Positions 1 through 64,000 of a stretch of DNA of 64,000 bases are shown here, one piece after another. Made by a program: the position numbers and the translations under genes. The notes under the pieces are model-generated. The model worked only from the letters and a program-made list of their open reading frames with translations. It was not told where the DNA came from and made no database searches. Origin of the DNA: Saprospiraceae bacterium (GTDB lineage Bacteria > Bacteroidota > Bacteroidia > Chitinophagales > Saprospiraceae); NCBI GenBank assembly GCA_021739645.1, contig JAIPBL010000012.1, positions 1-64,000 of the forward strand, read 5' to 3'. The stretch's first letter is position 1. Each line of letters begins with the position of its first letter.

Positions 1-80
1 CCTCGCGAGACTTCCCTTACGACGAGGACGGTTCCTTCCAGGATGACAACGTGGCGCGGACATGGCGCAGCCAAATTTAA
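1..80 (+). CDS. 3' end of an unidentified protein
   Basis: The frame starting at base 3 is open from the window edge to a TAA at 78-80 and gives about 25 residues that look like a polar protein C-terminus (it contains FPYDEDGSFQDDN). The other two frames on this strand look less protein-like. Too little is present to name the family, and the call rests only on composition. Confidence 0.4.
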   Translation, partial: SRDFPYDEDGSFQDDNVARTWRSQI

Positions 81-430
81 TAAAGGGGTTTAGCTTTTAT
101 GAGAAAGCCCTTCATTGAACTACAAGTCTAACAGAATCAAGTAATACGGGCAATAACAAAAATCATCCTGGACATAGACAAGCAGCGAGTAGGTAGGTAC
201 GGTAAATCAAGCTGTGCATAGTTTTTCCACCATTATTCCCCACTGACAAAAGTCATTTACCCTCCTGTTGAAAGTCAACTTTGGATTCTTTGAAGATAAA
301 TAGTTTGCAGTCGATTTTAGAATTGAAAACCTTAGACATTGAAGGAGGGGGATACATCCAACCGCCTGCCAATCATTGCTTCAAAAAGAAAAGGTTTCAA
401 GATTCTTGATTAGTTTTTATCAAACAAATC
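81..430. other. intergenic stretch without a recognised gene
   Basis: AT-rich spacer of about 350 bases between the partial gene at the window edge and the HEPN-like gene. I see no convincing coding frame, RNA gene or strong hairpin. It may hold the promoter of the following gene, but I could not place a convincing -33/-7 pair. Confidence 0.4.
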
Positions 431-805
431 ATGCCATCCATGCAAACTTCCAGTTCTCAATCACTTTTCGCAGATGCCGACCAATTGTTAGAGGCGGCCC
501 TTGAAGAATTCAGCCGAGCAGAAGAAGATGCGGTCACCCATCTAATTTGCCACAATTCCCGCCAGTCCATATCGAATTACCTGATGGGCTATTTATTGGA
601 CAAAGGGGCACACATACCTTTTCCGGTAACCATCACCGGGCTTTTACAAAAATGCCAAGCATTGAATCCCATTTTCCAAGAAATTGACTTGGCACCCATC
701 ATCTGTCGTTTCGAAGCAGATGACAAGGGATTCTGCCTTGACCACACCACCGTAGATGAGTGCTTCCGTATTGCACGGCAAACTCAAGCATTGGTAAAAT
801 CATGA
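431..805 (+). CDS. small HEPN-like helical protein
   Basis: Protein of 124 aa, predicted mostly helical, with no signal peptide or membrane segment. The middle (HNSRQSISNYLMGYLLDKG, then a Pro-containing stretch and ITGLLQKCQALN) resembles the HEPN fold seen in small proteins that pair with nucleotidyltransferases, where a first helix with S/A-x-x-Y-L is followed by a helix ending in LL. The Rx4-6H ribonuclease motif of toxic HEPN proteins is not evident. No nucleotidyltransferase gene lies beside it. It ends 95 bases before the long PFOR gene on the same strand, so it may be co-transcribed with it. The HEPN call is by eye only. Confidence 0.5.
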   Translation: MPSMQTSSSQSLFADADQLLEAALEEFSRAEEDAVTHLICHNSRQSISNYLMGYLLDKGAHIPFPVTITGLLQKCQALNPIFQEIDLAPIICRFEADDKGFCLDHTTVDECFRIARQTQALVKS

Positions 806-900
806 CCATTAATTATCCTCGGGTTTCATTGCTTCCTTGTTTTTGGCTGAATGCCAAATGACAATGCTAACCGTTATACCGCAGTATAAAACAAGCTGAC

Positions 901-3900
901 ATGTTTAATAAAAAAGAAAGAAAATTCAAATACCCAGGCGTGAAAGTCGCCATGGATGGAAACACTGCTGCCATCATGTGTGAGCGGGAATCGACGGATG
1001 CAGCGGGTGCCTATCCAATTACACCCTCCACCCAAATGGGGGAATATTGGGCGGAAGAAGCTGCCAAAGGTCACCTAAACATCTCTGACCGGCCGCTTAT
1101 TTTTATTGAACCAGAAGGGGAACACGCCGCTGCGGCAGTTACCGCCGGCTTGTCCATGACGGGCTTGCGTGCCGCCAATTTCTCCTCTGGACAGGGCATT
1201 GCCTACATGCATGAATCATTGTATGCTGCCGTTGGCAAACGTCTGACTTATGTGCTCAACATCGGCGCACGGGCAATGACCAAGTCCACCCTGAACGTAC
1301 ATGCCGGGCATGATGATTACCATGCGATAGATGACACTGGATTTTTCCAGCTCTTCGCTAAAAAAGCGCAGTACGTGGCGGATCTAAACATCATCGCTCA
1401 CAGAATTGCTGAATTGTCTTTGACCCCTGGGGCCATAGCCCAGGATGGATTTTTGACCACCCACTTGATAGAATCCCTGTTGCTCCCTGAGCGTGAATTG
1501 ATTAAAGAATTCTTGGGCCGCCCTGATGATATTATTGACACACCAACTGCTGCCCAGAGAATTATTTATGGCGACACTCGCCGTCGCATCCCAGAATTAT
1601 GGGACGTTGACAACCCAATGATGGCAGGTGTCGTTCAAAACCAAGATGCCTATATGCAGAGCGTTGCTTCGCAACGGCCCTATTTCTTTGACCATATAAA
1701 ATCGCTGACTGACCAGGCATTTGACGACTATTTTGAACTTACCGGACGCCAATATGCCAGGGTGATGACCTATTTGGCAGATGATGCCGACTACTTGATT
1801 GTTGGTCAAGGCAGTGTGATTTCGAGTGCTGAAGCGGTGGTGGATTATATCCGCAAAACCCGTGGCATCAAAGTAGGTGTGGTGGACATGGTCATGTTCC
1901 GGCCATTCCCCGATGACCTGATTGGGAGAATTTTGAAAGGTAAAAAAGGCGTGACCATTCTTGAAAGGCTGGACCAGCCATTGGCCACCGACCTCCCACT
2001 TGTGAGGGAAATTCGAGCGGTTTTGACCAAATGCATAGAAAATGGCTACCACAAGAAAGATGCGCCATACCCTGAACTCACAAGCTACAGTTCTTCCGAC
2101 CTTCCGGCGCTGTATTCTGGTTCATTTGGCATGGGAAGCCGTGACCTGCAGCCAGAAGGCATCATCGGCGCTATCGAGAACATGTTGCCCAATGGAAAGC
2201 ATAAAAAGCTATTCTATTTATCCATAGATTTCATCCGGGACGTCCCCTCTTCGCCCAAACAACGGGAATACCAAGAGACTATCCAGGAGGCTTATCCGCA
2301 TGTAAAAGAACTGGCGATACATGGGTCTGAAAACCCGAACCTAATGCCAGAAAAGGCCATCACGGTTCGTTTCCACTCCGTTGGTGGCTGGGGTGCGATT
2401 ACCACTGGCAAAAACCTCGCAATGACGCTTTACGATTTGCTGGGTTATGACATCAAGGCAAATCCAAAGTATGGTTCCGAGAAAAAAGGCCAACCAACAA
2501 CCTACTATTTGGCCGCAGCTCCAGAGCCAATTCGCATGAACTGCGAGTATTTCTTTGTGGACGTCGTGCTTTCCCCAGACCCCAATGTTTTCAAGCACAC
2601 CAACGCATTGGCGGGGCTAAAAAAAGGCGGCTGCTTCATCATCCAAAGTGAAAAAAGCAAGCCCGAAGAGGTATGGGCCGAAATTCCAAAGCCTTACCAA
2701 AAAGTCATTATTGATAACGAAATCCATATTTTCTACATCGACGGTTTCAAAATTGCACGAGAAGAAGCGACCGACCCAGAGCTGCAATTGAGAATGCAGG
2801 GCATTGCCTTCCAAGGCGCATTCTTTGCCGCCTCCCCGCTGATGGACAAAGCGGGTTTCACACAAGAAACACTGCTAAAAGCCATCGAGGACCAGTTGCA
2901 ACACAAATTCGGTGGCAAAGGCCAACGGGTCGTGGATGACAATATGCGGGTGGTAAAAAGGGGCTTTGACGAAGTCTTCGAAATCAAGAACAAGGTGCTG
3001 GACACCAGTATTTCCGCCAAAGCAAACGGCGAGATAATGCCCATCCCCACCATGTTGAGGAACATCCCACAAAGCGAGTCCAGCCTGAGCGACATCAACC
3101 GTTTTTGGGAGCAAACAGGTAACTTCTACCAGCGTGGCATGGGCAACGACAACATCACCGACCCGTTCATCGGGTTGAGCGTCATGCCTGCCGCTTCCTC
3201 GTTGTTCCGAGACATGACCGGCATCCGTTTTGAGCACCCAGAGTGGATTCCAAACAATTGCACTGCCTGCGGAAACTGCTACACCGCCTGCCCCGACACC
3301 GCAATTCCAGGCTTGGTGAGCGAACTGTCCGATGTTTTGGATACCGTGGTAAAACGAGTGCGGAAAAATCATGGCAAAGTTGAGCACCTCCCGAAAGCGG
3401 TGCGCCAAATGGAAAGCAAAGTCCGAGCGCTGCTCAATGAATCCAAAAATAAAGTAACAGTCAGCAGCCTCATCCATGAGGTGATTGACAAAACGATTCG
3501 TGAAAATGACGGTGAATTGGCACAGGAGCTGGGTTGGTTCCAAGCGGAGTTGGGTGATTTCAAATTTGCCCTAACCCGCCCGTACTATGACCTCCACGAA
3601 AAAGACAAACCCAACAGTGGTGGCTTGTTCAGCATAACCATCAACCCAATCACCTGCAAGGGCTGCATGGAATGTGTCGAAGTGTGTGATGACGATGCCT
3701 TGCGGCCAATCACCCAGACGGAGGATTCCGTCGCCCAGTTGAGGCAAGAATGGGACTTCTGGATGGACTTGCCGAATACGCCGAAGAAATTCAATCGCAT
3801 TGACGATTTGGAAGAGAAGATTGGGCCGCTCGAAACTATTTTACTCAACAAAGATGCCTACCTGAATTTTGCTAGCGGGGATGGCGCTTGCATGGGCTGT

Positions 3901-5808
3901 TCCGAGAAAACGGTTGTCCACCTTTTTGTGGCAACGGTAGAATCTTTGATGCAGCCACGTATCGAAAAACACGTGGCGCATTTGGAAGGACTCATTGAAA
4001 AACTAGAGAAGCACATCCAGCAAAAGCTCATTTCGACAGTCAATGTCAATGATGCTGAAATGATGGCCAAAATTATTTCAGAATCAAACAAGTCTGATTT
4101 AACAATGTCGAGCATTGCCAGCAAACTTGAATCCGCTTCGGGAAGCGAGCCGATTGACCAAGAATGGCTGCGAGATGTGACACAACTGCTGGCCAAATTG
4201 AAAAAACTGAAATGGAAATACGCCGACGGCACCACCGGAAAAGGCCGCTCCAGCATGGGCATGTGCAATTCCACGGGATGTACCTCCGTCTGGGGTAGTA
4301 CCTGGCCGTACAATCCGTATCCATTCCCATGGGCCAACCACCTGTTCCAGGATTCAACGTCCATGGCGATGGGGATTTTCGAAGGGCACATGGCAAAAAT
4401 GGCTGAAGGGTTCAAAGTCATCCGCAAGGCAGAATTGGAATTGAGCGGTAACTACAAGCCCAGCGAACACGATGAATTCCTTACCTATTTCACCTGGCAA
4501 CAATTCACCGATGAGGAATGGCTGCTTTGTCCTCCAGTGGTAGCGCTGGGCGGTGACGGCGCCATGTACGACATTGGGTTCCAGAACCTGTCGAGGATGA
4601 TGGCCTCCGGCAAACCTATCAAGGTCATCGTGGTGGACACGCAAGTTTACTCCAACACGGGCGGCCAAGCCTGTACCTCCGGTTTCATTGGCCAAGTTTC
4701 GGACATGGCCCAGTACGGCAAGGTTTGGAAAGGCAAGAGCGAGCCTCGAAAAGAGATTGGCCTGATTGCCATGGCGCACCGAAATACATACGTTTTGCAG
4801 GGCACTTTGGCCAATACCAGCCAGATGATTGAAGGGTTCATAGACGGCTTGATGACCAAGCGTCCTGCCCTTTTCAACCTCTACACCACCTGCCAACCAG
4901 AGCACGGCGTGGCCGACGACATGGGCGTGCATCAAGCGAAGCTGGCGATGGAATCCCGGGCCTACCCCATTTTCAAATACAACCCAGACAATGGGGTGAA
5001 AGCGGAAGATGCTTTTGACCTGAGCGGGAATCCGGCGATGGATAAAATTTGGCCGAACTACCAACTTAAGTACCTGGAAAACGGCAGGGAAAAATCGATG
5101 GAAGTCTCCATGACTTTTGCAGATTTCGCCCTGACGGAAGCTAGGTTCAGAAAGCAGTTCCGCAAAGTGCCACGTGATGCATGGAATGAAAACATGGTGA
5201 TTTTATCAGAATTTCTTGAAATGAGCGAAGCGGATAGGGAAGGCAAATTCCCATTTATCTGGGCTGTGGACAGGAAGCAACACCTCAGCCGGGTGATGGT
5301 CGCCAAACCCATCGTTGAATCCTGCGAGGAGAGGCGTGATTTCTGGATTATGCTACGTGCATTGGCCGGTGTCAAAACGGAGAAAGCTGAATCGGCGGTT
5401 GACATCGAAAGCAAAATCCGTGCGGAGGTAGTAGGTAAAATCGCCCAGGGGCTGATGAAATTGGCGGGTGGCAACGGCGAAGGACTCGCCAACTTAGCTA
5501 TCGGAGCAGATACCACAACAGCAGCTCCGACTGCTGGTGCAGCTGCCCCAAACGGTGAATACATGGCGCCTTGGTTGGAAACCGACGAGTGTACCTCCTG
5601 CGACGAATGCACCAAACTCAACTCGAATATTTTCGCCTACAACAATGACAAGAAAGCATTTATCAAAAATCCGGATGGCGGGCCTTATGAGGATTTGGTG
5701 AAGGCTGCCGAGAAATGCACGGCGAGGGTAATTCATCCGGGCCTGCCTGCTAACAGGACAATGAAGGATGCTGAGAAGTGGATCAAGCGGGGGGAGAAGT
5801 TTAACTAA
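901..5808 (+). CDS. nifJ: pyruvate:ferredoxin (flavodoxin) oxidoreductase, extended form
   Basis: Single-chain PFOR that oxidatively decarboxylates pyruvate (or another 2-oxoacid) to acyl-CoA and CO2 and reduces ferredoxin. The N-terminal half carries the TPP/pyrimidine-binding domain (GAYPITPSTQMGEYWAE) and the central gamma domain (RFHSVGGWGAITTGKNLA). Two 4Fe-4S motifs follow, at C787/790/793/797 and C919/922/925/929. The proximal cluster ligands are near C997/C1000 and C1127, and the TPP-Mg motif GGDGAMYDIGFQN lies near residue 1217. At 1635 aa it is far longer than the usual 1170-1230 aa. It has roughly 70-90 aa helical insertions between the two ferredoxin motifs and after C1000, and an additional C-terminal ferredoxin-like domain (C1564/1567/1570...C1606) behind an Ala/Thr-rich linker. 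It sits upstream of the Rnf genes, the expected acceptor of its reduced ferredoxin. Substrate is inferred from family. Confidence 0.95.
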   Translation: MFNKKERKFKYPGVKVAMDGNTAAIMCERESTDAAGAYPITPSTQMGEYWAEEAAKGHLNISDRPLIFIEPEGEHAAAAVTAGLSMTGLRAANFSSGQGIAYMHESLYAAVGKRLTYVLNIGARAMTKSTLNVHAGHDDYHAIDDTGFFQLFAKKAQYVADLNIIAHRIAELSLTPGAIAQDGFLTTHLIESLLLPERELIKEFLGRPDDIIDTPTAAQRIIYGDTRRRIPELWDVDNPMMAGVVQNQDAYMQSVASQRPYFFDHIKSLTDQAFDDYFELTGRQYARVMTYLADDADYLIVGQGSVISSAEAVVDYIRKTRGIKVGVVDMVMFRPFPDDLIGRILKGKKGVTILERLDQPLATDLPLVREIRAVLTKCIENGYHKKDAPYPELTSYSSSDLPALYSGSFGMGSRDLQPEGIIGAIENMLPNGKHKKLFYLSIDFIRDVPSSPKQREYQETIQEAYPHVKELAIHGSENPNLMPEKAITVRFHSVGGWGAITTGKNLAMTLYDLLGYDIKANPKYGSEKKGQPTTYYLAAAPEPIRMNCEYFFVDVVLSPDPNVFKHTNALAGLKKGGCFIIQSEKSKPEEVWAEIPKPYQKVIIDNEIHIFYIDGFKIAREEATDPELQLRMQGIAFQGAFFAASPLMDKAGFTQETLLKAIEDQLQHKFGGKGQRVVDDNMRVVKRGFDEVFEIKNKVLDTSISAKANGEIMPIPTMLRNIPQSESSLSDINRFWEQTGNFYQRGMGNDNITDPFIGLSVMPAASSLFRDMTGIRFEHPEWIPNNCTACGNCYTACPDTAIPGLVSELSDVLDTVVKRVRKNHGKVEHLPKAVRQMESKVRALLNESKNKVTVSSLIHEVIDKTIRENDGELAQELGWFQAELGDFKFALTRPYYDLHEKDKPNSGGLFSITINPITCKGCMECVEVCDDDALRPITQTEDSVAQLRQEWDFWMDLPNTPKKFNRIDDLEEKIGPLETILLNKDAYLNFASGDGACMGCSEKTVVHLFVATVESLMQPRIEKHVAHLEGLIEKLEKHIQQKLISTVNVNDAEMMAKIISESNKSDLTMSSIASKLESASGSEPIDQEWLRDVTQLLAKLKKLKWKYADGTTGKGRSSMGMCNSTGCTSVWGSTWPYNPYPFPWANHLFQDSTSMAMGIFEGHMAKMAEGFKVIRKAELELSGNYKPSEHDEFLTYFTWQQFTDEEWLLCPPVVALGGDGAMYDIGFQNLSRMMASGKPIKVIVVDTQVYSNTGGQACTSGFIGQVSDMAQYGKVWKGKSEPRKEIGLIAMAHRNTYVLQGTLANTSQMIEGFIDGLMTKRPALFNLYTTCQPEHGVADDMGVHQAKLAMESRAYPIFKYNPDNGVKAEDAFDLSGNPAMDKIWPNYQLKYLENGREKSMEVSMTFADFALTEARFRKQFRKVPRDAWNENMVILSEFLEMSEADREGKFPFIWAVDRKQHLSRVMVAKPIVESCEERRDFWIMLRALAGVKTEKAESAVDIESKIRAEVVGKIAQGLMKLAGGNGEGLANLAIGADTTTAAPTAGAAAPNGEYMAPWLETDECTSCDECTKLNSNIFAYNNDKKAFIKNPDGGPYEDLVKAAEKCTARVIHPGLPANRTMKDAEKWIKRGEKFN

Positions 5809-5814
5809 TGCATT

Positions 5815-5892
5815 GTGAATTGGTGAATTAGAAAATTGGTGGATAAGGCATATCGCAAACCAATAACCCAATAAACTAATTTACCAATTCAC
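5815..5892. repeat. inverted repeat between nifJ and rnfC
   Basis: Arms GTGAATTGGTGAATTAG (5815-5831) and CTAATTTACCAATTCAC (5876-5892) are complementary apart from one position. The structure fills the short spacer between the PFOR and rnfC genes and lacks a T-run, so it looks more like a processing or attenuation hairpin, or a decayed repeat, than a terminator. Confidence 0.5.
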
Positions 5893-5904
5893 TAAATCTG
5901 AAGA

Positions 5905-7254
5905 ATGGGCATTTTCAATTTTCATAAAAACACCTTCAAGCACGGTCTGCATCCACCGGAGCACAAAGGCGAGACAAATGGTTTGCCCATTAGGCAGTTC
6001 TCGTTTGCTCCGATGATGATACTACCTGTGGCACAGCACTTAGGCTCTCCCTCAGAAATTGTGGTTCGGGAAGGTCAAGAAGTAGTGCGGGGTCAGTTGA
6101 TAGCAAAAGCTACGGGATATGTATCGGTGCCTTTGCACGCCCCTGTTTCGGGCACCGTTCGTAAAATAGCCAACGTCCCAACCATTTCAGGAAAAATGGT
6201 ATCCGGTATCTACCTGCAAACGTTTCCCTACTCTGGTCAAGAAGTCCTAGAAGGCACACCCATTGATGTCGAAACGGCCACGAAAGAAGAGATTTTGAAA
6301 GGCATTCAGGATGCCGGGATAGTCGGTTTGGGTGGGGCGGCGTTTCCCACGCATGTAAAACTGAAAGTGCCGGAGGGGAAAACCTGCGAGGTATTGATCA
6401 TAAACGGCATCGAGTGCGAGCCTTATTTGACCACCGACCACCGAGTGATGCTGGAACAGGCAGATGATATTTTTATGGGCATAAAATACCTGCTCAAAGT
6501 AACTGGTGCAAAACGGGTCATCATCGGTATTGAAGCCAACAAGCAGGATGCTGCTGACCACCTTGAAAAAAAATTGCCCACCGACCTTCCGATTTCTGTA
6601 AAAGTCGTTCCGGTGAAATACCCGCAAGGCGCCGAGAAAATGTTGATTACCGCCATTCTTGGCCGGGAAGTGCCATCAGGCGGCTTGCCCATTGAGGTAA
6701 ATGCGGTAGTCGTAAACGTGGCCACTACGGCGGAAATTGGGCGGCTATTGCCACACGGTCGGGGCATTCAGGAACGTGTCATTACCATCACAGGGCCCGG
6801 CGTGAAAAAGAAGGGGAATTACTTAATTCCGGTTGGGACGCCGCTTCGCTATGTGCTGGAACAAGTTGGCGCAGCCGAAAATATCAGTGAGGTGTACATG
6901 GGCGGCCCCATGATGGGCGTGGCCGTTTCGAACCTGGATATTTCAATCGTGAAAGGCACATCCGGCATCGTTGTTTTCACGGAGAATGAGATAAAAAAGC
7001 AGGAAAAAGTTTACCCCTGTATCAAATGCGGGGCTTGTGTGGATGCCTGCCCCATTTCCCTGAACCCTTCTAAATTGGGGATTCTGGCCAAGTTTGAGGC
7101 GTATGACCAAATGGCGGAAGACTACCACCTGATGGACTGTTTCGAGTGTGGTTCATGCTCATACGTATGTCCTTCCCACATTCCTTTGGTGCAGTATTTC
7201 AGGTTGTCAAAATCAATAGTTAGAAAGCGGAAAGCCACAAAACAGCCAGCGTAA
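5905..7254 (+). CDS. rnfC: Rnf complex subunit C (electron-input subunit)
   Basis: 449 aa peripheral subunit of the Rnf ferredoxin:NAD+ oxidoreductase, the likely NADH/FMN-binding entry or exit point of electrons. The N-terminus has the RnfC barrel-sandwich region (HKNTFKHGLHPPEHKG, HAPVSGTVRKI), then the NuoF-like Rossmann/SLBB region (GLGGAAFPTHVKL, NGIECEPYLTTDHR). Two 4Fe-4S motifs near the C-terminus start at C372 (CIKCGACVDACP) and C412 (CFECGSCSYVCP). It opens the rnfCDGEA run and ends one base before rnfD. The ATG at 5905 fits the family N-terminus. Confidence 0.96.
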   Translation: MGIFNFHKNTFKHGLHPPEHKGETNGLPIRQFSFAPMMILPVAQHLGSPSEIVVREGQEVVRGQLIAKATGYVSVPLHAPVSGTVRKIANVPTISGKMVSGIYLQTFPYSGQEVLEGTPIDVETATKEEILKGIQDAGIVGLGGAAFPTHVKLKVPEGKTCEVLIINGIECEPYLTTDHRVMLEQADDIFMGIKYLLKVTGAKRVIIGIEANKQDAADHLEKKLPTDLPISVKVVPVKYPQGAEKMLITAILGREVPSGGLPIEVNAVVVNVATTAEIGRLLPHGRGIQERVITITGPGVKKKGNYLIPVGTPLRYVLEQVGAAENISEVYMGGPMMGVAVSNLDISIVKGTSGIVVFTENEIKKQEKVYPCIKCGACVDACPISLNPSKLGILAKFEAYDQMAEDYHLMDCFECGSCSYVCPSHIPLVQYFRLSKSIVRKRKATKQPA

Positions 7255-7255
7255 C

Positions 7256-8275
7256 ATGATACACAAAACGCTAAATATCAGCACATCGCCGCATATTTCC
7301 ACGGGTACCAGCACCGAGGACATCATGCGGAATGTCGTTTGGGCACTGCTGCCAGTGGCCGCCTTTGCAGTCTATTCTTTCGGCCTGAGTGCCTTGATGG
7401 TGATAGTCACCACAACGGCAGCATGTGTTCTCACGGAGCATTTTTTGTGCAAATTTTCAAAAAAAGAAAGTACCGTATCAGATTGGTCGGCAGCCATTTC
7501 CGGCTTGCTGCTGGGGCTTACGCTCCCACCAAATTTTCCGTTGTGGATGGCGTTTTTTGGCGGTGTCATTGCGATAGCATTGGGCAAATTCATCTTCGGG
7601 GGGCTGGGCTACAATGTATTCAACCCTGCATTGGTGGGTCGAGCGGTTTTACAAGCCGCTTTCCCAGTGGCCATCACCACTTGGTTTCCGGCCTTTTCGC
7701 CAGCACGTTTTTCAACGTTTTCTGTAGCCACTTTTACCTTCCCATTTATGGAACCCGCAACGGATGGTTTCACGGGAGCCACGCCGTTGTCCGCTTTCAA
7801 ATTTGACCATGTTGTCGGAGAAACTACTGACCTGGCACTGGGACTCATCAGCGGCTCCACCGGAGAGACCTGCGCTGCTTTGATTTTGCTGGGAGGCATC
7901 TATTTGGTGGCTCGGAAAATGATGAACTGGCGCATCCCGGTCTCCATTTTCACTACGGTATTTGTGGTGAGCGGCATATTGTACTTGGTTGATAGCCAAG
8001 TTTATCCATCGCCCCTTTTCATGCTCTTTTCAGGAGGTTTGATGCTTGGTGCGGTTTTCATGGCGACGGACATGGTGGCCTCACCTATTACCCCATTAGG
8101 CGTTTGGGTTTACGGTGCAATCATCGGCCTGCTTGTCGTGGTCATACGAATCTGGGGAGGATTGCCAGAAGGCGTGATGTATGCGATACTGCTCGCCAAT
8201 GCCATATCTCCGCATATTGACAATCTCATTCGGCCGAGGGTTTACGGAACTGCAAAAAGTGTAAAACAATCATGA
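7256..8275 (+). CDS. rnfD: Rnf complex subunit D (membrane, covalent FMN)
   Basis: 339 aa multi-spanning membrane subunit of the Rnf ion pump, homologous to NqrB. Hydrophobic helices run through most of the protein. The motif FTGATPLS (near residue 175) carries the threonine that binds FMN through a phosphoester bond in this family. It starts one base after rnfC and overlaps rnfG by 4 bases (ATGA), so translation is probably coupled. It takes part in transmembrane electron transfer and Na+ or H+ translocation; the ion cannot be decided from the sequence. Confidence 0.96.
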   Translation: MIHKTLNISTSPHISTGTSTEDIMRNVVWALLPVAAFAVYSFGLSALMVIVTTTAACVLTEHFLCKFSKKESTVSDWSAAISGLLLGLTLPPNFPLWMAFFGGVIAIALGKFIFGGLGYNVFNPALVGRAVLQAAFPVAITTWFPAFSPARFSTFSVATFTFPFMEPATDGFTGATPLSAFKFDHVVGETTDLALGLISGSTGETCAALILLGGIYLVARKMMNWRIPVSIFTTVFVVSGILYLVDSQVYPSPLFMLFSGGLMLGAVFMATDMVASPITPLGVWVYGAIIGLLVVVIRIWGGLPEGVMYAILLANAISPHIDNLIRPRVYGTAKSVKQS

Positions 8276-8976
8276 AAGAAGGTAATCCAGCACATACGAC
8301 TGAACAGGCAAGCAGCTTCAAAATGCTTCGGGCCATGGTTGGCATTGGATTGATATGCGCCTTATTAATTGTATTGACTTTTCAGGGAACACTGCCTAGA
8401 ATTGAAAAACTAAAAGCGGAGGCTTTGGAAAAGGCCATTTTCAAAGTGATACCCGGCATGGTGAAGAAGAAAACCTACCAGCTCGACCAAAAGAACAAGC
8501 TGTCCGAGGTCAGCGACGATAAAAAAGGAGGGCAATTGGTTTATGTGGGTTATGATGAAAATGGCAAGTTGGCGGGGGTGGCGGTGGCTGCCAGCGGCAT
8601 TGGCTTTGCCGATGTAATCAGCATACTCTATGGCTACGACCTGGAAAAACAGGCCCTTGTTGGATTCTATGTTTTGGAAAGCAAAGAGACACCAGGCTTG
8701 GGGGACAAAATTGAAAAAGACCCCAATTTTCTGGCAAATTTTGGTGCCCTTGATGTCATGCTCAATGACGATAAGAATGCCTTAAAAAATGCGGTAAAAG
8801 TCGTAAAGCAGGGGACCAAGAAAAACCCTTGGGAAATTGACGCCATCACAGGAGCTACCATTTCTTCCAGGGCTATCGGGAATATCTTAAGCACAAGCAC
8901 CGAGCAATGGATACCATTGATCATCAAAAACAAAGACCTATTTGAAGCCCATAAAAATGAAAAAGCTCAACAATGA
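8272..8976 (+). CDS. rnfG: Rnf complex subunit G (FMN-binding)
   Basis: 234 aa subunit with one N-terminal membrane helix (about residues 19-38) and an extracytoplasmic FMN-binding domain. The motif ITGATISS near residue 197 holds the Thr that carries covalent FMN, attached by ApbE in this family. KETPGLGDKI is the second typical RnfG/NqrC signature. It overlaps rnfD and rnfE by 4 bases each. No apbE gene is visible in the window, so flavinylation must be supplied from elsewhere. Confidence 0.95.
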   Translation: MKEGNPAHTTEQASSFKMLRAMVGIGLICALLIVLTFQGTLPRIEKLKAEALEKAIFKVIPGMVKKKTYQLDQKNKLSEVSDDKKGGQLVYVGYDENGKLAGVAVAASGIGFADVISILYGYDLEKQALVGFYVLESKETPGLGDKIEKDPNFLANFGALDVMLNDDKNALKNAVKVVKQGTKKNPWEIDAITGATISSRAIGNILSTSTEQWIPLIIKNKDLFEAHKNEKAQQ

Positions 8977-9629
8977 GTAACCAAAATAAGAACAAGGAGA
9001 ATGCTGGGTTTTTCGCTTCACTGCAAAACAGCCCTTCTACCGATGAATTCATCAAGGGTTTGTGGCGAGAAAACCCCGTGTTTGTGCAGGTGCTTGGAAT
9101 GTGCCCGACTTTGGCAGTCTCCAACACCGCTGAAAATGCGATGGCAATGGGCCTTGCCACTGCCTTCGTGCTGTTGATGTCCAACATCCTGGTTTCTTCC
9201 CTACGGAATTTTGTTCCCAAACAGGTTCGCATCGCTTCCTACATCCTGATTATCGCCACGTTCGTAACGATGGTGGATTATGCGATTCAGGCCATCAGCG
9301 TAGAACTGCACAAAGCCTTGGGCGCCTTTATTTCCTTGATTGTAGTGAACTGTGTGATACTGGGAAGGGCGGAGGCTTTTGCTTCTAAAAACACCATCGG
9401 AAAATCCATATTGGACGCATTGGGGATGGGTCTCGGGTTTACTTTCGCCCTCTTGTGCTTGGGAAGTGTGAGAGAATTGCTGGGCAATGGAAGCATATTT
9501 GGCCTGTCTGTTTTCCCAAAAAGTTATCAGGAATGGATAGTCATGATTTTGCCTGCTGGCGGGTTTTTCACCCTGGCCGTTTGGCTACTCATTTTTAACG
9601 CTGCCAAAGCAAGAAAAGCAACAACATGA
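8973..9629 (+). CDS. rnfE: Rnf complex subunit E (membrane)
   Basis: 218 aa integral membrane subunit, RnfE/NqrD family, with the signature start FIKGLWRENPVFVQVLGMCP and the sequence VVNCVILGRAEAFAS in the helix pair whose cysteines coordinate the intramembrane iron site in Rnf/Nqr. It overlaps the genes on both sides by 4 bases, consistent with one polycistronic message. RnfE and RnfA form the symmetric half-barrel core of the pump. Confidence 0.95.
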   Translation: MSNQNKNKENAGFFASLQNSPSTDEFIKGLWRENPVFVQVLGMCPTLAVSNTAENAMAMGLATAFVLLMSNILVSSLRNFVPKQVRIASYILIIATFVTMVDYAIQAISVELHKALGAFISLIVVNCVILGRAEAFASKNTIGKSILDALGMGLGFTFALLCLGSVRELLGNGSIFGLSVFPKSYQEWIVMILPAGGFFTLAVWLLIFNAAKARKATT

Positions 9630-10210
9630 AAGAGGAATCACTTTGGTACATATTCATCAATGCAAGCCTAATCAACAATTTTGTGCTGGCTTATTTTCTG
9701 GGTATTTGCCCTTTTTTGGGGGTATCTGGCAAGATGGAAACCGCCACCAAAATGGGGGGGGCCGTGACCTTTGTGATGCTCATCAGTTCGATGTGCGCTT
9801 ACGGGCTTCATGCCTTGTTGACGGCGATAAACGCCCCATTTTTACAGTTGATAAGTTATATCGTGGTCATTGCCTCTACCGTTCAACTGGTGGAGATGTT
9901 CATCAAAAAAATGAGCCCGGCCTTGTTCCGGGCACTGGGAATTTTTCTTCCGTTAATCACTACCAACTGCGCCATACTTGGGTTGGCGCTTTTCCAAACC
10001 AACAAGGGCTATGGGTTTTTCGAGAGTTTCATTTACGCATTGGGAGCGGGTACCGGGTTCACTTTAGCATTGGTACTGATGGCTGGATTGCGTGAACAAC
10101 TCAATTTTGCGGAGGTGCCCAACGTGGTGAAAGGAACCGTATTGACACTTTTGATTGCAGGTATTCTGTCATTATCATTCATGGGCTTTGCTGGATTGGG
10201 GAGTCAGTGA
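9626..10210 (+). CDS. rnfA: Rnf complex subunit A (membrane)
   Basis: 194 aa integral membrane protein, RnfA/NqrE family. NNFVLAYFLGICPFLGVSGK near the N-terminus and ITTNCAILGLALF in the middle are family signatures; the Cys in each belongs to the intramembrane iron site. It is the last gene of the tightly overlapped run. A short spacer follows before the small Cys-rich membrane protein. Confidence 0.95.
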   Translation: MKEESLWYIFINASLINNFVLAYFLGICPFLGVSGKMETATKMGGAVTFVMLISSMCAYGLHALLTAINAPFLQLISYIVVIASTVQLVEMFIKKMSPALFRALGIFLPLITTNCAILGLALFQTNKGYGFFESFIYALGAGTGFTLALVLMAGLREQLNFAEVPNVVKGTVLTLLIAGILSLSFMGFAGLGSQ

Positions 10211-10263
10211 AATTGGGGAATTTGGGAATTGGGTTGGTACATCTGGTTTTAAAAAAATAGAAA

Positions 10264-10458
10264 ATGATAAACTCATTGCTCATCGGAATCGGCGGAATCA
10301 TTGGTCTCATCGCCTTGTGGTTCATCGTCCAGCAATTTTGGGGAAGCACCTTTTCTGACTACATGACGGATGAAGATGTCCTGGCAGGTCGGAGCAGCTG
10401 CGGAAATTGCGGCTGCACGACCGCCTGTAAAAATAAGAATGCGGAACATTTTAGTTAA
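10264..10458 (+). CDS. small single-span Cys-rich membrane protein, NqrM-like by context
   Basis: 64 aa: an N-terminal hydrophobic helix (residues 4-24), a short polar stretch, then a Cys cluster (SSCGNCGCTTAC, pattern CxxCxCxxxC) and a charged tail. The layout matches NqrM (DUF539), the small membrane protein with clustered cysteines needed to mature the intramembrane iron centre of Na+-NQR. The position, 53 bases after rnfA and inside the Rnf cluster, suggests an equivalent maturation role for the RnfA/RnfE iron site. Direct similarity to NqrM is weak by eye, so function is inferred from architecture and location. Confidence 0.75.
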   Translation: MINSLLIGIGGIIGLIALWFIVQQFWGSTFSDYMTDEDVLAGRSSCGNCGCTTACKNKNAEHFS

Positions 10459-10482
10459 TTGACAAACTGATTGAGTTTTTTC

Positions 10483-10581
10483 CTCCCGCAGATTTTGCAG
10501 ATTTACGCAGATAGTTACTTTATTTTTCCTTCGGAAAAATCTGCGAAATCTGCAGGAGAAACTTTGCGGCAAAGCCGCAAA
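10483..10581. repeat. REP-like palindromic repeat pair
   Basis: Arms CTCCCGCAGATTTTGCAGATT (10483-10503) and its near-complement at 10538-10558 match at 19 of 21 positions, with TTCCTTCGGAA in the loop. A second small hairpin TTTGCGGC-AAA-GCCGCAAA follows at 10563-10581. This style of CTGCGAAATCTGC palindrome is commonly dispersed in Bacteroidota genomes. It separates the Rnf membrane genes from the FNR gene and may stabilise or divide the transcript. Confidence 0.65.
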
Positions 10582-10651
10582 CATCAAAAACTCATTCTGT
10601 AAATCAAAAAATATTAGACTGAATTTAAAACACAAATAATAACCATTCAAT

Positions 10652-11509
10652 ATGGCACATTTAGCAGACTTCAGTACTGAAAACAGGTACCAGGCAATCG
10701 TCAAAAAAACGAACCGCCTAACACCAGCAAACACCGAAGAAATCCGGGAAATATTGCTGGAAGTCAACCAACCGAACTTTGAATGTAACGTTGACCAAAG
10801 TTTTGGTGTGTTGGTGAAAGCCACGGGGGAATTTGGCAACACCCTCCACCACCGTTTGTACAGCGTGGCCGACCTTCCCGAAAAGAAAAACGGAAAGCCA
10901 GTCATCACCATTTTGGTCAAAAGATGCTCCTACGTGGATGATTTCAACGGGGAATTGTACGACGGTGTGGCATCCAATTACCTGTGCGACAGGAAGGTGG
11001 GTGATGAAATAACCATCACCGGGCCCCATGCTTTGCCGTTCGTAGTGCCGGAGGATAAAAACTCGAACCTCATCCTGATTGGTATGGGAACGGGCATTGC
11101 TCCTTTCCGGGCTTTTGTAAAGCATATTTACAAAAACGTGAAGGACTGGAAAGGCAAAATCCGGCTGTTTTATGGCGCCCGCAGTGGATTGGAATTGCTT
11201 TACCTGAATGACAAAGATGGTGACTTGACCAGTTACTACGATGAAGCAACATTCGAGGCATTCCATGCTTTAAGCCCCCGCCCACACATGGCCGACCCCA
11301 TCGCATTGGACAGTGCTATCGAAGATCGAGCAGCCGAAATAATTGAAATGTTGGGTCAAACGAACACCCGAATTTACGTGGCCGGCTACGAGAAAATTCG
11401 AGACATGCTGGACAAAGCGTTCTCCAAAATATTGGGTTCAAAAGAGAAATGGGAAATCCGGAAAGCGGAATTGATCGCCGGTAAAAAATGGGTAGAGATT
11501 ATTTATTGA
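10652..11509 (+). CDS. ferredoxin-NADP(+) reductase
   Basis: 285 aa cytosolic flavoprotein of the plant-type FNR family, moving electrons between reduced ferredoxin and NADP+. The FAD-binding beta barrel carries RLYSVAD (RxYS motif, about residue 71). The NADP domain begins with LIGMGTGIAPFRAFV, continues with FYGARSG and IYVAGYEKIRDM, and ends in an aromatic terminus (WVEIIY) like other FNRs. Its location between rnfA and rnfB and downstream of PFOR suggests that ferredoxin reduced by pyruvate can be used either by Rnf or to make NADPH. The ATG at 10652 follows an A-rich leader. Confidence 0.88.
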   Translation: MAHLADFSTENRYQAIVKKTNRLTPANTEEIREILLEVNQPNFECNVDQSFGVLVKATGEFGNTLHHRLYSVADLPEKKNGKPVITILVKRCSYVDDFNGELYDGVASNYLCDRKVGDEITITGPHALPFVVPEDKNSNLILIGMGTGIAPFRAFVKHIYKNVKDWKGKIRLFYGARSGLELLYLNDKDGDLTSYYDEATFEAFHALSPRPHMADPIALDSAIEDRAAEIIEMLGQTNTRIYVAGYEKIRDMLDKAFSKILGSKEKWEIRKAELIAGKKWVEIIY

Positions 11510-11540
11510 GTTGATGAGTGTTGAAGTGGTTTATCCGGGT

Positions 11541-11580
11541 TTATATCAACCCTCATAAACTATAATCAACCCTCATAAAC
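11541..11580. repeat. short tandem repeat before rnfB
   Basis: ATCAACCCTCATAAAC occurs twice with a period of 20 bases (11545-11560 and 11565-11580), immediately upstream of the rnfB start. It could be a regulator binding site or a chance duplication. Confidence 0.5.
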
Positions 11581-11589
11581 CACAGAAAA

Positions 11590-12456
11590 ATGACCATTTT
11601 CACAGCAATAATTGCCTTAGGCACCTTGACACTTCTCTTGGCCCTGATGCTCATCTTGGCCAATAAGAAGCTCTACGTCTATGAAGATCCCCGCATCGAT
11701 ACGGTAGAAGACATGCTTCCTCATGCCAACTGTGGAGCCTGCGGATATCCAGGTTGCCGCCCATTTGCGGAAGCATTGGTTACGGGGAAATCCCTGCCCG
11801 GCAAATGCACCGTCAGTTCGGATGATGGACGAGCAGCCATCGCCGACTTCCTCGGGGTGGCATTGGGTGCGGAAGAAAAACGGGTAGCCCGCCTAGCCTG
11901 CGCTGGTGGCACCAACGTGGCGCTGAACCGGGCCAAGTACCAGGGAATCCAGACTTGCCAAGCCGCCTCGCTGGTTTCTGGCGGAGGCAAGGGTTGTTTC
12001 TGGGGCTGTCTGGGACATGGCGATTGCGAGGTGGTCTGTGATTTTGATGCTATCACGATGAATGAATTTGGCCTGCCCGTGGTGGATGTGGACAAGTGCA
12101 CAGCCTGTGGCGACTGCGTGGAGGTTTGCCCAAAAGACTTGTTTTCCCTCCAACCCATCAGCCATCGCTTGTGGGTGAATTGCAAAAATTTGGAACATGG
12201 CGACGACATTCTCGAAGAGTGCCAAGTGGGCTGTACCGCCTGTGGCAAATGCGCCATGGATGCACCGGGCAATCTCATCTCGATGGTTCATAATCTTCCC
12301 GTCGTCAATTATTCCGAGAACCACAACACACAGGTCCCCATTCAGCGCTGCCCTACTGGCGCTATCGTTTGGCTGGATGATAAAAAGGGTGTAATCAAAG
12401 GAACGGAGAGCAAAAAAATCATAAGAAAAGGAGAACGGCATGAAGGGTTTTCTTGA
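11590..12456 (+). CDS. rnfB: Rnf complex subunit B (ferredoxin-type, electron wire)
   Basis: 288 aa. An N-terminal membrane anchor (residues 2-24) is followed by the characteristic NCGACGYPGC cluster motif with a fourth Cys in LPGKC, then two further ferredoxin-like 4Fe-4S sets (CFWGCLGHGDCEVVC with KCTACGDCVEVCP, and CQVGCTACGKCAMDAP with a Cys-Pro near IQRCPTG). RnfB takes electrons from soluble ferredoxin. In many species it closes a CDGEAB order, as here, but in this genome the FNR gene lies between rnfA and rnfB. Confidence 0.95.
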   Translation: MTIFTAIIALGTLTLLLALMLILANKKLYVYEDPRIDTVEDMLPHANCGACGYPGCRPFAEALVTGKSLPGKCTVSSDDGRAAIADFLGVALGAEEKRVARLACAGGTNVALNRAKYQGIQTCQAASLVSGGGKGCFWGCLGHGDCEVVCDFDAITMNEFGLPVVDVDKCTACGDCVEVCPKDLFSLQPISHRLWVNCKNLEHGDDILEECQVGCTACGKCAMDAPGNLISMVHNLPVVNYSENHNTQVPIQRCPTGAIVWLDDKKGVIKGTESKKIIRKGERHEGFS

Positions 12457-12828
12457 GCTATTTTTACATTGATGGCCACCTTCAATCCCCTGTCTGACGT
12501 GTCTAATTCATAAGAGATGGCTGCTGCTAATCCGATGCAAACTAGAACTACACCTGGTCAATGAAATCTAATTCTTGCGGGATTCGCTTCGAAAAAAAGG
12601 CAGCCGCAAGTCGTTGTTTTCTTTGAGATAGGCTCCATGTCGTTGACCCAACGCAGCCTACCGAAAGCTGTACGGCTGATGGGGCCATTTCAAATGTTGG
12701 TGGATATGCGCTGAAAAAAAGTGTGACGAAATCACAATGATGTGCGCGATGAAGAATTCAACGGTTCGAGGATTAAGATAAGTTGAGGATTGAAAAATCC
12801 TAACCTTTCAACAGTTAAACCAAATGGT
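12457..12828. other. intergenic stretch without a recognised gene
   Basis: About 370 bases with no convincing coding frame on either strand, no tRNA-like fold and no strong terminator. It separates the energy cluster from the cation exchanger and may contain a promoter for the latter. It could be decayed coding sequence, but I recognise no family in it. Confidence 0.4.
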
Positions 12829-13773
12829 ATGCTCGAAATCATTCTATGGATTGCAGTTACGGTTGCTGGATTTGGGATGGCGGTTTTTGCGAGCCAAAAG
12901 GCCGTCAAACAAGCAACAACACTGGCCTTCGGCCTCGGTATTCCGCCGTTTCTTATCGGCGTGACGCTCATGTCGATTGGGACAGACGTACCTGAAATAG
13001 CGAACTCCATCATGTCCTCGGTGACTGGCCATGGCGACTTAAACGTTGGCGATTCTATCGGGTCCGTTGCCACACAAATAACATTGGTATTAGGTCTGCT
13101 CCCATTTTTGGCAGGCAGTTTTCAAATTGGGCGAAGCCGGATTGTATTGATAGGCTTCATGACCGTGTTGGCGTTGGGGCTTGGTATCTTTTTGATGAAA
13201 GACGGATACCTGTCCCGTTGGGATGGCCTGTGGTTACTGACTGCGTGGGTGATTTCAACCATTATCAGTGTGAAATTCACACCGCCACCTTCAGAACCTA
13301 TTATGCCCAACCGTTTGAAAATGCCAAATAAATTCCTGCATGTCCTTTTGCTTTTGGGAAGTTTGACACTGGTAGGTATAGGGGCAACCGCTGCCGTGAA
13401 GGGAATTGTGGAAATCGCCGAAATAGCTGGCATCCCGGAATATATCATCAGCTTTTTCGGGGCTTCTATCGGTACTTCGTTGCCTGAAATAGTGGTGGAC
13501 TATACCGCATTGCGGAGCGGCAAAAAAGACATCGCAATCGGCGACATCACGGGTTCTTGCCTCGTAGATGCAACCTTGTCCATCGGTTCTGGCCCATTGA
13601 TAGCCCCCACCGTGATTTCGGCTGCAATGGCTATCAAAGGCTCCATCGTTGCCGCAGCCGCCATGCTTTTCGTTACGCTGGTTTTTTCGTTGAGGGGCAA
13701 ACACGACCGCTGGACGGGGGCGCTATTATTGCTTTTTTACGCCGGCGCATATTATGTTTTCATAGCTAAGTAA
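12829..13773 (+). CDS. Na+/Ca2+ exchanger family membrane protein
   Basis: 314 aa integral membrane protein of the CaCA superfamily (YrbG-like). Two inverted halves each carry the alpha-repeat signature G(S/T)S/D-x-PE: GTDVPEIANS near residue 47 and ASIGTSLPEIVVDY near residue 213. The Glu in each forms the cation site. The start is set at the ATG at 12829, which begins directly with the first helix; an in-frame TTG at 12790 would add 13 polar residues. Likely an antiporter for Ca2+ or another cation; specificity is not resolved. Confidence 0.88.
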   Translation: MLEIILWIAVTVAGFGMAVFASQKAVKQATTLAFGLGIPPFLIGVTLMSIGTDVPEIANSIMSSVTGHGDLNVGDSIGSVATQITLVLGLLPFLAGSFQIGRSRIVLIGFMTVLALGLGIFLMKDGYLSRWDGLWLLTAWVISTIISVKFTPPPSEPIMPNRLKMPNKFLHVLLLLGSLTLVGIGATAAVKGIVEIAEIAGIPEYIISFFGASIGTSLPEIVVDYTALRSGKKDIAIGDITGSCLVDATLSIGSGPLIAPTVISAAMAIKGSIVAAAAMLFVTLVFSLRGKHDRWTGALLLLFYAGAYYVFIAK

Positions 13774-14072
13774 AACGTAAGCGAATACTTTCGAAAAGTG
13801 CCGACAAAATCAGCTTCCTCCCGATGAACTGCCGAAGGCAACAAGCGGTAATGCTTTCGGAATTACGTGGATAACTTACCTGAGAAATTGCTAGAAAACC
13901 TTGAATTTGGAGATTAAATAATTGATCATAGCTGCTTAGGCAGTGTTTAGATTTTGGAACTGGACTAGCCTGTATATGCTGATGTTTGTTAATTGGATTT
14001 AATGACATTTATCATACGGTTTAGCGGTGTTAATCAGCATATTTGGAGTACAGTTTACCAAAAAAAATTGCC
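13774..14072. other. intergenic stretch without a recognised gene
   Basis: About 300 bases between the exchanger and the stress protein. No coding frame of note, no RNA gene and no clear terminator. A promoter for the stress protein is expected here, but no convincing -33/-7 pair was found. Confidence 0.35.
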
Positions 14073-14924
14073 GTGAAAATCATCAATAATATTCTCGTCC
14101 CCACCGACTTTTCGCCTTGTGCGGAGAACGCTTACCAATTCAGCCTTGAACTTGCCGACAAATGGCAATCATCCATAAAACTACTACATGTTGTAACACC
14201 TGATTATGCGGTGACAGACATACCCGTAGTCGTAGACCTTGCCACTAAAGATAAGATATTGGTGGCGCAAAAACTGCTAAATGATTTCAAAGAAAATGGA
14301 ATAAACAAGTTCAAAGCTACGCACAATAAAGCCCCTTTAGTCAGTGATGTAATCAAAGTCAGTGGCCTGTCCTATGCCGCCATTGCCACTGTTGCAGAGG
14401 AAGAGGATTTTGACCTCATATTGATGGGCACAAACAGCTATCATTCGGCTTGGGAAACCACCTTTGGCACCAACGCCGCAACGGTGGTAAAGCAGGCACA
14501 CTGCCATGTTTTCGTTGTGCCGGATTATGAAGCATTTAAGGGGTTTACAACGGTGGGATTCGCTGCGGACCTCCATGAGACCGACCCCTACCATCTCTGG
14601 AAAACATGCAAGATGATGGAGCCTTTCCATTCGATAATCCACTGTGTGCATGTTGAGAAAGAAGGCAAAGCCAAAGAAACTAAGTTGCGTATCGAAGAGT
14701 TGGAAGCGTTTTTTATTAATAATCCGGTGGCGCTCCAAATGACCTTTCATACGTTCGAAGAGGCATCTATCGAAACAGGCTTAGAAGATTTTGCGAACGA
14801 ATGGAACCTAGACCTGCTCGTAATGTCCTCCCCGCATCGTGATGTGTTCAGCAGGCTGTTTCACAAAAGCATGACGAAACAGATGGCACTTCATTCGAAA
14901 GTTCCTTTGTTGGTGTTAAAGTAA
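14073..14924 (+). CDS. universal stress protein, tandem UspA domains
   Basis: 283 aa with two UspA folds. The first begins IINNILVPTDFSPCAENAY and includes DLILMGTNSYHSAWE and VVKQAHCHVFVVPDY. The second (about residues 155-283) has LLVMSSPHRDVFSRLFH and ends KVPLLVLK. The nucleotide-binding Gly pattern of ATP-binding Usp is incomplete in the second domain. The GTG at 14073 is preferred because it places the family start (MKIINNILVPTDFS) at the N-terminus; a TTG 30 bases upstream is also in frame. Cytosolic stress-response role by family; specific function unknown. Confidence 0.85.
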   Translation: MKIINNILVPTDFSPCAENAYQFSLELADKWQSSIKLLHVVTPDYAVTDIPVVVDLATKDKILVAQKLLNDFKENGINKFKATHNKAPLVSDVIKVSGLSYAAIATVAEEEDFDLILMGTNSYHSAWETTFGTNAATVVKQAHCHVFVVPDYEAFKGFTTVGFAADLHETDPYHLWKTCKMMEPFHSIIHCVHVEKEGKAKETKLRIEELEAFFINNPVALQMTFHTFEEASIETGLEDFANEWNLDLLVMSSPHRDVFSRLFHKSMTKQMALHSKVPLLVLK

Positions 14925-14936
14925 ATATTGAAATTG

Positions 14937-15037
14937 GGTCATCACCCGCTAAAGAGTTGGTCGCATCTAACATCCCCGAGAAATCGGGGATGTTAGATGC
15001 TGTTACAGATTCTACAACTCTTTAGCGGGTGATGACC
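14937..15037. repeat. nested double inverted repeat
   Basis: Perfect 23-bp outer arms (14937-14959 and 15015-15037, GGTCATCACCCGCTAAAGAG...) enclose a second perfect 17-bp palindrome (14963-14979 and 14984-15000, centred on CCCCGAGAAATCGGGG). The inner hairpin could act as a transcription terminator after the stress-protein gene. The outer arm reaches to within 27 bases of the DUF6064 start. The structure looks like a small foldback or REP-type element. Confidence 0.75.
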
Positions 15038-15064
15038 GAAAATTTGAATCAAAAAATAAACCCA

Positions 15065-15697
15065 ATGAAACTCCCCTTCACCACCGATCAATTCTTGGAA
15101 ATATTCCGACAGTATAACCAAGGGGTATTTCCGTTCCAATTCCTATTTATCTTGTTGGCATTGGGGGCTATCATTTTGGCCTTTCGGCCAAATAAAAATT
15201 CAGGAAAATTAATTGCCGCTATACTTGCCTTATTGTGGTTTTGGATGGGCATCATTTACCATTGGGGCTATTTTTCAAGCATCAACAAAGCTGCTTATGT
15301 TTTTGGGGCTGCGTTCGTCGCTCAAGGCGGATTGTTTTTGGCAAAAGGTGTCTTTGGCAATAAACTCAGCTTCAGCCACCGACCCACAAATGTGGTTTGG
15401 GTCGGAAGTGCCATGATGCTTTATTCGTTGGTTATTTATCCGCTACTAGGCTACGTCTTGGGGCATGGTTACCCTGCCTCCCCAACTTTTGGGCTGCCCT
15501 GCCCTACCACCATTTTCACGTTAGGCATCCTACTTTGGTTGGATAAAAAGCCGCCTATTTATTTGATTTCCATTCCAATCCTCTGGTCATTAATCGGCAC
15601 GTTTGCGGCTATAAAATTGGGGATCCGGGAAGATATTGGACTTTTAATCTCCGGTGTGCTAACGGTTTGGTTACTTAGCAGGAACCGACCAATTTGA
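15065..15697 (+). CDS. DUF6064 family membrane protein
   Basis: 211 aa with about seven hydrophobic segments. The N-terminus (LPFTTDQFLEIFRQYNQGVF) and the segment GYPASPTFGLPCPTTIFTLG are typical of the DUF6064 family, whose function is unknown. The ATG at 15065 is chosen because an earlier in-frame GTG at 15029 would start inside the arm of the preceding palindrome and add non-conserved residues. It is followed 31 bases later by ftsH. Confidence 0.82.
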   Translation: MKLPFTTDQFLEIFRQYNQGVFPFQFLFILLALGAIILAFRPNKNSGKLIAAILALLWFWMGIIYHWGYFSSINKAAYVFGAAFVAQGGLFLAKGVFGNKLSFSHRPTNVVWVGSAMMLYSLVIYPLLGYVLGHGYPASPTFGLPCPTTIFTLGILLWLDKKPPIYLISIPILWSLIGTFAAIKLGIREDIGLLISGVLTVWLLSRNRPI

Positions 15698-15728
15698 CAA
15701 AAAAATTAATAACAAAATTCTAAACCGT

Positions 15729-17654
15729 ATGGCCAACCAACCGCAGTTGCCAAAAAAACAAGACGAGAATTCATCGAAAAATAATCCTTCTGGCTTTGGC
15801 TTGGGGAGCATGAAATGGGCTTACCTTTTTTTTTCTATCATGATAGTTATGCAAATTGCATACCTAGCCTTTGGTGATAAATCAAAACAAATACCATGGT
15901 CAGAATTTGAACAAGGCATGCTGGCGAGGCATGACATTGAAAGCATTATCATTGTCAACCAAGAGGAGGCCGAGGTTTATATCAAAAAAGATAAACTTGG
16001 AAAACCACCTTATGAAGAACTAAAAAAAGAACATAATGGGCCTCATTATCTGGTGGCCATTGGTTCCATTGAAAATTTTGAAAAGGCAATTGCATCTGCG
16101 GAACAGGACATTCCACCAGCTGACCGGATGAAACTCACCTATCTCAAACGAACCGACTGGACCTCCAACATCTTATCCTGGGTTTTGCCTTTGCTACTTT
16201 TAATTGGACTTTGGTGGTTTATCATGTCTCGCGTAAGAGGAGGTGCAGGCGGGATAAACCCGATGGACTTTGGGAAAACAACCGCCGTTCTTTTTAAAAA
16301 AGACACCAGCAACGTTACATTCGAGGACATTGCCGGGTTGGAGGAGGTAAAAGTTGAGGTACGAGAGGTGGTCGATTTTTTGAAAAACCCAACCAAGTAT
16401 ACCTCGCTCGGCGCCAAGATACCAAAGGGCGTACTGCTGGTGGGCCCTCCCGGCACTGGCAAAACCCTGTTAGCGAGAGCTGTGGCAGGTGAAGCTGGCG
16501 TACCTTTTTTCTCCATGTCAGGGTCTGAGTTCGTCGAGATGTTCGTTGGTGTGGGTGCTTCCAGGGTACGTGACTTGTTCCGAAAGGCAAAGGACAGTGC
16601 GCCGAGCATCATTTTCATTGATGAAATTGACGCCGTGGGTCGCAGCCGTGGCCGAGTGGGTGCCATGATGGCCAACGACGAGCGGGAAAACACGCTAAAC
16701 CAACTGCTCGCCGAAATGGATGGCTTTGGGGCAAATACTGGTGTAATTGTATTGGCGGCCACAAACCGTGGAGAAATACTGGATCGGGCACTGCTTCGTC
16801 CCGGCAGATTTGACCGGCAGATTTATCTCGACCTGCCCACTTTGCTGGAACGCAGGGCCATTTTCGGGGTACACACCAAGCCACTAAAACTTGATGATGA
16901 CATCAACCTTGATACCCTCGCCGCTCAAACTCCTGGCTTTTCGGGTGCAGATATTGCGAATATCTGCAACGAAGCCGCCCTGATTGCTGCCCGGCACGGC
17001 AAAGAGGCAGTCGTCATGCAGGATTTTTACGATGCCACCGACCGGGTAATAGCCGGTTTGGAGAAGAAGAGTAAAATCTTGTCAGATAAGGAAAAGAAAA
17101 TAGTAGCCTGGCACGAGGCCGGTCATGCCACGGCAAGTTGGTTCCTTCCAAATGCCGACACTCTGCTCAAGGTTTCTATCGTGCCAAGAGGCAAGTCATT
17201 GGGTGCGGCTTGGTACCTGCCACAAGAGCAACAGATATACACCACCGCTGAGTTCGAAGACCGAATATGTGCCGCACTTGCAGGCCGGGCTGCAGAGGAG
17301 GTTGTGTTTGGCGAAGTTTCCAGCGGGGCGCTCGATGACCTGGAAAAAGTAACGAAGCAAGCCTATTTAATGGTCTCTTGCTATGGCTTGGACAAGGAAA
17401 TTGGCAACATTAGTTTTTACGACAGCACAGGGCGCTACGAACAGATGTTGCAAAAACCTTACAGCGAAGCCACTGCGCAGAAGATAGATGAGCAAGCCAG
17501 CAAACTAGTAGAATCGGCTTATGAGCGCACCAAGGTTTTGCTGCGCAAACACCGAACCGAGTTGGATGCACTTGCACAGCGTTTGCTCGAAAAGGAAGTT
17601 GTTTTCCAACAAGATTTGGAAGCGATTTTTGGGGAGCGGCCACCGAAAACATGA
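15729..17654 (+). CDS. ftsH: ATP-dependent zinc metalloprotease FtsH
   Basis: 641 aa membrane-anchored AAA+ protease for quality control of membrane and regulatory proteins. Two membrane helices (about 27-46 and 142-160) flank an extracytoplasmic domain. The AAA module has Walker [14 protein letters not shown], Walker [14 protein letters not shown] and the second region of homology LRPGRFDRQ. The zinc site HEAGH is present near residue 460 with the downstream Asp in the LDDLEK region. Length and order are typical of the family. Confidence 0.96.
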
Positions 17655-17726
17655 CGAAAAGGCTTATTTGACAATAATCACCCTCTTTTTATGACCGTAG
17701 TCATCATACCAAGGTCGTTAAGAAGT

Positions 17727-17734
17727 TAGTTTTG
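17727..17734 (+). promoter_or_regulatory. candidate Bacteroidota -7 box
   Basis: TAGTTTTG fits the TAnnTTTG consensus and lies 33 bases before the start of the CBM48-like gene. No good TTG -33 element is seen at the usual distance, so confidence is low. Confidence 0.3.
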
Positions 17735-17766
17735 TACCATTATTAACGCATCAAAAATCGAATACC

Positions 17767-18090
17767 ATGAGTTTAGAAAAGCAATTTGTTAAAGCCAAAA
17801 AAACGTACAAGGTGACTTTTTCTGTACCAAAGGAAACTTTGGACGGCGCAAAGGAAGTCCTATTACTTGGAGATTTTAACCAATGGGAGCCTAAGGAAGG
17901 AATTCCAATGAAGCTCACAAAGGATAAATTCACAGCAACAATGGAATTAAATCCAGGTCAGGAGTATGAGTTTCGGTATTTAATTGACAATGAATTTTGG
18001 ACAAATGACCGGGATGCTGACAAATACGCACCAACGCCATTTGGTGTCGAGAACTCCGTTGTAGTAATACCTACTAGCTTGGAGAATTAG
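17767..18090 (+). CDS. glycogen-binding (CBM48/early-set) domain protein
   Basis: 107 aa, one complete beta-sandwich of the isoamylase N-terminal/AMPK glycogen-binding type: KVTFSVPKETLDGAKEVLLL, GDFNQWEPKEG, then EYEFRYLIDNEFWTND and a C-terminal PTPFGVENSVV. No catalytic domain or signal peptide is present. Stand-alone proteins like this are common in Bacteroidota and are thought to bind alpha-glucan; a glucokinase gene lies nearby on the other strand. Function beyond binding is unknown. Confidence 0.85.
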   Translation: MSLEKQFVKAKKTYKVTFSVPKETLDGAKEVLLLGDFNQWEPKEGIPMKLTKDKFTATMELNPGQEYEFRYLIDNEFWTNDRDADKYAPTPFGVENSVVVIPTSLEN

Positions 18091-18167
18091 CATAACAATG
18101 TAGGCAAACTCCATTAATGGTCGGTATTTATAGCTGGTTTCATTAAACCTTACTAAATTTATTTTCC

Positions 18168-18251
18168 ATGAAAAAGCTAATTAAATTCGTACTTGCCGCA
18201 ATGTTTGTGAAAGGCGTTATTGATAAATATCGCAAGCATAAACTTGCATAA
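18168..18251 (+). CDS. possible 27-aa basic membrane peptide
   Basis: ATG at 18168, TAA at 18249. The product (MKKLIKFVLAAMFVKGVIDK plus a basic tail) is an amphipathic or membrane-type peptide with N-terminal lysines. It lies just before a clear terminator, which suggests that a transcript does cover it. There is no homology argument, so it may be chance. Confidence 0.3.
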   Translation: MKKLIKFVLAAMFVKGVIDKYRKHKLA

Positions 18252-18301
18252 AACCAAGTGTACCGAGTCATAATATCTGATTATGATTCCATCAAATGAG
18301 A

Positions 18302-18357
18302 GACACCATGCTACAAAGTTTATGATTGATATACTTTGTGATATGGTGTCTTTTTTA
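18302..18357 (+). terminator. intrinsic terminator
   Basis: Stem GACACCAT...CAAAGT with ACTTTG...ATGGTGTC, followed by TTTTTT at 18351-18356. It ends the plus-strand unit of ftsH, the CBM48-like gene and the 27-aa frame, just before the convergent glucokinase gene. Confidence 0.75.
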
Positions 18358-18399
18358 TGGGCGAATGACATTAATTTTCATGCTATCCTATCAGCAGCC

Positions 18400-19434
18400 T
18401 TATTTCCCCACATAAGCCCCATAGTACCCAGCCCCCCACAATGCCGCTTTCTGGTTCAAAATCATGTGAACCGGCACGGTCTCCACCAATGGCGTTAGCC
18501 GGCCAACCGAAAAGAAAAATTCGTGAAAAATGGCGTAATGCTCTTCGTTCCATATTTTGGGAAGAATGCCGCCACCAATATACAATCCGCCCGTTGCCTT
18601 TAACTTAAGTGCAACATTTGAAGCTACTTGGGCTAGGTACCGCATGAAAAGCCGGAGTGTTTCCATGGATACCGGACAATTGGCATGTGCTGCAAAACCT
18701 ATGGCTGCAGCTACATCTTTTGTTTTTAATGCCTCATCCAGAACTTCGGAGGTTTTCCAGCCTTTGACATCCCGCAAAAAGCCGAATATTTCAGCGATGC
18801 CAATACCCGACACCACCCGCTCCCAGCTCACATGGCCATATTTTTTTGAAAGGTGCTTGAACAACTCCCAATCCAACTCATTGTGTGCAGCAAAATGGGC
18901 GTGGCCACCCTCCGTGGCAAAGGGGTGATACGCCTCCCCATCCCAATACAACCCACCCTCACCCAAGCCAGTGCCAGGTGAAATAACAGCCGCATTGCCT
19001 TCGCTTCGATTCTTCCCTGGGTATATCGTCCGCAAATCCTCCTCAGAAAGCGCAGCAAGTCCATAACAGTTGGCCTCCAGGTCGTTGATCAAATACACTT
19101 TCGAAATGCCCAAGGCTTCTCCAACGGCTTGGCTATCCACGTTCCAGTGCAGGTTGGTGCCAAGCGATTTCCCATTTCGCACCGGCCCAGCAAAGGAAAT
19201 GCAGAACCGTGCAAGCTCATGTTCATTTTGGTTAAAATCCTTTACGATATCTACCAGTGAACTCCATTCCTTAGATGGATAGCGATGTTCCTTAAACAAA
19301 GTTGGCTCGCCATTTTTTATCCTAAAAAAAGCCATGTCCGTCTTGGTACCACCAATATCTGCGGCGAGGATGATGGTTTCGTCCGGTGGAAGTACAAAAT
19401 TTGGAAAGGCAATGGGTATGATTTTTTTTTTCAT
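18400..19434 (-). CDS. glk: glucokinase
   Basis: 344 aa cytosolic kinase that phosphorylates glucose to glucose-6-phosphate. ATP-binding phosphate-1 motif ILAADIGGTKTDMAF near the N-terminus, sugar-site residues in SFAGPVRNG, LHWNVD and LINDLEANCYG, and the conserved PGTGLGEGGL and ATEGGHAHFA stretches of the Glk (COG0837) family. It lies opposite the alpha-glucan-binding protein gene, which fits a storage-carbon theme. Confidence 0.9.
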   Translation of the reverse strand: MKKKIIPIAFPNFVLPPDETIILAADIGGTKTDMAFFRIKNGEPTLFKEHRYPSKEWSSLVDIVKDFNQNEHELARFCISFAGPVRNGKSLGTNLHWNVDSQAVGEALGISKVYLINDLEANCYGLAALSEEDLRTIYPGKNRSEGNAAVISPGTGLGEGGLYWDGEAYHPFATEGGHAHFAAHNELDWELFKHLSKKYGHVSWERVVSGIGIAEIFGFLRDVKGWKTSEVLDEALKTKDVAAAIGFAAHANCPVSMETLRLFMRYLAQVASNVALKLKATGGLYIGGGILPKIWNEEHYAIFHEFFFSVGRLTPLVETVPVHMILNQKAALWGAGYYGAYVGK

Positions 19435-19590
19435 GTTAGTGTTTTAATTTTTGAAGGGTATTCCCGTGAAACAACATCAGTAAAGGCCAAAATAAGTCAT
19501 TAATCGCCAGATAATTCTGGTCATCATGTCTTTTGGGTAATATCATGCGGGCAAGTATAGTTAATTGCCTATTCTCGAAAAATGAAATAG

Positions 19591-20103
19591 CACCTTATTT
19601 CCAAGAAAGAAGCCCTCCAACTCGCCGGAGAGCCTGCTGAAAAAGACTTGATGCAACTGCCTCCTTGCAAACCAAACAAAAGCATTTTTGCAAAAAGCTT
19701 GGGTATCCATGTGCTTTGGGTCGGTATGCTGATGGGAGCTATTTGCTTTGGAACGCAAGCGTGCGCAATTGTCCACGACGACCCAAAATGGCAGACCTAT
19801 GTATTTACCGTGCTTTGTCTCTGCCAAATGGGACACGCAATGGCTATTCGAAGTGAACGGTTCTTCTTGTTTCGGCAAGGCTTTCTTACCAATCCAGCCT
19901 TGCTCGGAACCGTTTTATTGACATTTCTACTGCAACTTACGATTCTGTATGCCCCCACATTTCAAGCTGTTTTTTCCACCCAACCATTGATATTCCGAGA
20001 ATTGGCAGCTTGCGTATTGATTTCGCTGGTGGTGTTTCATGCGGTAGAAGTGGAAAAATTGGTAAGAGGATGGCGGCGCAAATCTCTGAAAGGCACTGTG
20101 TAA
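19591..20103 (+). pseudogene. remnant of a cation-transporting P-type ATPase (C-terminal membrane part)
   Basis: The open frame from 19591 reads as the last section of a P2-type Ca2+/cation ATPase: GEPAEKDLMQLPPCKPNKSIF corresponds to the family motif after M6, and four hydrophobic segments match M7-M10 (GIHVLWVGMLMGAICFG, VFTVLCLCQMGHAMAIRSE, a third and a fourth). Everything upstream (actuator, phosphorylation and nucleotide domains, M1-M6) is missing and a TAG lies just before the frame at 19588-19590. It is read as a truncated, non-functional leftover, with no start codon or complete partner nearby. Confidence 0.8.
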
Positions 20104-20142
20104 TTTTCATTCAAACCCATTCATTTGGTATTTTCGCAAAAC

Positions 20143-20179
20143 AAAAAAGCCTTGTAAATCAATGACTTACAAGGCTTTT
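20143..20179 (-). terminator. terminator after the tRNA-Pro gene
   Basis: Perfect 13-bp stem AAAAGCCTTGTAA/TTACAAGGCTTTT (20145-20157, 20167-20179) directly downstream of the minus-strand tRNA gene, with a T-run on that strand. Confidence 0.8.
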
Positions 20180-20181
20180 CG

Positions 20182-20255
20182 TCGGGGTGATAGGATTTGA
20201 ACCTACGACCTCGTCGTCCCGAACGACGCACACTACCGGGCTGCGCTACACCCCG
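20182..20255 (-). tRNA. tRNA-Pro (anticodon CGG)
   Basis: 74-nt cloverleaf on the minus strand. Acceptor arms CGGGGTG and CACCCCG pair fully, followed by discriminator A. The anticodon stem CGTCG/CGACG encloses loop TTCGGGA, giving CGG. The T arm contains GGTTCAAATCC. The CCA end is not encoded. Confidence 0.93.
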
Positions 20256-20335
20256 TTAAGCGGGTGAGAGAGCTAGCGAGTGATCGTGAAAATCTCGTAG
20301 CTCACGCTCCCACCCCTCTCACTCGCTAAAAAGAG

Positions 20336-20408
<73 letters not shown>

Positions 20409-20609
20409 TTTTTCACCAAATCCACTCCGTTGAGCGGGGCGCAAAGCTAAGGCTTCTTTCGAAAGATTGCCAAACGCTTTTTCAATTTTCTAGACTTGCT
20501 TTAACTGAATACAACTGCGTTTGTTTCACTAATTTTTATAAAAAAAACCACCACCCGTTGGGGAGCAGTGGCTTCACACGCTCTAAAACATTAGTTATGA
20601 AAATTTGGA

Positions 20610-21347
20610 CTATTTAGATTCCACACTTCCGGAACCTGAGACCTTTGAGCGGACGCTTGGCCTGCCTTTATAAAATACGTCTCCGCTGCCAGCTATGTTT
20701 ACATCCAGTGACTCGGTCACATTGACGGAAGAGTCGCCGGAGCCGGAAATCTTCACTTCACAGGTACGGGTTGACAAACCAAACGCATCAATATCGCCGC
20801 TGCCGCTGATTTTCAGGGTGGCAGCGCCAGTATTGCCATTCAGGTTCATATTGCCTGAGCCGCTGATGTTGGCAGTCATGTTTTTGGAATCTGAATCGAA
20901 TTTGATTTTTCCACTGCCGCTGATGGCCAAGGCAAGGTCATCAAGGTTGGAAAAACTGTTTTCACCAACGATGGAGCCAGAGCCACTGACGGAAAGGTTT
21001 TTTATACTTGGTACAGTTACCCAAATTTTGATGTCACGAGCGTTCCTCACATTTTTTTCAAAACCAATCTTCCAAACACCATTCTTCACTTCCTTTTTGA
21101 GGTTGTCAATAAGGTTTTGCTGTGCCTCGATTTTTACAGATTGGGTGCTTCCCTGCTGGATCATCACATCGGCTGCGATGGCCAAGTTCAGCCCGTCAAA
21201 GGAAGCCAAATCAAGGGTTTTCGTCACCTGCGGGCCTTCGCCTGAGATTCCTTGACCCGGGGACCAATTTTGCGTACAGGCGTTTGAAGTGAAAAGAAAA
21301 GTGGCAAAAATTGCCAGGAAATAAGAATTCGTTGATTTCATTGTCAT
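20610..21347 (-). CDS. DUF2807 (GIN-domain) secreted or lipid-anchored protein
   Basis: 245 aa with an N-terminal signal sequence ending in a possible lipobox Cys (FTSNAC) and a right-handed beta-helix-like body. The body shows the repeated motif SGSG (LSVSGSGSIVGE, AISGSGKIKF, NISGSGNMNL, KISGSGDIDA, IAGSGDVF) that defines the DUF2807 putative adhesin family of Bacteroidota. Located outside the inner membrane. A second ATG at 21341 is equally possible as start. Function unknown. Confidence 0.85.
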   Translation of the reverse strand: MTMKSTNSYFLAIFATFLFTSNACTQNWSPGQGISGEGPQVTKTLDLASFDGLNLAIAADVMIQQGSTQSVKIEAQQNLIDNLKKEVKNGVWKIGFEKNVRNARDIKIWVTVPSIKNLSVSGSGSIVGENSFSNLDDLALAISGSGKIKFDSDSKNMTANISGSGNMNLNGNTGAATLKISGSGDIDAFGLSTRTCEVKISGSGDSSVNVTESLDVNIAGSGDVFYKGRPSVRSKVSGSGSVESK

Positions 21348-21412
21348 TGTTTTTTTGTGAACAAATTTTATTTAACGACACATGGCTTCCTCTAACGTTG
21401 CTTCTTAGAAAG

Positions 21413-21446
21413 AAAAAAAGCCTGTCATATATACATGACAGGCTTT
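21413..21446 (-). terminator. terminator downstream of the RlpA-like gene
   Basis: Stem AAAGCCTGTCAT/ATGACAGGCTTT (21417-21428, 21435-21446) with loop ATATAC. On the minus strand it is followed by a run of seven T. It sits 20 bases after the RlpA-like stop codon. Confidence 0.85.
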
Positions 21447-21466
21447 GTGAAAAGCGGTGGACAGGC

Positions 21467-22378
21467 CTAACCCTTCGTCCCCATCGTAGCCAAATCGACC
21501 ACGAATCCTTTTATCTTTTTATTCTTTTTCAGGTTCTCTTTGTAAGTACTGGCCTCATCTTCCGTCGCAAATGACCCAAGAATGACTTTGTACATCAATT
21601 CACCTTTGGAGTTCTTTTGAACGCTTACCAAGATGGATGTAAACCAATCCTCCTGCAAGTCGCCTATCTTTTTGAATAATGCCTCTTGAGAAGAAAGCAC
21701 CGCCACTTGCACACCGTAGCCTTTTTTCTCGGGCCGCTTCAGTTCAATCTCGAAAAGGTCATAGGGCTGAAAATCACTGCCTTTTACCAAAACTGCGTTG
21801 CTTGTTGCTTCTTTGGCAGCCGGAGCAGCAGCCTTTGCTTCTTCTTTGGCAGCTGGTTTCTTATTTACAACGACTGACTTATCAGCAGCAGCAGGCTTGT
21901 CTGCTTTCGGTTCAGTGGGTTTGCTGGCAGGCGCTGTTATTGGCGTTGTTACAGCCACTTCAGCTGGTTTCGGCTTTTCTTCCACAATTCTCGGTGTTTC
22001 GGCAACAGCTTCTGCCGGTTGATCCGTCTTTACTATCTCAACTTTGACCCGTGTGGACCCGTCTTGAATAAGGCCAAGGGACTCAGCCGCTGCCCTAGAA
22101 ACCTCCACTACCCTACCGCTAATGAATGGCCCACGGTCAGTTACCCGCACCTGCACTGACTTGTTGTTGTCCAAGCGGGTAACTTTCAGCATAGTTCCGA
22201 AAGCGAGGGTCTTGTGTGCTGCGGTAAACTTGGTCTTATCGTAAAGCTCGCCACTTGCCGTTGGTTTTCCGTGGAAGAGGTCGGAATAGTAGGAGGCAAG
22301 CCCAAACTCTTCATCTTGTGCCAGCAAACTGGTCGTGAAAAGCAGGTTTAAGAATAAAATTTTTAATAAATTTTTCAT
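21467..22378 (-). CDS. RlpA-like septal lytic transglycosylase with SPOR domain
   Basis: 303 aa. Signal peptide (residues 1-20), then a double-psi beta-barrel RlpA domain (GLASYYSDLFHGKPTASGE, KTLAFGTMLKV, VRVTDRGPF), a low-complexity Ala/Pro/Lys linker (about 125-195) and a C-terminal SPOR domain (YGVQVAVLSSQEALFKKI, YKVILGSFATEDEA) that binds denuded septal peptidoglycan. The catalytic Asp of RlpA in TDRGPF is conserved. Acts in the periplasm at the division site. Confidence 0.88.
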   Translation of the reverse strand: MKNLLKILFLNLLFTTSLLAQDEEFGLASYYSDLFHGKPTASGELYDKTKFTAAHKTLAFGTMLKVTRLDNNKSVQVRVTDRGPFISGRVVEVSRAAAESLGLIQDGSTRVKVEIVKTDQPAEAVAETPRIVEEKPKPAEVAVTTPITAPASKPTEPKADKPAAADKSVVVNKKPAAKEEAKAAAPAAKEATSNAVLVKGSDFQPYDLFEIELKRPEKKGYGVQVAVLSSQEALFKKIGDLQEDWFTSILVSVQKNSKGELMYKVILGSFATEDEASTYKENLKKNKKIKGFVVDLATMGTKG

Positions 22379-22741
22379 GGTACGTTTGTTTAAAAATGGA
22401 ACTCCTCACTTCCCATCATATTGATTTTCAGCAAATTATGATAAATGGGGAAGCCCTAATTTTTCATGGTTTAGATTAAAGAATGAAATTTAGCAATCCT
22501 GATAGCAGTGTAAAACGAAGCAATTTTTGAAAAATTCTCTGACAAAATAACCACATTTCTTCAAAAGCCGCAAATGTATTTTATTCGCAGGCTTTTGATT
22601 ATCAACGCTTTCGGTGGGCAAAATTGTAACTTTGCAACCGTTTCGGTTGTTCAGAATGCACATTTTTTCATCCTAGCTGGTCATTCAGATAAGACAAGGA
22701 TTGAACCCAAGTTATCTTTTTGACCTATTTTCTTTTACAAA
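22379..22741. promoter_or_regulatory. divergent promoter region with a -7 box
   Basis: Spacer of 363 bases between the divergent RlpA-like and mnmA genes. TAACTTTG at 22627-22634 matches the TAnnTTTG -7 consensus in the mnmA direction. A TTTTG at 22593-22597 is somewhat too far upstream to be a regular -33 box. Nothing else recognised. Confidence 0.4.
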
Positions 22742-23833
22742 ATGAGTAAGCACGGAAGAGTTTTGGTAGCCATGAGCGGCGGAATTGATAGTACGGTGAC
22801 GGCCATGCTCATGCATGAGGAAGGTTACGAAGTCGTTGGTATCACCATGAAAACATGGGACTACGCCTCGTCAGGCGGTTCGTCCAAGGAGACAGGTTGT
22901 TGCAGTCTCGACTCCATCAACGATGCCCGAAAAGTGGCCGTGGACATGAAGTTCCACCACTTTATCGTGGACATTCGGGAGGAGTTCGGCGACTACGTGA
23001 TTGATAATTTCGTAGATGAGTACATGGCTGGGCGTACCCCCAATCCCTGTGTGCTATGCAACACACATATAAAATGGAGTGCCCTGCTGAAACGGGCCGA
23101 TTCGCTGGACTGCGAATTCATAGCCACAGGACACTACGCCATCATCAACGAAAAGGAGGGAAGGCGCTTTGTATCCAAGGCAAAAGACCAGAACAAGGAC
23201 CAGTCGTATGTATTGTGGGGTTTAAGCCAGGAGTGCTTAGAACGCAGCCGCTTCCCGCTCGGCGGGCTGACGAAGCCAGAGGTTCGCCAAATCGCCTTCG
23301 ACCGGGGCTACGACGAGCTATCCAAAAAAAGCGAGAGCTATGAAATCTGTTTTGTACCCGACAATGATTACCGAGGCTTCCTCAAGCGCCGAATTGAAGG
23401 GTTGGAAGAGCGGGTGGCGGGTGGCAAATTCGTTAATGCCGCCGGGCAGGTATTGGGTGAGCATGAAGGTTACCCTTTTTATACCATTGGCCAGCGCAAA
23501 GGACTAGGCATGGCATTTGGGCAGCCGATGTTCGTGTCTGAGATACGGCCAGAAACGAACACAGTGGTGCTTGGCACGGAGGACGAACTCATCCGAAATA
23601 GCATGAGAGTCGGACAAGTGAATCCGATGAAATATGAGACAATTCCAGAAGGATTGGAGGCTGTAACCAAGGTGCGTTACCGGGACGGCGGCACCTTTTC
23701 TTTGCTCCGCAATATGGAAGAAGGCCATGTAAAAGTGGACTTTCTGGCAAATGTGAAAGGCATAGCCCCCGGACAGTCTGCCGTTTTTTACGAAGATGAT
23801 GATGTGGTCGGTGGTGGAATAATTTATCGATAA
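22742..23833 (+). CDS. mnmA: tRNA-uridine 2-sulfurtransferase MnmA
   Basis: 363 aa cytosolic enzyme that thiolates U34 of tRNA-Lys, -Glu and -Gln. The N-terminal PP-loop AMSGGIDSTVTAML (usual SGGVDS, here Ile) binds ATP. The catalytic Cys pair is in NPCVLCNTHIKW and SYEICFVPDNDY. GHYAIIN, FYTIGQRKGLG and the C-terminal beta barrel are typical. Complete length. It is followed 37 bases later by a lipoprotein gene and then rimM. Confidence 0.96.
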   Translation: MSKHGRVLVAMSGGIDSTVTAMLMHEEGYEVVGITMKTWDYASSGGSSKETGCCSLDSINDARKVAVDMKFHHFIVDIREEFGDYVIDNFVDEYMAGRTPNPCVLCNTHIKWSALLKRADSLDCEFIATGHYAIINEKEGRRFVSKAKDQNKDQSYVLWGLSQECLERSRFPLGGLTKPEVRQIAFDRGYDELSKKSESYEICFVPDNDYRGFLKRRIEGLEERVAGGKFVNAAGQVLGEHEGYPFYTIGQRKGLGMAFGQPMFVSEIRPETNTVVLGTEDELIRNSMRVGQVNPMKYETIPEGLEAVTKVRYRDGGTFSLLRNMEEGHVKVDFLANVKGIAPGQSAVFYEDDDVVGGGIIYR

Positions 23834-23870
23834 ACAATTGCTTATCAGCATTTTAAAAAAATAATCAATC

Positions 23871-24620
23871 GTGAAAAACCTATTTACCCTCATCCCACTC
23901 AGCTTGATTGCCGCCTTTTTTTTGGGGGCTTGCAAGCAAACGCCAGACGATTACAATACGGACCTTGGGTTGGAATATTTCCCTCTGGAAGTCGGCAAAT
24001 TCGTCGTGTACGCAGTGGATTCTACCATTTTCGACCCAAATGGCGACAGCATGATTTTCTCTTCAAAAACATTTGTCAAAGAAGAAATCATTGACACCCT
24101 GAGCGACAACAACGGCAACTTGCTTTACAAAGTTGAGCATTTTGAAAGAGCGGCTGACAGCTTACCCTGGGTCATCAAAAAAGTGCTGACCGAATCCATT
24201 CAGGACAACCAAAGCATCCGCACGGAGGATAACCTGCGTTTTATCAAATTGACCTTTCCCGTTAAAAAAAGCACGACCTGGGACGGCAACGTTCATTTTA
24301 ATGATGGGCTAATAGTAACCGTGGAAGGCGAGACATTGGAAATGTTCAAAGGTTGGCGCTATCGAATCAATCAGGTAAACGAACCGCTCACCATTGGCAG
24401 TTTTCAGTTTGATGAAACAACTACCGTGGAAGAGGCGAACAATGAAAATTTAATTGAGCTGCGTAGGTCAACGGCTATCTATGCCAAAGGTATTGGCTTG
24501 GTTTACCGGGAACTATGGATTTTGGACACGCAGTGCATTGACGATTGCATTGGCAAACCTTGGGAAGAAAAAGCGGAGAAGGGTTTTATTTTAAAACAAA
24601 CTATTCTGAATCATAACTGA
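23871..24620 (+). CDS. lipoprotein of unknown function
   Basis: 249 aa from a GTG start. Signal peptide with lipobox LGAC at residue 21, then a beta-rich domain beginning YFPLEVGKFVVYAVDS, a pattern seen in a group of uncharacterised Bacteroidota lipoproteins. Stop and rimM start overlap (TGATGA), indicating an operon mnmA-lipoprotein-rimM. Two Cys near the C-terminus (DTQCIDDCIGKPW) could form a disulfide. Function unknown. Confidence 0.75.
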   Translation: MKNLFTLIPLSLIAAFFLGACKQTPDDYNTDLGLEYFPLEVGKFVVYAVDSTIFDPNGDSMIFSSKTFVKEEIIDTLSDNNGNLLYKVEHFERAADSLPWVIKKVLTESIQDNQSIRTEDNLRFIKLTFPVKKSTTWDGNVHFNDGLIVTVEGETLEMFKGWRYRINQVNEPLTIGSFQFDETTTVEEANNENLIELRRSTAIYAKGIGLVYRELWILDTQCIDDCIGKPWEEKAEKGFILKQTILNHN

Positions 24621-25135
24621 TGACGGACAAACTAATCGGTGTTGGATTTACCAAAAAGGCGCACGGTGCCCAGGGCGAACTAAAAATCACCCTGAAGGAT
24701 GAATATATTGACGATTTCGTGAAGGCCGATGTGGTGTTCATCAATGTGCAAGGAAAGCCCCTTCCTTTTTTCATTGAAAACTTGCGAGAGGCTGGTGATA
24801 TTTTGTTAAAAATCGAAGAGGTTGACTCACCTGCTGATGCCAAAACCCTCACTTCCAAGGAGCTTTTCCTTCGGGAAAAAGACATTCAAATCACTAAAAA
24901 AGCTGGTGAGGTATTTACATTTGAGCTGCTCGTTGGGTACGAGTTGATAGACGAAGAGGCTGGCAGCATTGGAAAAATTGAAGCCGTGGAGGCAATGCCG
25001 CACCAACATTTAGCCATTCTACAATACCTTGATAGAGAAGTGTTCATTCCATTGCATCCGCAAATGGTGGTCAGCCTTGATGAAAAAGCAAAAAAAATCG
25101 TACTCCGATTGCCGGATGGTCTGCTTGAACTATGA
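24620..25135 (+). CDS. rimM: ribosome maturation factor RimM
   Basis: 171 aa. N-terminal RimM domain begins KLIGVGFTKKAHGAQGELKI, with the usual G(R/K)x-K(A/P)HGxxGE pattern, and the PRC-barrel half has GYELIDEEAGSIGKIEAV and REVFIPLHPQMV. Assists maturation of the 30S head. It overlaps the upstream lipoprotein gene by one base. Confidence 0.93.
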   Translation: MTDKLIGVGFTKKAHGAQGELKITLKDEYIDDFVKADVVFINVQGKPLPFFIENLREAGDILLKIEEVDSPADAKTLTSKELFLREKDIQITKKAGEVFTFELLVGYELIDEEAGSIGKIEAVEAMPHQHLAILQYLDREVFIPLHPQMVVSLDEKAKKIVLRLPDGLLEL

Positions 25136-25165
25136 ATTTAGACTAATTGGCATTGTGATAGGTAC

Positions 25166-25202
25166 AAAAAATAGGCAGTCTCTGGGTAAGATGAGACTGC
25201 CT
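25166..25202 (-). terminator. intrinsic terminator
   Basis: Stem AGGCAGTCTC/GAGACTGCCT (25173-25182, 25193-25202). On the minus strand it is followed by ATTTTTTG, so it mainly ends the minus-strand helix-hairpin-helix protein gene and lies between two convergent genes. Confidence 0.75.
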
Positions 25203-25246
25203 AAGCCTTCATTTGGCGTTTTGCCATTATTTGAGAAGGTCATTGT

Positions 25247-25918
25247 TCATTCACCGGGGGGTCTTCCCCCGCTTAGGAAATCTTGGTATTCTTTTAATTC
25301 ATCCCATTTACCAGCACTGGCAAGTCCGGCTTGCTTTGGCCAAGTCCCAGGGTCGGCAATTCGAAAACGGGGGCCTTCAGCATCGAGCATTTCTTGGAGT
25401 CGTTCAACCGTAGTAGAAGCCAACTCAGCAAAAGTCCAGATTCCAATTTGATTGCATAGCTCTTCGATTTTAGGCCCAATCCCTTCTACTCGCTTCAAGT
25501 CGTCGGACTTAGCTGGTGGCGCTGCCACTGCGGCTAGCGCAGCTGCACCCAGCGCAATCTTGGAAGCTCCTCCGGCTGCTGATGATTCTAAGTCCGACTC
25601 GCATTTTTCGAGTCGGAAACGAAGGCCGGCCACATCACCCTCCAACGACATTATCTTCCTCCGGTGGGTGGCATTGTCCTTTTCACTTTCCTCCAACTGG
25701 TAGCGGAGACTTGCATGTTCTTTCTCTAAATTAAGATGGACGCCCTTCAACCTATCATGTTCTGCATTGAGTTCATGATAGAGTTTATGCCATTTGTACC
25801 AAAGAATATAGCCCAACAATAGCCCCAATAAGAAGGCTACAAGTAGCATCAATAGGATTTCAATTGTGTGGTTAGCGTAGGTGCCTGCACCTGGGCCTTG
25901 GAAAGTATTTTCAAACAT
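25247..25918 (-). CDS. membrane-anchored coiled-coil protein with helix-hairpin-helix domain
   Basis: 223 aa. One membrane helix (about residues 19-41), a coiled coil (about 48-112, heptad-like Leu/Glu pattern), an Ala-rich linker and a C-terminal helix-hairpin-helix region (DDLKRVEGIGPKIEELCNQI, then TFAELASTTVERLQEML) of the kind found in ribosomal L21-like/flap-endonuclease-like HhH proteins. Proteins of this design are frequent in Bacteroidota; a DNA-related role is suggested by the HhH but unproven. It lies 64 bases after the OmpA-like gene on the same strand. Confidence 0.72.
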   Translation of the reverse strand: MFENTFQGPGAGTYANHTIEILLMLLVAFLLGLLLGYILWYKWHKLYHELNAEHDRLKGVHLNLEKEHASLRYQLEESEKDNATHRRKIMSLEGDVAGLRFRLEKCESDLESSAAGGASKIALGAAALAAVAAPPAKSDDLKRVEGIGPKIEELCNQIGIWTFAELASTTVERLQEMLDAEGPRFRIADPGTWPKQAGLASAGKWDELKEYQDFLSGGRPPGE

Positions 25919-25982
25919 GGTAGTTTATTTTGTTTTGAATAATCAAGCAATGACTTGCGTTACTTGTTTGATTATCAATAGT

Positions 25983-26822
25983 TTAACTAAGTTCTTTTTT
26001 ATTCAACACCAAGACAACCCGGCGATTTAATCGGCTGCCTTCCTCTGTGGTATTGTCTGCTACTGGCATCAACTCACCTTTCGAATCGATGGACAGCCGC
26101 TCCTTTTTCACGCCTTTCGAAATCAGTATGTCTTGGACGTGTTTTGCCCTCTCCAATCCGAGTTGTTGATTGAAAGGCACAGTGCCTGAATCGTCAGTAT
26201 GACCCGTTATGGCTACAGTTTCTTCGGTTTGAAGCAGTCGTTTTGCCAATTTTTCAAGGTATTCGTCCACCCTTGGGTCGGCTTCTTTTACCGACTTAGC
26301 ATAAGGGAACAAGATAGTGATGGTGTTATCCACCTCAACAATTTCTACCGTATCTTCTTTAGCCTTGTCCTTTATATTAAAAGCTGCGGCGGCGAACTTC
26401 CCTGTTCGAGCATCAGGGGGTTCGTTAACAAGCCTTGACGTCACCGCAATTAGTTCAGGATTGAGTTTAGGCACCTCGGCCAACAGGCGCTCCTTTATTT
26501 TAGCGGCACGAGCAAGCCCCATATTTGTGTACCCATCTGGAGCAGCTTCGTCCTTAGAATACAAGCCAACGATTTCGAGCAGCTTACCTTCCGTGAGCTT
26601 CGCTAAAATGGAGTCTCGGTAAGCTTGCCAAGTAGTTCGTGTTTCTGGGTCGGCTGAGGACCAAGAAAATACGATGGGGCGATTGTCCGTAGTAGGAGGT
26701 GGTGATTCGACAATGGTCTTGTCACCACAGACTTGCTTAATGTGGCATACATACCATTGCTGGCACACAACTGCCCACAATACGAACAACGCGATTGGGA
26801 GTAATGCCAAACGTGAAGACAT
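25983..26822 (-). CDS. OmpA-family peptidoglycan-binding protein
   Basis: 279 aa. An N-terminal membrane helix or signal anchor (residues 5-22) is followed by an unknown domain (about 45-160) and a C-terminal OmpA domain (EYLEKLAKRLLQTEETVAIT, GHTDDSGTVPFNQQLGLERA, GSRLNRRVVLVL). The Asp and Arg that contact diaminopimelate (TDDSG and NRRV) are present. No beta barrel. Possibly tethers the envelope to peptidoglycan. Forms a unit with the downstream HhH protein. Confidence 0.82.
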   Translation of the reverse strand: MSSRLALLPIALFVLWAVVCQQWYVCHIKQVCGDKTIVESPPPTTDNRPIVFSWSSADPETRTTWQAYRDSILAKLTEGKLLEIVGLYSKDEAAPDGYTNMGLARAAKIKERLLAEVPKLNPELIAVTSRLVNEPPDARTGKFAAAAFNIKDKAKEDTVEIVEVDNTITILFPYAKSVKEADPRVDEYLEKLAKRLLQTEETVAITGHTDDSGTVPFNQQLGLERAKHVQDILISKGVKKERLSIDSKGELMPVADNTTEEGSRLNRRVVLVLNKKELS

Positions 26823-27139
26823 AGGGCGATTTTTGATTTTAAAAAATGAAAAATATCATACAACAAATGACTGACCTTCAATCACTTGAATTCTATTTTA
26901 AATTGGAATCACAAATAGCGCTTTTCAAAATTCAGCGCATTGAGCAGTTATTTAGTGCAGCTATCTTCGAAATACTGCGTGAATGGGTAAGACTGTGCTT
27001 AATAATTAGGTTTGATATTGGGTTAGTAGTTGGCCAAAGGTAAAAATTAGGTTGAATATTTACACAATACCTAAAATAAAATGTTGACTTTTTACATAAA
27101 CCAAATCGAAACTTTCAAGAATCTGCAATAACTCAACAT
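26823..27139. other. intergenic stretch without a recognised gene
   Basis: About 320 AT-rich bases between two minus-strand genes. A 65-codon plus-strand frame (26846-27043) exists but has no clear start context or recognisable family. No RNA gene or terminator seen. Confidence 0.35.
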
Positions 27140-27793
27140 TTACGCAACAAATAGGAATTCAATATCAAGCCCAGGCACGGCTTCCAACGATTCTGCTTCT
27201 TCCACCGATACCTTGGCTGCGTATGCTTTCAGCATGGTAAAAACATGTTCCCTGCTACCCTGCCGCACCGCAATTTCCATCACTGCAATTTCTCCAAAAT
27301 CTTGTTTCAACACATTGATTTCCAGCTTCTTAACTGCTGTCATCACATCGGGCATCAGGGCATAACCGAATGAAAGCCGGTAAACATCCTCCACTAATTT
27401 TTCAACAATGCTAGCTTTTTGAAGGGCATCTTGTGCGCTATTACGATAGGCATTAATGAGTCCGGAAGTGCCCAGCAATGTACCGCCAAAGTACCGCAGC
27501 ACAACAACAAAAACATTGGTCAGGCCAAAGCTATCAATCTGCCCCAGAATGGGTTTGCCTGCTGTACCGCTCGGTTCGCCGTCGTCGTTTGCCCGAAAAT
27601 TATCGTAGTCCAAGCCAATTCGGTAAGCATAACAATAGTGCCTTGCCTTTGGGTGCAGCTTTCGAAGCGCAGCGATGTGTTCTTGGATTTCATCTTCGGA
27701 ACGAATAGGCCAAGCATAAGCCAGGAATTTGCTTCCCCTGTCCCGAAAATCTCCGGTAGAATGGTCAGCCAAAGTCAGGTAGGAATCTTTCAA
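27140..27793 (-). CDS. YigZ/IMPACT family protein
   Basis: 217 aa, UPF0029 family. The N-terminal domain has the family signature around HYCYAYRIGLD, NDDGEPSGTAGKPIL and FVVVLRYFGGTLLGTSGL, and the C-terminal half is the DUF1949 ferredoxin-like domain. Bacterial members are thought to bind nucleic acid or ribosomes; no activity is established. It lies 62 bases downstream of truB. Confidence 0.9.
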   Translation of the reverse strand: MKDSYLTLADHSTGDFRDRGSKFLAYAWPIRSEDEIQEHIAALRKLHPKARHYCYAYRIGLDYDNFRANDDGEPSGTAGKPILGQIDSFGLTNVFVVVLRYFGGTLLGTSGLINAYRNSAQDALQKASIVEKLVEDVYRLSFGYALMPDVMTAVKKLEINVLKQDFGEIAVMEIAVRQGSREHVFTMLKAYAAKVSVEEAESLEAVPGLDIEFLFVA

Positions 27794-27855
27794 ATGCAGT
27801 TGGGTAGCGCAAAAAATAAATTTAAGGCGCTGATTTTCAGTTGTTTAAATAATAT

Positions 27856-28578
27856 TCAAGTTGCAGGATTGGGTTCAAAACTTTCAATGTGGTCCATCAA
27901 AGCCTCCAAGTCCCATGCGTCTTCCAGTTTAAATTTACCCACCTTGGTGCGGCAAAGTGCTGAGAGGTAGCCACCGCTATTCAGTGCTTTTCCAAGGTCA
28001 AAAGCCAAGGATCGAATGTATGTTCCTTTGCTGCATTCTACCCTAAAATCAATGGTGGGGAGGTTGACGTTCGTGTATTCAAACTCGTAAATCGTGACGG
28101 GTCTTGGGGCCACTTCAAGTACGATGCCCTGACGAGCCTTTTTGTAGAGTGGCTGTCCGTCCACTTTAATAGCCGAAAACATGGGCGGCACTTGCTCAAT
28201 GTCACCAATGAAGCGTTGACGTGCTACTTCAAGTTCTTCTTCTGAAATATGATCGGTGGGAAAAATAGCATCTGGCTCGGTCTCCGCGTCGTAGGATGGC
28301 GTAGTCGCTCCAAGCGTTATGGTGCCGATGTATTCTTTCGAAAGGCCCTGATAATCAGCCAGTTTTTTCGTGCTTTTCCCTGTACAGATAATTAGCAGTC
28401 CGGTAGCCATAGGGTCGAGCGTACCGGCGTGGCCGACCTTGATTTTTTTCAAGCCCAAGCTGTGCTTGAGTCCCGAACGGATTTTGTTTACAACGTCGAA
28501 GGATGTCCAGCCCTGGGGTTTGTTTACCAGGAGGCATGTGCCGTCAATTAATCTTCGACTCGGCAGAGGGTCTTCCAT
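27856..28578 (-). CDS. truB: tRNA pseudouridine-55 synthase TruB
   Basis: 240 aa enzyme making pseudouridine 55 in the T loop of tRNAs. Catalytic Asp in GHAGTLDPMATGLLI (about residue 53), KSTKKLADYQGLSKEY, and KARQGIVLE and KGTYIRSLAFDLG in the C-terminal half. The usual Bacteroidota neighbours ftsX and DUF3098 are upstream on the same strand. The undecaprenyl-diphosphatase gene that often stands between DUF3098 and truB is absent here. Confidence 0.95.
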   Translation of the reverse strand: MEDPLPSRRLIDGTCLLVNKPQGWTSFDVVNKIRSGLKHSLGLKKIKVGHAGTLDPMATGLLIICTGKSTKKLADYQGLSKEYIGTITLGATTPSYDAETEPDAIFPTDHISEEELEVARQRFIGDIEQVPPMFSAIKVDGQPLYKKARQGIVLEVAPRPVTIYEFEYTNVNLPTIDFRVECSKGTYIRSLAFDLGKALNSGGYLSALCRTKVGKFKLEDAWDLEALMDHIESFEPNPAT

Positions 28579-28718
28579 TTATTCAATTTTATCAGGTTTT
28601 GCTGTAGCTCAATCCGCTACCAACAATTCCAGTATGTATTAACTGGCACGGGAAAATACCACTAACCAGCCTTTTACACAGAAAAATATTCCAATTTCAG
28701 CTACCCTAAATACGAAAA

Positions 28719-29078
28719 TCAGGCAACTTTCTCAATTGCTGAAGCTTCAAGGCCCGGATTTTTGAATATCGCCACAATCTCCACCACCAAGCCAAGCAGG
28801 ATAACAACAGGCCCTAACAAAGTACGACGACTGCTGTAAATCAAGCTCTCATCCCAGGTATTTGGGTCAGGCATGGCTCCCCCGCTCATCAGCATCAGGC
28901 CGACGGCGATCAGTGCCAAGCCAACCAACATGAGCAAGTAGTTCTTTTTCCCAAAAATCAACTCCGTGTTTTTCGGTGAAAAAGCTGGGGTTTTCACCCG
29001 TTGCGTGTTTGCCTGAGAAGCCCTCGGCGTAGTAGTTACGATTACTTTTTTCTTGGTACTCATTTTATAATTTTTCAA
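28719..29078 (-). CDS. DUF3098 membrane protein
   Basis: 119 aa with two membrane helices: FGKKNYLLMLVGLALIAVG and, after a short PDPNTWDESLIYS segment, RRTLLGPVVILLGLVVEI. This arrangement and wording are diagnostic for DUF3098, a small protein encoded next to ftsX in Bacteroidota. A second ATG at 29063 gives a 114-aa product starting MSTKKK. The N-terminal 45 residues are basic and probably disordered in the cytoplasm. Function unknown; the neighbourhood suggests cell envelope or division. Confidence 0.85.
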   Translation of the reverse strand: MKNYKMSTKKKVIVTTTPRASQANTQRVKTPAFSPKNTELIFGKKNYLLMLVGLALIAVGLMLMSGGAMPDPNTWDESLIYSSRRTLLGPVVILLGLVVEIVAIFKNPGLEASAIEKVA

Positions 29079-29166
29079 ACCTATACCCCGGCGATGGCCA
29101 AAGGTTCAAAATTGAAGCACTGATAAAGTCCGAATTGAAACTCAATTCTCACAACTCGAAACTGTC

Positions 29167-30030
29167 TCAATATAAATCATCGACCCGCATTCGCAGGTAT
29201 TTTTTTACGACATAATAAGTGCTTGTCAGCATAATCAAGAACCCAAGCACCAGCAAACAAGCGAATACCACCGCTACACCGGTTATGTTGATAGCGGATA
29301 ACATATCTGGAACATCCCTGAAAACAAAGTAAAGCAGTGCCGCCAGCCCAAGGATTGCCAAGAGGCTGCAAAGCAACCCTTGCCAAAAACTGCGGCTCAA
29401 ATAGGGCCTGCTGATGAAGCCCCACGATGCACCGACCAGTTCCATGTTTTTTATCAAAAAACGGTTGGCATAAAGGGCAAGCCGAACGGTGTTTAAAATA
29501 AGCGCAATGGCCACCAGCACCAAAAACATTCCCAAGCCAAATACCCAAAGGCTGATTTTTTTCAGATTGGCGGCTATGGACTCTGTGACGCTTTCTTGGT
29601 AATAAACATCGTTCACGAACGGCAAGGTTTTTAAATCCTCCCTAACCATGCTCATGCTGTCCGCCTCCATCCACTCAGATTTTACGTTAAAAATCAGCAC
29701 ATCGTAGAGCGGGTTGGCCATATCGAGTTTGCCAAAATCCTGCCCAAACTCCTCTTGCATCATTCTTGCACCTTCCGCCTTGTTGATGAACTTTGTCGAG
29801 TTTGTCTTGAAATAACTGCTTGCCGCCAAATGTTGTCTCAAAGAATCAACTTGGGGCAGGGCGGACTCCTCCTTCAATTCCAAAATTATTTCAACCTGCT
29901 CCCGCAATACCCGAAGCATTTGTTGCCCCTGCACCACCAATATCCCAAACAAACCCAGCAGGAACAATACGAGCGTTACGCTGGTAATCGTGTAAAGGTA
30001 ATTCGGTTTGTGAACTGGAGGCTTTTTCAT
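29167..30030 (-). CDS. ftsX: cell division protein FtsX (permease-like)
   Basis: 287 aa. N-terminal cytoplasmic tail, helix 1 (about 11-35), a periplasmic domain of about 120 residues that activates cell-wall hydrolases in the family, then three helices with the FtsX/MacB motif around LVAIALILNTVRLALYANRF and KNMELVGAS. The ATG at 30030 (MKKPPVHKPNY) is preferred over an upstream in-frame ATG at 30084, because it gives the usual short N-terminus and avoids abutting the previous gene. The partner ATPase gene ftsE is not in the window. Confidence 0.9.
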   Translation of the reverse strand: MKKPPVHKPNYLYTITSVTLVLFLLGLFGILVVQGQQMLRVLREQVEIILELKEESALPQVDSLRQHLAASSYFKTNSTKFINKAEGARMMQEEFGQDFGKLDMANPLYDVLIFNVKSEWMEADSMSMVREDLKTLPFVNDVYYQESVTESIAANLKKISLWVFGLGMFLVLVAIALILNTVRLALYANRFLIKNMELVGASWGFISRPYLSRSFWQGLLCSLLAILGLAALLYFVFRDVPDMLSAINITGVAVVFACLLVLGFLIMLTSTYYVVKKYLRMRVDDLY

Positions 30031-30084
30031 TAAAGAAGCTGCTTTTGGCAATAATGTCGGGGCAAAATTAGGAAAAAACTGCAC

Positions 30085-30525
30085 CTAATTACCCGATTCC
30101 ATTTCCTTCATTAATGTTTCGAGTTCCTTCATGAGTTCCTTTGAATCCTGTTTGATGGTTTTCGTCGCCGGTGTATCCCCGTCAGTACCTGCGGTGTCGC
30201 TAACGGAATTCAAATCGTCTTTCAACTGTTTCCGTTTGCGCTCCAGCTCATCGATGCGTTCCAGGTATTTTTCATCAAAATCTTTCGCTTTGCTTTTAAG
30301 GCTTGACAACACGCCTCCTATCTTGTCCACAGCTTTATCGTACTTACCCTTGTCGAATTTTTCCTTTTCGGATTTCAGTAAGTCCTTCACAGCCACACCC
30401 ACATCTTTCATTTCACCTACAATCCGCTTTGCCCCTTGTTTTTCTTCGTCGGTGCCAAGGAACAGGTTGTAAATCAAAATGCCGATAACAAGAACGGCTA
30501 ACAGTTTCAAAGCATTTTTTATCAT
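30085..30525 (-). CDS. membrane-anchored coiled-coil protein, unknown
   Basis: 146 aa. N-terminal hydrophobic helix (residues 7-24), then a highly charged Lys/Glu-rich region with heptad periodicity (about 30-105, DEKYLERIDELERKRKQL) and a second short coiled segment at the end. No enzymatic motif. It lies between the subtilase and ftsX genes on the same strand with spacings of 26 and 54 bases, so it is probably co-transcribed with them. Function unknown. Confidence 0.65.
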   Translation of the reverse strand: MIKNALKLLAVLVIGILIYNLFLGTDEEKQGAKRIVGEMKDVGVAVKDLLKSEKEKFDKGKYDKAVDKIGGVLSSLKSKAKDFDEKYLERIDELERKRKQLKDDLNSVSDTAGTDGDTPATKTIKQDSKELMKELETLMKEMESGN

Positions 30526-30551
30526 TTCAAAAATTAGGTTTGTTTAAATAT

Positions 30552-31535
30552 TCAAGTTGCTGAGTCATCCACGCTCCCTGACTGAACAGACGATGTTTTG
30601 TATAAAACTGGGTTTGTGCCATTCCAATCAGGAGTCGCCAGCAATTGGAGGAATTTCTGACTTAACCCTTTTAAGAAGTCAATTTGCGGCCTAGTCTTGT
30701 ATTCGGCCTGTTCCCTTTTTTTAATGGAAGCAATGTAAAGCGCCGCCACCCCAGCTACCAAATAGGTAGCATAACTGCTCGATACAGCTTCCTGCACGTA
30801 ATTATTTTGAATCCTACAAAAATAAGCAGATGCATTGGCTGTCACAAAATGAATCGTCGCCTCAGCATCTATTTCAGCTCTCCGGTTCTGAAAAACACCT
30901 TGTGAAATAGCGCCTACATTTATCGATTCAGGTCTTAATGAGGGGAAATTTGCGGCAGAAAGTCCCGCCCAAGATTCGTCTTCGTCCTGATTCGGGAGCG
31001 AGGCAAAAAGCACTGCGCCAGAAGCATTCAGTAGTCCAAACACCCGGTTAATCTCTGCTTGAGAGATTCCTTCCAACGCAATGTCCGCTTTCGGATAAGA
31101 CACGCTGGCCACAACAATGTCAACGCCAAGGTTGGAGGCAGCCTCCAGCCCTTTCAAGAAGTCCTTTACCCTGAAAAATTTGTGGTCAACCGTGTTGATT
31201 TTCAGGATAAAAATCTCTGCTTCAGGCACAAATCCGAGTAGGGCGTTCTGGTCTTCTGCCTTTGCTGAAAGTACGCTTACGCATTGGGTACCATGCCCTT
31301 TTTTCCGATGCAAATCATTCACGTCGCCGTTCCCGCTTAGCAGCGGCAAGGCTGGATTGAAGCCTGGTGCTGCCGCATTGAATTTGTGACCAGCCTTGTC
31401 CAGGTGTTTCAATGCTTGGTGAGCCAAGTCAACGCCAGTGTCAAGCACAGCTATCTTTACGCCAGCTCCTTTATTGTCGAGCCAAGTCTTAAAAACCTGC
31501 TCCTGAATCTTTTCTGCCCAATCATATTGAATCAT
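30552..31535 (-). CDS. subtilisin-like serine protease without signal peptide
   Basis: 327 aa S8 peptidase. Catalytic Asp in KIAVLDTGVDLAH (near residue 33), His in KKGHGTQCVSVLSA (near 80), oxyanion Asn in LFASLPNQ and Ser in SSSYATYLVAGVAAL. The usual GTSMA is changed to SSSYA, keeping the Ser but not the Gly. There is no N-terminal secretion signal, propeptide or sorting domain, so it may act in the cytoplasm. It starts 71 bases downstream of hsdR on the same strand, between the restriction island and the ftsX genes; whether it belongs to the island is unclear. Confidence 0.85.
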   Translation of the reverse strand: MIQYDWAEKIQEQVFKTWLDNKGAGVKIAVLDTGVDLAHQALKHLDKAGHKFNAAAPGFNPALPLLSGNGDVNDLHRKKGHGTQCVSVLSAKAEDQNALLGFVPEAEIFILKINTVDHKFFRVKDFLKGLEAASNLGVDIVVASVSYPKADIALEGISQAEINRVFGLLNASGAVLFASLPNQDEDESWAGLSAANFPSLRPESINVGAISQGVFQNRRAEIDAEATIHFVTANASAYFCRIQNNYVQEAVSSSYATYLVAGVAALYIASIKKREQAEYKTRPQIDFLKGLSQKFLQLLATPDWNGTNPVLYKTSSVQSGSVDDSAT

Positions 31536-31606
31536 AAGGTAAAGTTGGTGGGTTTAAGCAAAGATGGGAAATTTTGGCAATTTGAGGGTTTTTCGACGAA
31601 AAATCC

Positions 31607-34600
31607 TCACGCCGCCACCCGCCCATCATACCGCTTTCTGAAAAACTCAAAAAGCATCTCCGTTCTTTCATCAATATCACTTTCCACAAATGCGGGGTAA
31701 GGCAGACGCTCAAAGAGGCAATTATTTATCACCACACGCACCGCTGATTTCGTCTGCTCCTTTTCAAACCAGTTCACCACCCGAAACTCGTTTTCTTTCA
31801 GGCGCTCCAAAAGTTGTTTGGCGATTTCCTTTAGTTCGGCCTTTTCCTTGTCGCTCACTTTCTTGTCACGGCTCAACATGTCCAGAACGGCTAATTCTTC
31901 CTCGCTCACATCTTCCCGGACAGACCGTTTTTCCTCCTCGCTCAGGTCTCCGTAAAAGTTTATCAATTGGTCAAAAATCTCTTTTATCGCCCCGTATTCC
32001 TTGCCCGTGTTGTATTCGGCTATGATGCGTTGATAGCGTTCATAGTAGTCCACCCGGAAAGGGTTGTCCCTTAACATCTGGTTCAGCTTGTCGGCAATCT
32101 TGTCTTTCAGCGATTGCACGGCAACGGGTTGGTTGTCGCCCAATTTCAGAAACTCCCTTTCGATGCGCTCAAAGTCCAACCCGCTCAAATCAATCTTGTT
32201 TCCATGCCCTTCGACGGGGTCTAAGGCGATGTTCAGGCTTTCGATAGATTTGTCCACCACGTCCTGAACTTGCCGAACGATGGCGGAAATATCGCTTTCT
32301 TCCTCGTTCCGGTAGATGACGGCATAAATGGCGTTGATAGCGTCCCGCTGTGGTTGGAAGGCATAAATGGTCTTATCGGGAAACAGTGCCTTGAATTTCT
32401 TGAACACCTCCCTACCCAGCACCCCGAACTTGTTCCGGCTTTCATCGTTGAGGCAAACGGCGTTCACTCCTTCCTGTACGGCCTTTATTTTCCAAACCCC
32501 TTCGGCCTCGATGGCCTTGTCCAAATCGAAGTCCACATCGTCCCGCAAAAATCCAACGGTAGCTTCAATGGCCTCTTGCAGGTCTTCCACCAAATCCTCC
32601 AAGGGTTTTACAGGCACATCAGGTTCTCCTCCTCCTCCTCCGTCCACGTTCTTGTCGCCGCCAATGGCATAGACGGCCAATGCTTCCAAAAGGGCTTTGT
32701 AGGTCTCTATGTAGTCAACGATTAAGCCGTTGTTCTTCCATTCGTCATGCACCCGGTTTGCCCTTGCGATGGTCTGCATCAGGGTGTGAGATTTCATTGG
32801 CTTGTCTATGTACAAGGTGGAAAGGCTTTTCACGTCGAAGCCCGTCAGCCACATGGCGCAAACGATGACGAAGCGGAAAGGGTTTTCATCTTCCTTGAAT
32901 TCCTTTTCGAGGTCTCTTTCGTTCATCTTGAGGCGGTGGGGTTCGATGTCCAAACCCCAAGCCGTGAACCTTTGAATCTCATTCTGTTCATGGCTCACCA
33001 CAACCCCCATTTCTGTTTCTTCCGACCATTGCAGCGCCTTGGCTTGGGTCAATGCTTCCTGTTCGTCTGTCAGCTTTTCGATTTCTTTTTTGCGCCTTTC
33101 GAGGTACTTGGTTTGCTCCTCACTGATATAGTCGAACATGCGAACGGCTGTCAGCTTGTCCAGTGCGACGAACATGGCCTTTCCCTTGTAGCCCCGGTTG
33201 TTGAAATGTTCCACCACGTCCCTGGCGATGGAGCGCAACCGTTTTTCAGCCGTCAAAATCGGGTAGTCTTTGGCGAATAGCCGCTTTAGCTTTTCCGTTT
33301 GGTCTTCGTCCAGTTCGGCGGCTTCTATGGCCGTCCTGATTTCGTCATTGATTTTCGGGTTGTCGAGGCGCAATTTTTCGCCCCGGTTCTCATAGTACAA
33401 CGGCACGGTCGCCCCGTCTTCGATACTGCGTTTGAAGTCGTAAACGGAAACATAATCGCCGAAAATGCGCCGTGTGAGTTCGTCATCCTTGAAAAGCGGC
33501 GTACCTGTGAAGCCGATGAAAGAGGCGTTGGGCAAAGCCTTTCGCATGTTCAATGCTAACGTGCCGCCCTGTGTCCGGTGGGCTTCATCACTGATGACAA
33601 TGATGTTTTCCCGCTCCGTCACCGTCCCTTCAAAATTGAACTTGTGAATCAGGCTGAAAACATATTTTTCATCAGTCCCTAAAATCTCCTTCAAATCCTT
33701 GCCGCTTGCTGCCTTGGCTTTCTTGTTCGTCACCGCTCCCACCCCGGCAAACGTGCCATAAATCTGGGTGTTGAGTTCCACCCTGTCCGTCACCAAAACG
33801 AAGGTGTAAGCCCCGCCAAACTGCCTTTGTATTTTCTGGCAAAGGAACACCATCGAATAGGACTTCCCGCTGCCCTGGGTATGCCAGAACACGCCCAAGC
33901 GTTGCGCCTCCTCCTTGGTGATTTCACCGTTTTTTCGACGTTTCAACTGGTTCTTGAAATGGTCAACGGCCTTGTTCACGCCAATGAATTGGTGGTTTCT
34001 GGCAATGAGTTTTACCAGCTTGTCGCCCACGTCGAACAGGATGAAATTCTCAAAAATGTCCAGCAAATGCGCCTTCTCACAAACCCCTTTCAGGATGGTG
34101 TCGAGGCTCACCACCCCTTCCTCGTTTTCCCGGATGCGCTTCCATTCGTGGAAGTGTTCAAACTTGGAGGTGAGCGAACCGATTTTACTATCAAAGCCGT
34201 TGCTCAAAATGATAACGGCGTTGCAATGAAACAGGCGGGGAATGGTGTCTTTGTAATCGGCGAGGTTGGTTTCAAAAGCCACTTTCAGCTTGCGGTGGTG
34301 GGCTTTCAGCTCGATGAAAACCAAGGGGATGCCATTCACGAAGCCCACAATGTCGGGGCGCTTGCGGCGCTTGGATTTGCCCTCCATCCACATTTGCTGC
34401 ACGGCAAGGAAGTCGTTCTTTTCGGGTTCATCGAAATTGAAAACCCGGATGCGCTTGCCTTCCACCCGTTCGCCCTTTTCATTGATGAAATCAACCGGGA
34501 TGCCTTCTTTCAGTTGCTTGTACTTTTCGTGGTTGAGGTCTGGCAGCGTCCTGGATGCGTTGTCGCTGGCTATCTCCTCCAATGCGGCAAGGTAGGCCGC

Positions 34601-34804
34601 TTCGGGCAGGTCGGGGTTTAGCGCCCGCACCGCTGCCATGAAACGCTCCCGCAAAACCACGTCCGCCTCCGATGCCCTGCCCAAGGTTCCGCCCGCTCCG
34701 AAGCGCTCGCCTTGATACACATTGGTGGTTTGCCAGTCCATTTCCTTGAAAATGGCAATGGCGGTCTTTTCGATGAAATTGTCTTCGGAGTAGGTGTAGG
34801 ACAT
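31607..34804 (-). CDS. hsdR: type I restriction enzyme, R subunit
   Basis: 1065 aa DNA translocase and endonuclease subunit. The N-terminal PD-(D/E)xK nuclease is visible as RPDIVGFVNGIPLVFIELKA. Superfamily 2 helicase motifs follow: Walker A HTQGSGKSYSM, DEAH-like IVISDEAHRTQGG, motif III FIGFTGTP and motif VI region QTIARANRV. A long C-terminal helical region contacts HsdM. It is the last gene of the island operon, 28 bases after the preceding unknown gene, instead of being directly next to hsdM/hsdS. Confidence 0.96.
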   Translation of the reverse strand: MSYTYSEDNFIEKTAIAIFKEMDWQTTNVYQGERFGAGGTLGRASEADVVLRERFMAAVRALNPDLPEAAYLAALEEIASDNASRTLPDLNHEKYKQLKEGIPVDFINEKGERVEGKRIRVFNFDEPEKNDFLAVQQMWMEGKSKRRKRPDIVGFVNGIPLVFIELKAHHRKLKVAFETNLADYKDTIPRLFHCNAVIILSNGFDSKIGSLTSKFEHFHEWKRIRENEEGVVSLDTILKGVCEKAHLLDIFENFILFDVGDKLVKLIARNHQFIGVNKAVDHFKNQLKRRKNGEITKEEAQRLGVFWHTQGSGKSYSMVFLCQKIQRQFGGAYTFVLVTDRVELNTQIYGTFAGVGAVTNKKAKAASGKDLKEILGTDEKYVFSLIHKFNFEGTVTERENIIVISDEAHRTQGGTLALNMRKALPNASFIGFTGTPLFKDDELTRRIFGDYVSVYDFKRSIEDGATVPLYYENRGEKLRLDNPKINDEIRTAIEAAELDEDQTEKLKRLFAKDYPILTAEKRLRSIARDVVEHFNNRGYKGKAMFVALDKLTAVRMFDYISEEQTKYLERRKKEIEKLTDEQEALTQAKALQWSEETEMGVVVSHEQNEIQRFTAWGLDIEPHRLKMNERDLEKEFKEDENPFRFVIVCAMWLTGFDVKSLSTLYIDKPMKSHTLMQTIARANRVHDEWKNNGLIVDYIETYKALLEALAVYAIGGDKNVDGGGGGEPDVPVKPLEDLVEDLQEAIEATVGFLRDDVDFDLDKAIEAEGVWKIKAVQEGVNAVCLNDESRNKFGVLGREVFKKFKALFPDKTIYAFQPQRDAINAIYAVIYRNEEESDISAIVRQVQDVVDKSIESLNIALDPVEGHGNKIDLSGLDFERIEREFLKLGDNQPVAVQSLKDKIADKLNQMLRDNPFRVDYYERYQRIIAEYNTGKEYGAIKEIFDQLINFYGDLSEEEKRSVREDVSEEELAVLDMLSRDKKVSDKEKAELKEIAKQLLERLKENEFRVVNWFEKEQTKSAVRVVINNCLFERLPYPAFVESDIDERTEMLFEFFRKRYDGRVAA

Positions 34805-34832
34805 GACGGTTTGAATGGTTGTCCTTAAAAGT

Positions 34833-35453
34833 TTAACCCTTGCTGTAATGAATGATGGAGATTGGTTCTAACTTTTCAGGAGTATTGGTACAAATGCAAT
34901 CTTGCAAATAATGCCGCATGGTTGCATAGATTCTTTTCTGCCAAGCAGAATCTTTTTTGTATTTTTCATAGCCATCTGCCCCTTTCCAACAGATAGAGAA
35001 ATGCCAAAAGTTAGACCTCGTGGGAGTATGCACAACATTGGAGGTTATTGTTTCACTGTATCTTTTGGGATGGTCTAACAAAGGCACACTAAGTTTTTGA
35101 TGTATTTCTACAATTGGTAAGGTGAAGAAACTTCGCTCAGTAGCTATTTCAAAATCTTGTTGATATACAGGCAATCCAACTTCTTCTTCAAAATCCCAGT
35201 ACGAATAAAAGTATTTCTTATTTTCTCCAATCAGTTCGATTTGGTTATCTTCTGGTAAAAAATGGCCAAGCAAATTGGTAGAATAGTCAAATAGGTCTTT
35301 GTCGTTTTCACAAAGGGTTTCTTCGGGGTAAATCCCATTGACTTTTTCGAGTAGTCGGGGCGAATTGACTACCCTGCAAAGAACGTAAGCTGAAAGGTCA
35401 GTTTCAATTCGTTTGAAATTAATACGGGGAATAAGTCTGTCCGGGTATTGCAT
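34833..35453 (-). CDS. unknown protein B of the restriction-island cassette
   Basis: 206 aa, no signal peptide or membrane helix. The recognisable stretch is TPTRSNFWHFSICWKGADG near residue 150; no family is recognised. The ATG at 35453 is chosen (MQYPDRLIPRINF), which overlaps the end of the previous gene by 35 bases; a longer frame starting at 35549 would overlap it by 131 bases. It is located directly before hsdR. The DNA here looks AT-richer than the hsd genes, suggesting separate origin. Function unknown. Confidence 0.7.
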   Translation of the reverse strand: MQYPDRLIPRINFKRIETDLSAYVLCRVVNSPRLLEKVNGIYPEETLCENDKDLFDYSTNLLGHFLPEDNQIELIGENKKYFYSYWDFEEEVGLPVYQQDFEIATERSFFTLPIVEIHQKLSVPLLDHPKRYSETITSNVVHTPTRSNFWHFSICWKGADGYEKYKKDSAWQKRIYATMRHYLQDCICTNTPEKLEPISIIHYSKG

Positions 35454-35985
35454 AGTCAGACTGGATGAAGTATTCGTAGGTAGCCACTTTGAAAGGTTCA
35501 AAATAGTTTTGAACATCTGAAAAAACTTCTTCAATAGTGCCGAATACATTCAATTTTTGGGTTTTGTTGGAAAAGATATTGACTACTGCCTCCTCAAACC
35601 TCCCTGTTTCCTCACTAAAAATCAAATCAACATGAAGATTTTGATGGTTAATCTCGGCCTTCATATAAATACTTGGTGTTTTCGTGGCTTGAATTGCAAC
35701 GTTGGAAGGTGCAAATTGTAGAATCTTATCTGCCGCTTTTTCAAATAACTTTTTCAAGTCTTTGGGCGACGACTTAGCAAAATAGGTGCTTTTGCCACTG
35801 AGTTCAATAGCAAATTGCTCTACAAGGTCGCTTATTAGTCCTTTGCTCACCTTTGGCCTTCCAACTATTCCACGAACTTGAACAAGGTCGCATTTGAGCC
35901 TATTTTTTGCCTTACTGTCGTTCACAAACATTTCAATTTTTTCATTTGTAAACGCTTGTGGTGGAGCTTTGATTTCTGCAACCAT
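35419..35985 (-). CDS. unknown protein A of the restriction-island cassette
   Basis: 188 aa, soluble, mixed charge, with no motif that I can assign. It starts 20 bases after the TIGR04255 gene and overlaps the next gene by about 35 bases, so the three are almost certainly translated from one message. Internal segments such as VDLIFSEETGRFEEAVVNIF suggest a compact alpha/beta domain. Function unknown. Confidence 0.7.
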   Translation of the reverse strand: MVAEIKAPPQAFTNEKIEMFVNDSKAKNRLKCDLVQVRGIVGRPKVSKGLISDLVEQFAIELSGKSTYFAKSSPKDLKKLFEKAADKILQFAPSNVAIQATKTPSIYMKAEINHQNLHVDLIFSEETGRFEEAVVNIFSNKTQKLNVFGTIEEVFSDVQNYFEPFKVATYEYFIQSDYAIPGQTYSPY

Positions 35986-36004
35986 GATGTTTTGCTTTTG
36001 ATGG

Positions 36005-36754
36005 TTAGTATTCCGGGTTGAGTGTTTCCAAAAAATCAGGCTTCAATAGACCAAAAAACTGCTCTTTCTGGTGCTGATGTACCCCGTCAATTATTGGAAA
36101 CAGTACTTCAGGTTTGTTTGTGCTAAAACCCTCCTGAATCACGTCTATGTCAATCAGAGATGTAAAACTTGCTTTTTCTTCAACTTGTACTACCAACGGC
36201 TGAATGGGTAATTTCGTTGCAAGGTTCACGATAAAGCGATATTGTGCTTTAGTCCATTCAACTCTAAAATTTCCGCTTGTTATCGTTTCGCTCAAACCGG
36301 AAAGCTCAACCGTGAAATTGGTGTGTTCCAAAATGTCAATGTTCGGAAACTCACTAATGTAGCGCAATCCGACCCTGTTGAAACTACCAACAACTTGTTT
36401 TTCCAGCAGTAATTTAATAACGCTTTGGATTTGCTCAAAATACACCTGCCAACCGGGATAGGTGTCTGTGCAATTGAACACCAACGAACCGTCGCTTACT
36501 TGAAAACGGATTATGTCGTTGGAAAAAAAATACTGAGGGGCTAAAGCAAGGTCGAAAGTGTTGGGTAAGGCTTGTGTACCTTGTTGCAAGAAATGCTTTG
36601 GCCGTACTGGACGGTTGGTGTATGAAAAACCGGTCTCTGACAGAAAAGCGTAGAAATAGCCAATCAACGGCTCGAAAGGAATGTCTGAATCAAAGTACAA
36701 CTGTACCACAGCGTCTCGAATGCGTTCAGGACTTATTTTCTTAGGTAATCGCAC
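36005..36754 (-). CDS. TIGR04255 family protein
   Basis: 249 aa. The start (SPERIRDAVVQLYFDSDIPF), RFQVSDGSLVFNCTDTYPGW and the motif FNRVGLRYISEF followed by a beta-rich C-terminal half are characteristic of TIGR04255, a family of unknown function found sporadically in accessory regions, often with short partner genes. Here it heads the group of three genes placed between the HTH gene and hsdR in a type I restriction operon. A defence-related role is an inference from context only. Confidence 0.75.
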   Translation of the reverse strand: MRLPKKISPERIRDAVVQLYFDSDIPFEPLIGYFYAFLSETGFSYTNRPVRPKHFLQQGTQALPNTFDLALAPQYFFSNDIIRFQVSDGSLVFNCTDTYPGWQVYFEQIQSVIKLLLEKQVVGSFNRVGLRYISEFPNIDILEHTNFTVELSGLSETITSGNFRVEWTKAQYRFIVNLATKLPIQPLVVQVEEKASFTSLIDIDVIQEGFSTNKPEVLFPIIDGVHQHQKEQFFGLLKPDFLETLNPEY

Positions 36755-36937
36755 GTGATTTGCTGTTTTGGTTTATGTTTAAACACAATGGAGCGCAAAA
36801 GTGCCAAGGTTTGTGCAAAATTTTAGAAAAAACTCGACTTTTTCTCTACAAAACTGCCTCATATCTTTGTCAAGCTACACTTTATTTTTTGCTCATTGCA
36901 AATTTTGAACCTATTTCCCGTCTATTCTCAAGTTAGC

Positions 36938-37303
36938 TCAAACCTGAAAGGTTAAGTCCTGAAAGTCTTTTTTGCCGCTTGGAACGCAAATTATCTCCCC
37001 ACCCAACGCCACCTCCAACTCAGCAATCATCCGCAAACTGAGAATGTGATTCCATCTTAGCCATTCGCTGATTTCTGATTCAGTCTTTCCCATCTTGTTG
37101 GCAAGGTCTTTTTCAGAAAAGCCCCTTTCCTCCATCAACTCATAAATCCGGTCTATGATGTCCCCGTACTTCCTGACAAAGACACGGGTATGCTCCGGCA
37201 CTTGTTCCAAAACCTCCTGAAAAAGTTTGTTTCGCATGGCTTTCATCTTTTGCAGTGGCAAACGATTTATGGCTCCGAAAAATTCACTTTCAGCAATACT
37301 CAC
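36938..37303 (-). CDS. helix-turn-helix (XRE-like) protein
   Basis: 121 aa. An N-terminal helical region (about 1-55) is followed by a helix-turn-helix domain: IDRIYELMEERGFSEKDLA, NKMGKTESEISEWLRWNHI, then LSLRMIAELEVALGGEI. It looks like an XRE-type repressor or antitoxin-like DNA-binding protein. Its ATG overlaps the hsdS stop by 4 bases, so it is translationally coupled to hsdS and could control the island. A spacer of 183 bases follows before the TIGR04255 gene and may hold an internal promoter. Confidence 0.82.
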   Translation of the reverse strand: MSIAESEFFGAINRLPLQKMKAMRNKLFQEVLEQVPEHTRVFVRKYGDIIDRIYELMEERGFSEKDLANKMGKTESEISEWLRWNHILSLRMIAELEVALGGEIICVPSGKKDFQDLTFQV

Positions 37304-38481
37304 ACCTCCAAAACCCCACCCATCAACCTCGGCAACAACAAATCCCGTCCCGCTTTCAGCCGTTGGTTTTGCTTGGTAAAGTTCAAAACTTGGCTCAAAA
37401 TCGGTTTGGCAACCTCTGCAAATAGTTCTGAAATTTCCTTGGTCGGCTTGGTATAAAACACGGCGTCCAATTCGGTACGCTTAATGTGTTTCATGGTTGC
37501 ACCTGTTGTTCTGTTCCTGAAATCCTCCATTGAGTTTTTCAGGGCATAGTAAAAATGGAACTTGTTTGTTCCTTTCAACGGATGTACCAAAAAAAGATGC
37601 TGATTCAATAAAGCCTCACCACTTGCCCACCAATAAACATCCAAGTCCGCCGACCAACTGAACAAAATCGAATTGTCTCCAAACTTGTATTTTTCGGGCA
37701 CATCACTTCCTTGGTATCTTGGTGTATCGTTCCCAATTCCCGCTTTCAATTCTTTGATTTTTATAATTGGCAAACCGTCCTTTGAATGATGGTGAGGTTT
37801 GAAAGCAAAGCCATTGATAAATTCAGCAACCGCCGAAAATGGCACTTTCTTCCACCCCTCCGGCAACCCATCCACCACCTTCACCTCCTTCCAACCCGGA
37901 AACCGGAACTTCACGAACCATTCCCGGTACAGGTGTTGCGCCGCTTCTTCCAATAGCCGGATGCGCTTCAAATTGTTCTCTATCCCGTCATCGTAAGCGG
38001 AGAGGATGGAGGCGATTTTTTGTTGGGTTTTGTATGGAGGAGCGGGCATTTTCATTGTGAGCAATTTCTCCATGCTCAAATTTTCCCTTGCCGTTCCTTG
38101 CGAAATCCGATGCAATTCGATTCTTTTCGTGTCTAAAAAGTATTTAACAAACTTGGTATCTGATTTTCCTTCCTTCCCAATGAATCCAATTACGCTGTCT
38201 GGGAAACAAGCATCAAATCCTAAAATTGCAGTTGCCGCCGTATTTGCACCAACTATTGAAATACAAAGTGTCCCCGCTTCCCACAATTTGCTTTGAGAAA
38301 GCCCAAAATCATTATAGGTTTTTGAATATTCATTTATGTAAAAATTGGCATTTTGGATTTCCCCGGTTTGGATTAATGGATAAATACCACCATAAAGCCT
38401 TTCATCATTTCGTGGCCTATGTCGGGACTTCCCCCTTGAAATGTACCCCAATTCATCAAGTTGTTTTTCTTCCCATTTCAT
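37300..38481 (-). CDS. hsdS: type I restriction enzyme, specificity subunit S
   Basis: 393 aa DNA-recognition subunit with two target recognition domains separated by conserved helices. TRD1 covers about residues 1-155 (LDELGYISRGKSRHRPRNDE, KMPAPPYKTQQKIASILSAY as the central helix), TRD2 about 205-345 (AVAEFINGFAFKPHHHSKDG), then the second helix (KPTKEISELFAEVAKPILSQ). Its ATG overlaps a TGA that once ended hsdM (see the 72-bp tail copy at 38482-38553). The recognition sequence cannot be read from the protein. Confidence 0.94.
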   Translation of the reverse strand: MKWEEKQLDELGYISRGKSRHRPRNDERLYGGIYPLIQTGEIQNANFYINEYSKTYNDFGLSQSKLWEAGTLCISIVGANTAATAILGFDACFPDSVIGFIGKEGKSDTKFVKYFLDTKRIELHRISQGTARENLSMEKLLTMKMPAPPYKTQQKIASILSAYDDGIENNLKRIRLLEEAAQHLYREWFVKFRFPGWKEVKVVDGLPEGWKKVPFSAVAEFINGFAFKPHHHSKDGLPIIKIKELKAGIGNDTPRYQGSDVPEKYKFGDNSILFSWSADLDVYWWASGEALLNQHLFLVHPLKGTNKFHFYYALKNSMEDFRNRTTGATMKHIKRTELDAVFYTKPTKEISELFAEVAKPILSQVLNFTKQNQRLKAGRDLLLPRLMGGVLEV

Positions 38482-38553
38482 AGCCCCAACTCATTTAAGT
38501 GTTCCTGAATCGTTCCCGCCAAAACCGCCGCTTCCCGGTCGAGGTCGGCGAGT
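38482..38553 (-). pseudogene. duplicate hsdM 3' end (orphan tail, 24 codons)
   Basis: 72 bases that match the present hsdM 3' end at 39795-39866 with 8 mismatches and no gaps. Translated, it reads LADLDREAAVLAGTIQEHLN then ELGL and a TGA that overlaps the hsdS ATG; the intact HsdM has G and T at two positions. This looks like the original hsdM terminus, cut off from its gene when the DUF4143 ATPase gene was inserted. Confidence 0.85.
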
Positions 38554-38591
38554 GGTGTGTGCGAATATGGTTGTGATTTTTTCATGCTCAT

Positions 38592-39740
38592 TTATTGGAT
38601 GCCGACGAAAGCATCGAAATTTTCTTGGTCAATCAAGGTTGTTTCGCTGTCGGGATAGGCTTCCAGGAAAGACTTGGGGAAACGGGCGGATTTTTTCGCC
38701 TGCCATTTGAACTCGAAGGCATGGAGCCTGCCACCGGCGTCTTCCACGTAGTCAATTTCCTGCTGCGTCGTGGTGCGCCAGAAGTAGGTATTGCAGTCGT
38801 GACCCGTGTAGGCGTTTCGCTTCATGCGCTCGGCAAGCAGGAAGTTTTCCCACAGCGCCCCGGTGTCGTTACGCAGGGCGAGCGGCGAGAAGTTTTTGAG
38901 GATGGCGTTGCGGATGCCGTTGTCGAAGAAATAGATTTTCCTGCCTTTTTTGATTTCGTTGCGGGCATTGCGGCTCAGTGAGGGCAGCCGGAACAGCACG
39001 AAGGACTGCTCCAGCAAGTCCACGTATTTTTCCACGGTGACGGGGTCGGCGCCGATAAGCTGGGCGACTTCGTTGTAGATGACCTCGCTGCCCAACTGGA
39101 GCGCCAGCGCTTGCAGGAGCTTCACCAGCAGGGTGGGCTTCTTGATTTGGTCGAGGGTGAGCAGGTCTTTGTACATCAGCCCGTCGCTCAGGTCGTTGAG
39201 GGTTTTTAGCGCCTGTGGGGGTTCGTTTTGTGCCACTTCGGGGTAGTAGCCGTAGAGCATCCGGTGTTCGAGCAGCGAACGCTCGGCGAGGTAGCCATGC
39301 TGTCCGCACATTTCCCCAAACGAAAGCGGGTAAAGCGAAAACTCGAACTTTCTGCCGGTAAGGCTTTCCTTGGTCTGGGCGGCAAGGTCGAGCGAGGAGG
39401 AGCCGGTGACAAAAAGCTGCACATGCGGCAGGTGGTCGGTGATGAGCTTGAGCATCAGCCCGGCGTTGGTGAAGCGTTGCGCTTCGTCCACCACCACCAC
39501 CTCGTTTTGGCCGATGAGGGTTTGTAGGCGTGCGAGTGAAACATTGTCGAGCAGAGAACGGGCTTCGGGGTCGTCGCCCGTCAGCCAGAGGGTTTTGCGG
39601 TCTAGGCTTTGGGTGATTTTGCGGACGAGGGTGGTCTTGCCCACTTGCCGGGGACCAGTGACGATGATGGCTTTACCCTTGCCGAGCCATTGCCTAATGT
39701 TTTGTTCTTGTATGCGCTGTACCATACCTTTTGATGGCAA
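38592..39740 (-). CDS. DUF4143-type AAA ATPase
   Basis: 382 aa. N-terminal AAA domain with Walker A ITGPRQVGKTTLVRK-type sequence (IVTGPRQVGKTTL), Walker B VVVVDEAQRF and sensor VTGSSSLDLA; central winged-helix part; C-terminal DUF4143 with a PD-(D/E)xK-like pattern (QQEIDYVEDAGGRLHAFEFKW). These ATPases are widespread, highly mobile between genomes and of unclear function. A second ATG at 39725 (MVQRIQEQN) is possible as start. The gene is noticeably GC-rich and is flanked by the two hsdM tail copies. Confidence 0.9.
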   Translation of the reverse strand: MPSKGMVQRIQEQNIRQWLGKGKAIIVTGPRQVGKTTLVRKITQSLDRKTLWLTGDDPEARSLLDNVSLARLQTLIGQNEVVVVDEAQRFTNAGLMLKLITDHLPHVQLFVTGSSSLDLAAQTKESLTGRKFEFSLYPLSFGEMCGQHGYLAERSLLEHRMLYGYYPEVAQNEPPQALKTLNDLSDGLMYKDLLTLDQIKKPTLLVKLLQALALQLGSEVIYNEVAQLIGADPVTVEKYVDLLEQSFVLFRLPSLSRNARNEIKKGRKIYFFDNGIRNAILKNFSPLALRNDTGALWENFLLAERMKRNAYTGHDCNTYFWRTTTQQEIDYVEDAGGRLHAFEFKWQAKKSARFPKSFLEAYPDSETTLIDQENFDAFVGIQ

Positions 39741-39790
39741 TTTTATTGATTTTTTCGATTTAAATCCAAAAAATAGGTCTTTATTTTCGA

Positions 39791-41737
39791 TTACAGCCCT
39801 AATTCCGTTAAATGCCCCTGAATCGTTCCCGCCAAAACCGCCGCTTCCCGGTCAAGGTCGGCGAGTTCCAGTTTGATTTCCCCCATTCTTTCCTCAAAGT
39901 CGAAGCCGTCATCTTCTTGCACCGCTACGCCCACATAGCGCCCGGCGGTCAGACTGTAATCGTTGGCGGCTATTTCGGCCTGTGTCACCACCCGGCACAA
40001 GCCCGGCACGTCCTGGTATTTGCCTTCGGGAAAGCGTTCGCTCAGCCATTTCAATTCCTTCTCAAAGTACAGGGCATGGTCGGCGGCTTCTTGGAAGGTT
40101 TTCACCCGGCTTTCCGTTTCGATGAGGTAGCGTATCAGGTTTTCTCGGCGGGTTTTGTCCTTTTTCAGTTCGTCGCTTTGCAGGCTGGTCTTGGCTTCGG
40201 CGGCGAGTTCCTTGTGGGCATGGTTCAGGTGCTTTTTCAGGCGCTTGAGGTCCGTTGCCAAACCTGACAGGTCTTCGAGACCTGTCAGGTTTTCGAGACC
40301 TGTCAGGTTTTCAGTCTTCAAGTCCAGCAACAGTTTCTCGGCTGCGAGGCTGCGGTTTTCCACCATGCCAGACCATGCCTGTTTTGCGGCGGCTAAAGCC
40401 GCCTGTACTTCGCTTTGGTAGCTTTCTATGGCCGAATTAAAGGGGTCATCGTTGCCCCGGTAAAGCCCCACAACGGCCTTGATATTGCGCAAATGTTCCG
40501 GCGTGAAATCGTGGATGCTGGACGAAACTTTACGGTAAACGTCCCGAAGGTCGAGCATCAGGGTTTTGTCGCTGCGTTCGGGGTCGGCCTCCTTCGCCCG
40601 GTCATAAAACCAAAGGGTACAGGGCAAGGAACGGGTGTAAAAGAACTTCGTGCCGATGCTTACCATCACGTCCACCGCCCCCGTTTTCACCAACTGTTCC
40701 CGGATGTCCTTTTCCGTATGCCCGGCGTCCGAAGCCGACGAAGCCATGACGAAGCCCGCCCGCCCGTTGGGGTTCAGGTAGGCATAAAAATATTGAATCC
40801 AGAGGTAGTTGGCGTTGTCAGATTTGGGCAGGCCAAAAGGCAGGCGTGGGTCGTTCTTTACGCTGTCCCTTGCCTTGTCCACCCCGTCCACGTTGAAAGG
40901 CGGGTTGGCCATGACGAAATCGCAGCGCCCCGCCATGCTGTGTTGGTCTTCGTAAAAAGTGTTGCCCTGTAAAATGCTCGCTTCCAAGCCGTGAACGGCC
41001 ACGTTCATTTTCGCCAAACGGGTGTTGGTGTCCGCTTTTTCCTGTCCGTAAAACGAGACCTTCGAGGCGGGGTTTTCGCCCTCCTCCTCGATGAAATGCC
41101 CCGTCTGAACGAACATTCCCGCCGAACCGCAAGCGGGGTCGAAAACGATGCCGTGGTCGGGTTCTATGATGGCCACAATGGTATTGACCAGGGAAGGCGG
41201 GGTGAAAAACTCGCCGCCCTCTTGCGCCCCGCTCTTGGCAAATTCGTTGAGGAAATATTCGTAAATCCTGCCAAATACATCGCCCGGCATACGGTCGAGG
41301 GTTTCATCGTTGAAAATCCTGAGCAGGCGTTGCAACAGGTCTTTTTCAAAGGCTTGGTAGTCTTTCGGCAACACGCCCAAAAGGGCTTCGTAGTCGCTTT
41401 CTATCAGGCGCATAGCCTCGTTGATTTCCTCGCCGATGTCCTTGCCTTCGGGCAGGTTCACGAGGTAATCCCAACGGGCATTTTCTTGCAGGTAGATGGC
41501 CTTGGCTTCCTGAAAATCGTCCTTGGTGACTGCCCGCCGCCCCCGTTGAGGATGCACTGGCAGCTTTTCCTCCATCATCACCTTTGCATCGTTGAAACGG
41601 CGAAAAGCATGGCGAAGGAACAACAACCCCAAGACGGGGAAGGAGTATTCGGTGGCGGTGAGTTTGGAGTTCGCCCGGAGTTGGTCGGCGGCCTGCCAGA
41701 GGCGGGTTTCGAGTTCTTTGAGTTGGTTTGCTGTCAT
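39791..41737 (-). CDS. hsdM: type I restriction enzyme, modification subunit M
   Basis: 648 aa N6-adenine methyltransferase of the type I complex. HsdM_N helical domain (ELETRLWQAADQLRANSKLT), SAM-binding motif I DPACGSAGMFVQTG near residue 210, and catalytic motif IV NPPFNVDG. The start at 41737 (MTANQLKELE) is chosen over an earlier in-frame ATG that would run into the spacer next to the tmRNA. An in-frame palindromic repeat near residues 476-492 inserts the residues ENLTGLENLTGLEDLSGL. The last 72 bases are duplicated next to hsdS. Confidence 0.96.
   Translation of the reverse strand: MTANQLKELETRLWQAADQLRANSKLTATEYSFPVLGLLFLRHAFRRFNDAKVMMEEKLPVHPQRGRRAVTKDDFQEAKAIYLQENARWDYLVNLPEGKDIGEEINEAMRLIESDYEALLGVLPKDYQAFEKDLLQRLLRIFNDETLDRMPGDVFGRIYEYFLNEFAKSGAQEGGEFFTPPSLVNTIVAIIEPDHGIVFDPACGSAGMFVQTGHFIEEEGENPASKVSFYGQEKADTNTRLAKMNVAVHGLEASILQGNTFYEDQHSMAGRCDFVMANPPFNVDGVDKARDSVKNDPRLPFGLPKSDNANYLWIQYFYAYLNPNGRAGFVMASSASDAGHTEKDIREQLVKTGAVDVMVSIGTKFFYTRSLPCTLWFYDRAKEADPERSDKTLMLDLRDVYRKVSSSIHDFTPEHLRNIKAVVGLYRGNDDPFNSAIESYQSEVQAALAAAKQAWSGMVENRSLAAEKLLLDLKTENLTGLENLTGLEDLSGLATDLKRLKKHLNHAHKELAAEAKTSLQSDELKKDKTRRENLIRYLIETESRVKTFQEAADHALYFEKELKWLSERFPEGKYQDVPGLCRVVTQAEIAANDYSLTAGRYVGVAVQEDDGFDFEERMGEIKLELADLDREAAVLAGTIQGHLTELGL
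40261..40309. repeat. palindromic 18-bp repeat inside hsdM
   Basis: AACCTGACAGGTCT-TCG-AGACCTGTCAGGTT is a perfect hairpin (40261-40291), and the unit TTCGAGACCTGTCAGGTT occurs twice in tandem (40274-40291, 40292-40309). The length is a multiple of three, so HsdM stays in frame and gains a six-residue repeat. It resembles dispersed Bacteroidota palindromes rather than normal coding sequence. Confidence 0.8.
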
Positions 41738-41781
41738 GGGGGCGAATGTATTGAATTTTTGCAATACCCAATGCCACAAAC

Positions 41782-41822
41782 AAAAAAAAAACGCCCTGTA
41801 AACATCACGTTTACAGGGCGTT
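41782..41822 (-). terminator. terminator of the tmRNA gene
   Basis: Perfect 14-bp stem AACGCCCTGTAAAC/GTTTACAGGGCGTT (41790-41803, 41809-41822) just downstream of the tmRNA 3' end, followed by a run of T on the minus strand. An A/T-run on the other side makes it potentially bidirectional. Confidence 0.88.
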
Positions 41823-41834
41823 ACAATTTTTTTT

Positions 41835-42227
41835 TGGTGGAGACGCCGGGAGTTGAACCCGGGTCCAGCGAAAGCACCCATAGGCCTTCTACATGCTTAT
41901 TTTCTGATTAAGTTTTCGAGTGCAATGTAGGCTCAGAAACGAAGCCGCTTTACACCTTATCCCCCATCCTGACAGCAAGCTGCCAGGATTCACCTTTTGG
42001 CCGAGGCACTCCGCAAGGCTATCCCGAAGTTGGTTGATACGCGGCACGCTGTGTATCGGAAGTCAAGCGTACGGCATAATGGCATTCTAATTCCTAGAAT
42101 TAGGCCGCCATGGCATACTGATAGTTGCCATTTGAATTGTTGAATGTCATTTTTTACGGAGTGACCACTCATGCTCCGGCATGCTTACCTACCGGTTATT
42201 CTTCCCTGTCGATTCCGGTACGTCCCC
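41835..42227 (-). ncRNA. ssrA: transfer-messenger RNA
   Basis: 393-nt tmRNA for rescue of stalled ribosomes. The 5' end GGGGACG pairs with CGTCTCC before an encoded 3' ACCA (one G-U). The 5' segment CCGGAATCGACAGGG and the T arm GGGTTCAACTCCC are typical. The tag reading frame ends at 42100-42102 with TAA and most likely encodes GNYQYAMAA from a GGC resume codon at 42127-42129. The exact resume codon is inferred from the usual tag length. The type I restriction operon begins downstream of its 3' end. Confidence 0.93.
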
Positions 42228-42302
42228 AATGTTTTCTTGAAAATCAAACGACTTCCAAGTCTATCCATTTTTGTGACCCAACTTTTCAGGTCAAATGGAT
42301 GG

Positions 42303-42310
42303 CAAAAGTA
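42303..42310 (-). promoter_or_regulatory. candidate -7 box for tmRNA
   Basis: On the minus strand TACTTTTG (in TTTATACTTTTGCC) fits the TAnnTTTG consensus about 75 bases upstream of the mature tmRNA 5' end. The same TATACTTTTGC core stands before topA. A -33 box is not obvious. Confidence 0.45.
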
Positions 42311-42443
42311 TAAACTTCCAGCACAGCTAAAAAGTTTCATGCTGAAACACATGAATGACGGGAACAAACGCATCGTGTTGCATTGAGCATCCAGGATAGT
42401 CAGGTCCAAATGGGCAGGATGTTAGTAGGTATTTATGGTTCTT

Positions 42444-42545
42444 TTAAATCTGCTTGTCAGAGCTTTCCACTTGATATTTGGTCTGACTGTTGAGGAGGGT
42501 AATGAAAAGCGCGGCAATAACGACAGTGATACAAAGGATTGTCAT
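42444..42545 (-). CDS. possible 33-aa single-span membrane peptide
   Basis: ATG at 42545, TAA at 42444. The product starts MTILCITVVIAALFITLLN, a complete hydrophobic helix, with a short polar tail. It lies alone between tmRNA and the dehydrogenase gene. Plausible small membrane protein, but there is no homology evidence. Confidence 0.35.
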   Translation of the reverse strand: MTILCITVVIAALFITLLNSQTKYQVESSDKQI

Positions 42546-42860
42546 GTTCTCTCAATTTAGTAAGTTGAATGGTAAATGTAACGCAGTTGGGAGGTACATG
42601 CTATAAGGGGAAAGCATTGCAAAAATAAGGGTTTATACTGAACGTATCAATACTGATTAAAAGAAAATTAGAATTGTTTTTCCATATTTATTATTCTCAT
42701 GTTTAAGCGCCTATCATTGAGAGTTTAATGCCCAATTTTTCACTTTCCCACTTTTTACAAAAAAATATAATCTGTAGGTACGGAATTTGCAAATGCTGTG
42801 CGATTGAACAAATGGCTACCTTTGGCGCTCATTTCCGAATTAACAGAATCAAACAGAAAA

Positions 42861-44084
42861 ATGAAAATAGGTATTATTAAGGAGGGCAAATTCCCACCCG
42901 ATTCAAGGGTTCCGCTAACACCCCAACAATGCAAGCAAGCGATGCTTGATTTTCCAGTGGAAATAGTGGTCGAGACCTGCCCAACCCGCTGCTACAAGGA
43001 TGAAGAATACCAACAAGCAGGCATCCAAGTCACGGAGGACATCAGTGATTGCGACATCCTCATGGGCGTCAAGGAAGTACCAGTCCGGCAATTAATTCCC
43101 AACAAAACCTATTTTTTCTTTTCACACACCATCAAAAAACAAGCGTACAACCGCAAGCTGCTCTGGGCCATTTTGGATAAAAAAATCCGAATGATTGACT
43201 TTGAGGCGCTGAAGGACGAAAACGAAAACCGCCTGATCGCTTTTGGGCGTTTTGCTGGTATGGTTGGGGCGCACAACGCCCTTTGGGTCTATGGGCAGCG
43301 CACTGGTACCTTTTCGATGCCCCGGATGAAGGATTTCCATGACTACCAGGAAGCCACCGATTTTTATAAAACCCTAAAAATACCTGCAATAAAAATTGTG
43401 CTGACAGGCACGGGTAGAGTGGCAAATGGCGCCGCAGAAGTACTCCGGGACATGGGTATCCAGGAAGTTAATCCGACCGATTTTTTGGAAAAACCCTTTC
43501 AAAAAGCTGTTTTTACGCAGTTGAGCAGTCATCATTATTTGGCCAGAAAAAATGGAAGCCCGTTTGTGAAAAGTTATTTCCATGAGCAACCGAACCGTTT
43601 CAAAAGCAACTTTGCTCCGTATTGGAAAGTTTCCGATGTGATGATTAACGGCATCTATTGGGACAATAACGCTCCAGCTTTTTTCACGACGGAAGAAATG
43701 ACCAGCCCCGAATTCAACATCCAAGTCATTGCAGATATTACCTGCGATATTGCCCCAGTCGCTTCCATTCCGGCTACACTTAAATCTTCTACCATCGCCG
43801 ACCCAGTTTTCGGTTTTGACCCAAGAACTGGCAAAGAAACTGCACCGTACCTGCCCAGCAGTGTGGACATGATGACCATTGACAACCTTCCCAACGAATT
43901 GCCGAGGGACGCATCCGAATCGTTTGGCAACCAATTTTTGGCTCACATCCTGCCGGAGCTATTCCTTGCTAAAAGCCAGACAATCGAGCACGCTACCATT
44001 GCAAAGGATGGCCACCTGACACGGTATTTTCGGTATTTGGCAGACTACGCCAAAACTCCGGTTTTCGATGGATTGGTGGCCTAA
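42861..44084 (+). CDS. alanine dehydrogenase/saccharopine dehydrogenase-type NAD(P) oxidoreductase
   Basis: 407 aa. The N-terminus IGIIKEGKFPPDSRVPLTPQQ is the AlaDH/PNT N-terminal domain signature, and IVLTGTGRVANGAAEVLRDM is the NAD-binding Rossmann loop (about residue 172). The C-terminal part includes VIADITCDIAPVASIP. The overall pattern resembles LYS1-like saccharopine dehydrogenases annotated in Bacteroidota as alanine dehydrogenase; the true substrate (alanine, saccharopine or related) is not settled by sequence. The ATG at 42861 is preferred over an upstream frame start at 42798. Confidence 0.78.
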   Translation: MKIGIIKEGKFPPDSRVPLTPQQCKQAMLDFPVEIVVETCPTRCYKDEEYQQAGIQVTEDISDCDILMGVKEVPVRQLIPNKTYFFFSHTIKKQAYNRKLLWAILDKKIRMIDFEALKDENENRLIAFGRFAGMVGAHNALWVYGQRTGTFSMPRMKDFHDYQEATDFYKTLKIPAIKIVLTGTGRVANGAAEVLRDMGIQEVNPTDFLEKPFQKAVFTQLSSHHYLARKNGSPFVKSYFHEQPNRFKSNFAPYWKVSDVMINGIYWDNNAPAFFTTEEMTSPEFNIQVIADITCDIAPVASIPATLKSSTIADPVFGFDPRTGKETAPYLPSSVDMMTIDNLPNELPRDASESFGNQFLAHILPELFLAKSQTIEHATIAKDGHLTRYFRYLADYAKTPVFDGLVA

Positions 44085-44180
44085 GTTTGCTTACATCGCT
44101 GACGCTAGTTCAATATTTTGCACAACTGACATATTTGTTTTGTGCAAAATCCTACCTTTCTTGCTTCCAAATCTAATTCA

Positions 44181-45830
44181 ATGACAAACAAAGAAATAGC
44201 CAAGCAATTCCAGTACCTCGGCGAAATCATGGAACTCCACGAGGAAAATCCGTTTAAAATAAAATCCTATCTGAACGCCTACCTCACCATCCGTAAGTTG
44301 CCAGAACCAATCACTGAAATGGCACCTGGCGACCTGGAAAAAATCAAGGGAATAGGCAGCTCAACCAGCGCCAGCATTCAAGAACTGCTGCAAACTGGTG
44401 CCATGCAGGCTTTGAAAAAATACGAAGAAAAAACACCTCCCGGGGTTCGGGAGATGCTGCACATCCCAGGCTTCGGCCCAAAAAAAATCAGGGACATTTG
44501 GAAGGTGCTTGGCGTGGAAACTATCGGAGAACTGCGATACGCCTGCAATGAAAACCGGCTCGTCGAGCTTAAAGGCTTTGGTGAAAAAACACAGGAAGAC
44601 CTTCGACAAAAACTAGAATATTATCAAAAATCAAAAGGTAAATCCCTTTTCGCCGACCTTGATGTTAAGGCCAATGACTTGCTGGAGCAAATTTCAAAAG
44701 CATTGCCGGAGGCACAGGTCAGCCTCGTTGGTGGAATGCGCCGCCGCAGCAATGTGGTAGAGCGGATGGAATTTTTGGTAGCTAGTGAAACTGGTGTTGA
44801 ACCGATTTTTGAACAAGGTTTTCTGACAAAAATGGGCGAACAAGCTGACATTTTCACAGCAAAAACTACCGACGAGCTACCCGTCACAGTTTATGCTTGC
44901 GCTCCACAGGAATTTGGGAGCAAACTGTTCCGATATTCGGCTGGTGAGGGATTTTTGTCAGCTTTTCTGGAAAAAAACAAGGAAGTGGACTTCAAGGGCT
45001 TGGCGACAGAAGAAGCTGTCTTCGAAAAAGCAGGGATGCCATACCTCTTGCCTGAACTTCGGGAGGAAGCTTGGACGCTCGGAAAGTCATTCGGCAAGCT
45101 CCTAGAACCTGAGGACATCCGAGGTGTTGTGCACGCCCACAGCACCTGGTCGGACGGCCTGTTCAGCATCCGCCAAATGGCCGAACATGCCCGCAGCCTC
45201 GGGTACAGCTACCTCGGAATTACCGACCACTCGAAGGCAGCATTTTATGCCAACGGCTTAAAAGAGGACCAAGTGCTGGCGCAATGGCAGGAAGTGGACG
45301 AACTGAACCGGGAACTCGCCCCGTTCCGAATTTTCAAGGGAATCGAAAGCGATATACTCCATGATGGTTCACTAGATTACTCTGATGAAATGCTTGCTGG
45401 CTTCGATTTCATCATTGCTTCTATTCATTCCAACTTGCGAATGGAGGAAGAAAAAGCCACTCAACGTTTGTTGGGGGCCATCGAAAACAGGCACACGACC
45501 ATCCTTGGCCACCCTACTGGCCGACTACTGCTCTCCCGACCCGGCTACCCCATTGACCATCAAAAAATTATTGACGCCTGTGCTGCCAACGGAGTGGCCA
45601 TAGAACTGAATGCAAATCCCTACCGGCTCGATTTGGACTGGACGTGGATTCCCTATGCTTTGAATAAAAACGTGAAGATTTCCGTCAACCCCGATGCCCA
45701 CAGTACGGGTGGGATGAAGGACATAAAATACGGTGTCTATTCTGCCAGAAAAGGCGGACTCACTGCCGAACAATGCCTCACATGCCTTGAAGTAGCTGGT
45801 TTTGAAGGGTTTATTTCAATGAAAAAATAA
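44181..45830 (+). CDS. polX: PolX-family protein with intact PHP exonuclease and degenerate polymerase site
   Basis: 549 aa. N-terminal helix-hairpin-helix 8-kDa-like domain (EENPFKIKSYLNAYLTIR, KIKGIGSSTSASIQELL), fingers HhH (HIPGFGPKKIRDIW), then a polymerase-beta-like palm. The normal GS...DxD motif here reads VGGMRRRSNVVERMEFLVAS (residues 183-202), so the Ser and both Asp are replaced. The third Asp is also not found in the TVYACAPQEFGSKLF strand. The C-terminal PHP domain keeps its metal ligands: HAHSTWSDG (about residue 316), GITDHS, GIESDIL, SIHSN, GHPTGR, NPDAHS. Polymerase activity is therefore doubtful, while 3'-5' exonuclease or AP-endonuclease activity is likely. Start at the ATG at 44181. 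Confidence 0.9.
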   Translation: MTNKEIAKQFQYLGEIMELHEENPFKIKSYLNAYLTIRKLPEPITEMAPGDLEKIKGIGSSTSASIQELLQTGAMQALKKYEEKTPPGVREMLHIPGFGPKKIRDIWKVLGVETIGELRYACNENRLVELKGFGEKTQEDLRQKLEYYQKSKGKSLFADLDVKANDLLEQISKALPEAQVSLVGGMRRRSNVVERMEFLVASETGVEPIFEQGFLTKMGEQADIFTAKTTDELPVTVYACAPQEFGSKLFRYSAGEGFLSAFLEKNKEVDFKGLATEEAVFEKAGMPYLLPELREEAWTLGKSFGKLLEPEDIRGVVHAHSTWSDGLFSIRQMAEHARSLGYSYLGITDHSKAAFYANGLKEDQVLAQWQEVDELNRELAPFRIFKGIESDILHDGSLDYSDEMLAGFDFIIASIHSNLRMEEEKATQRLLGAIENRHTTILGHPTGRLLLSRPGYPIDHQKIIDACAANGVAIELNANPYRLDLDWTWIPYALNKNVKISVNPDAHSTGGMKDIKYGVYSARKGGLTAEQCLTCLEVAGFEGFISMKK

Positions 45831-46180
45831 AAAAATGAAGGTTTTTAAGGTTTTTGCACAGAATTTATTTTGGATCGCAGATGAAATATTCAACAAGTCC
45901 AATACTTTTGCAAAAAATATTTTGACTTCGACCGAACAAATGGGAACACCTTTCAGTTAGTCGTTCAGTTTCTTTGAAATATTCAATAGGTGGATTCCCC
46001 AAATCAGTAAATGGAACTAAAAATATCAATAGCAGATTCATCTATTTTTGTTTGTCCAAAATCCTGACCAAAATACTCCACCAAATTAGCTTTCTAGAAA
46101 AAAGACAACCTACCTAATTGGCAGGTTTAAGAATAATTAATCATCATTTTCAATTTTTCAATTTTTCAATTCTTCTAAAC
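45831..46180. other. intergenic stretch with candidate promoter
   Basis: About 350 AT-rich bases. TACTTTTG at 45903-45910 matches the -7 consensus. Just before the lipoprotein start, an 8-base pattern (TTTTTCAA) repeats about three times at 46147-46170. No coding frame recognised. Confidence 0.35.
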
Positions 46181-46387
46181 ATGAAAAAAGTATTCAGCCT
46201 CTTAGCAGTTGCACTGCTTTTCGTTTCCGTTCTATTCACTGCTTGCCGTGACAACGCCGGTTCTGGCGAAGCCCAAGAAGCTCCAGCCACTGAAGCTCCA
46301 GCACCAGAAGCAGCTCCAGCACCAGAAGCAGCTCCATCACAAGCAGTTCCTGCTGACTCAACTGACGCTGCTCAGCAAGCACAGTAA
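46181..46387 (+). CDS. small Ala/Pro/Glu-rich lipoprotein
   Basis: 68 aa. Signal peptide with lipobox LFTAC (Cys at residue 22), followed by a low-complexity tail of repeated APA/PEAA units that should be extended and unstructured. The ATG at 46181 (MKKVFSLLAV) is the obvious start. It is followed by a strong terminator, so it is a separate transcription unit. Function unknown; small lipoproteins of this form are common in Bacteroidota. Confidence 0.7.
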   Translation: MKKVFSLLAVALLFVSVLFTACRDNAGSGEAQEAPATEAPAPEAAPAPEAAPSQAVPADSTDAAQQAQ

Positions 46388-46408
46388 TCCGATTTTTCGG
46401 AGGGAATC

Positions 46409-46446
46409 AAAAGGGTGTGGCTTTCGCCATGCCCTTTTGTTTTTTC
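46409..46446 (+). terminator. intrinsic terminator
   Basis: Stem AAAAGGG-T-GTGGC/GCCAT-G-CCCTTTT with a TTTC loop and a following TTTTTT tract, 22 bases after the lipoprotein stop codon. Confidence 0.85.
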
Positions 46447-46507
46447 ACAAATAACAAACCCATTTTCTCTACTTTTGCCCCTCATTTTAAAAAACTTGAT
46501 TGCCCGA

Positions 46508-47158
46508 ATGGACACCATTATTGACTTCATACTGCACACAGACCATTACCTAAACGATATCGTAGCGCAGTACGGCCTATTGATTTACGTCGTACTTTTT
46601 TTGGTGATTTTTGCGGAAACAGGCTTTGTTGTAACTCCTTTCCTGCCTGGTGATGGGTTTCTTTTTACGGTCGGCGTCATCGCAGGAAGCACAGCTGGGG
46701 GTCTGAACCTGTGGGTCTCCATGCTTATCATGATGGTAGCTGCCATCTTGGGCAACACCGTCAATTTCCATATCGGAAGGTATTTCAGTACAAAGCTGCT
46801 GGATGGCAAGGAGCGAAATTGGCTTAATCCTAAATATTTGAAAGATGCCCATGATTTCTTCGAAAAACATGGACAGAAGGCGGTTATCCTAAGTCGATTT
46901 TTTCCAATTTTCCGAACGTTCGTGCCGTTTGTGGCAGGCCTTTCCAAAATGGACCGAACCAAGTTCATGAGCTATACCATCATTGGCGGGGTGTCCTGGG
47001 TCATTCTGCTTACCCTTGCAGGGTACTTTCTAGGCAGCATTCCGTTCGTTAAAAACAATATCTCCTTCATTGTACTGGGCATAATCGGTGTCTCACTGAT
47101 TCCATTATTCATCACTGCCATCAAGAAGTATTTGGAGAACAAAAAAGCGAAAGCCTAA
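46508..47158 (+). CDS. DedA family membrane protein
   Basis: 216 aa with about five hydrophobic segments. Signatures: FAETGFVVTPFLPGDGFLF in the first half and FFEKHGQKAVILSRFFPIFR followed by VAGLSKMDRTKFMSYTIIG, with the conserved Arg in SRFFP and in the GR of NFHIGRYF. DedA/VTT proteins are lipid scramblases or flippases, with roles in undecaprenyl phosphate recycling in some bacteria. The start at 46508 (MDTIIDF) is chosen; the upstream frame covers the terminator and promoter. A -7 box TACTTTTG is at 46470-46477. The stop codon lies in the flanking repeat of a foldback element. Confidence 0.9.
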   Translation: MDTIIDFILHTDHYLNDIVAQYGLLIYVVLFLVIFAETGFVVTPFLPGDGFLFTVGVIAGSTAGGLNLWVSMLIMMVAAILGNTVNFHIGRYFSTKLLDGKERNWLNPKYLKDAHDFFEKHGQKAVILSRFFPIFRTFVPFVAGLSKMDRTKFMSYTIIGGVSWVILLTLAGYFLGSIPFVKNNISFIVLGIIGVSLIPLFITAIKKYLENKKAKA

Positions 47159-47405
47159 ATGAAAATAGCAGGGCTTTCCTATAAAAAAACGTGCAAGTCT
47201 TTTGACGCCCCATCGGGGCGAAATGTCGGTAGTTATTACCCAGAACCTTTGCCTTCAGTGCCGTAGGTACGGCATACTGGCTACAACATTCCGTACCTAA
47301 GGCACGGAAACCCGTTCGCAATGGATTTGCTACCGACATCTCGCCCCGATGGGGCGCTTAACTTGCACCAGACAGTTTTTATAGGAAAGCCCTAAATGAA
47401 AATAG
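47156..47405. mobile_element. MITE-like foldback element with flanking direct repeats
   Basis: Terminal inverted repeats GGGCTTTCCTATAAAAA (47171-47187) and its exact complement (47376-47392) bound a non-coding core of about 220 bases. The whole is flanked by perfect 13-bp direct repeats TAAATGAAAATAG (47156-47168 and 47393-47405) that look like a target-site duplication. Second-level arms at 47206-47232 and 47330-47356 pair at 26 of 27 positions and each holds its own small GCCCCATCGGGGC-type hairpin. No transposase is inside, so it is read as a non-autonomous element. Confidence 0.75.
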
Positions 47406-47502
47406 GAAGGCATTTGGTATTGTATTGAGAATCAACTACTTGCACTGTTCATTCTCAAACAGAAATTCACGGACACCCTTTCAAAACCAAGATTTTGCTC
47501 AC

Positions 47503-48462
47503 TCAAATTTGGGTTAAATTCAAAATCTTCTCTGCCAGCACCCTTGCATGTTTTTCCTTGCTTTCGAACGACCATCCAGCGATATGCGGGGATAAAACCA
47601 CGTTGCCCGCATGGGTGAGATAGTCAAAGTCGGGCGGGAGTTGCTCTAACCGGAACTTGTCAAAAGACGTCTCTTCATACTCCAAAACATCGAGCGCAGC
47701 GCCGCGCACTTTTCCGGATTTTAGGGTTTCGACGAGGTCGGCGGTGTTCAGAATTAGGCCACGGGCGGTGTTTACGATGTAAATGTTTTTTCTAAAACTG
47801 TTTAAAAAAGCACCGTTGATAAAATGGTGATTATCAGCATCGTACGGGATATGGGCACTCAACACATCCGCTTCTTGAAACAGTGCCTCAAGGCTCGACT
47901 CTTCCGCAGAATCGTCTCCGTAACCCGTCTTGAATTTGTCGTAGGCCAACACCCGCACCCCGAAACCTTGGAGCCGTTGCGAAAAGGCACTGCCCATGTT
48001 CCCGTAGCCAAGTATCCCCACTGTTTTGCCCTTTAATTCAACAGCCCGGTTGGCCTCTCGAACCCATTGCCCACTGCGTACTTGACGGTCGGCACGGCTC
48101 AGGTTGTTCATCAAACAAAGAAGCAGGCCGAGCGCATGTTCGGCCACTGTGTCCCGGCTACCTTCAGGGGAAATCAAGACTTTGATGCCACTTGACTCAG
48201 CAAAATCAACATCAATATGCTCCACACCGACGCCCTCTCTGGCCAAAAATTGGAGGCTACTGGCTTTTTCAAGAAATGATTTATCAATGGAAAAGCGACT
48301 TCGCATAACGATACCATGAAATTGCCCAACGAACGCCTCGACCTCCGATTTTGAACTGGTCGTGTCCGTGTGACAATCGAACCCGTGCTCCGTCAAGTAC
48401 GTTTCTAGGAACGGGTGGGCTTTGTCCAAAAAAAGGACTTTTGGCTTGCGATTGTTGTTCAT
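47503..48462 (-). CDS. D-2-hydroxyacid dehydrogenase (phosphoglycerate dehydrogenase-like)
   Basis: 319 aa. NAD-binding Rossmann loop VGILGYGNMGSAFSQRLQ near residue 150, and the catalytic Arg-Glu-His set in VNTARGLI, LDVLEYEE and LSPHIAGWS. There is no ACT domain, so it is not a full SerA of the E. coli type. Substrate is unassigned: 3-phosphoglycerate, glyoxylate or another 2-oxoacid. The start at 48462 (MNNNRKPKVLFLDK) is preferred; the upstream extension of the frame overlaps the divergent gene and has no family similarity. Confidence 0.88.
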   Translation of the reverse strand: MNNNRKPKVLFLDKAHPFLETYLTEHGFDCHTDTTSSKSEVEAFVGQFHGIVMRSRFSIDKSFLEKASSLQFLAREGVGVEHIDVDFAESSGIKVLISPEGSRDTVAEHALGLLLCLMNNLSRADRQVRSGQWVREANRAVELKGKTVGILGYGNMGSAFSQRLQGFGVRVLAYDKFKTGYGDDSAEESSLEALFQEADVLSAHIPYDADNHHFINGAFLNSFRKNIYIVNTARGLILNTADLVETLKSGKVRGAALDVLEYEETSFDKFRLEQLPPDFDYLTHAGNVVLSPHIAGWSFESKEKHARVLAEKILNLTQI

Positions 48463-48623
48463 TTCTTTCCAGTTAATTTTTTGACCGTAGTTTTGCGGCA
48501 AGATTTTCTCTGCGCAATATGCAAGAACCTTTGGAAACGGCTCGTTTGAGGCATGAAAAATTGTCAAGCTTTTTTTAACCGCATTCCTATTCATTTCACC
48601 ACAAAAAGCACAACAAATTGAAA

Positions 48624-49157
48624 ATGAACAAATTAACACTGATATTCTTTGTTCTGTTTTGCTTCGCAAATGCCTTGCAAAGCCAAAACGACACCATTCC
48701 CGGACGCTCCGAGACCGAAAAATACAATTGGCGGCTACGGCAGTCCGTGCTTTATGGCACTTATATCCCGAAGGACGTGAACGAGGTGATGCTGGAATTG
48801 AACAAAAAAATTGACGCCAAATCAAAGGCGAAGCTTGCAGCTGTGAGTGAGGATGAAGCAGCCACCAAACTTTTTTTTAGCCTTGGCCGCTGGATGACCC
48901 ACAACTGGAGTCTTTTTGAAGGTTCCCGGCTCAGTAAATACATGCAGGACCTAGGCATCCACCACCCCGATGACATGGTGCGGTTTTTCATCATCGTTTA
49001 TCATCGTAGCTTGACCAAGCAACCAATGGAAGTTAAGGAGTTGGTAGTGAAGTTTAATGACAAAGAAGAAGCTGAAAAACAGGAAAGGCTGAAAAATGGC
49101 ACCATTCTGCACGAAGAAAAAAAGAAATTAGATAAGCCAAACGATAGCAAAAACTGA
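48624..49157 (+). CDS. DUF6794-type secreted protein
   Basis: 177 aa. Signal peptide (about residues 1-20, ending QSQ), then a domain with YIPKDVNEVMLELNKKIDAK, FFSLGRWMTHNWSLFEGSRL and LGIHHPDDMVRFFIIVYHR, the layout of the DUF6794 family, which has no known function. The C-terminal 35 residues are a charged coil. The ATG at 48624 is chosen over a TTG two codons upstream. Divergent from the dehydrogenase gene. Confidence 0.75.
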   Translation: MNKLTLIFFVLFCFANALQSQNDTIPGRSETEKYNWRLRQSVLYGTYIPKDVNEVMLELNKKIDAKSKAKLAAVSEDEAATKLFFSLGRWMTHNWSLFEGSRLSKYMQDLGIHHPDDMVRFFIIVYHRSLTKQPMEVKELVVKFNDKEEAEKQERLKNGTILHEEKKKLDKPNDSKN

Positions 49158-49242
49158 GCATTACGGCTCGTCCAGCCTATCCAAATCGCATTATATTAAT
49201 GTGCAATTGCCAAGTTCGACGCACTTGGTTTTTCAAAATTTA

Positions 49243-49250
49243 TACTTTTG
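49243..49250 (+). promoter_or_regulatory. candidate -7 box for topA
   Basis: TACTTTTG in TTTATACTTTTGCG, about 110 bases before topA, matches TAnnTTTG. The nearest TTG lies only 15 bases upstream, closer than the usual -33 spacing, so the pair is not canonical. Confidence 0.4.
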
Positions 49251-49359
49251 CGCCGTCAAAGGTGGCACCCTGCTGAATTCTAATGTCCGCAATCATTGGT
49301 TTTTGAAAGGTCTGACCATCGAATTTTTACCATTCTCATCCAATTTTAACGAGTAACCT

Positions 49360-51879
49360 ATGGCCAAGAATCTCCTCATCGTAGAGTCGCCAGCCAAAGC
49401 AAAAACCATCGAAAAAATCCTTGGCAGCGACTTCACCGTGAAGTCCAGCTACGGTCATGTCCGTGACCTGCCCAAAGAGGATATTTCCGTTGATGTCGAA
49501 CACGATTTCAAACCAAACTACGTCGTCACTGCGGACAAGCAGAAGGTGGTAAAGGAACTGAAAGACGCCGTTAAGAAGGTGGACGAAGTTTGGCTCGCAA
49601 CGGACGAAGACCGTGAGGGGGAAGCCATTTCCTGGCACCTCTGCCAAGTGCTTGGCCTCGACGAGCACAGCACCAAGCGCATCGTTTTTCATGAAATCAC
49701 CAAGTCGGCCATCCAACTGGCCATCACACAGCCCCGCAAACTGGACCTGAACCTCGTGGACGCCCAGCAGGCTCGCCGCATTGTGGACCGGCTGGTGGGC
49801 TACGAACTATCCGGGCTGCTTTGGAAAAAAGTGAAGGGCAAACTTTCCGCAGGCCGGGTACAATCGGTGACCGTCCGCTTGGTAGTGGAACGGGAGCGGG
49901 AAATCCAAGCCTTTGAAACGACCCCATTTTTTAGAATAACCGCCGAGTTCAACGTGAAAAGCGCCGATGGCAAAGTGTCGGTGCTCAAGGCGGAGTCCCC
50001 AGAGCGTTACGATACGCAGGACAACGCTGCCAGCTTTTTGAAAAAATGCGTTGGCGCAGCCTTCAACATCAACAATATCGAGGTAAAACCAGCCAAGCGC
50101 AAACCCGCTGCACCATTTACAACCTCCACATTGCAACAGGAGGCTAGCCGTAAACTCGGCTTCTCTGTGAGCCGAACGATGTTGGTGGCGCAGCGACTTT
50201 ACGAGGCCGGTTTTATCACCTACATGCGTACCGACTCGACCAACCTGAGCGAAATGGCCATCGCATCCATTGCGCAAGAAATCGAAAACCTATACGGCTC
50301 AAGGTATGTTCACACCCGTCGGTACAAGACCAGCAAAGCCGGGGCCCAAGAGGCGCACGAAGCCATCCGCCCGACCTACATCACCAACCAGCAAATACCG
50401 GGTGACCGTGACCAAACCCGCCTGTATGAGCTTATTTGGAAGCGGACGATTGCCAGTCAAATGTCAGAGGCTGAACTGGAACGAACCATTGTGAAAATCG
50501 GTGTCTCCACAATGCCTGGCTCACCGCTGCAGGCAGAGGGTGAAGTACTGAAGTTCGACGGCTTCCTGAAGGTGTACCTCGAATCTCAGGATGATGACGA
50601 CGAGGAAGATACAAAGGGGATTCTGCCGCCATTGAAGGTTGGCCAGCCACTCGACTTGCTGGACATGACCGCAACGGAGCGTTACACACGCCCGCCAGCC
50701 CGCTACACGGAGGCTGCATTGGTAAGCAAATTGGAGGAGCTTGGCATTGGACGTCCATCTACATACGCCCCAACGATTTCAAAAATCATGGAAGAAAACC
50801 GGGGCTACGTCGTGAAAGAAAACCGAGACGGCGAGGTACGGAAATATGCCATTTTGACCCTGAAGGATGGTCAAATCAAGACTTCTGAGGGAAGTGAAGT
50901 GACTGGCGCCGTAAAAAACCGCCTATTCCCCACGGACATGGGCATGGTGGTGACTGACTACCTCTTCGAGCATTTCAAAGAAATAATGGATTTTGGCTTC
51001 ACGGCTGGCATCGAAAAGGATTTCGACATCATTGCCGAAGGCAATAAAAACTGGGTAAAAACGGTGGGCGATTTCTACCACCCCTTCCACGCCACGGTGC
51101 AGAACGCCCTTGAAACCAGTGCCCGTGCCACGGGTGAGCGCATTCTCGGAAAAGACCCGGAGACTGGCCGAACGGTGTTGGTGCGCATGACCCGGTTCGG
51201 GAAACCTGCCGTACAGATAGGCTCGAAGGAAGAGCTTGCCGAGGACGAAAAAGCCAAATTTGCCAACCTCGGCCCAAACCAAAGCATCGAAACGGTGACG
51301 CTGGAGGACGCACTTAGGCTGTTTACCCTTCCAAAATCTTTGGGTGAATTCCAGGGAAAGGAAGTTAGCATTGGGCTTGGCCGTTTTGGGCCTTATGTGA
51401 AGCATGGCGACGTCTTTGTTTCTATCCCACGGGGTGAAGACCCCCTTGAAATGGAGATAGAACGGGCCAACGAACTTATCAAGGAAAAGCAACTGGCAGA
51501 TGCCCCAATTGGCACCTACAAGGGCATTGACATCACCAAGGGCAAAGGACGATTCGGGCCATTTCTCAAATATGGCGACCTGTACATCAATGTGCCTGCC
51601 AAGCACAAACTGGATACCATCACCGTCGAGGAGTGCCACAAGCTCATTGAGGCCAAGATAAACAAGGAAGCTAACCGATACGTGCAGCGGTGGGAAAAGG
51701 AAGAAATCGCCATCGAAAACGGAAGGTGGGGGCCTTTTATCCGCTTCAAAAAGAACAATGTTTCGTTCCCGAAAACGGAGGGCCAAAAAATGACCTCGGA
51801 GGACGCAGCAAAATTGAGCTTCGAGGACGTTAAAGCAATAATCGAGGCAGCATTGCCCGGTAGTTTCAAGAAAAAATAA
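49360..51879 (+). CDS. topA: DNA topoisomerase I (type IA)
   Basis: 839 aa enzyme that relaxes negative supercoils. Toprim domain at the start (LLIVESPAKAKTIEKILG, TDEDREGEAISWHL with the acidic triad) and catalytic Tyr288 in GFITYMRTDSTNLS. The C-terminal part carries no zinc-ribbon Cys sets but repeated Toprim_C_rpt modules (GLGRFGPYVKHGDVF, GKGRFGPFLKYGDLY, GRWGPFIRFKKNN), as usual in Bacteroidota. Complete. Confidence 0.96.
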   Translation: MAKNLLIVESPAKAKTIEKILGSDFTVKSSYGHVRDLPKEDISVDVEHDFKPNYVVTADKQKVVKELKDAVKKVDEVWLATDEDREGEAISWHLCQVLGLDEHSTKRIVFHEITKSAIQLAITQPRKLDLNLVDAQQARRIVDRLVGYELSGLLWKKVKGKLSAGRVQSVTVRLVVEREREIQAFETTPFFRITAEFNVKSADGKVSVLKAESPERYDTQDNAASFLKKCVGAAFNINNIEVKPAKRKPAAPFTTSTLQQEASRKLGFSVSRTMLVAQRLYEAGFITYMRTDSTNLSEMAIASIAQEIENLYGSRYVHTRRYKTSKAGAQEAHEAIRPTYITNQQIPGDRDQTRLYELIWKRTIASQMSEAELERTIVKIGVSTMPGSPLQAEGEVLKFDGFLKVYLESQDDDDEEDTKGILPPLKVGQPLDLLDMTATERYTRPPARYTEAALVSKLEELGIGRPSTYAPTISKIMEENRGYVVKENRDGEVRKYAILTLKDGQIKTSEGSEVTGAVKNRLFPTDMGMVVTDYLFEHFKEIMDFGFTAGIEKDFDIIAEGNKNWVKTVGDFYHPFHATVQNALETSARATGERILGKDPETGRTVLVRMTRFGKPAVQIGSKEELAEDEKAKFANLGPNQSIETVTLEDALRLFTLPKSLGEFQGKEVSIGLGRFGPYVKHGDVFVSIPRGEDPLEMEIERANELIKEKQLADAPIGTYKGIDITKGKGRFGPFLKYGDLYINVPAKHKLDTITVEECHKLIEAKINKEANRYVQRWEKEEIAIENGRWGPFIRFKKNNVSFPKTEGQKMTSEDAAKLSFEDVKAIIEAALPGSFKKK

Positions 51880-51945
51880 TATGCTCCCAAGCGTTGGTTT
51901 GCGGGGCATTGCCAAACGGAATTTCGATTTACAAAAACGCAATTC

Positions 51946-52659
51946 ATGAAACCTATCGCCCTTCTCGTTTGCCTTTTGTTTTCAAGCTTCGCAATGGCCC
52001 AAGAAGCTGGCAAGGACATCGTTTACCTCAAAAGTGGAATGGTGCTTCGGGGTAAAATTATGGAGCGGATGGACGACGGGGCAATCAAGATGGTGACCAA
52101 TGAAGGCCGTGAAACTATCGTTTCCTTTCGGGAAATCAAAAATATCACCATTGAAGGAGTAGGAACCAATCCTACGGACTACGGCAGCGACAGCGCCATC
52201 GGCCTGCTGCTGCGTGGCGAAGGGGGCATCGGGGTTTCCTATCGCATTAAATTTCAAAAAGACACTTGGGCCGACCTTAATGTGCAGCCGGACTTGAGGG
52301 TGCTCATCAACAAGTACACTGATAAAATCGTATTGTCCCCGGGCATCAACTTAGGTGCCGAAATGGATTTTTTCATCAAACGCTTTTACAAGGAAAGAAA
52401 GCAAAGGGTCAGGGCGAATGGCATCTTTTTCCGCGGGGTGACGGCCCTCAACAAATACCCTGTTACCACGGTGTCCTTTGGTTGGTGCTCCGAATATTTC
52501 AGGTTGAACAATTTCAAGCGGAGTTTTATGCTCAACCTTGGCCCTGGAATGCAGATAAACCATTGGTTCGACGACTCCAAAAATTCCGCCTACACTGAAA
52601 ATATCTATAAATACATGCCCACGGTGATGTTCAAAGTCCAATGGCATTTTTTCCAATAA
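51946..52659 (+). CDS. secreted protein of unknown function, possible outer-membrane barrel
   Basis: 237 aa. Signal peptide (residues 1-18, ending FAMA), then a small SH3-like beta unit (IVYLKSGMVLRGKIMER, IVSFREIKNITI) and a longer beta-rich region with alternating aromatic residues ending in HFF-Q. This arrangement, a short DUF-type beta unit followed by an 8-10-strand region, is frequent in Bacteroidota outer-membrane proteins of unknown role. No catalytic motif. It lies 66 bases after topA. Confidence 0.65.
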   Translation: MKPIALLVCLLFSSFAMAQEAGKDIVYLKSGMVLRGKIMERMDDGAIKMVTNEGRETIVSFREIKNITIEGVGTNPTDYGSDSAIGLLLRGEGGIGVSYRIKFQKDTWADLNVQPDLRVLINKYTDKIVLSPGINLGAEMDFFIKRFYKERKQRVRANGIFFRGVTALNKYPVTTVSFGWCSEYFRLNNFKRSFMLNLGPGMQINHWFDDSKNSAYTENIYKYMPTVMFKVQWHFFQ

Positions 52660-52730
52660 AATTGAATCCCACAAAACAAATCAAGGATTCAGTTCTTTTG
52701 TTAACAGGTTTTATCGTTCGCACAGACTGA

Positions 52731-53087
52731 TTGAAAAACAACCAGACATATCGCCAAACGACTGCACTCCTGCTGGCTTTTCTAGTCCTTCAGGTCGTGA
52801 TGTTGAAGGAGTTCCACGGCTTTTTCGATAGCCATCACCATGTGCAGGTAGCACACTGTGACGATACCAAGCAGGGCGAATCCCACCTACACAACGAAGA
52901 ATACGCCCCAAACGACTGCGCCATTTGCTTTTTCAACTTGGCGCCAGCCACGCTGGATTTTCAGGAATTTTCGGCACAAACGCCCGTTTGCCTGCCGCTC
53001 CGCAAACCCTTCTTTTATCAAGAAACCCTCAGCAACAGGGTAAATTGGCACTTCCAACTCCGTGGCCCGCCTGCCATGGCCGCTTGA
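52731..53087 (+). CDS. small His/Cys-rich envelope protein next to a TonB receptor
   Basis: 118 aa from a TTG start. N-terminal hydrophobic segment (residues 11-25), then a His-rich patch DSHHHVQVAHCDDTK, HLHNEE and a CxxC (NDCAICFF), all potential metal ligands. Short proteins of this design often precede TonB-dependent receptors for zinc or copper. The receptor gene starts 116 bases downstream. Metal binding is inferred from composition; there is no named family. Confidence 0.62.
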   Translation: MKNNQTYRQTTALLLAFLVLQVVMLKEFHGFFDSHHHVQVAHCDDTKQGESHLHNEEYAPNDCAICFFNLAPATLDFQEFSAQTPVCLPLRKPFFYQETLSNRVNWHFQLRGPPAMAA

Positions 53088-53203
53088 TTTTTTCTTTTTC
53101 TATCTTCCAAAACCAGGAACGCTTAAGCCGTGTTCGTCGATGGCCATGACCGCTTTTCATGGCTATCGAATTGCGGACGGGCGTCCACAATCAAGCTCAG
53201 GCC

Positions 53204-55627
53204 ATGAAGTTAGTTTCTATTTTCACAGTCTTTTTTCTTTCCGTTTTTACGCTCAATGCACAAAACAGCATCACGGGCCATGTACTCGATGCTGCCGACA
53301 AATCCCCCATCATCGGCGCAACGGTCTTCATTGCCGACCTAAAAACGGGAACAGCCACCGATGAAAACGGCGCATTTTCCCTCCAAACCCTGCCGAAAGG
53401 AAGCTTCCTTGCTGAGGTTTCCGCTTTGGGCTACGCCAAAATCGTTCTTAAAGTAAACACTTCGGACACGAAACAACTGGATATTCTGCTTTCTGAAACG
53501 GCGGTGGAAATGCAGGAGGTCATCGTCACGGGCGTTTCCTCCTCCACAGAAAAAACGAAAAACCCCGTGCCAGTGGCCCAAATGCGCAGAGATATGTTGC
53601 TCCAAAACACCTCCACCAACCTGATTGATGCGCTGTCCAAACTGCCCGGTGTGAACCAAGTCAGCACGGGCACGGCTATTTCGAAGCCCGTCATCCGAGG
53701 GCTTGGCTACAACAGGGTTGTCGTGCTGCGCAATGGCATCCGCCAGGAGGGCCAGCAGTGGGGCGACGAGCACGGCATCGAATTGGACGAAAACGACGTG
53801 GAGCGGGTCGAAATCATCAAAGGCCCCGGCAGCCTGCTCTACGGCTCTGACGCCATGGCTGGAGTCGTGAACTTCCTGCTCCCCCACCCCGTTGCCGAAG
53901 GCACCATGTCAGCCGAGGCTAGCACTGAATATCAAACCAACAGCAACCTCGCTGGCACATCCCTCATGCAAGCGGGCAACCTGCACGGTGTCCATTGGCA
54001 GGGCCGTGGCACTTGGCAGCGCTCAGGCAATTTCCAAAACCCCGTGGACGGTCATGTGCTCAACAGTGGCTCGGAGTTGTATGCAGCCAGTGGATTCATT
54101 GGCATCAACCGGAATTGGGGGCATTCTCAGCTTCATCTCAGCAGCTACAACCAGCGCATCGGCATCCCCGAAGGCGAGCGGGATTCGCTGGGCAACTTTA
54201 CCGGGCTAGTCGCCAAAAATGGGCTGGAGGTAGAACGCAGCTTCCAAAATTCTTCCCTGAGTGGTTGGCAGAACAGCATCGGTGTGCCGTTCCAACGGGT
54301 GAACCACCAGCGTGTGGCTTGGTCGAACACCGTTTTTTTTGGGGAATCAAAACTGAACCTCGACTTGGCCTGGCAGCAAAACCGACGACGGGAATACGGA
54401 AATGTGCTCGACCTCAGCGCCACGGAATTGTATTTCAAACTGAACACGCTCAACGCAAATTTGAAATATTTTATCCCAGAAAAGAACAACTGGAAATTGA
54501 CAATGGGCCTGAGCAGCCAGCACCAGATCAACCGAAATTTTGGCGAAGCCTACATCATACCTGCGTACCAATTGACCGATGGCGGCGCTTTTGTTTTTGG
54601 TCAAAAAGAACTTGAAAACTGGTTTTTCAGCGGGGGGCTTCGGTTCGATTATCGCCACCTCAGCACACAGCCGCTTTTTTTGGGTAGCAACGAGGAACCC
54701 GTTGAGCCAACCGACCCAAATGCCGTGGAAAAATTTGCCGAATTTCAACGAGATTTTACCAATATGACGGGCAGCATTGGCGCTACCTACCAAATTAGCA
54801 AGCCGCTCGTCGCAAGGCTGAACGCATCCCGTGGCTTCCGCTCACCGAACCTCGCCGAACTGGGCAGCAATGGCCAACACGAAGGCACTTTCCGATACGA
54901 AATCGGCAACCAAAACCTGAAAGCCGAAACCAGTCTGCAAGCCGATGCTGGAATCACCTACTCCGGCGACCATGTCGTGCTCGACGTCAGCGGTTTTTAC
55001 AACAGCATCCAGCATTTCATCTTTTTGGAAAAAATGGAAGGGAGCGGCGGCGATTCACTGATTGACGGCACGCCTGCTTTCCGGTTTGTTCAGGGCAATG
55101 CGGCACTCTTCGGCGGCGAGGTCAGCTTCGACCTCCACCCCCACCCTTTCGACTTCCTGCACTTCGAGAACGCATTTTCATACGTGAGGGGGCAGCTTAG
55201 CAACCTCCCGATAGCTATCGGGACTGATTCCTTGAGCAACCTGCCCTTCATGCCCCCCGCCAAATTGCAGAGTGAGCTGCGGGCACAGTTGCAAAAGCCC
55301 TGGAAATCCTTGCAAACTGGATATGTGAAATTGGAGGGTGAGTATTTTTTCAAACAAGGAAAAGCCTACACTGCTTTCGACACGGAAACCCCCACGAACG
55401 GGTATTTCCTGCTGAACGCTGGCATCGGCGCTGATTTTATGAACAAGAAAAATGTGGTGGTTTGCCGACTGTTCCTTTCCGCAGAGAACCTGCTGGATAC
55501 GGCCTATTTCAGCCACTTGAGCCGCTTGAAGTATGCACCAGAGAATCCAGTAACCGGGGTGGCAGGTATTTATAATCCGGGACGGAACTTTGGGGTGAAA
55601 TTGGTGGTGCCAATTGGGATAAAATAG
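53204..55627 (+). CDS. TonB-dependent outer-membrane receptor
   Basis: 807 aa. Signal peptide (1-19), a carboxypeptidase-regulatory-like domain (ITGHVLDAADKSPIIGATVF), plug domain (VIRGLGYNRVVVLRNGIRQE, VEIIKGPGSLLYGSDAMAGV) and a C-terminal beta barrel ending NFGVKLVVPIGIK. The start at 53204 (MKLVSIFTVF) fits the signal peptide; the longer frame from 53159 does not. Substrate unknown; the neighbouring His/Cys-rich protein and the plug sequence GQQWGDEHGIELD suggest a metal ion. A perfect 18-bp palindrome lies in the coding sequence at 55206-55223. Confidence 0.9.
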   Translation: MKLVSIFTVFFLSVFTLNAQNSITGHVLDAADKSPIIGATVFIADLKTGTATDENGAFSLQTLPKGSFLAEVSALGYAKIVLKVNTSDTKQLDILLSETAVEMQEVIVTGVSSSTEKTKNPVPVAQMRRDMLLQNTSTNLIDALSKLPGVNQVSTGTAISKPVIRGLGYNRVVVLRNGIRQEGQQWGDEHGIELDENDVERVEIIKGPGSLLYGSDAMAGVVNFLLPHPVAEGTMSAEASTEYQTNSNLAGTSLMQAGNLHGVHWQGRGTWQRSGNFQNPVDGHVLNSGSELYAASGFIGINRNWGHSQLHLSSYNQRIGIPEGERDSLGNFTGLVAKNGLEVERSFQNSSLSGWQNSIGVPFQRVNHQRVAWSNTVFFGESKLNLDLAWQQNRRREYGNVLDLSATELYFKLNTLNANLKYFIPEKNNWKLTMGLSSQHQINRNFGEAYIIPAYQLTDGGAFVFGQKELENWFFSGGLRFDYRHLSTQPLFLGSNEEPVEPTDPNAVEKFAEFQRDFTNMTGSIGATYQISKPLVARLNASRGFRSPNLAELGSNGQHEGTFRYEIGNQNLKAETSLQADAGITYSGDHVVLDVSGFYNSIQHFIFLEKMEGSGGDSLIDGTPAFRFVQGNAALFGGEVSFDLHPHPFDFLHFENAFSYVRGQLSNLPIAIGTDSLSNLPFMPPAKLQSELRAQLQKPWKSLQTGYVKLEGEYFFKQGKAYTAFDTETPTNGYFLLNAGIGADFMNKKNVVVCRLFLSAENLLDTAYFSHLSRLKYAPENPVTGVAGIYNPGRNFGVKLVVPIGIK

Positions 55628-55650
55628 GAAAGGGCAATTTCACGAATTTG

Positions 55651-55685
55651 GACCTTCCAAGTTTGTCAAACTTGGAAGGTCTTTT
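55651..55685. terminator. palindromic terminator between convergent genes
   Basis: Perfect 15-bp arms GACCTTCCAAGTTTG/CAAACTTGGAAGGTC with a one-base loop, then TTTT on the plus side. It separates the TonB receptor gene from the convergent rocD gene and has the look of a dispersed Bacteroidota palindrome serving as terminator. Confidence 0.75.
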
Positions 55686-55695
55686 CGATAAAAGA

Positions 55696-56979
55696 TTAGG
55701 CAGCTTTCTCGAAGCCCAATACTACCTTTTCAATAATATCGCAGCACTCGTGCAACTGCTCCTCCGTCATCACCAGCGGTGGCGCAAAGCGGATGATATT
55801 GCCATGAGTCGGCTTGGCTAGCAGGCCGTTCTCGGCAAGCTTCACACAAACGTCCCATGCGGTATGGCTGTCCTCATCGTCATTGATGACGATGGCATTG
55901 AGGAGCCCCTTGCCCCGCACCAGCGTCACGAGGTCGGTCTTTGCAATCATCAAATTCATGCGCTCCCGAAACAGGTTGCCGAGGTGCATGGCGTTTTCAG
56001 CCAAACCTTCATCCTCAATGACTTGAAGGGCGGCAATGGCTACGGCACATGAAAGCGGGTTGCCGCCAAAGGTGCTGCCGTGATCGCCGGGCTTGAGGGT
56101 CAACATGATTTCGTCGTCGGCCAGTACGGCGGAGACTGGGTACACACCACCAGACATTGCCTTGCCCAAAATCAAAATATCGGGACGGCTCTCGTAGCGG
56201 TTGTCGCAGCTTTTTTCACAATCACAGTTGCCGCAGACGGCCAAAAGCTTGCCCGTGCGGGCAATTCCGGTCTGCACTTCGTCAGCGATGAAAAGTACGT
56301 TGGCAGCTTTGCAGCGGCGGCGAACTTCTGGGAGGTAGCCTTCATCCGGCACAAACACACCTGCCTCGCCCTGGATGGGTTCGAGAATAAATCCAGCAAC
56401 TTTAGGGTCTTTGAGGGCCTCATCCAATGCAGCCAAGTCATTGTAAGGGATGATTTCAATGCCGGGCAGGTAGGGGCCAAAGTCGGCAGTGGCTCCAGCG
56501 TCCATCGAAGCGGAGATGATGGCTTGGGTACGGCCATGAAAATTGCCAGTGGCAAAGATGATTTTGGCTTCTTGCTGTGGGATGCCTTTTACCTTGTAGC
56601 CCCATTTTTTGCAGAGTTTCATGGCAGTTTCCACCGCCTCAGCACCTGTGTTCATTGGCAGTACCCGGTCGAAACCGAAGTATTCGGTCACGAATTTTTC
56701 ATAAACGCCCAATTGATCGTTGTAAAAAGCACGGGAGGTCAGCGTCAACTTTTCCGCTTGTGTTTTCAAAGCATCAATGATACGGGGATGACAGTGTCCC
56801 TGGTTCACAGCCGAGTAGGCAGAGAGGAAATCGTAATATCGCTTGCCGTCAAGGTCCCAAACAAAAACGCCTTCGCCCCTATTGAGCAAAACGGGCAGCG
56901 GGTGGTAGTTGTGTGCGCCATACTTGTCTTCGAGTTTCATTAATTCGGCTGCGCCGAGGTGGGTTGCTTCCTGTACCAT
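55696..56979 (-). CDS. rocD: ornithine--oxo-acid transaminase
   Basis: 427 aa class III PLP aminotransferase that converts ornithine and 2-oxoglutarate to glutamate semialdehyde and glutamate. [47 protein letters not shown] and the PLP lysine in [12 protein letters not shown] are present. Just before the lysine motif there is an insertion with four Cys ([12 protein letters not shown]), which could bind a metal or iron-sulfur cluster. Arginine or ornithine catabolism and proline supply are the likely roles. It stands alone between terminator-like sequences. Confidence 0.93.
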
Positions 56980-57243
56980 ATTCTTCAGTTATAAGTTGTG
57001 AATCGTGAATCGTGAGTCATTCCTACCAAGTTTAAAAGGAAATGCTACTCAAATTTCACTAAAAATAGTTGATTTCCACAAAGGTAAGGGGGAGAATCCG
57101 TTTGGGACAATCTTACGACAAAAACGGGAGCTGTATCAAAAAGAACCCTCCTATCAAGATGGAATCTAAATAAATTGCAAAGCAATGACGATTTATCCAG
57201 CTTTCGGATATACTTTTACACCAAGGTTTACAAAAACACCTGC

Positions 57244-57405
57244 ATGAGTAAGCAAAAACAGTATTTCCAAGAAGAAGGAGGAACGCCTACCAATCCTAAT
57301 CGCCACCTGCCGTTTTGGCTACCTGTTGTGCAATCCAAGGAAAAGAAAAAATGCTGTAAAAAGTACAAGGATGGCAAGCGTTGCAAGAGTTGCCCGAAAA
57401 GGTGA
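57244..57405 (+). CDS. small Lys/Cys-rich protein
   Basis: 53 aa from the ATG at 57244. The C-terminus KEKKKCCKKYKDGKRCKSCP holds four Cys in a strongly basic tail, a pattern that I have seen in many short uncharacterised Bacteroidota proteins; it could be a zinc knuckle that contacts nucleic acid. The N-terminal part is polar. Its own short transcription unit; function unknown. Confidence 0.6.
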   Translation: MSKQKQYFQEEGGTPTNPNRHLPFWLPVVQSKEKKKCCKKYKDGKRCKSCPKR

Positions 57406-57462
57406 ATCCATCATTGGCCTCCTGGCTTCCTGATAAAAATCCCTACTTTTTCATTTTCAGTG

Positions 57463-57870
57463 CTATTTCTCCACACAGCGGACCAGCACAACGTCCATCA
57501 AAATACCCGTACAAGTACATTTGAAAGTAACCTGCTCGCCTGTGTTGAAGGTGGTTCGTTTAGGTGTGCTGAGGTCATCCAGTTCACAAATGACACCAGA
57601 CATGGCATCACCGGTATCGAGGCTAACGCTGGTCTTGCCGTCGGTTTGGGTGGCTTCCCGCACGGTACCTGTCACTTCGACAATTTTGTCGTTGTATTTG
57701 GTGTTGGCATCGGCTTCGTTTGCTTGAAAGGCAGCCAAAAGGTCGCTTGCTGAAATGGTCACATCAGATTTTGCACCGGCAATGTCTTGATGTGGCTTGT
57801 TCCATTGCATATACCCGAAAATGCCTGCGCCAAGGATTAGGATTACGGTAATAATTAGTAATTTTTTCAT
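57463..57870 (-). CDS. OB-fold (tRNA_anti-like) membrane-anchored protein
   Basis: 135 aa. N-terminal membrane helix or signal anchor (4-20), then a small OB-fold domain: ISASDLLAAFQANEADANTK, YNDKIVEVTGTVREATQTDG, VSLDTGDAMSGVICEL, and GEQVTFKCTCTGILMDVVLV near the end. This is the tRNA_anti-like family of Bacteroidota envelope proteins; the name reflects fold only, with no tRNA function implied. The two Cys of CTC and the terminal RCVEK Cys are conserved-looking. Confidence 0.78.
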   Translation of the reverse strand: MKKLLIITVILILGAGIFGYMQWNKPHQDIAGAKSDVTISASDLLAAFQANEADANTKYNDKIVEVTGTVREATQTDGKTSVSLDTGDAMSGVICELDDLSTPKRTTFNTGEQVTFKCTCTGILMDVVLVRCVEK

Positions 57871-58044
57871 AAAAATAAATGTGTTTGAGACAGCAAGCTT
57901 TGCTGTCTGGTTGTAATTTCAGCATTTTTAGATTCCACAATTTCTGCCTCAAAGCTAACGGAGAAAAGGGCTAGATAAAATTATTCAATTCCGAACGAAA
58001 AGAATCACCCTCCGAAACCGTAAATTTGAAAAAAACAGATTGAC

Positions 58045-58467
58045 TTGAAGCGAATTACGAATAAAACCAAAACGAACAACATAGCCAATAGGCTGAAACT
58101 GGTTATTGCACCGCTCCTCGTTGGGACTGCCGTTTATCGCTTTTTTAGGTCAAAACGCCCATCCATCCTCGGTGAAAGCCCGGCTTTATACCTATCCAAA
58201 AACATCTTTTTGCAATCTGCGCCCAGCTTTCTTTGGTCGTTTGCACTTGCCTCCGCTTTGCTGCTGATTTGGAAACCAGCTACCAAAGTTGCGGCTTTCT
58301 CAATTGCTGTTTTAACCGCTTTGGTTTCCGTACTTTTCGAATTTTGGCAAGCCGCAAATCTTGGCAGCGGCACGTTTGATTGGAACGATTGCCTGTTTTC
58401 CATGATAGGCTGTTTGATTTCAACGCTTGTTTTTCAAAAAATGATGGTCAATGAAAACCTCGACTAA
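58045..58467 (+). CDS. VanZ-like membrane protein, tentative
   Basis: 140 aa from a TTG start (start uncertain), with about four hydrophobic helices. The segment FEFWQAANLGSGTFDWNDCL near residue 105 has the E-x-x-Q-x(n)-G-x-x-D-x-x-D-x-L arrangement of VanZ-type proteins. It overlaps the next gene by 17 bases, so the two are translated together. Function unknown. Confidence 0.6.
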   Translation: MKRITNKTKTNNIANRLKLVIAPLLVGTAVYRFFRSKRPSILGESPALYLSKNIFLQSAPSFLWSFALASALLLIWKPATKVAAFSIAVLTALVSVLFEFWQAANLGSGTFDWNDCLFSMIGCLISTLVFQKMMVNENLD

Positions 58468-58819
58468 AGCACTAATTTCTATACCTGTCCTCGCTTTTTT
58501 CCTTTACCTGGCCTGGGCTTGTTCCTATGAAAAGGATTACCCGTATTTCACTTTTGTTGAAATGACTTTCAACAACAATTCGGACAGTTGTAAGGTCAAG
58601 GATATTGCACTCATCTACCGGGTGCGCCGTGACAACAATGACACGCTTCAGGTTTTCAGGGAAATCCTGCCCGGTGATTCAAGCTATTTTCAACCCGATG
58701 CACTCGATTTTCGGAAAATGAACTACACCTGCGATTGCCCCGGCCATGTCTTTCAGGAAAGCCGGAATGTGCAACTAGATACCATCGGCGTCAACCGAAT
58801 CTTGTTTGATTGCGATTAA
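58451..58819 (+). CDS. secreted protein with CDC motif, first paralogue
   Basis: 122 aa. N-terminal signal sequence or lipobox (AWACS), then a small beta domain starting NNNSDSCKVKDIALIYRV and ending MNYTCDCPG...LFDCD. The four Cys positions (SC, CDC, DC) match those of the protein at 59127-59489. Overlaps the VanZ-like gene. Located outside the cytoplasm; function unknown, no named family. Confidence 0.65.
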   Translation: MKTSTKALISIPVLAFFLYLAWACSYEKDYPYFTFVEMTFNNNSDSCKVKDIALIYRVRRDNNDTLQVFREILPGDSSYFQPDALDFRKMNYTCDCPGHVFQESRNVQLDTIGVNRILFDCD

Positions 58820-58828
58820 GCAACTATA

Positions 58829-59104
58829 ACGTCGGGGAGGTTTTGAACCTATCCATTACCCATAGAAATAGGTTTCTTTGAAGTGTGCGCATTGTGCGAA
58901 GCAAACATCCCCTAATTGGCTCGACATATCAATTCCGATAGATTGATTGTGGTAACTTGGAAGTGTCTGCGCTGCCGAAGCGGACTTCGGCAGCGCAGAG
59001 ATTACCAAGTTACAAGGTATTTTGCAACGGTGTTATACAACTTTCCATCTTTCAACGCTTCTCTTTCTGTGGGAAATGGATAGGGTTTAAAACCTCCCCG
59101 ACGT
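58829..59104. mobile_element. MITE-like foldback element
   Basis: Terminal arms ACGTCGGGGAGGTTTTGAAC... (58829-58857) and its near-complement (59075-59104) differ by one substitution and one extra base over 29-30 bases. Inside, GTAACTTGG...CCAAGTTAC encloses a strong hairpin CTGCGCTGCCGAAG...CTTCGGCAGCGCAG. No open reading frame of note. Inserted exactly between two paralogous small genes. No clear target duplication was found. Confidence 0.75.
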
Positions 59105-59126
59105 TTTATTTCGTAGGTTTACAGCT

Positions 59127-59489
59127 ATGAATATTTACCTAAAAGTCATCGCCTCCGCCACTGTCCTTGCTGTATTTTGGACAATGGCCATCGCCACTTC
59201 CCCGGCCATTCCACCTGCCGCTAACATTCAATTTATCAATGGCAGCGAAACCTGCACTATCCACGACTTTAGTTTCCGGTTCAGTGATGTCCATATCGTG
59301 AGCGACACCCAAAACCTGACGGTGATTTTACAGCCGAATGACACGTTTACCTACGAAGCTATTGGTGTGGATACGCTGATTGGCGTACGCTACAATTGCG
59401 ATTGCCCCGACAGCGGCATAAAAATCGGAGAATATCCCGTCAAAGTTGAGCCATCCAAAACCATTGCAATCAGGTTGGATTGTCAGTGA
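59127..59489 (+). CDS. secreted protein with CDC motif, second paralogue
   Basis: 120 aa. Signal sequence (1-25), then a domain with FINGSETCTIHDFSF, a beta strand LTVILQPNDTF, and VRYNCDCPD... ending IRLDCQ. It aligns end to end by eye with the protein at 58451-58819, including the Cys pattern, so the two arose by duplication. Extracytoplasmic, function unknown. Confidence 0.65.
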   Translation: MNIYLKVIASATVLAVFWTMAIATSPAIPPAANIQFINGSETCTIHDFSFRFSDVHIVSDTQNLTVILQPNDTFTYEAIGVDTLIGVRYNCDCPDSGIKIGEYPVKVEPSKTIAIRLDCQ

Positions 59490-59494
59490 ACGGT

Positions 59495-59938
59495 TCAATC
59501 CATTTTTTGCAAATCCGGCTGTACAAACGCCTTCCTCGCCTCCACGCTCGCCATCAAATCTTTGGAATAATATTCCGCCCAAAGATTTCTATCCGACAAA
59601 CTTTCGTCGAAAAGCAGGTCGTCCAAGGCATCCTGGTTCCAGTAAACCCGGCCATCATCATCAGCAAATAACTCCTTGAGCGCCCACAGCCAAAACACCG
59701 TCATGGTTTCATGGTAACCGTTCTGGTCATCGTTCACGCCACCCACCGACTCATTGTAGCGAAGCAGTCGGGTGCGCAATTCCGGCAGGGCCTTTTCACC
59801 GTGGCGGGCCAGTAACCAAAGGCCCGTGATGAGGTGCGCTTCGTGTGTCCACTCGGCTTTCGGCAGGGTACATTCAGTGAAGCCTTTCACCAATTTCTCA
59901 GCATCAGCGAGTAGGTAGAGGTATTCGTCGTTTGGCAT
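59495..59938 (-). CDS. conserved protein of unknown function
   Basis: 147 aa soluble protein from the ATG at 59938. The motif PKAEWTHEAHLITGLWLLA and then RLLRYNESVGGVNDDQNGYH-ET are recognisable as a conserved uncharacterised family in Bacteroidota and Proteobacteria; the His residues (WTHEAH, GYHE) could bind metal. An earlier in-frame ATG at 60064 would add 42 basic residues without similarity. Convergent with the preceding small gene. Confidence 0.72.
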   Translation of the reverse strand: MPNDEYLYLLADAEKLVKGFTECTLPKAEWTHEAHLITGLWLLARHGEKALPELRTRLLRYNESVGGVNDDQNGYHETMTVFWLWALKELFADDDGRVYWNQDALDDLLFDESLSDRNLWAEYYSKDLMASVEARKAFVQPDLQKMD

Positions 59939-60090
59939 AAATACAGCTTGTTGTTTTAAAATAATGGTTAAAAAATATCTTCCCAAATTGCGGAGTAAGT
60001 TAGGCCGCAACTTGAAGTTTCGGCCTAACTTGAGCCTGATTGAAAATAGGCTAGCGGACAGCAATTTTTATGTGACACGCTTACGTTTTC

Positions 60091-60168
60091 TTGGCATGGT
60101 CGAAGACCAACTGCGACGTCTAGCGAGCGGCCTTATTTGACGTCGCAGTTGGCCTTCGGCCAAGCCAA
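60091..60168. repeat. inverted repeat with compensating changes
   Basis: Arms TTGGCATGGTCGAAGACCAA... (60091-60120) and its complement (60139-60168) pair along 30 bases with three mismatches. Each arm can also fold on itself (GGTC-GAA-GACC and GGCC-TTC-GGCC), and two differences between the arms are compensated inside these small hairpins. Lies in a 450-base gap before the giant adhesin gene. Confidence 0.65.
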
Positions 60169-60248
60169 AAGCGACTTTAATGACGTGTGTATCTTACATC
60201 AGGAATTGCTGGCTAGTGGATAAATTTTGCAAGTAATTGAATTCCAAC

Positions 60249-60280
60249 CCAATTCCCCAATTCCCCAATTCCCCAATTCC
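60249..60280. repeat. 4 x 8-bp tandem repeat
   Basis: CCAATTCC repeated four times without interruption, in the intergenic gap. A simple sequence repeat of a type seen in other Bacteroidota intergenic regions; copy number may vary. Confidence 0.8.
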
Positions 60281-60324
60281 CAACTATTGAGCGCCAAAAA
60301 TAGGCGTTTCATTTTTTGGAAACT

Positions 60325-60358
60325 AAAAAAAGGTGGGAGCAAACACGCTCCCACCCTT
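60325..60358 (-). terminator. terminator of the giant adhesin gene
   Basis: Stem GGTGGGAGC/GCTCCCACC (60332-60340, 60347-60355) with loop AAACAC, followed on the minus strand by a T-rich tract, 30 bases after the stop codon. Confidence 0.88.
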
Positions 60359-60387
60359 CAATCTAAAAGAGGATACTTAAAGTTTGG

Positions 60388-63300
60388 TTATCTTCTGATT
60401 TGAACAAAACCGGAGTAATTCTTACCTTCCCCATCCTTCAGCAAGTAATAATAAGTACCATCTGGCAAATTGTTCTGTCCCCACGAGCCACCCCAATCAC
60501 TCAGGTAGTGGCTGGTTTTGAAGACCATGTTGCCCGAACTATTGAAAATCTTCAGCTCATGCTGTGGATACAGCTCAAGCCCATCAATTTTAAAGAAATC
60601 GTTCTTGCCATCGCCGTTTGGCGAGAAGCCGTTGTAAACCTTGATGCCTGCCGGAGTTGTTGATTGCCCAGCGTTCTCAGCTGCCCGACTATCCACATCC
60701 TGGCCAAACGATACTTCCGTCTCATCCTCCGCAACGTTGACAAAAAGCTCACCCGAACATCCCGTCAGGGCATTTGTGAAAGTCACCGTATGCCCACCGC
60801 TTGGCAGGGTTAGCATCGTACCCGTATTTGATGTGGTAGCAATGGCCGTCAAGTTCTTCACGGTTCCCGTCGCATTCTGGCGGATGCTCAACTGGCCGTA
60901 GTTGCCGTTCAGCCTTCTCGTCACCAGCTCCTTCGCAGCGGCATCGTCGTACCAAAGCCCCGCCGGGTCAGCAAAATTCATTGCTGCCACTAGCTCCGAG
61001 AGGTTGTTGATGAAAGTGTAGAAAGTGGTGCCCTCAAACTCCCAAACCACCGAGTAGCTGCCAACTGCTGGCACATTTGCGTAGCTGTACACCTTCGCCG
61101 CATGTGGGTCACAAGGCTCCAACAAGCCACTGAAAAGGTTGCCGTCCACCCTGATTTCATAAGTCGATGCCAATCCGAACGGCACTGGCAGGCAAATGTC
61201 AACTGGGCCTTGAGGGCCTGTCAATGAAGTAGCAGCTTCTGGGGCAATCGGCCCACATTCAGGGCAATCATCCTTGATGTCGAACGAAGCTACGGTCACG
61301 CAACTTGCCAAACTGTTCGAAGCGATTTGCACTTCGTAATGGCCAGCCGGGAGGTTCGTCCGTGCGTTGCCCAAAATATTAGGCGTACCAAAGTTTGGCG
61401 TCCAGGTGTAGTTGTAGTCAGCCAAGTTTTGGGTGATGTGAATCACCGCCTTGCCTGTGTTCGACCCGCAAGGAATGGTGTTTCTTCTCACTTCTTTCAC
61501 GTTGGCTGCATCGCAATTACACGCTGCTTCGACTGTGACAGTCGCCGTGCTGGAACAGCCGTTGGCATTCGTGGCGGTCACGGTGTAGATGCCTGCGGCA
61601 AGTCCGTTCTGAACGGCCCCCGTACCGATGTTTGTCCCAGTGGAATCACTCCAAGCGAAAGTCAACGAAGCTGGGGTCAGCACCACCGAGCCGTTCGTGC
61701 TGTTGCACGAGTCAACCGTCATGCTCGCCGAGAACGGCACGCTGTCCGTTATCGTGATCGTCTGCGTCTCCGTCACCGTCATACCGTTCGGCCCAACTGC
61801 TGACCAACTGCGCTCGATGACCGAGTTGCACGGGTCAAGCTGTTGGCTGTTCTCCACAAAATTCAGTGGAATCGCAGCTCCGCTGCAATTGTCCACCGCC
61901 GTGACGGTAGCTACTGGCGGAACCGATTCTCCAATGCCCAGGTCAACGGTTAAATCTGCTGGAACGCCCACGAGTTGCGCAGCGCCAATATTGTAAACCT
62001 GCATGGCCTGCGAAGCAGTGGCCGAATTGCCGCAGTTGTCCATCGCCGTCCAAGTACCCACGATGTTGTGGCCATTGGCAGTGGCGGTTGTTTGCGAAGC
62101 AAAGGAAATGTCCACGTCGCCGCAGTCGTCCAACACCGCAGGAGCAATGAAATTAGGTGCGGCATCGCCGCAATTCACCACGATGTTCGGCAGGTTCGGG
62201 AAAACAGGTGGCTCGTTGTCCACCAGTCGCACGTTCAACCAGAGTGCTGTTGCGTTGCCACAGGCATCCGTCGCCACCCAATTGAACTTCGCAGCCACGA
62301 GGTAGCCGTCCGTAGTGCAGTTGCCGTAGGCAAAATTCACCATGTCCATGTTCACCGTCACACTGCTGCAAGCATCCGTCGCCGTCACGTCCGATATGTT
62401 GAAAACCAATCCGGCAGAACAGCTCAAAGTCAATGTATCGTTGTCGTTCAAGCCCGCCAGCATTGGATTCGTGAAGGTCAACGCAGGCGCAGTCATATCA
62501 ATCACATGGATAATTTGGTCAACGACTTTGCTGTTTCCGCAGTCGTCCGTAGCGGTCCAAGTCCTGAGGACGTTTTTACCACAAGGTACTTTGGTTGCAA
62601 TTTCGGTAAACAGCACGGTGAGGTTTTGGTCGCAATTATCCGTAAAAACAGGTGTCACTGCCGGGGGCAAGCCACCGCAGTCCACCGTCAAATCAACTGG
62701 CTCGATGGCCGTTGGTGCCAGGTCGTCGGTCAGCGAAATGAGCTGGCTCACCGAGCTGGAGTTTCCGCAGGCATCCGTGGAAGTCCAGGTACGCAGGATT
62801 TCCTGACCACAAGGCGTGGCCGTGGTAGTTTCCACCATATCCACTTGCAAATGAGCCGTGCAGTTGTCGGTTGCCGTGAGCATAATTGCTGCTGGCACTT
62901 GGTCGCCGCAGTGGAGTGTCAAATTAGCTGGCGTACCAGCAATCACTGGTGGTTCCGCATCATTCACTTCGATGGTTTGGCTCACGGTGGCGTTGTTTCC
63001 GCAGGCATCGGTCGCCGTCCAGGTACGCTGGATGGTTTTGTCGCAACCGACGCCTGTGATGGTTTCCGTCATCGTAACCGGTAGCATTCCCATGCAATCA
63101 TCGGTGGCCGTGAGCACAGCGGCAGTTGGCACGTTGGCACCGCAAGTGACGCTCAAGTTCGCAGGAGCAGCCGAAAGCACCGGTGGGTCGGTGTCAATTA
63201 TCGTGATGATTTGTGTTTCCTCCGCCTGGTTGCCGCAGTCGTCCACCCCAAGCCAGGTGCGGACAATTTTCTGAGGGCAGCCCGGCGCCGTCGTTTCCTT

Positions 63301-64000
63301 GAAAATCACTTCCACGTCAGGGTCGCAGTTGTCGCTGCCGAGCACGGTAGGCGATGACGGGAAGTTCCCGCAAGTCACCGTGATGTCGGCTGGAATGTTT
63401 ATCAGCGTTGGCAGCGTATTGTCCACCACATGGATGGTTTGCTCCGCAATGGCCGAGTTGCCGCAAGCGTCCGTCACCGTCCATTTGCGAAGCACCGAAG
63501 TGCTGCAAGCGTTGCCGCCCGGCAGTGTCGTTTCCTCAAAGTTTACCGAAGGCGAGGCATCGCAATTGTCACTGACCGTGAGGGTCGCTACCGCAGGCAA
63601 CCCTGTTTCGCAGCTCACCGTGAGGTCGGCCACTGGTGCATTCGCAATGGTCGGTACCTTGTGGTCGGCCACCCAGATGTACTGCTGCTTGATGGCCGAA
63701 TTGCCGCAGGCATCCGACGCCGTCCATGTACGGAGAATGGTGTACTGGCAGTTGCTGCCGGAGGTCGTTTCCGTGAAAGTAAGTGGCAGGGTTCCGGCAC
63801 AATCGTCGGTGGCCAGCACGTTGGTTGCTACCGCAGGGATATTCTCGCAGGAGACCGCCACACTCACAGGTACGTTCACGATTTCAGGAGCATCCGTATC
63901 CAGTACGGTGATTTTTTGCTGCGCAATGATTGAGTTGCCACAGCCATCGGTAGCCGTCCAGGTGCGGGTCAGGATTTGCGGACATCCTGCCGTCAGGTTT
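60388..64000 (-). CDS. giant extracellular repeat protein with type IX secretion (type B) sorting domain, 5' end outside window
   Basis: At least 1204 residues are present and the frame is still open at the window edge, so the N-terminus is missing; an internal GTG at 63879 is not the start. About nine repeats of 75-90 aa, each with V/L-x-C-G, TDxC, a central Cys and RTWTATDACGNS followed by Q-x-I-x-V-x-D, resemble HYR/Ig-like modules. Then come SprB-like segments (AGIYTVTATNANGCSSTATV, LPAGHYEVQI) and the C-terminal signal GFSPNGDGKNDFFKI...LPDGTYYYLL...GFVQIRR, the T9SS type B domain. Exported to the cell surface, likely in adhesion or gliding. Confidence 0.92.
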   Translation of the reverse strand, partial: NLTAGCPQILTRTWTATDGCGNSIIAQQKITVLDTDAPEIVNVPVSVAVSCENIPAVATNVLATDDCAGTLPLTFTETTSGSNCQYTILRTWTASDACGNSAIKQQYIWVADHKVPTIANAPVADLTVSCETGLPAVATLTVSDNCDASPSVNFEETTLPGGNACSTSVLRKWTVTDACGNSAIAEQTIHVVDNTLPTLINIPADITVTCGNFPSSPTVLGSDNCDPDVEVIFKETTAPGCPQKIVRTWLGVDDCGNQAEETQIITIIDTDPPVLSAAPANLSVTCGANVPTAAVLTATDDCMGMLPVTMTETITGVGCDKTIQRTWTATDACGNNATVSQTIEVNDAEPPVIAGTPANLTLHCGDQVPAAIMLTATDNCTAHLQVDMVETTTATPCGQEILRTWTSTDACGNSSSVSQLISLTDDLAPTAIEPVDLTVDCGGLPPAVTPVFTDNCDQNLTVLFTEIATKVPCGKNVLRTWTATDDCGNSKVVDQIIHVIDMTAPALTFTNPMLAGLNDNDTLTLSCSAGLVFNISDVTATDACSSVTVNMDMVNFAYGNCTTDGYLVAAKFNWVATDACGNATALWLNVRLVDNEPPVFPNLPNIVVNCGDAAPNFIAPAVLDDCGDVDISFASQTTATANGHNIVGTWTAMDNCGNSATASQAMQVYNIGAAQLVGVPADLTVDLGIGESVPPVATVTAVDNCSGAAIPLNFVENSQQLDPCNSVIERSWSAVGPNGMTVTETQTITITDSVPFSASMTVDSCNSTNGSVVLTPASLTFAWSDSTGTNIGTGAVQNGLAAGIYTVTATNANGCSSTATVTVEAACNCDAANVKEVRRNTIPCGSNTGKAVIHITQNLADYNYTWTPNFGTPNILGNARTNLPAGHYEVQIASNSLASCVTVASFDIKDDCPECGPIAPEAATSLTGPQGPVDICLPVPFGLASTYEIRVDGNLFSGLLEPCDPHAAKVYSYANVPAVGSYSVVWEFEGTTFYTFINNLSELVAAMNFADPAGLWYDDAAAKELVTRRLNGNYGQLSIRQNATGTVKNLTAIATTSNTGTMLTLPSGGHTVTFTNALTGCSGELFVNVAEDETEVSFGQDVDSRAAENAGQSTTPAGIKVYNGFSPNGDGKNDFFKIDGLELYPQHELKIFNSSGNMVFKTSHYLSDWGGSWGQNNLPDGTYYYLLKDGEGKNYSGFVQIRR

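Follow-up and report, generated by a model that had tools for sequence, protein, structure and literature searches.

How did a gene for a DUF4143 ATPase come to lie between hsdM and hsdS of a type I restriction-modification locus, with the end of hsdM present on both of its sides? In the window (the whole stretch of 64,000 nucleotides of the Saprospiraceae contig that was analysed), the ATPase gene is the sole sizeable minus-strand gene (ORF list) of an insert that measures about 1.3 kb, and the locus is composed as follows.

31607..34804, minus strand: hsdR, type I restriction subunit (Pfam and PADLOC)
36938..37303, minus strand: HTH protein, PADLOC PDC-M64C/B (Pfam and PADLOC)
37300..38481, minus strand: hsdS, type I specificity subunit (Pfam Methylase_S, PADLOC Specificity_I)
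38482..38553, minus strand: hsdM 3' end remaining beside hsdS, supported as native by locus L013, which matches it at 4/4 fixed left/right differences
38478..38591, minus strand: 37-codon ORF, MSMKKSQPYSHTP followed by 24 HsdM-tail residues (sequence inspection)
38592..39740, minus strand: inserted gene, AAA_14 ATPase with DUF4143 (candidate PD-(D/E)XK type), 382 aa (Pfam; PADLOC PDC-S01, E = 4e-157)
39741..39790, minus strand: AT-rich spacer upstream of the ATPase gene, 50 bp, GC 0.20 (sequence; alignment with locus L377)
39795..39866, minus strand: hsdM-joined tail copy (alignment of both copies)
39791-39817, minus strand: diverged part of the hsdM-joined tail copy, its last 24 nt plus the TAA stop, the putative replacement end
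39791..41731, minus strand: hsdM, type I DNA methyltransferase subunit, N6_Mtase and HsdM_N (Pfam; PADLOC MTase_I, E = 2e-232); the first-ATG ORF starts at 41881

The first-pass annotation had reported that 38482-38553 and 39795-39866 match, and the alignment gave the same 64 identities over 72 positions without gaps. Local alignment of the flanks around the ATPase gene (locus L005) scored 52, whereas 100 shuffled versions of these flanks never exceeded 13.5. As also proposed, both copies encode the final 24 HsdM residues, LADLDREAAVLAGTIQGHLTELGL at the hsdM end and LADLDREAAVLAGTIQEHLNELGL adjoining hsdS, the TGA of the hsdS-side copy overlaps the hsdS ATG (junction GGGCTATGAAATGG), and the ATPase ORF possesses its own start and stop. 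The hsdS-side copy forms the 3' part of the 37-codon ORF, whose ATG comes immediately after the stop codon of the ATPase gene (TAAATG). The ATPase gene had been called GC-rich, which holds relative to hsdS (0.566 vs 0.431) but not relative to hsdM (0.553), so that GC content is no evidence of foreignness relative to hsdM. The spacer at 39741..39790 contains the near-palindrome GGATTTAAATC, can be aligned to locus L377 where it is mostly kept, and is probably a promoter/operator.

Comparison of hsdM-hsdS junctions among relatives, which had been suggested as a check, yielded both an unoccupied and an occupied site and supported gene gain at this junction. In L013 (HsdM 80% identical), there is no ATPase gene and hsdM, with the tail ...TIQEHLNELGI, is joined straight to hsdS by a TGA/ATG overlap. 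In L377 (HsdM 86% identical), from another genome of the family (G755), the order hsdM, ATPase gene, tail copy and hsdS is the same and the overlap is kept; an assembly artefact is thus unlikely. L377 was the only close relative found with the gene, and it retains the tail copy rather than unrelated sequence in that place. In the tree, the branch uniting the window and L377 had a support of 85/74, which is not strong, and their grouping with L013 had 100/100. Junctions were also inspected in 10 of the closest HsdM loci, hsdS-like ORFs being recognised by eye. Seven had such an ORF directly adjoining hsdM, with an overlap of 4 nt (L350, L351, L352, L353, L355, L356) or 1 nt (L357), while the other three comprised one occupied locus (L348, identical to L377) and two that are truncated or disrupted ahead of the junction (L349, L354). 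The empty state of L013 could instead be a later loss, as recombination between the two copies would restore an empty site.

Mismatches between the window copies are unevenly distributed. In a shifted block of 75 nt starting at CTCGCC and including the stop codons, one lies in the first 48 nt and nine in the last 27, and over the 72 nt from CTCGCC the counts are 1/48 vs 8/24 (p = 4e-4; best-split permutation p = 0.002). Four fixed differences separate the hsdM-joined ends from the hsdS-side copies in the window and L377, all within the last 27 of the 75 nt (0/48 vs 4/27; Fisher p = 0.014), the hsdM-joined or left-type end having C, A, A and A at positions 59, 63, 66 and 74. As L013 sides with the hsdS-side copy at 4/4 of these sites, the sequence comparison supports the hsdS-side copy as the native one and the hsdM-joined end as replaced, with few sites (four) in a replacement end of 24-27 nt. 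Relaxed constraint after the insertion could have been the source of some of the fixed differences.

Overall, it is likely that the ATPase gene was gained within the last hsdM codons with duplication of the gene end, the native end being kept by hsdS and hsdM being completed by a different one. A gene of the PDC-S01/DUF4143 family would have entered the last codons of hsdM in the common ancestor of the window and genome G755, and with its insertion some 48-75 bp of the hsdM 3' end would have become duplicated. Next to hsdS, the native end would have remained, its TGA still overlapping the hsdS ATG, while the hsdM frame would have been completed by a slightly different end, brought with the insert or arising soon afterwards; with the hsdM end both duplicated and replaced, the two overlapping genes would thus have remained intact. 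The hsdS-side copy may have been retained because of translational coupling of hsdS to the stop codon that precedes it; such coupling, with hsdM and hsdS overlapping, is stated for EcoKI (PMC3510504). The DNA may have been joined by the product of the gene itself, in a homing-like manner, or by one-sided homologous plus illegitimate recombination.

The closest precedent is provided by the mobile ORFs of fungal mitochondria, in which the host gene is completed by a diverged end supplied with the insert and the native end, resembling that of close relatives, is left downstream; C-termini have been replaced in this way in atp6 of Allomyces and in atp6, atp9, cox2 and nad3 of Glomus (PMC3630166). 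In the window, the native end is likewise displaced downstream and a substitute end completes hsdM, as judged from 4/4 fixed sites and the empty site of L013. The fungal ORFs encode LAGLIDADG or GIY-YIG endonucleases and reside in mitochondria, whereas the present gene is bacterial, encodes an AAA ATPase with a PD-(D/E)XK-like domain, and is only putatively mobile. Integrative islands also duplicate and restore the 3' end of their target gene (tRNA genes, mnmE), displacing the native end, and the first-pass annotation had likened the gain to such elements. The likeness extends to all three of these outcomes but not to a demonstrated mechanism: neither a recombinase nor an att-type mechanism was found, and the ORFs and Pfam matches of this one-gene insert, the latter being AAA and DUF4143, include no tyrosine or serine recombinase, integrase or transposase. 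No terminal inverted repeat was seen at the insert ends by eye.

The tail copy was further looked for across type I loci. Of 70 loci, 66 were counted, as the hsdM ends of L021, L095, L112 and L137 are broken or unsuitable. They comprised 38 loci with adjacent hsdM and hsdS (including L013, assigned by hand as the hsdS finder missed its start), 24 with a gap, i.e. more than 100 nt between the two genes, and 4 in which no hsdS was found. An hsdM-tail copy at the hsdS start exceeded the 99% null level in four of the 24 gapped loci, namely the window (score 110), L133 (61), L125 (51) and L014 (42), the null of 144 windows having a 95% level of 32, a 99% level of 38.1 and a maximum of 45. Judged by score alone, L014 lies within what the null produces, and the 20 negatives include a few that reach 32-33. 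Among these negatives, L140 carries an hsdM-tail copy elsewhere in the gap, not at the hsdS start. Own-tail scores elsewhere in the gap were 56 in L107 and 64 in L123, with other tails reaching at most 51 and 56, respectively. As 20/24 gapped loci had no tail-like sequence above the 99% null level at the hsdS start, the copy is not compulsory: it is neither an independently conserved motif of all type I loci, the alternative that had been raised at the outset, nor an unavoidable price of any insertion between hsdM and hsdS.

The inserted gene encodes a PDC-S01/DUF4143 ATPase, with matches to AAA_14 (E = 1e-29) and DUF4143 (E = 6e-40) in Pfam and to PDC-S01 in PADLOC. Walker A and B residues are conserved among relatives, as are the candidate active-site residues, assigned by eye, E298, D330 and K345 (79/79 rows) and E343 (97%). 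A single-sequence structure model was of poor quality (pLDDT 42.5) and was left out of the analysis. The ATPase genes of the window and L377 differ at 132 of 1149 nt; 103 of these differences fall in synonymous codons and 29 in nonsynonymous ones, and this comparison of two sequences shows selection against amino-acid change in the ATPase. No donor was found, the nearest ATPase relatives among the 395 genomes searched being only 55% identical. Viruses and plasmids were also considered as carrier and none was found: the viral contigs held no ATPase relative (one protein as query, hence close relatives only), relatives occurred in 18 of 50,697 phage records and in 484 of 72,556 plasmid records, all of the latter below 60% identity, and four fetched plasmid loci (L218-L221) had no flanking repeats.

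Flanking direct repeats, at a score threshold of 22, were significantly more frequent at DUF4143 genes (13/117) than at controls (4/174; p = 0.004), the other 104 of the 117 PDC-S01 loci having none at this threshold. The first set contained 97 loci, one without a match (L008), of which 95 were scored and 12 passed. Re-scoring on the 93 loci with full flanks gave 11, and removing L005 (the window) and L143 (the L070 locus) left 9/91; L058, with a repeat present and a short flank, is thereby outside the count. In set B, 27 of 29 loci were scored (two skipped) and five passed, giving 4/26 with the related pair L279 and L281 counted once. A further 20 loci, several of them the same loci fetched again, were left out of the 13/117; among them L206 and L213 passed (both in the G028:C10 cluster), L210 was a short-flank artefact, L211 scored 16, L216 had no match and L214 had a short flank.

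Five of the 13 repeats are copies of host gene ends, which answers the proposed search for other DUF4143 genes flanked by parts of their neighbours. They involve the 5' end of a pseudouridine synthase gene (L149; 72/73 nt identical), the 3' end of mnmE (L160), the 5' end of an FAD oxidoreductase gene (L286) and, by eye, apparently the 3' end of an HTH-like gene (L167) and possibly the 5' end of a glycosyltransferase gene (L061), where neighbouring paralogues are possible instead. One repeat (L182) is the remnant of another ATPase end, and seven look noncoding or operator-like (L056, L070, L165, L195, L263, L279/L281, L287), with L263, L279/L281 and L287 judged from alignments only. The four control matches were hsdS repeats in L114 and L303 (the latter by eye), an unclear case (L111) and a Fic gene case (L313). 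Additional controls had no flanking repeats (mnmE, 0/27; HsdM, 0/85), the 85 HsdM loci not being added to the 174 as they overlap the 146-ORF control. Cargo unrelated to DUF4143 comes with gene-end copies too. The junction of hsdM and hsdS holds a PDDEXK_3 gene in L125 and in L133 and, by eye, a broken gene of similar kind in L014; in L250 a HigB/HTH pair separates mnmE from a second mnmE end of 77 codons; and the Fic gene of L313 adjoins a copied phosphatase gene 3' end. The pattern is therefore not special to DUF4143 genes. Like the ATPase insert, the PDDEXK_3 insertions are single-gene and have an hsdM-tail copy entering the hsdS start, but their copies are shorter (about 27-29 nt) and they have apparent terminal inverted repeats, both by eye.

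These unrelated cargoes favour a passive gain, in which the ATPase gene was ordinary cargo on incoming DNA carrying a foreign hsdM end, an account to which we give an even chance. It would consist of homologous recombination in hsdM on one side and illegitimate joining on the other; the duplicated end would be seen because only joints leaving both overlapping genes intact survived. The mosaic of the copies suits a diverged donor, but the excess of flanking repeats at DUF4143 genes over controls speaks against mere cargo. The same excess favours a gene that moves itself, the ATPase and candidate PD-(D/E)XK protein cutting gene ends and copying itself in with a substitute end as in homing, which we regard as doubtful. 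Such mobility would agree with the intact ATPase and nuclease-like residues, the four to five unrelated host genes with copied ends, the nuclease superfamily to which the PDDEXK_3 genes with the same hsdM-hsdS pattern also belong, and the analogy with the fungal ORFs (PMC3630166). However, the junctions examined by eye revealed neither a target motif nor an element end in common, repeat lengths vary from 23 to 164 bp, and the Fic and HigB genes, which are not such nucleases, show the pattern as well.

It is decidedly unlikely that the hsdS-side copy came with a replaced hsdS, hsdM 3' ends serving as the upstream homology for recombination of specificity genes. The target-recognition parts of hsdS do differ among the window, L013 and L377, the first 48 nt of the right (hsdS-side) copy are almost unchanged in the window and differ from its own left copy at 8/48 positions in L377, and L101 has an hsdM-tail copy after hsdS with an hsdS-like gene further on. 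For an exchange to take place downstream of the ATPase gene, a tail copy would nevertheless already have to be there, and the N-terminal part of the short ORF can be aligned between the window and L377 despite their different hsdS. A functional peptide encoded by the 37-codon ORF, such as a separately supplied HsdM tail helix, is very improbable and its conservation unsupported: its ATG, frame and stop/start overlap are kept in the window and L377, and ATG-started open frames enter the tail copy before hsdS in L125, L133 and L014 (by eye), but 20 of 22 differences between the window and L377 fall in nonsynonymous codons (2 synonymous) and 15/35 residues differ.

Gain with a duplicated and replaced gene end, as preferred here, bears on how PDC-S01 is understood. 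PDC-S01 is a candidate for phage defence through guilt-by-embedding (Payne et al. 2024 preprint, as cited in PMC12988326) and is described as ranking fourth in frequency among the defence systems of prokaryotes, while most PDCs in the core defensome still await experimental validation (PMC12988326). The gene of the window belongs to the same protein family and is embedded in a restriction-modification locus; in that account, however, embedding is a sign of defence, and its PDC-S01 passages do not mention gene-end duplication. Because the pattern is found at further genes too, a 'defence' gene as common as this one may in part be one that moves about. We think it unlikely, though conceivable, that the DUF4143/PDC-S01 ATPase-nucleases of bacteria and archaea form one large family of lone, homing-like genes that settle at gene ends and rebuild the gene with a duplicated or substitute end, their embedding in defence loci reflecting mobility and not, or not only, defence. 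If such genes enter operons by self-repairing insertion, embedding alone cannot prove a defence function. The present locus is also a testable case of gene entry between overlapping, probably translation-coupled genes with neither of them broken.

In the window, the type I restriction-modification locus carries a DUF4143 ATPase gene between hsdM and hsdS, in the following layout:

39791-41731, minus strand, hsdM
38592-39740, minus strand, DUF4143 ATPase gene
37300-38481, minus strand, hsdS
after hsdS, minus strand, HTH gene
between the HTH gene and hsdR, minus strand, three more ORFs (one TIGR04255, two without a match)
31607-34804, minus strand, hsdR

The final 72 coding bases of hsdM (39795-39866) reappeared at 38482-38553, immediately ahead of hsdS, with 64 of 72 positions identical and no gaps (alignment score 52 against a maximum of 13.5 in 100 flank shuffles), which confirmed the paired copies described in the first-pass annotation. 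The hsdS-side copy closes a 37-codon ORF that begins with an ATG abutting the ATPase stop (TAAATG) and terminates in a TGA overlapping the start codon of hsdS. Comparison with relatives showed that a gene was gained at the hsdM end and that this end was duplicated, leaving the native end beside hsdS, a replaced end on hsdM, and both genes open.

An uncultured Bacteroidetes contig (L013), with an HsdM 80% identical to that of the window, lacked the ATPase, and its hsdM ended in ...TIQEHLNELGI with a TGA overlapping the hsdS ATG. Among 30 loci recovered by an HsdM search across 328 family genomes, the junctions of the ten closest, excluding the window's own, were inspected. An hsdS-like ORF directly adjoined hsdM in seven (L350, L351, L352, L353, L355, L356 with a 4-nt overlap, and L357 with 1 nt), two were cut or broken ahead of the junction (L349, L354), and one was occupied (genome G755; L348, longer fetch L377). 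In L377, hsdM with a TAA stop is followed by a 382-aa ATPase, a 35-codon ORF ending in a tail copy, and an hsdS whose first part differs from that of the window and which is cut at 138 codons; an integrase-core (rve) ORF lies close by. In the HsdM tree (22 rows), the window and L377 paired (85/74) with L013 as sister (100/100). As the arrangement occurred in two genomes, an assembly error is unlikely. The empty and occupied junctions, together with the replaced hsdM end, upheld the earlier proposal that the hsdM terminus was rebuilt upon gene gain, with an outcome like that of integrative elements restoring the 3' end of their target.

Both copies of the window and of L377 were aligned with the L013 end over 75 positions numbered from CTCGCC. 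At positions 59, 63, 66 and 74, the two hsdM-joined ends agreed against the two hsdS-side copies, all four differences falling within the last 27 nt (4/27 against 0/48; p = 0.014). The window copies alone, counted from CTCGCC, had 1/48 mismatches against 8/24 (p = 4e-4; best-split permutation p = 0.002). Since L013 matched the hsdS-side copy at all four fixed positions, this copy is the original hsdM end, with hsdM completed by a different one; together with the TGA/ATG overlap, this agrees with its initial reading as the ancestral hsdM-hsdS junction. The replacement end either arrived with the insert or changed fast once freed from the hsdS overlap. Arrival with the insert is favoured, as stated for fungal mobile ORFs, whose substitute end comes with the insert (PMC3630166).

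The short ORF was rejected as a conserved peptide because its frame but not its sequence was kept in L377, with 2 differences falling in synonymous and 20 in nonsynonymous codons. The hsdS-side and hsdM-joined copies differed at 8/48 positions in L377, where hsdS is broken, and at 1/48 in the window, where it is intact; this single comparison fits a role of the tail-copy stretch in hsdS expression. The overlap between hsdM and hsdS of EcoKI is described as translationally coupled (PMC3510504).

The window ATPase contained AAA_14 and DUF4143 domains (Pfam) and corresponded to the phage-defence candidate PDC-S01 (PADLOC, E = 4e-157), described as joining an ATPase to a PD-(D/E)XK domain (PMC12988326); a sequence search returned no solved structure at E 0.01. 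Across 79 aligned proteins (the window ATPase and 78 fetched proteins kept after filtering on length and absence of stops), the Walker residues were conserved, and so were four residues of the nuclease-like domain, E298, D330, E343 and K345, assigned by eye and from PMC12988326. Between the window and L377, 132 of 1149 nt differed; 103 of these differences fell in synonymous codons and 29 in nonsynonymous ones, so the gene is kept by selection. Palindromes with arms of at least 7 occurred within 100 nt upstream of the ATPase in 33% of 113 regions; downstream, the figure was 9% of 111 regions, and shuffled sequences gave 10%. A GATTnAATC-type motif was present in 21/113 upstream against 6/111 downstream regions. 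These short palindromes are a likely operator, and their upstream excess suggests a self-regulated promoter.

The window genome had ten DUF4143 matches, for which eight loci were fetched. The surroundings of 146 ATPase loci (about 1-5 kb of flank) were scanned for relatives of HsdM, HsdS and HsdR; both hsdM and hsdS neighboured the ATPase only at the window's own locus (L005), and an hsdM-like start lay near the ATPase of L265. In L182 (G390:C11), what appear to be the last ~20 codons of a second DUF4143 ATPase lie upstream of an intact one, at about -197 to -120 relative to its start, as if one insertion had taken the place of another.

Direct repeats were sought by comparing 450-bp flanks, with a score of 22 as pass. 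In the first set, 11/93 DUF4143 loci passed with full flanks (9/91 after removal of L005, the window locus itself, and of one duplicate), and in the second, 5/27 (4/26 with a related pair counted once). Combined, 13/117 passed, compared to 2/146 ORFs of restriction-modification loci and 2/28 Fic genes (p = 0.004); further controls gave 0/27 for mnmE and 0/85 for HsdM. PDDEXK_3 genes passed in 8/29 cases, by eye mostly with noncoding repeats.

In some of the 13 repeat-flanked loci, the repeat was a host gene end; a search for copies of the upstream gene's 3' end beside other DUF4143 genes had been suggested in the first-pass annotation. In L160, 19 codons of the upstream mnmE 3' end follow the ATPase, in the layout of the window. 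The 73-bp repeat of L149 (72 identical) comes from the 5' end of a gene for pseudouridine synthase; five other loci of this synthase gene in that family (L223-L227) had, by eye, no ATPase just upstream. In L286, 53 codons of an FAD oxidoreductase 5' end precede the ATPase and the intact gene lies behind it. By eye, L167 had an apparent 3' end of an HTH-like gene (opposite strand, broken frame), and L061 a glycosyltransferase 5' end, for which neighbouring paralogues are possible too. Separately, the window hsdM holds about three in-frame repeats of a ACCTGTCAGGTTTTCGAG-like unit at 40260-40311 (NLTGLENLTGLEDLSGL); because a similar palindrome, AAGACCTGTCAGGTTT, occurs in the repeat flanking the L167 ATPase, this unit may be a dispersed repeat that got into coding sequence.

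Among 70 type I loci surveyed, 66 had a usable hsdM end, with hsdS adjoining in 38, separated by more than 100 nt in 24 and not found in four. A tail copy ending at the hsdS start was present in four of the 24 gapped loci: the window, L014 (10000-10700), L125 and L133. The inserts of the latter three are single GxxExxY-type genes (PDDEXK_3 by Pfam in L125 and L133, by eye in the broken frame of L014) with an hsdM-end copy of ~27-29 nt; they seemingly start with a GTCTGAAYCAYGATT-like sequence and finish with its reverse complement, by eye resembling a small inverted-repeat element. Looser cases were L138, with a BRO-family gene and then a 23-nt hsdM-end copy, and L140, with a 135-nt tail copy at greater distance from hsdS. 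In L101, a 76-codon ORF after hsdS (3787-4018) terminates in a diverged hsdM-tail copy, and an hsdS-like gene (by eye) lies ~1.7 kb beyond it.

The window insert encodes no recombinase, and inspection by eye showed no terminal repeat in it. Either passive one-sided recombination or homing-like action of the ATPase-nuclease would fit the joining of the DNA; the range of other cargo speaks for the passive route, and the repeat excess for some activity of the DUF4143 family. Among the literature titles and abstract beginnings examined, none described DUF4143 or PDC-S01 genes as duplicating gene ends. Elsewhere, a HigB toxin and HTH pair separates mnmE from a diverged second mnmE 3' end of 77 codons (L250, G423:C177), and a Fic gene lies between the 3' end of a low-molecular-weight phosphatase gene (near 1113-1171) and its 58-bp copy (near 1966-2024; L313). 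This mode of entry is therefore common to several kinds of accessory genes.
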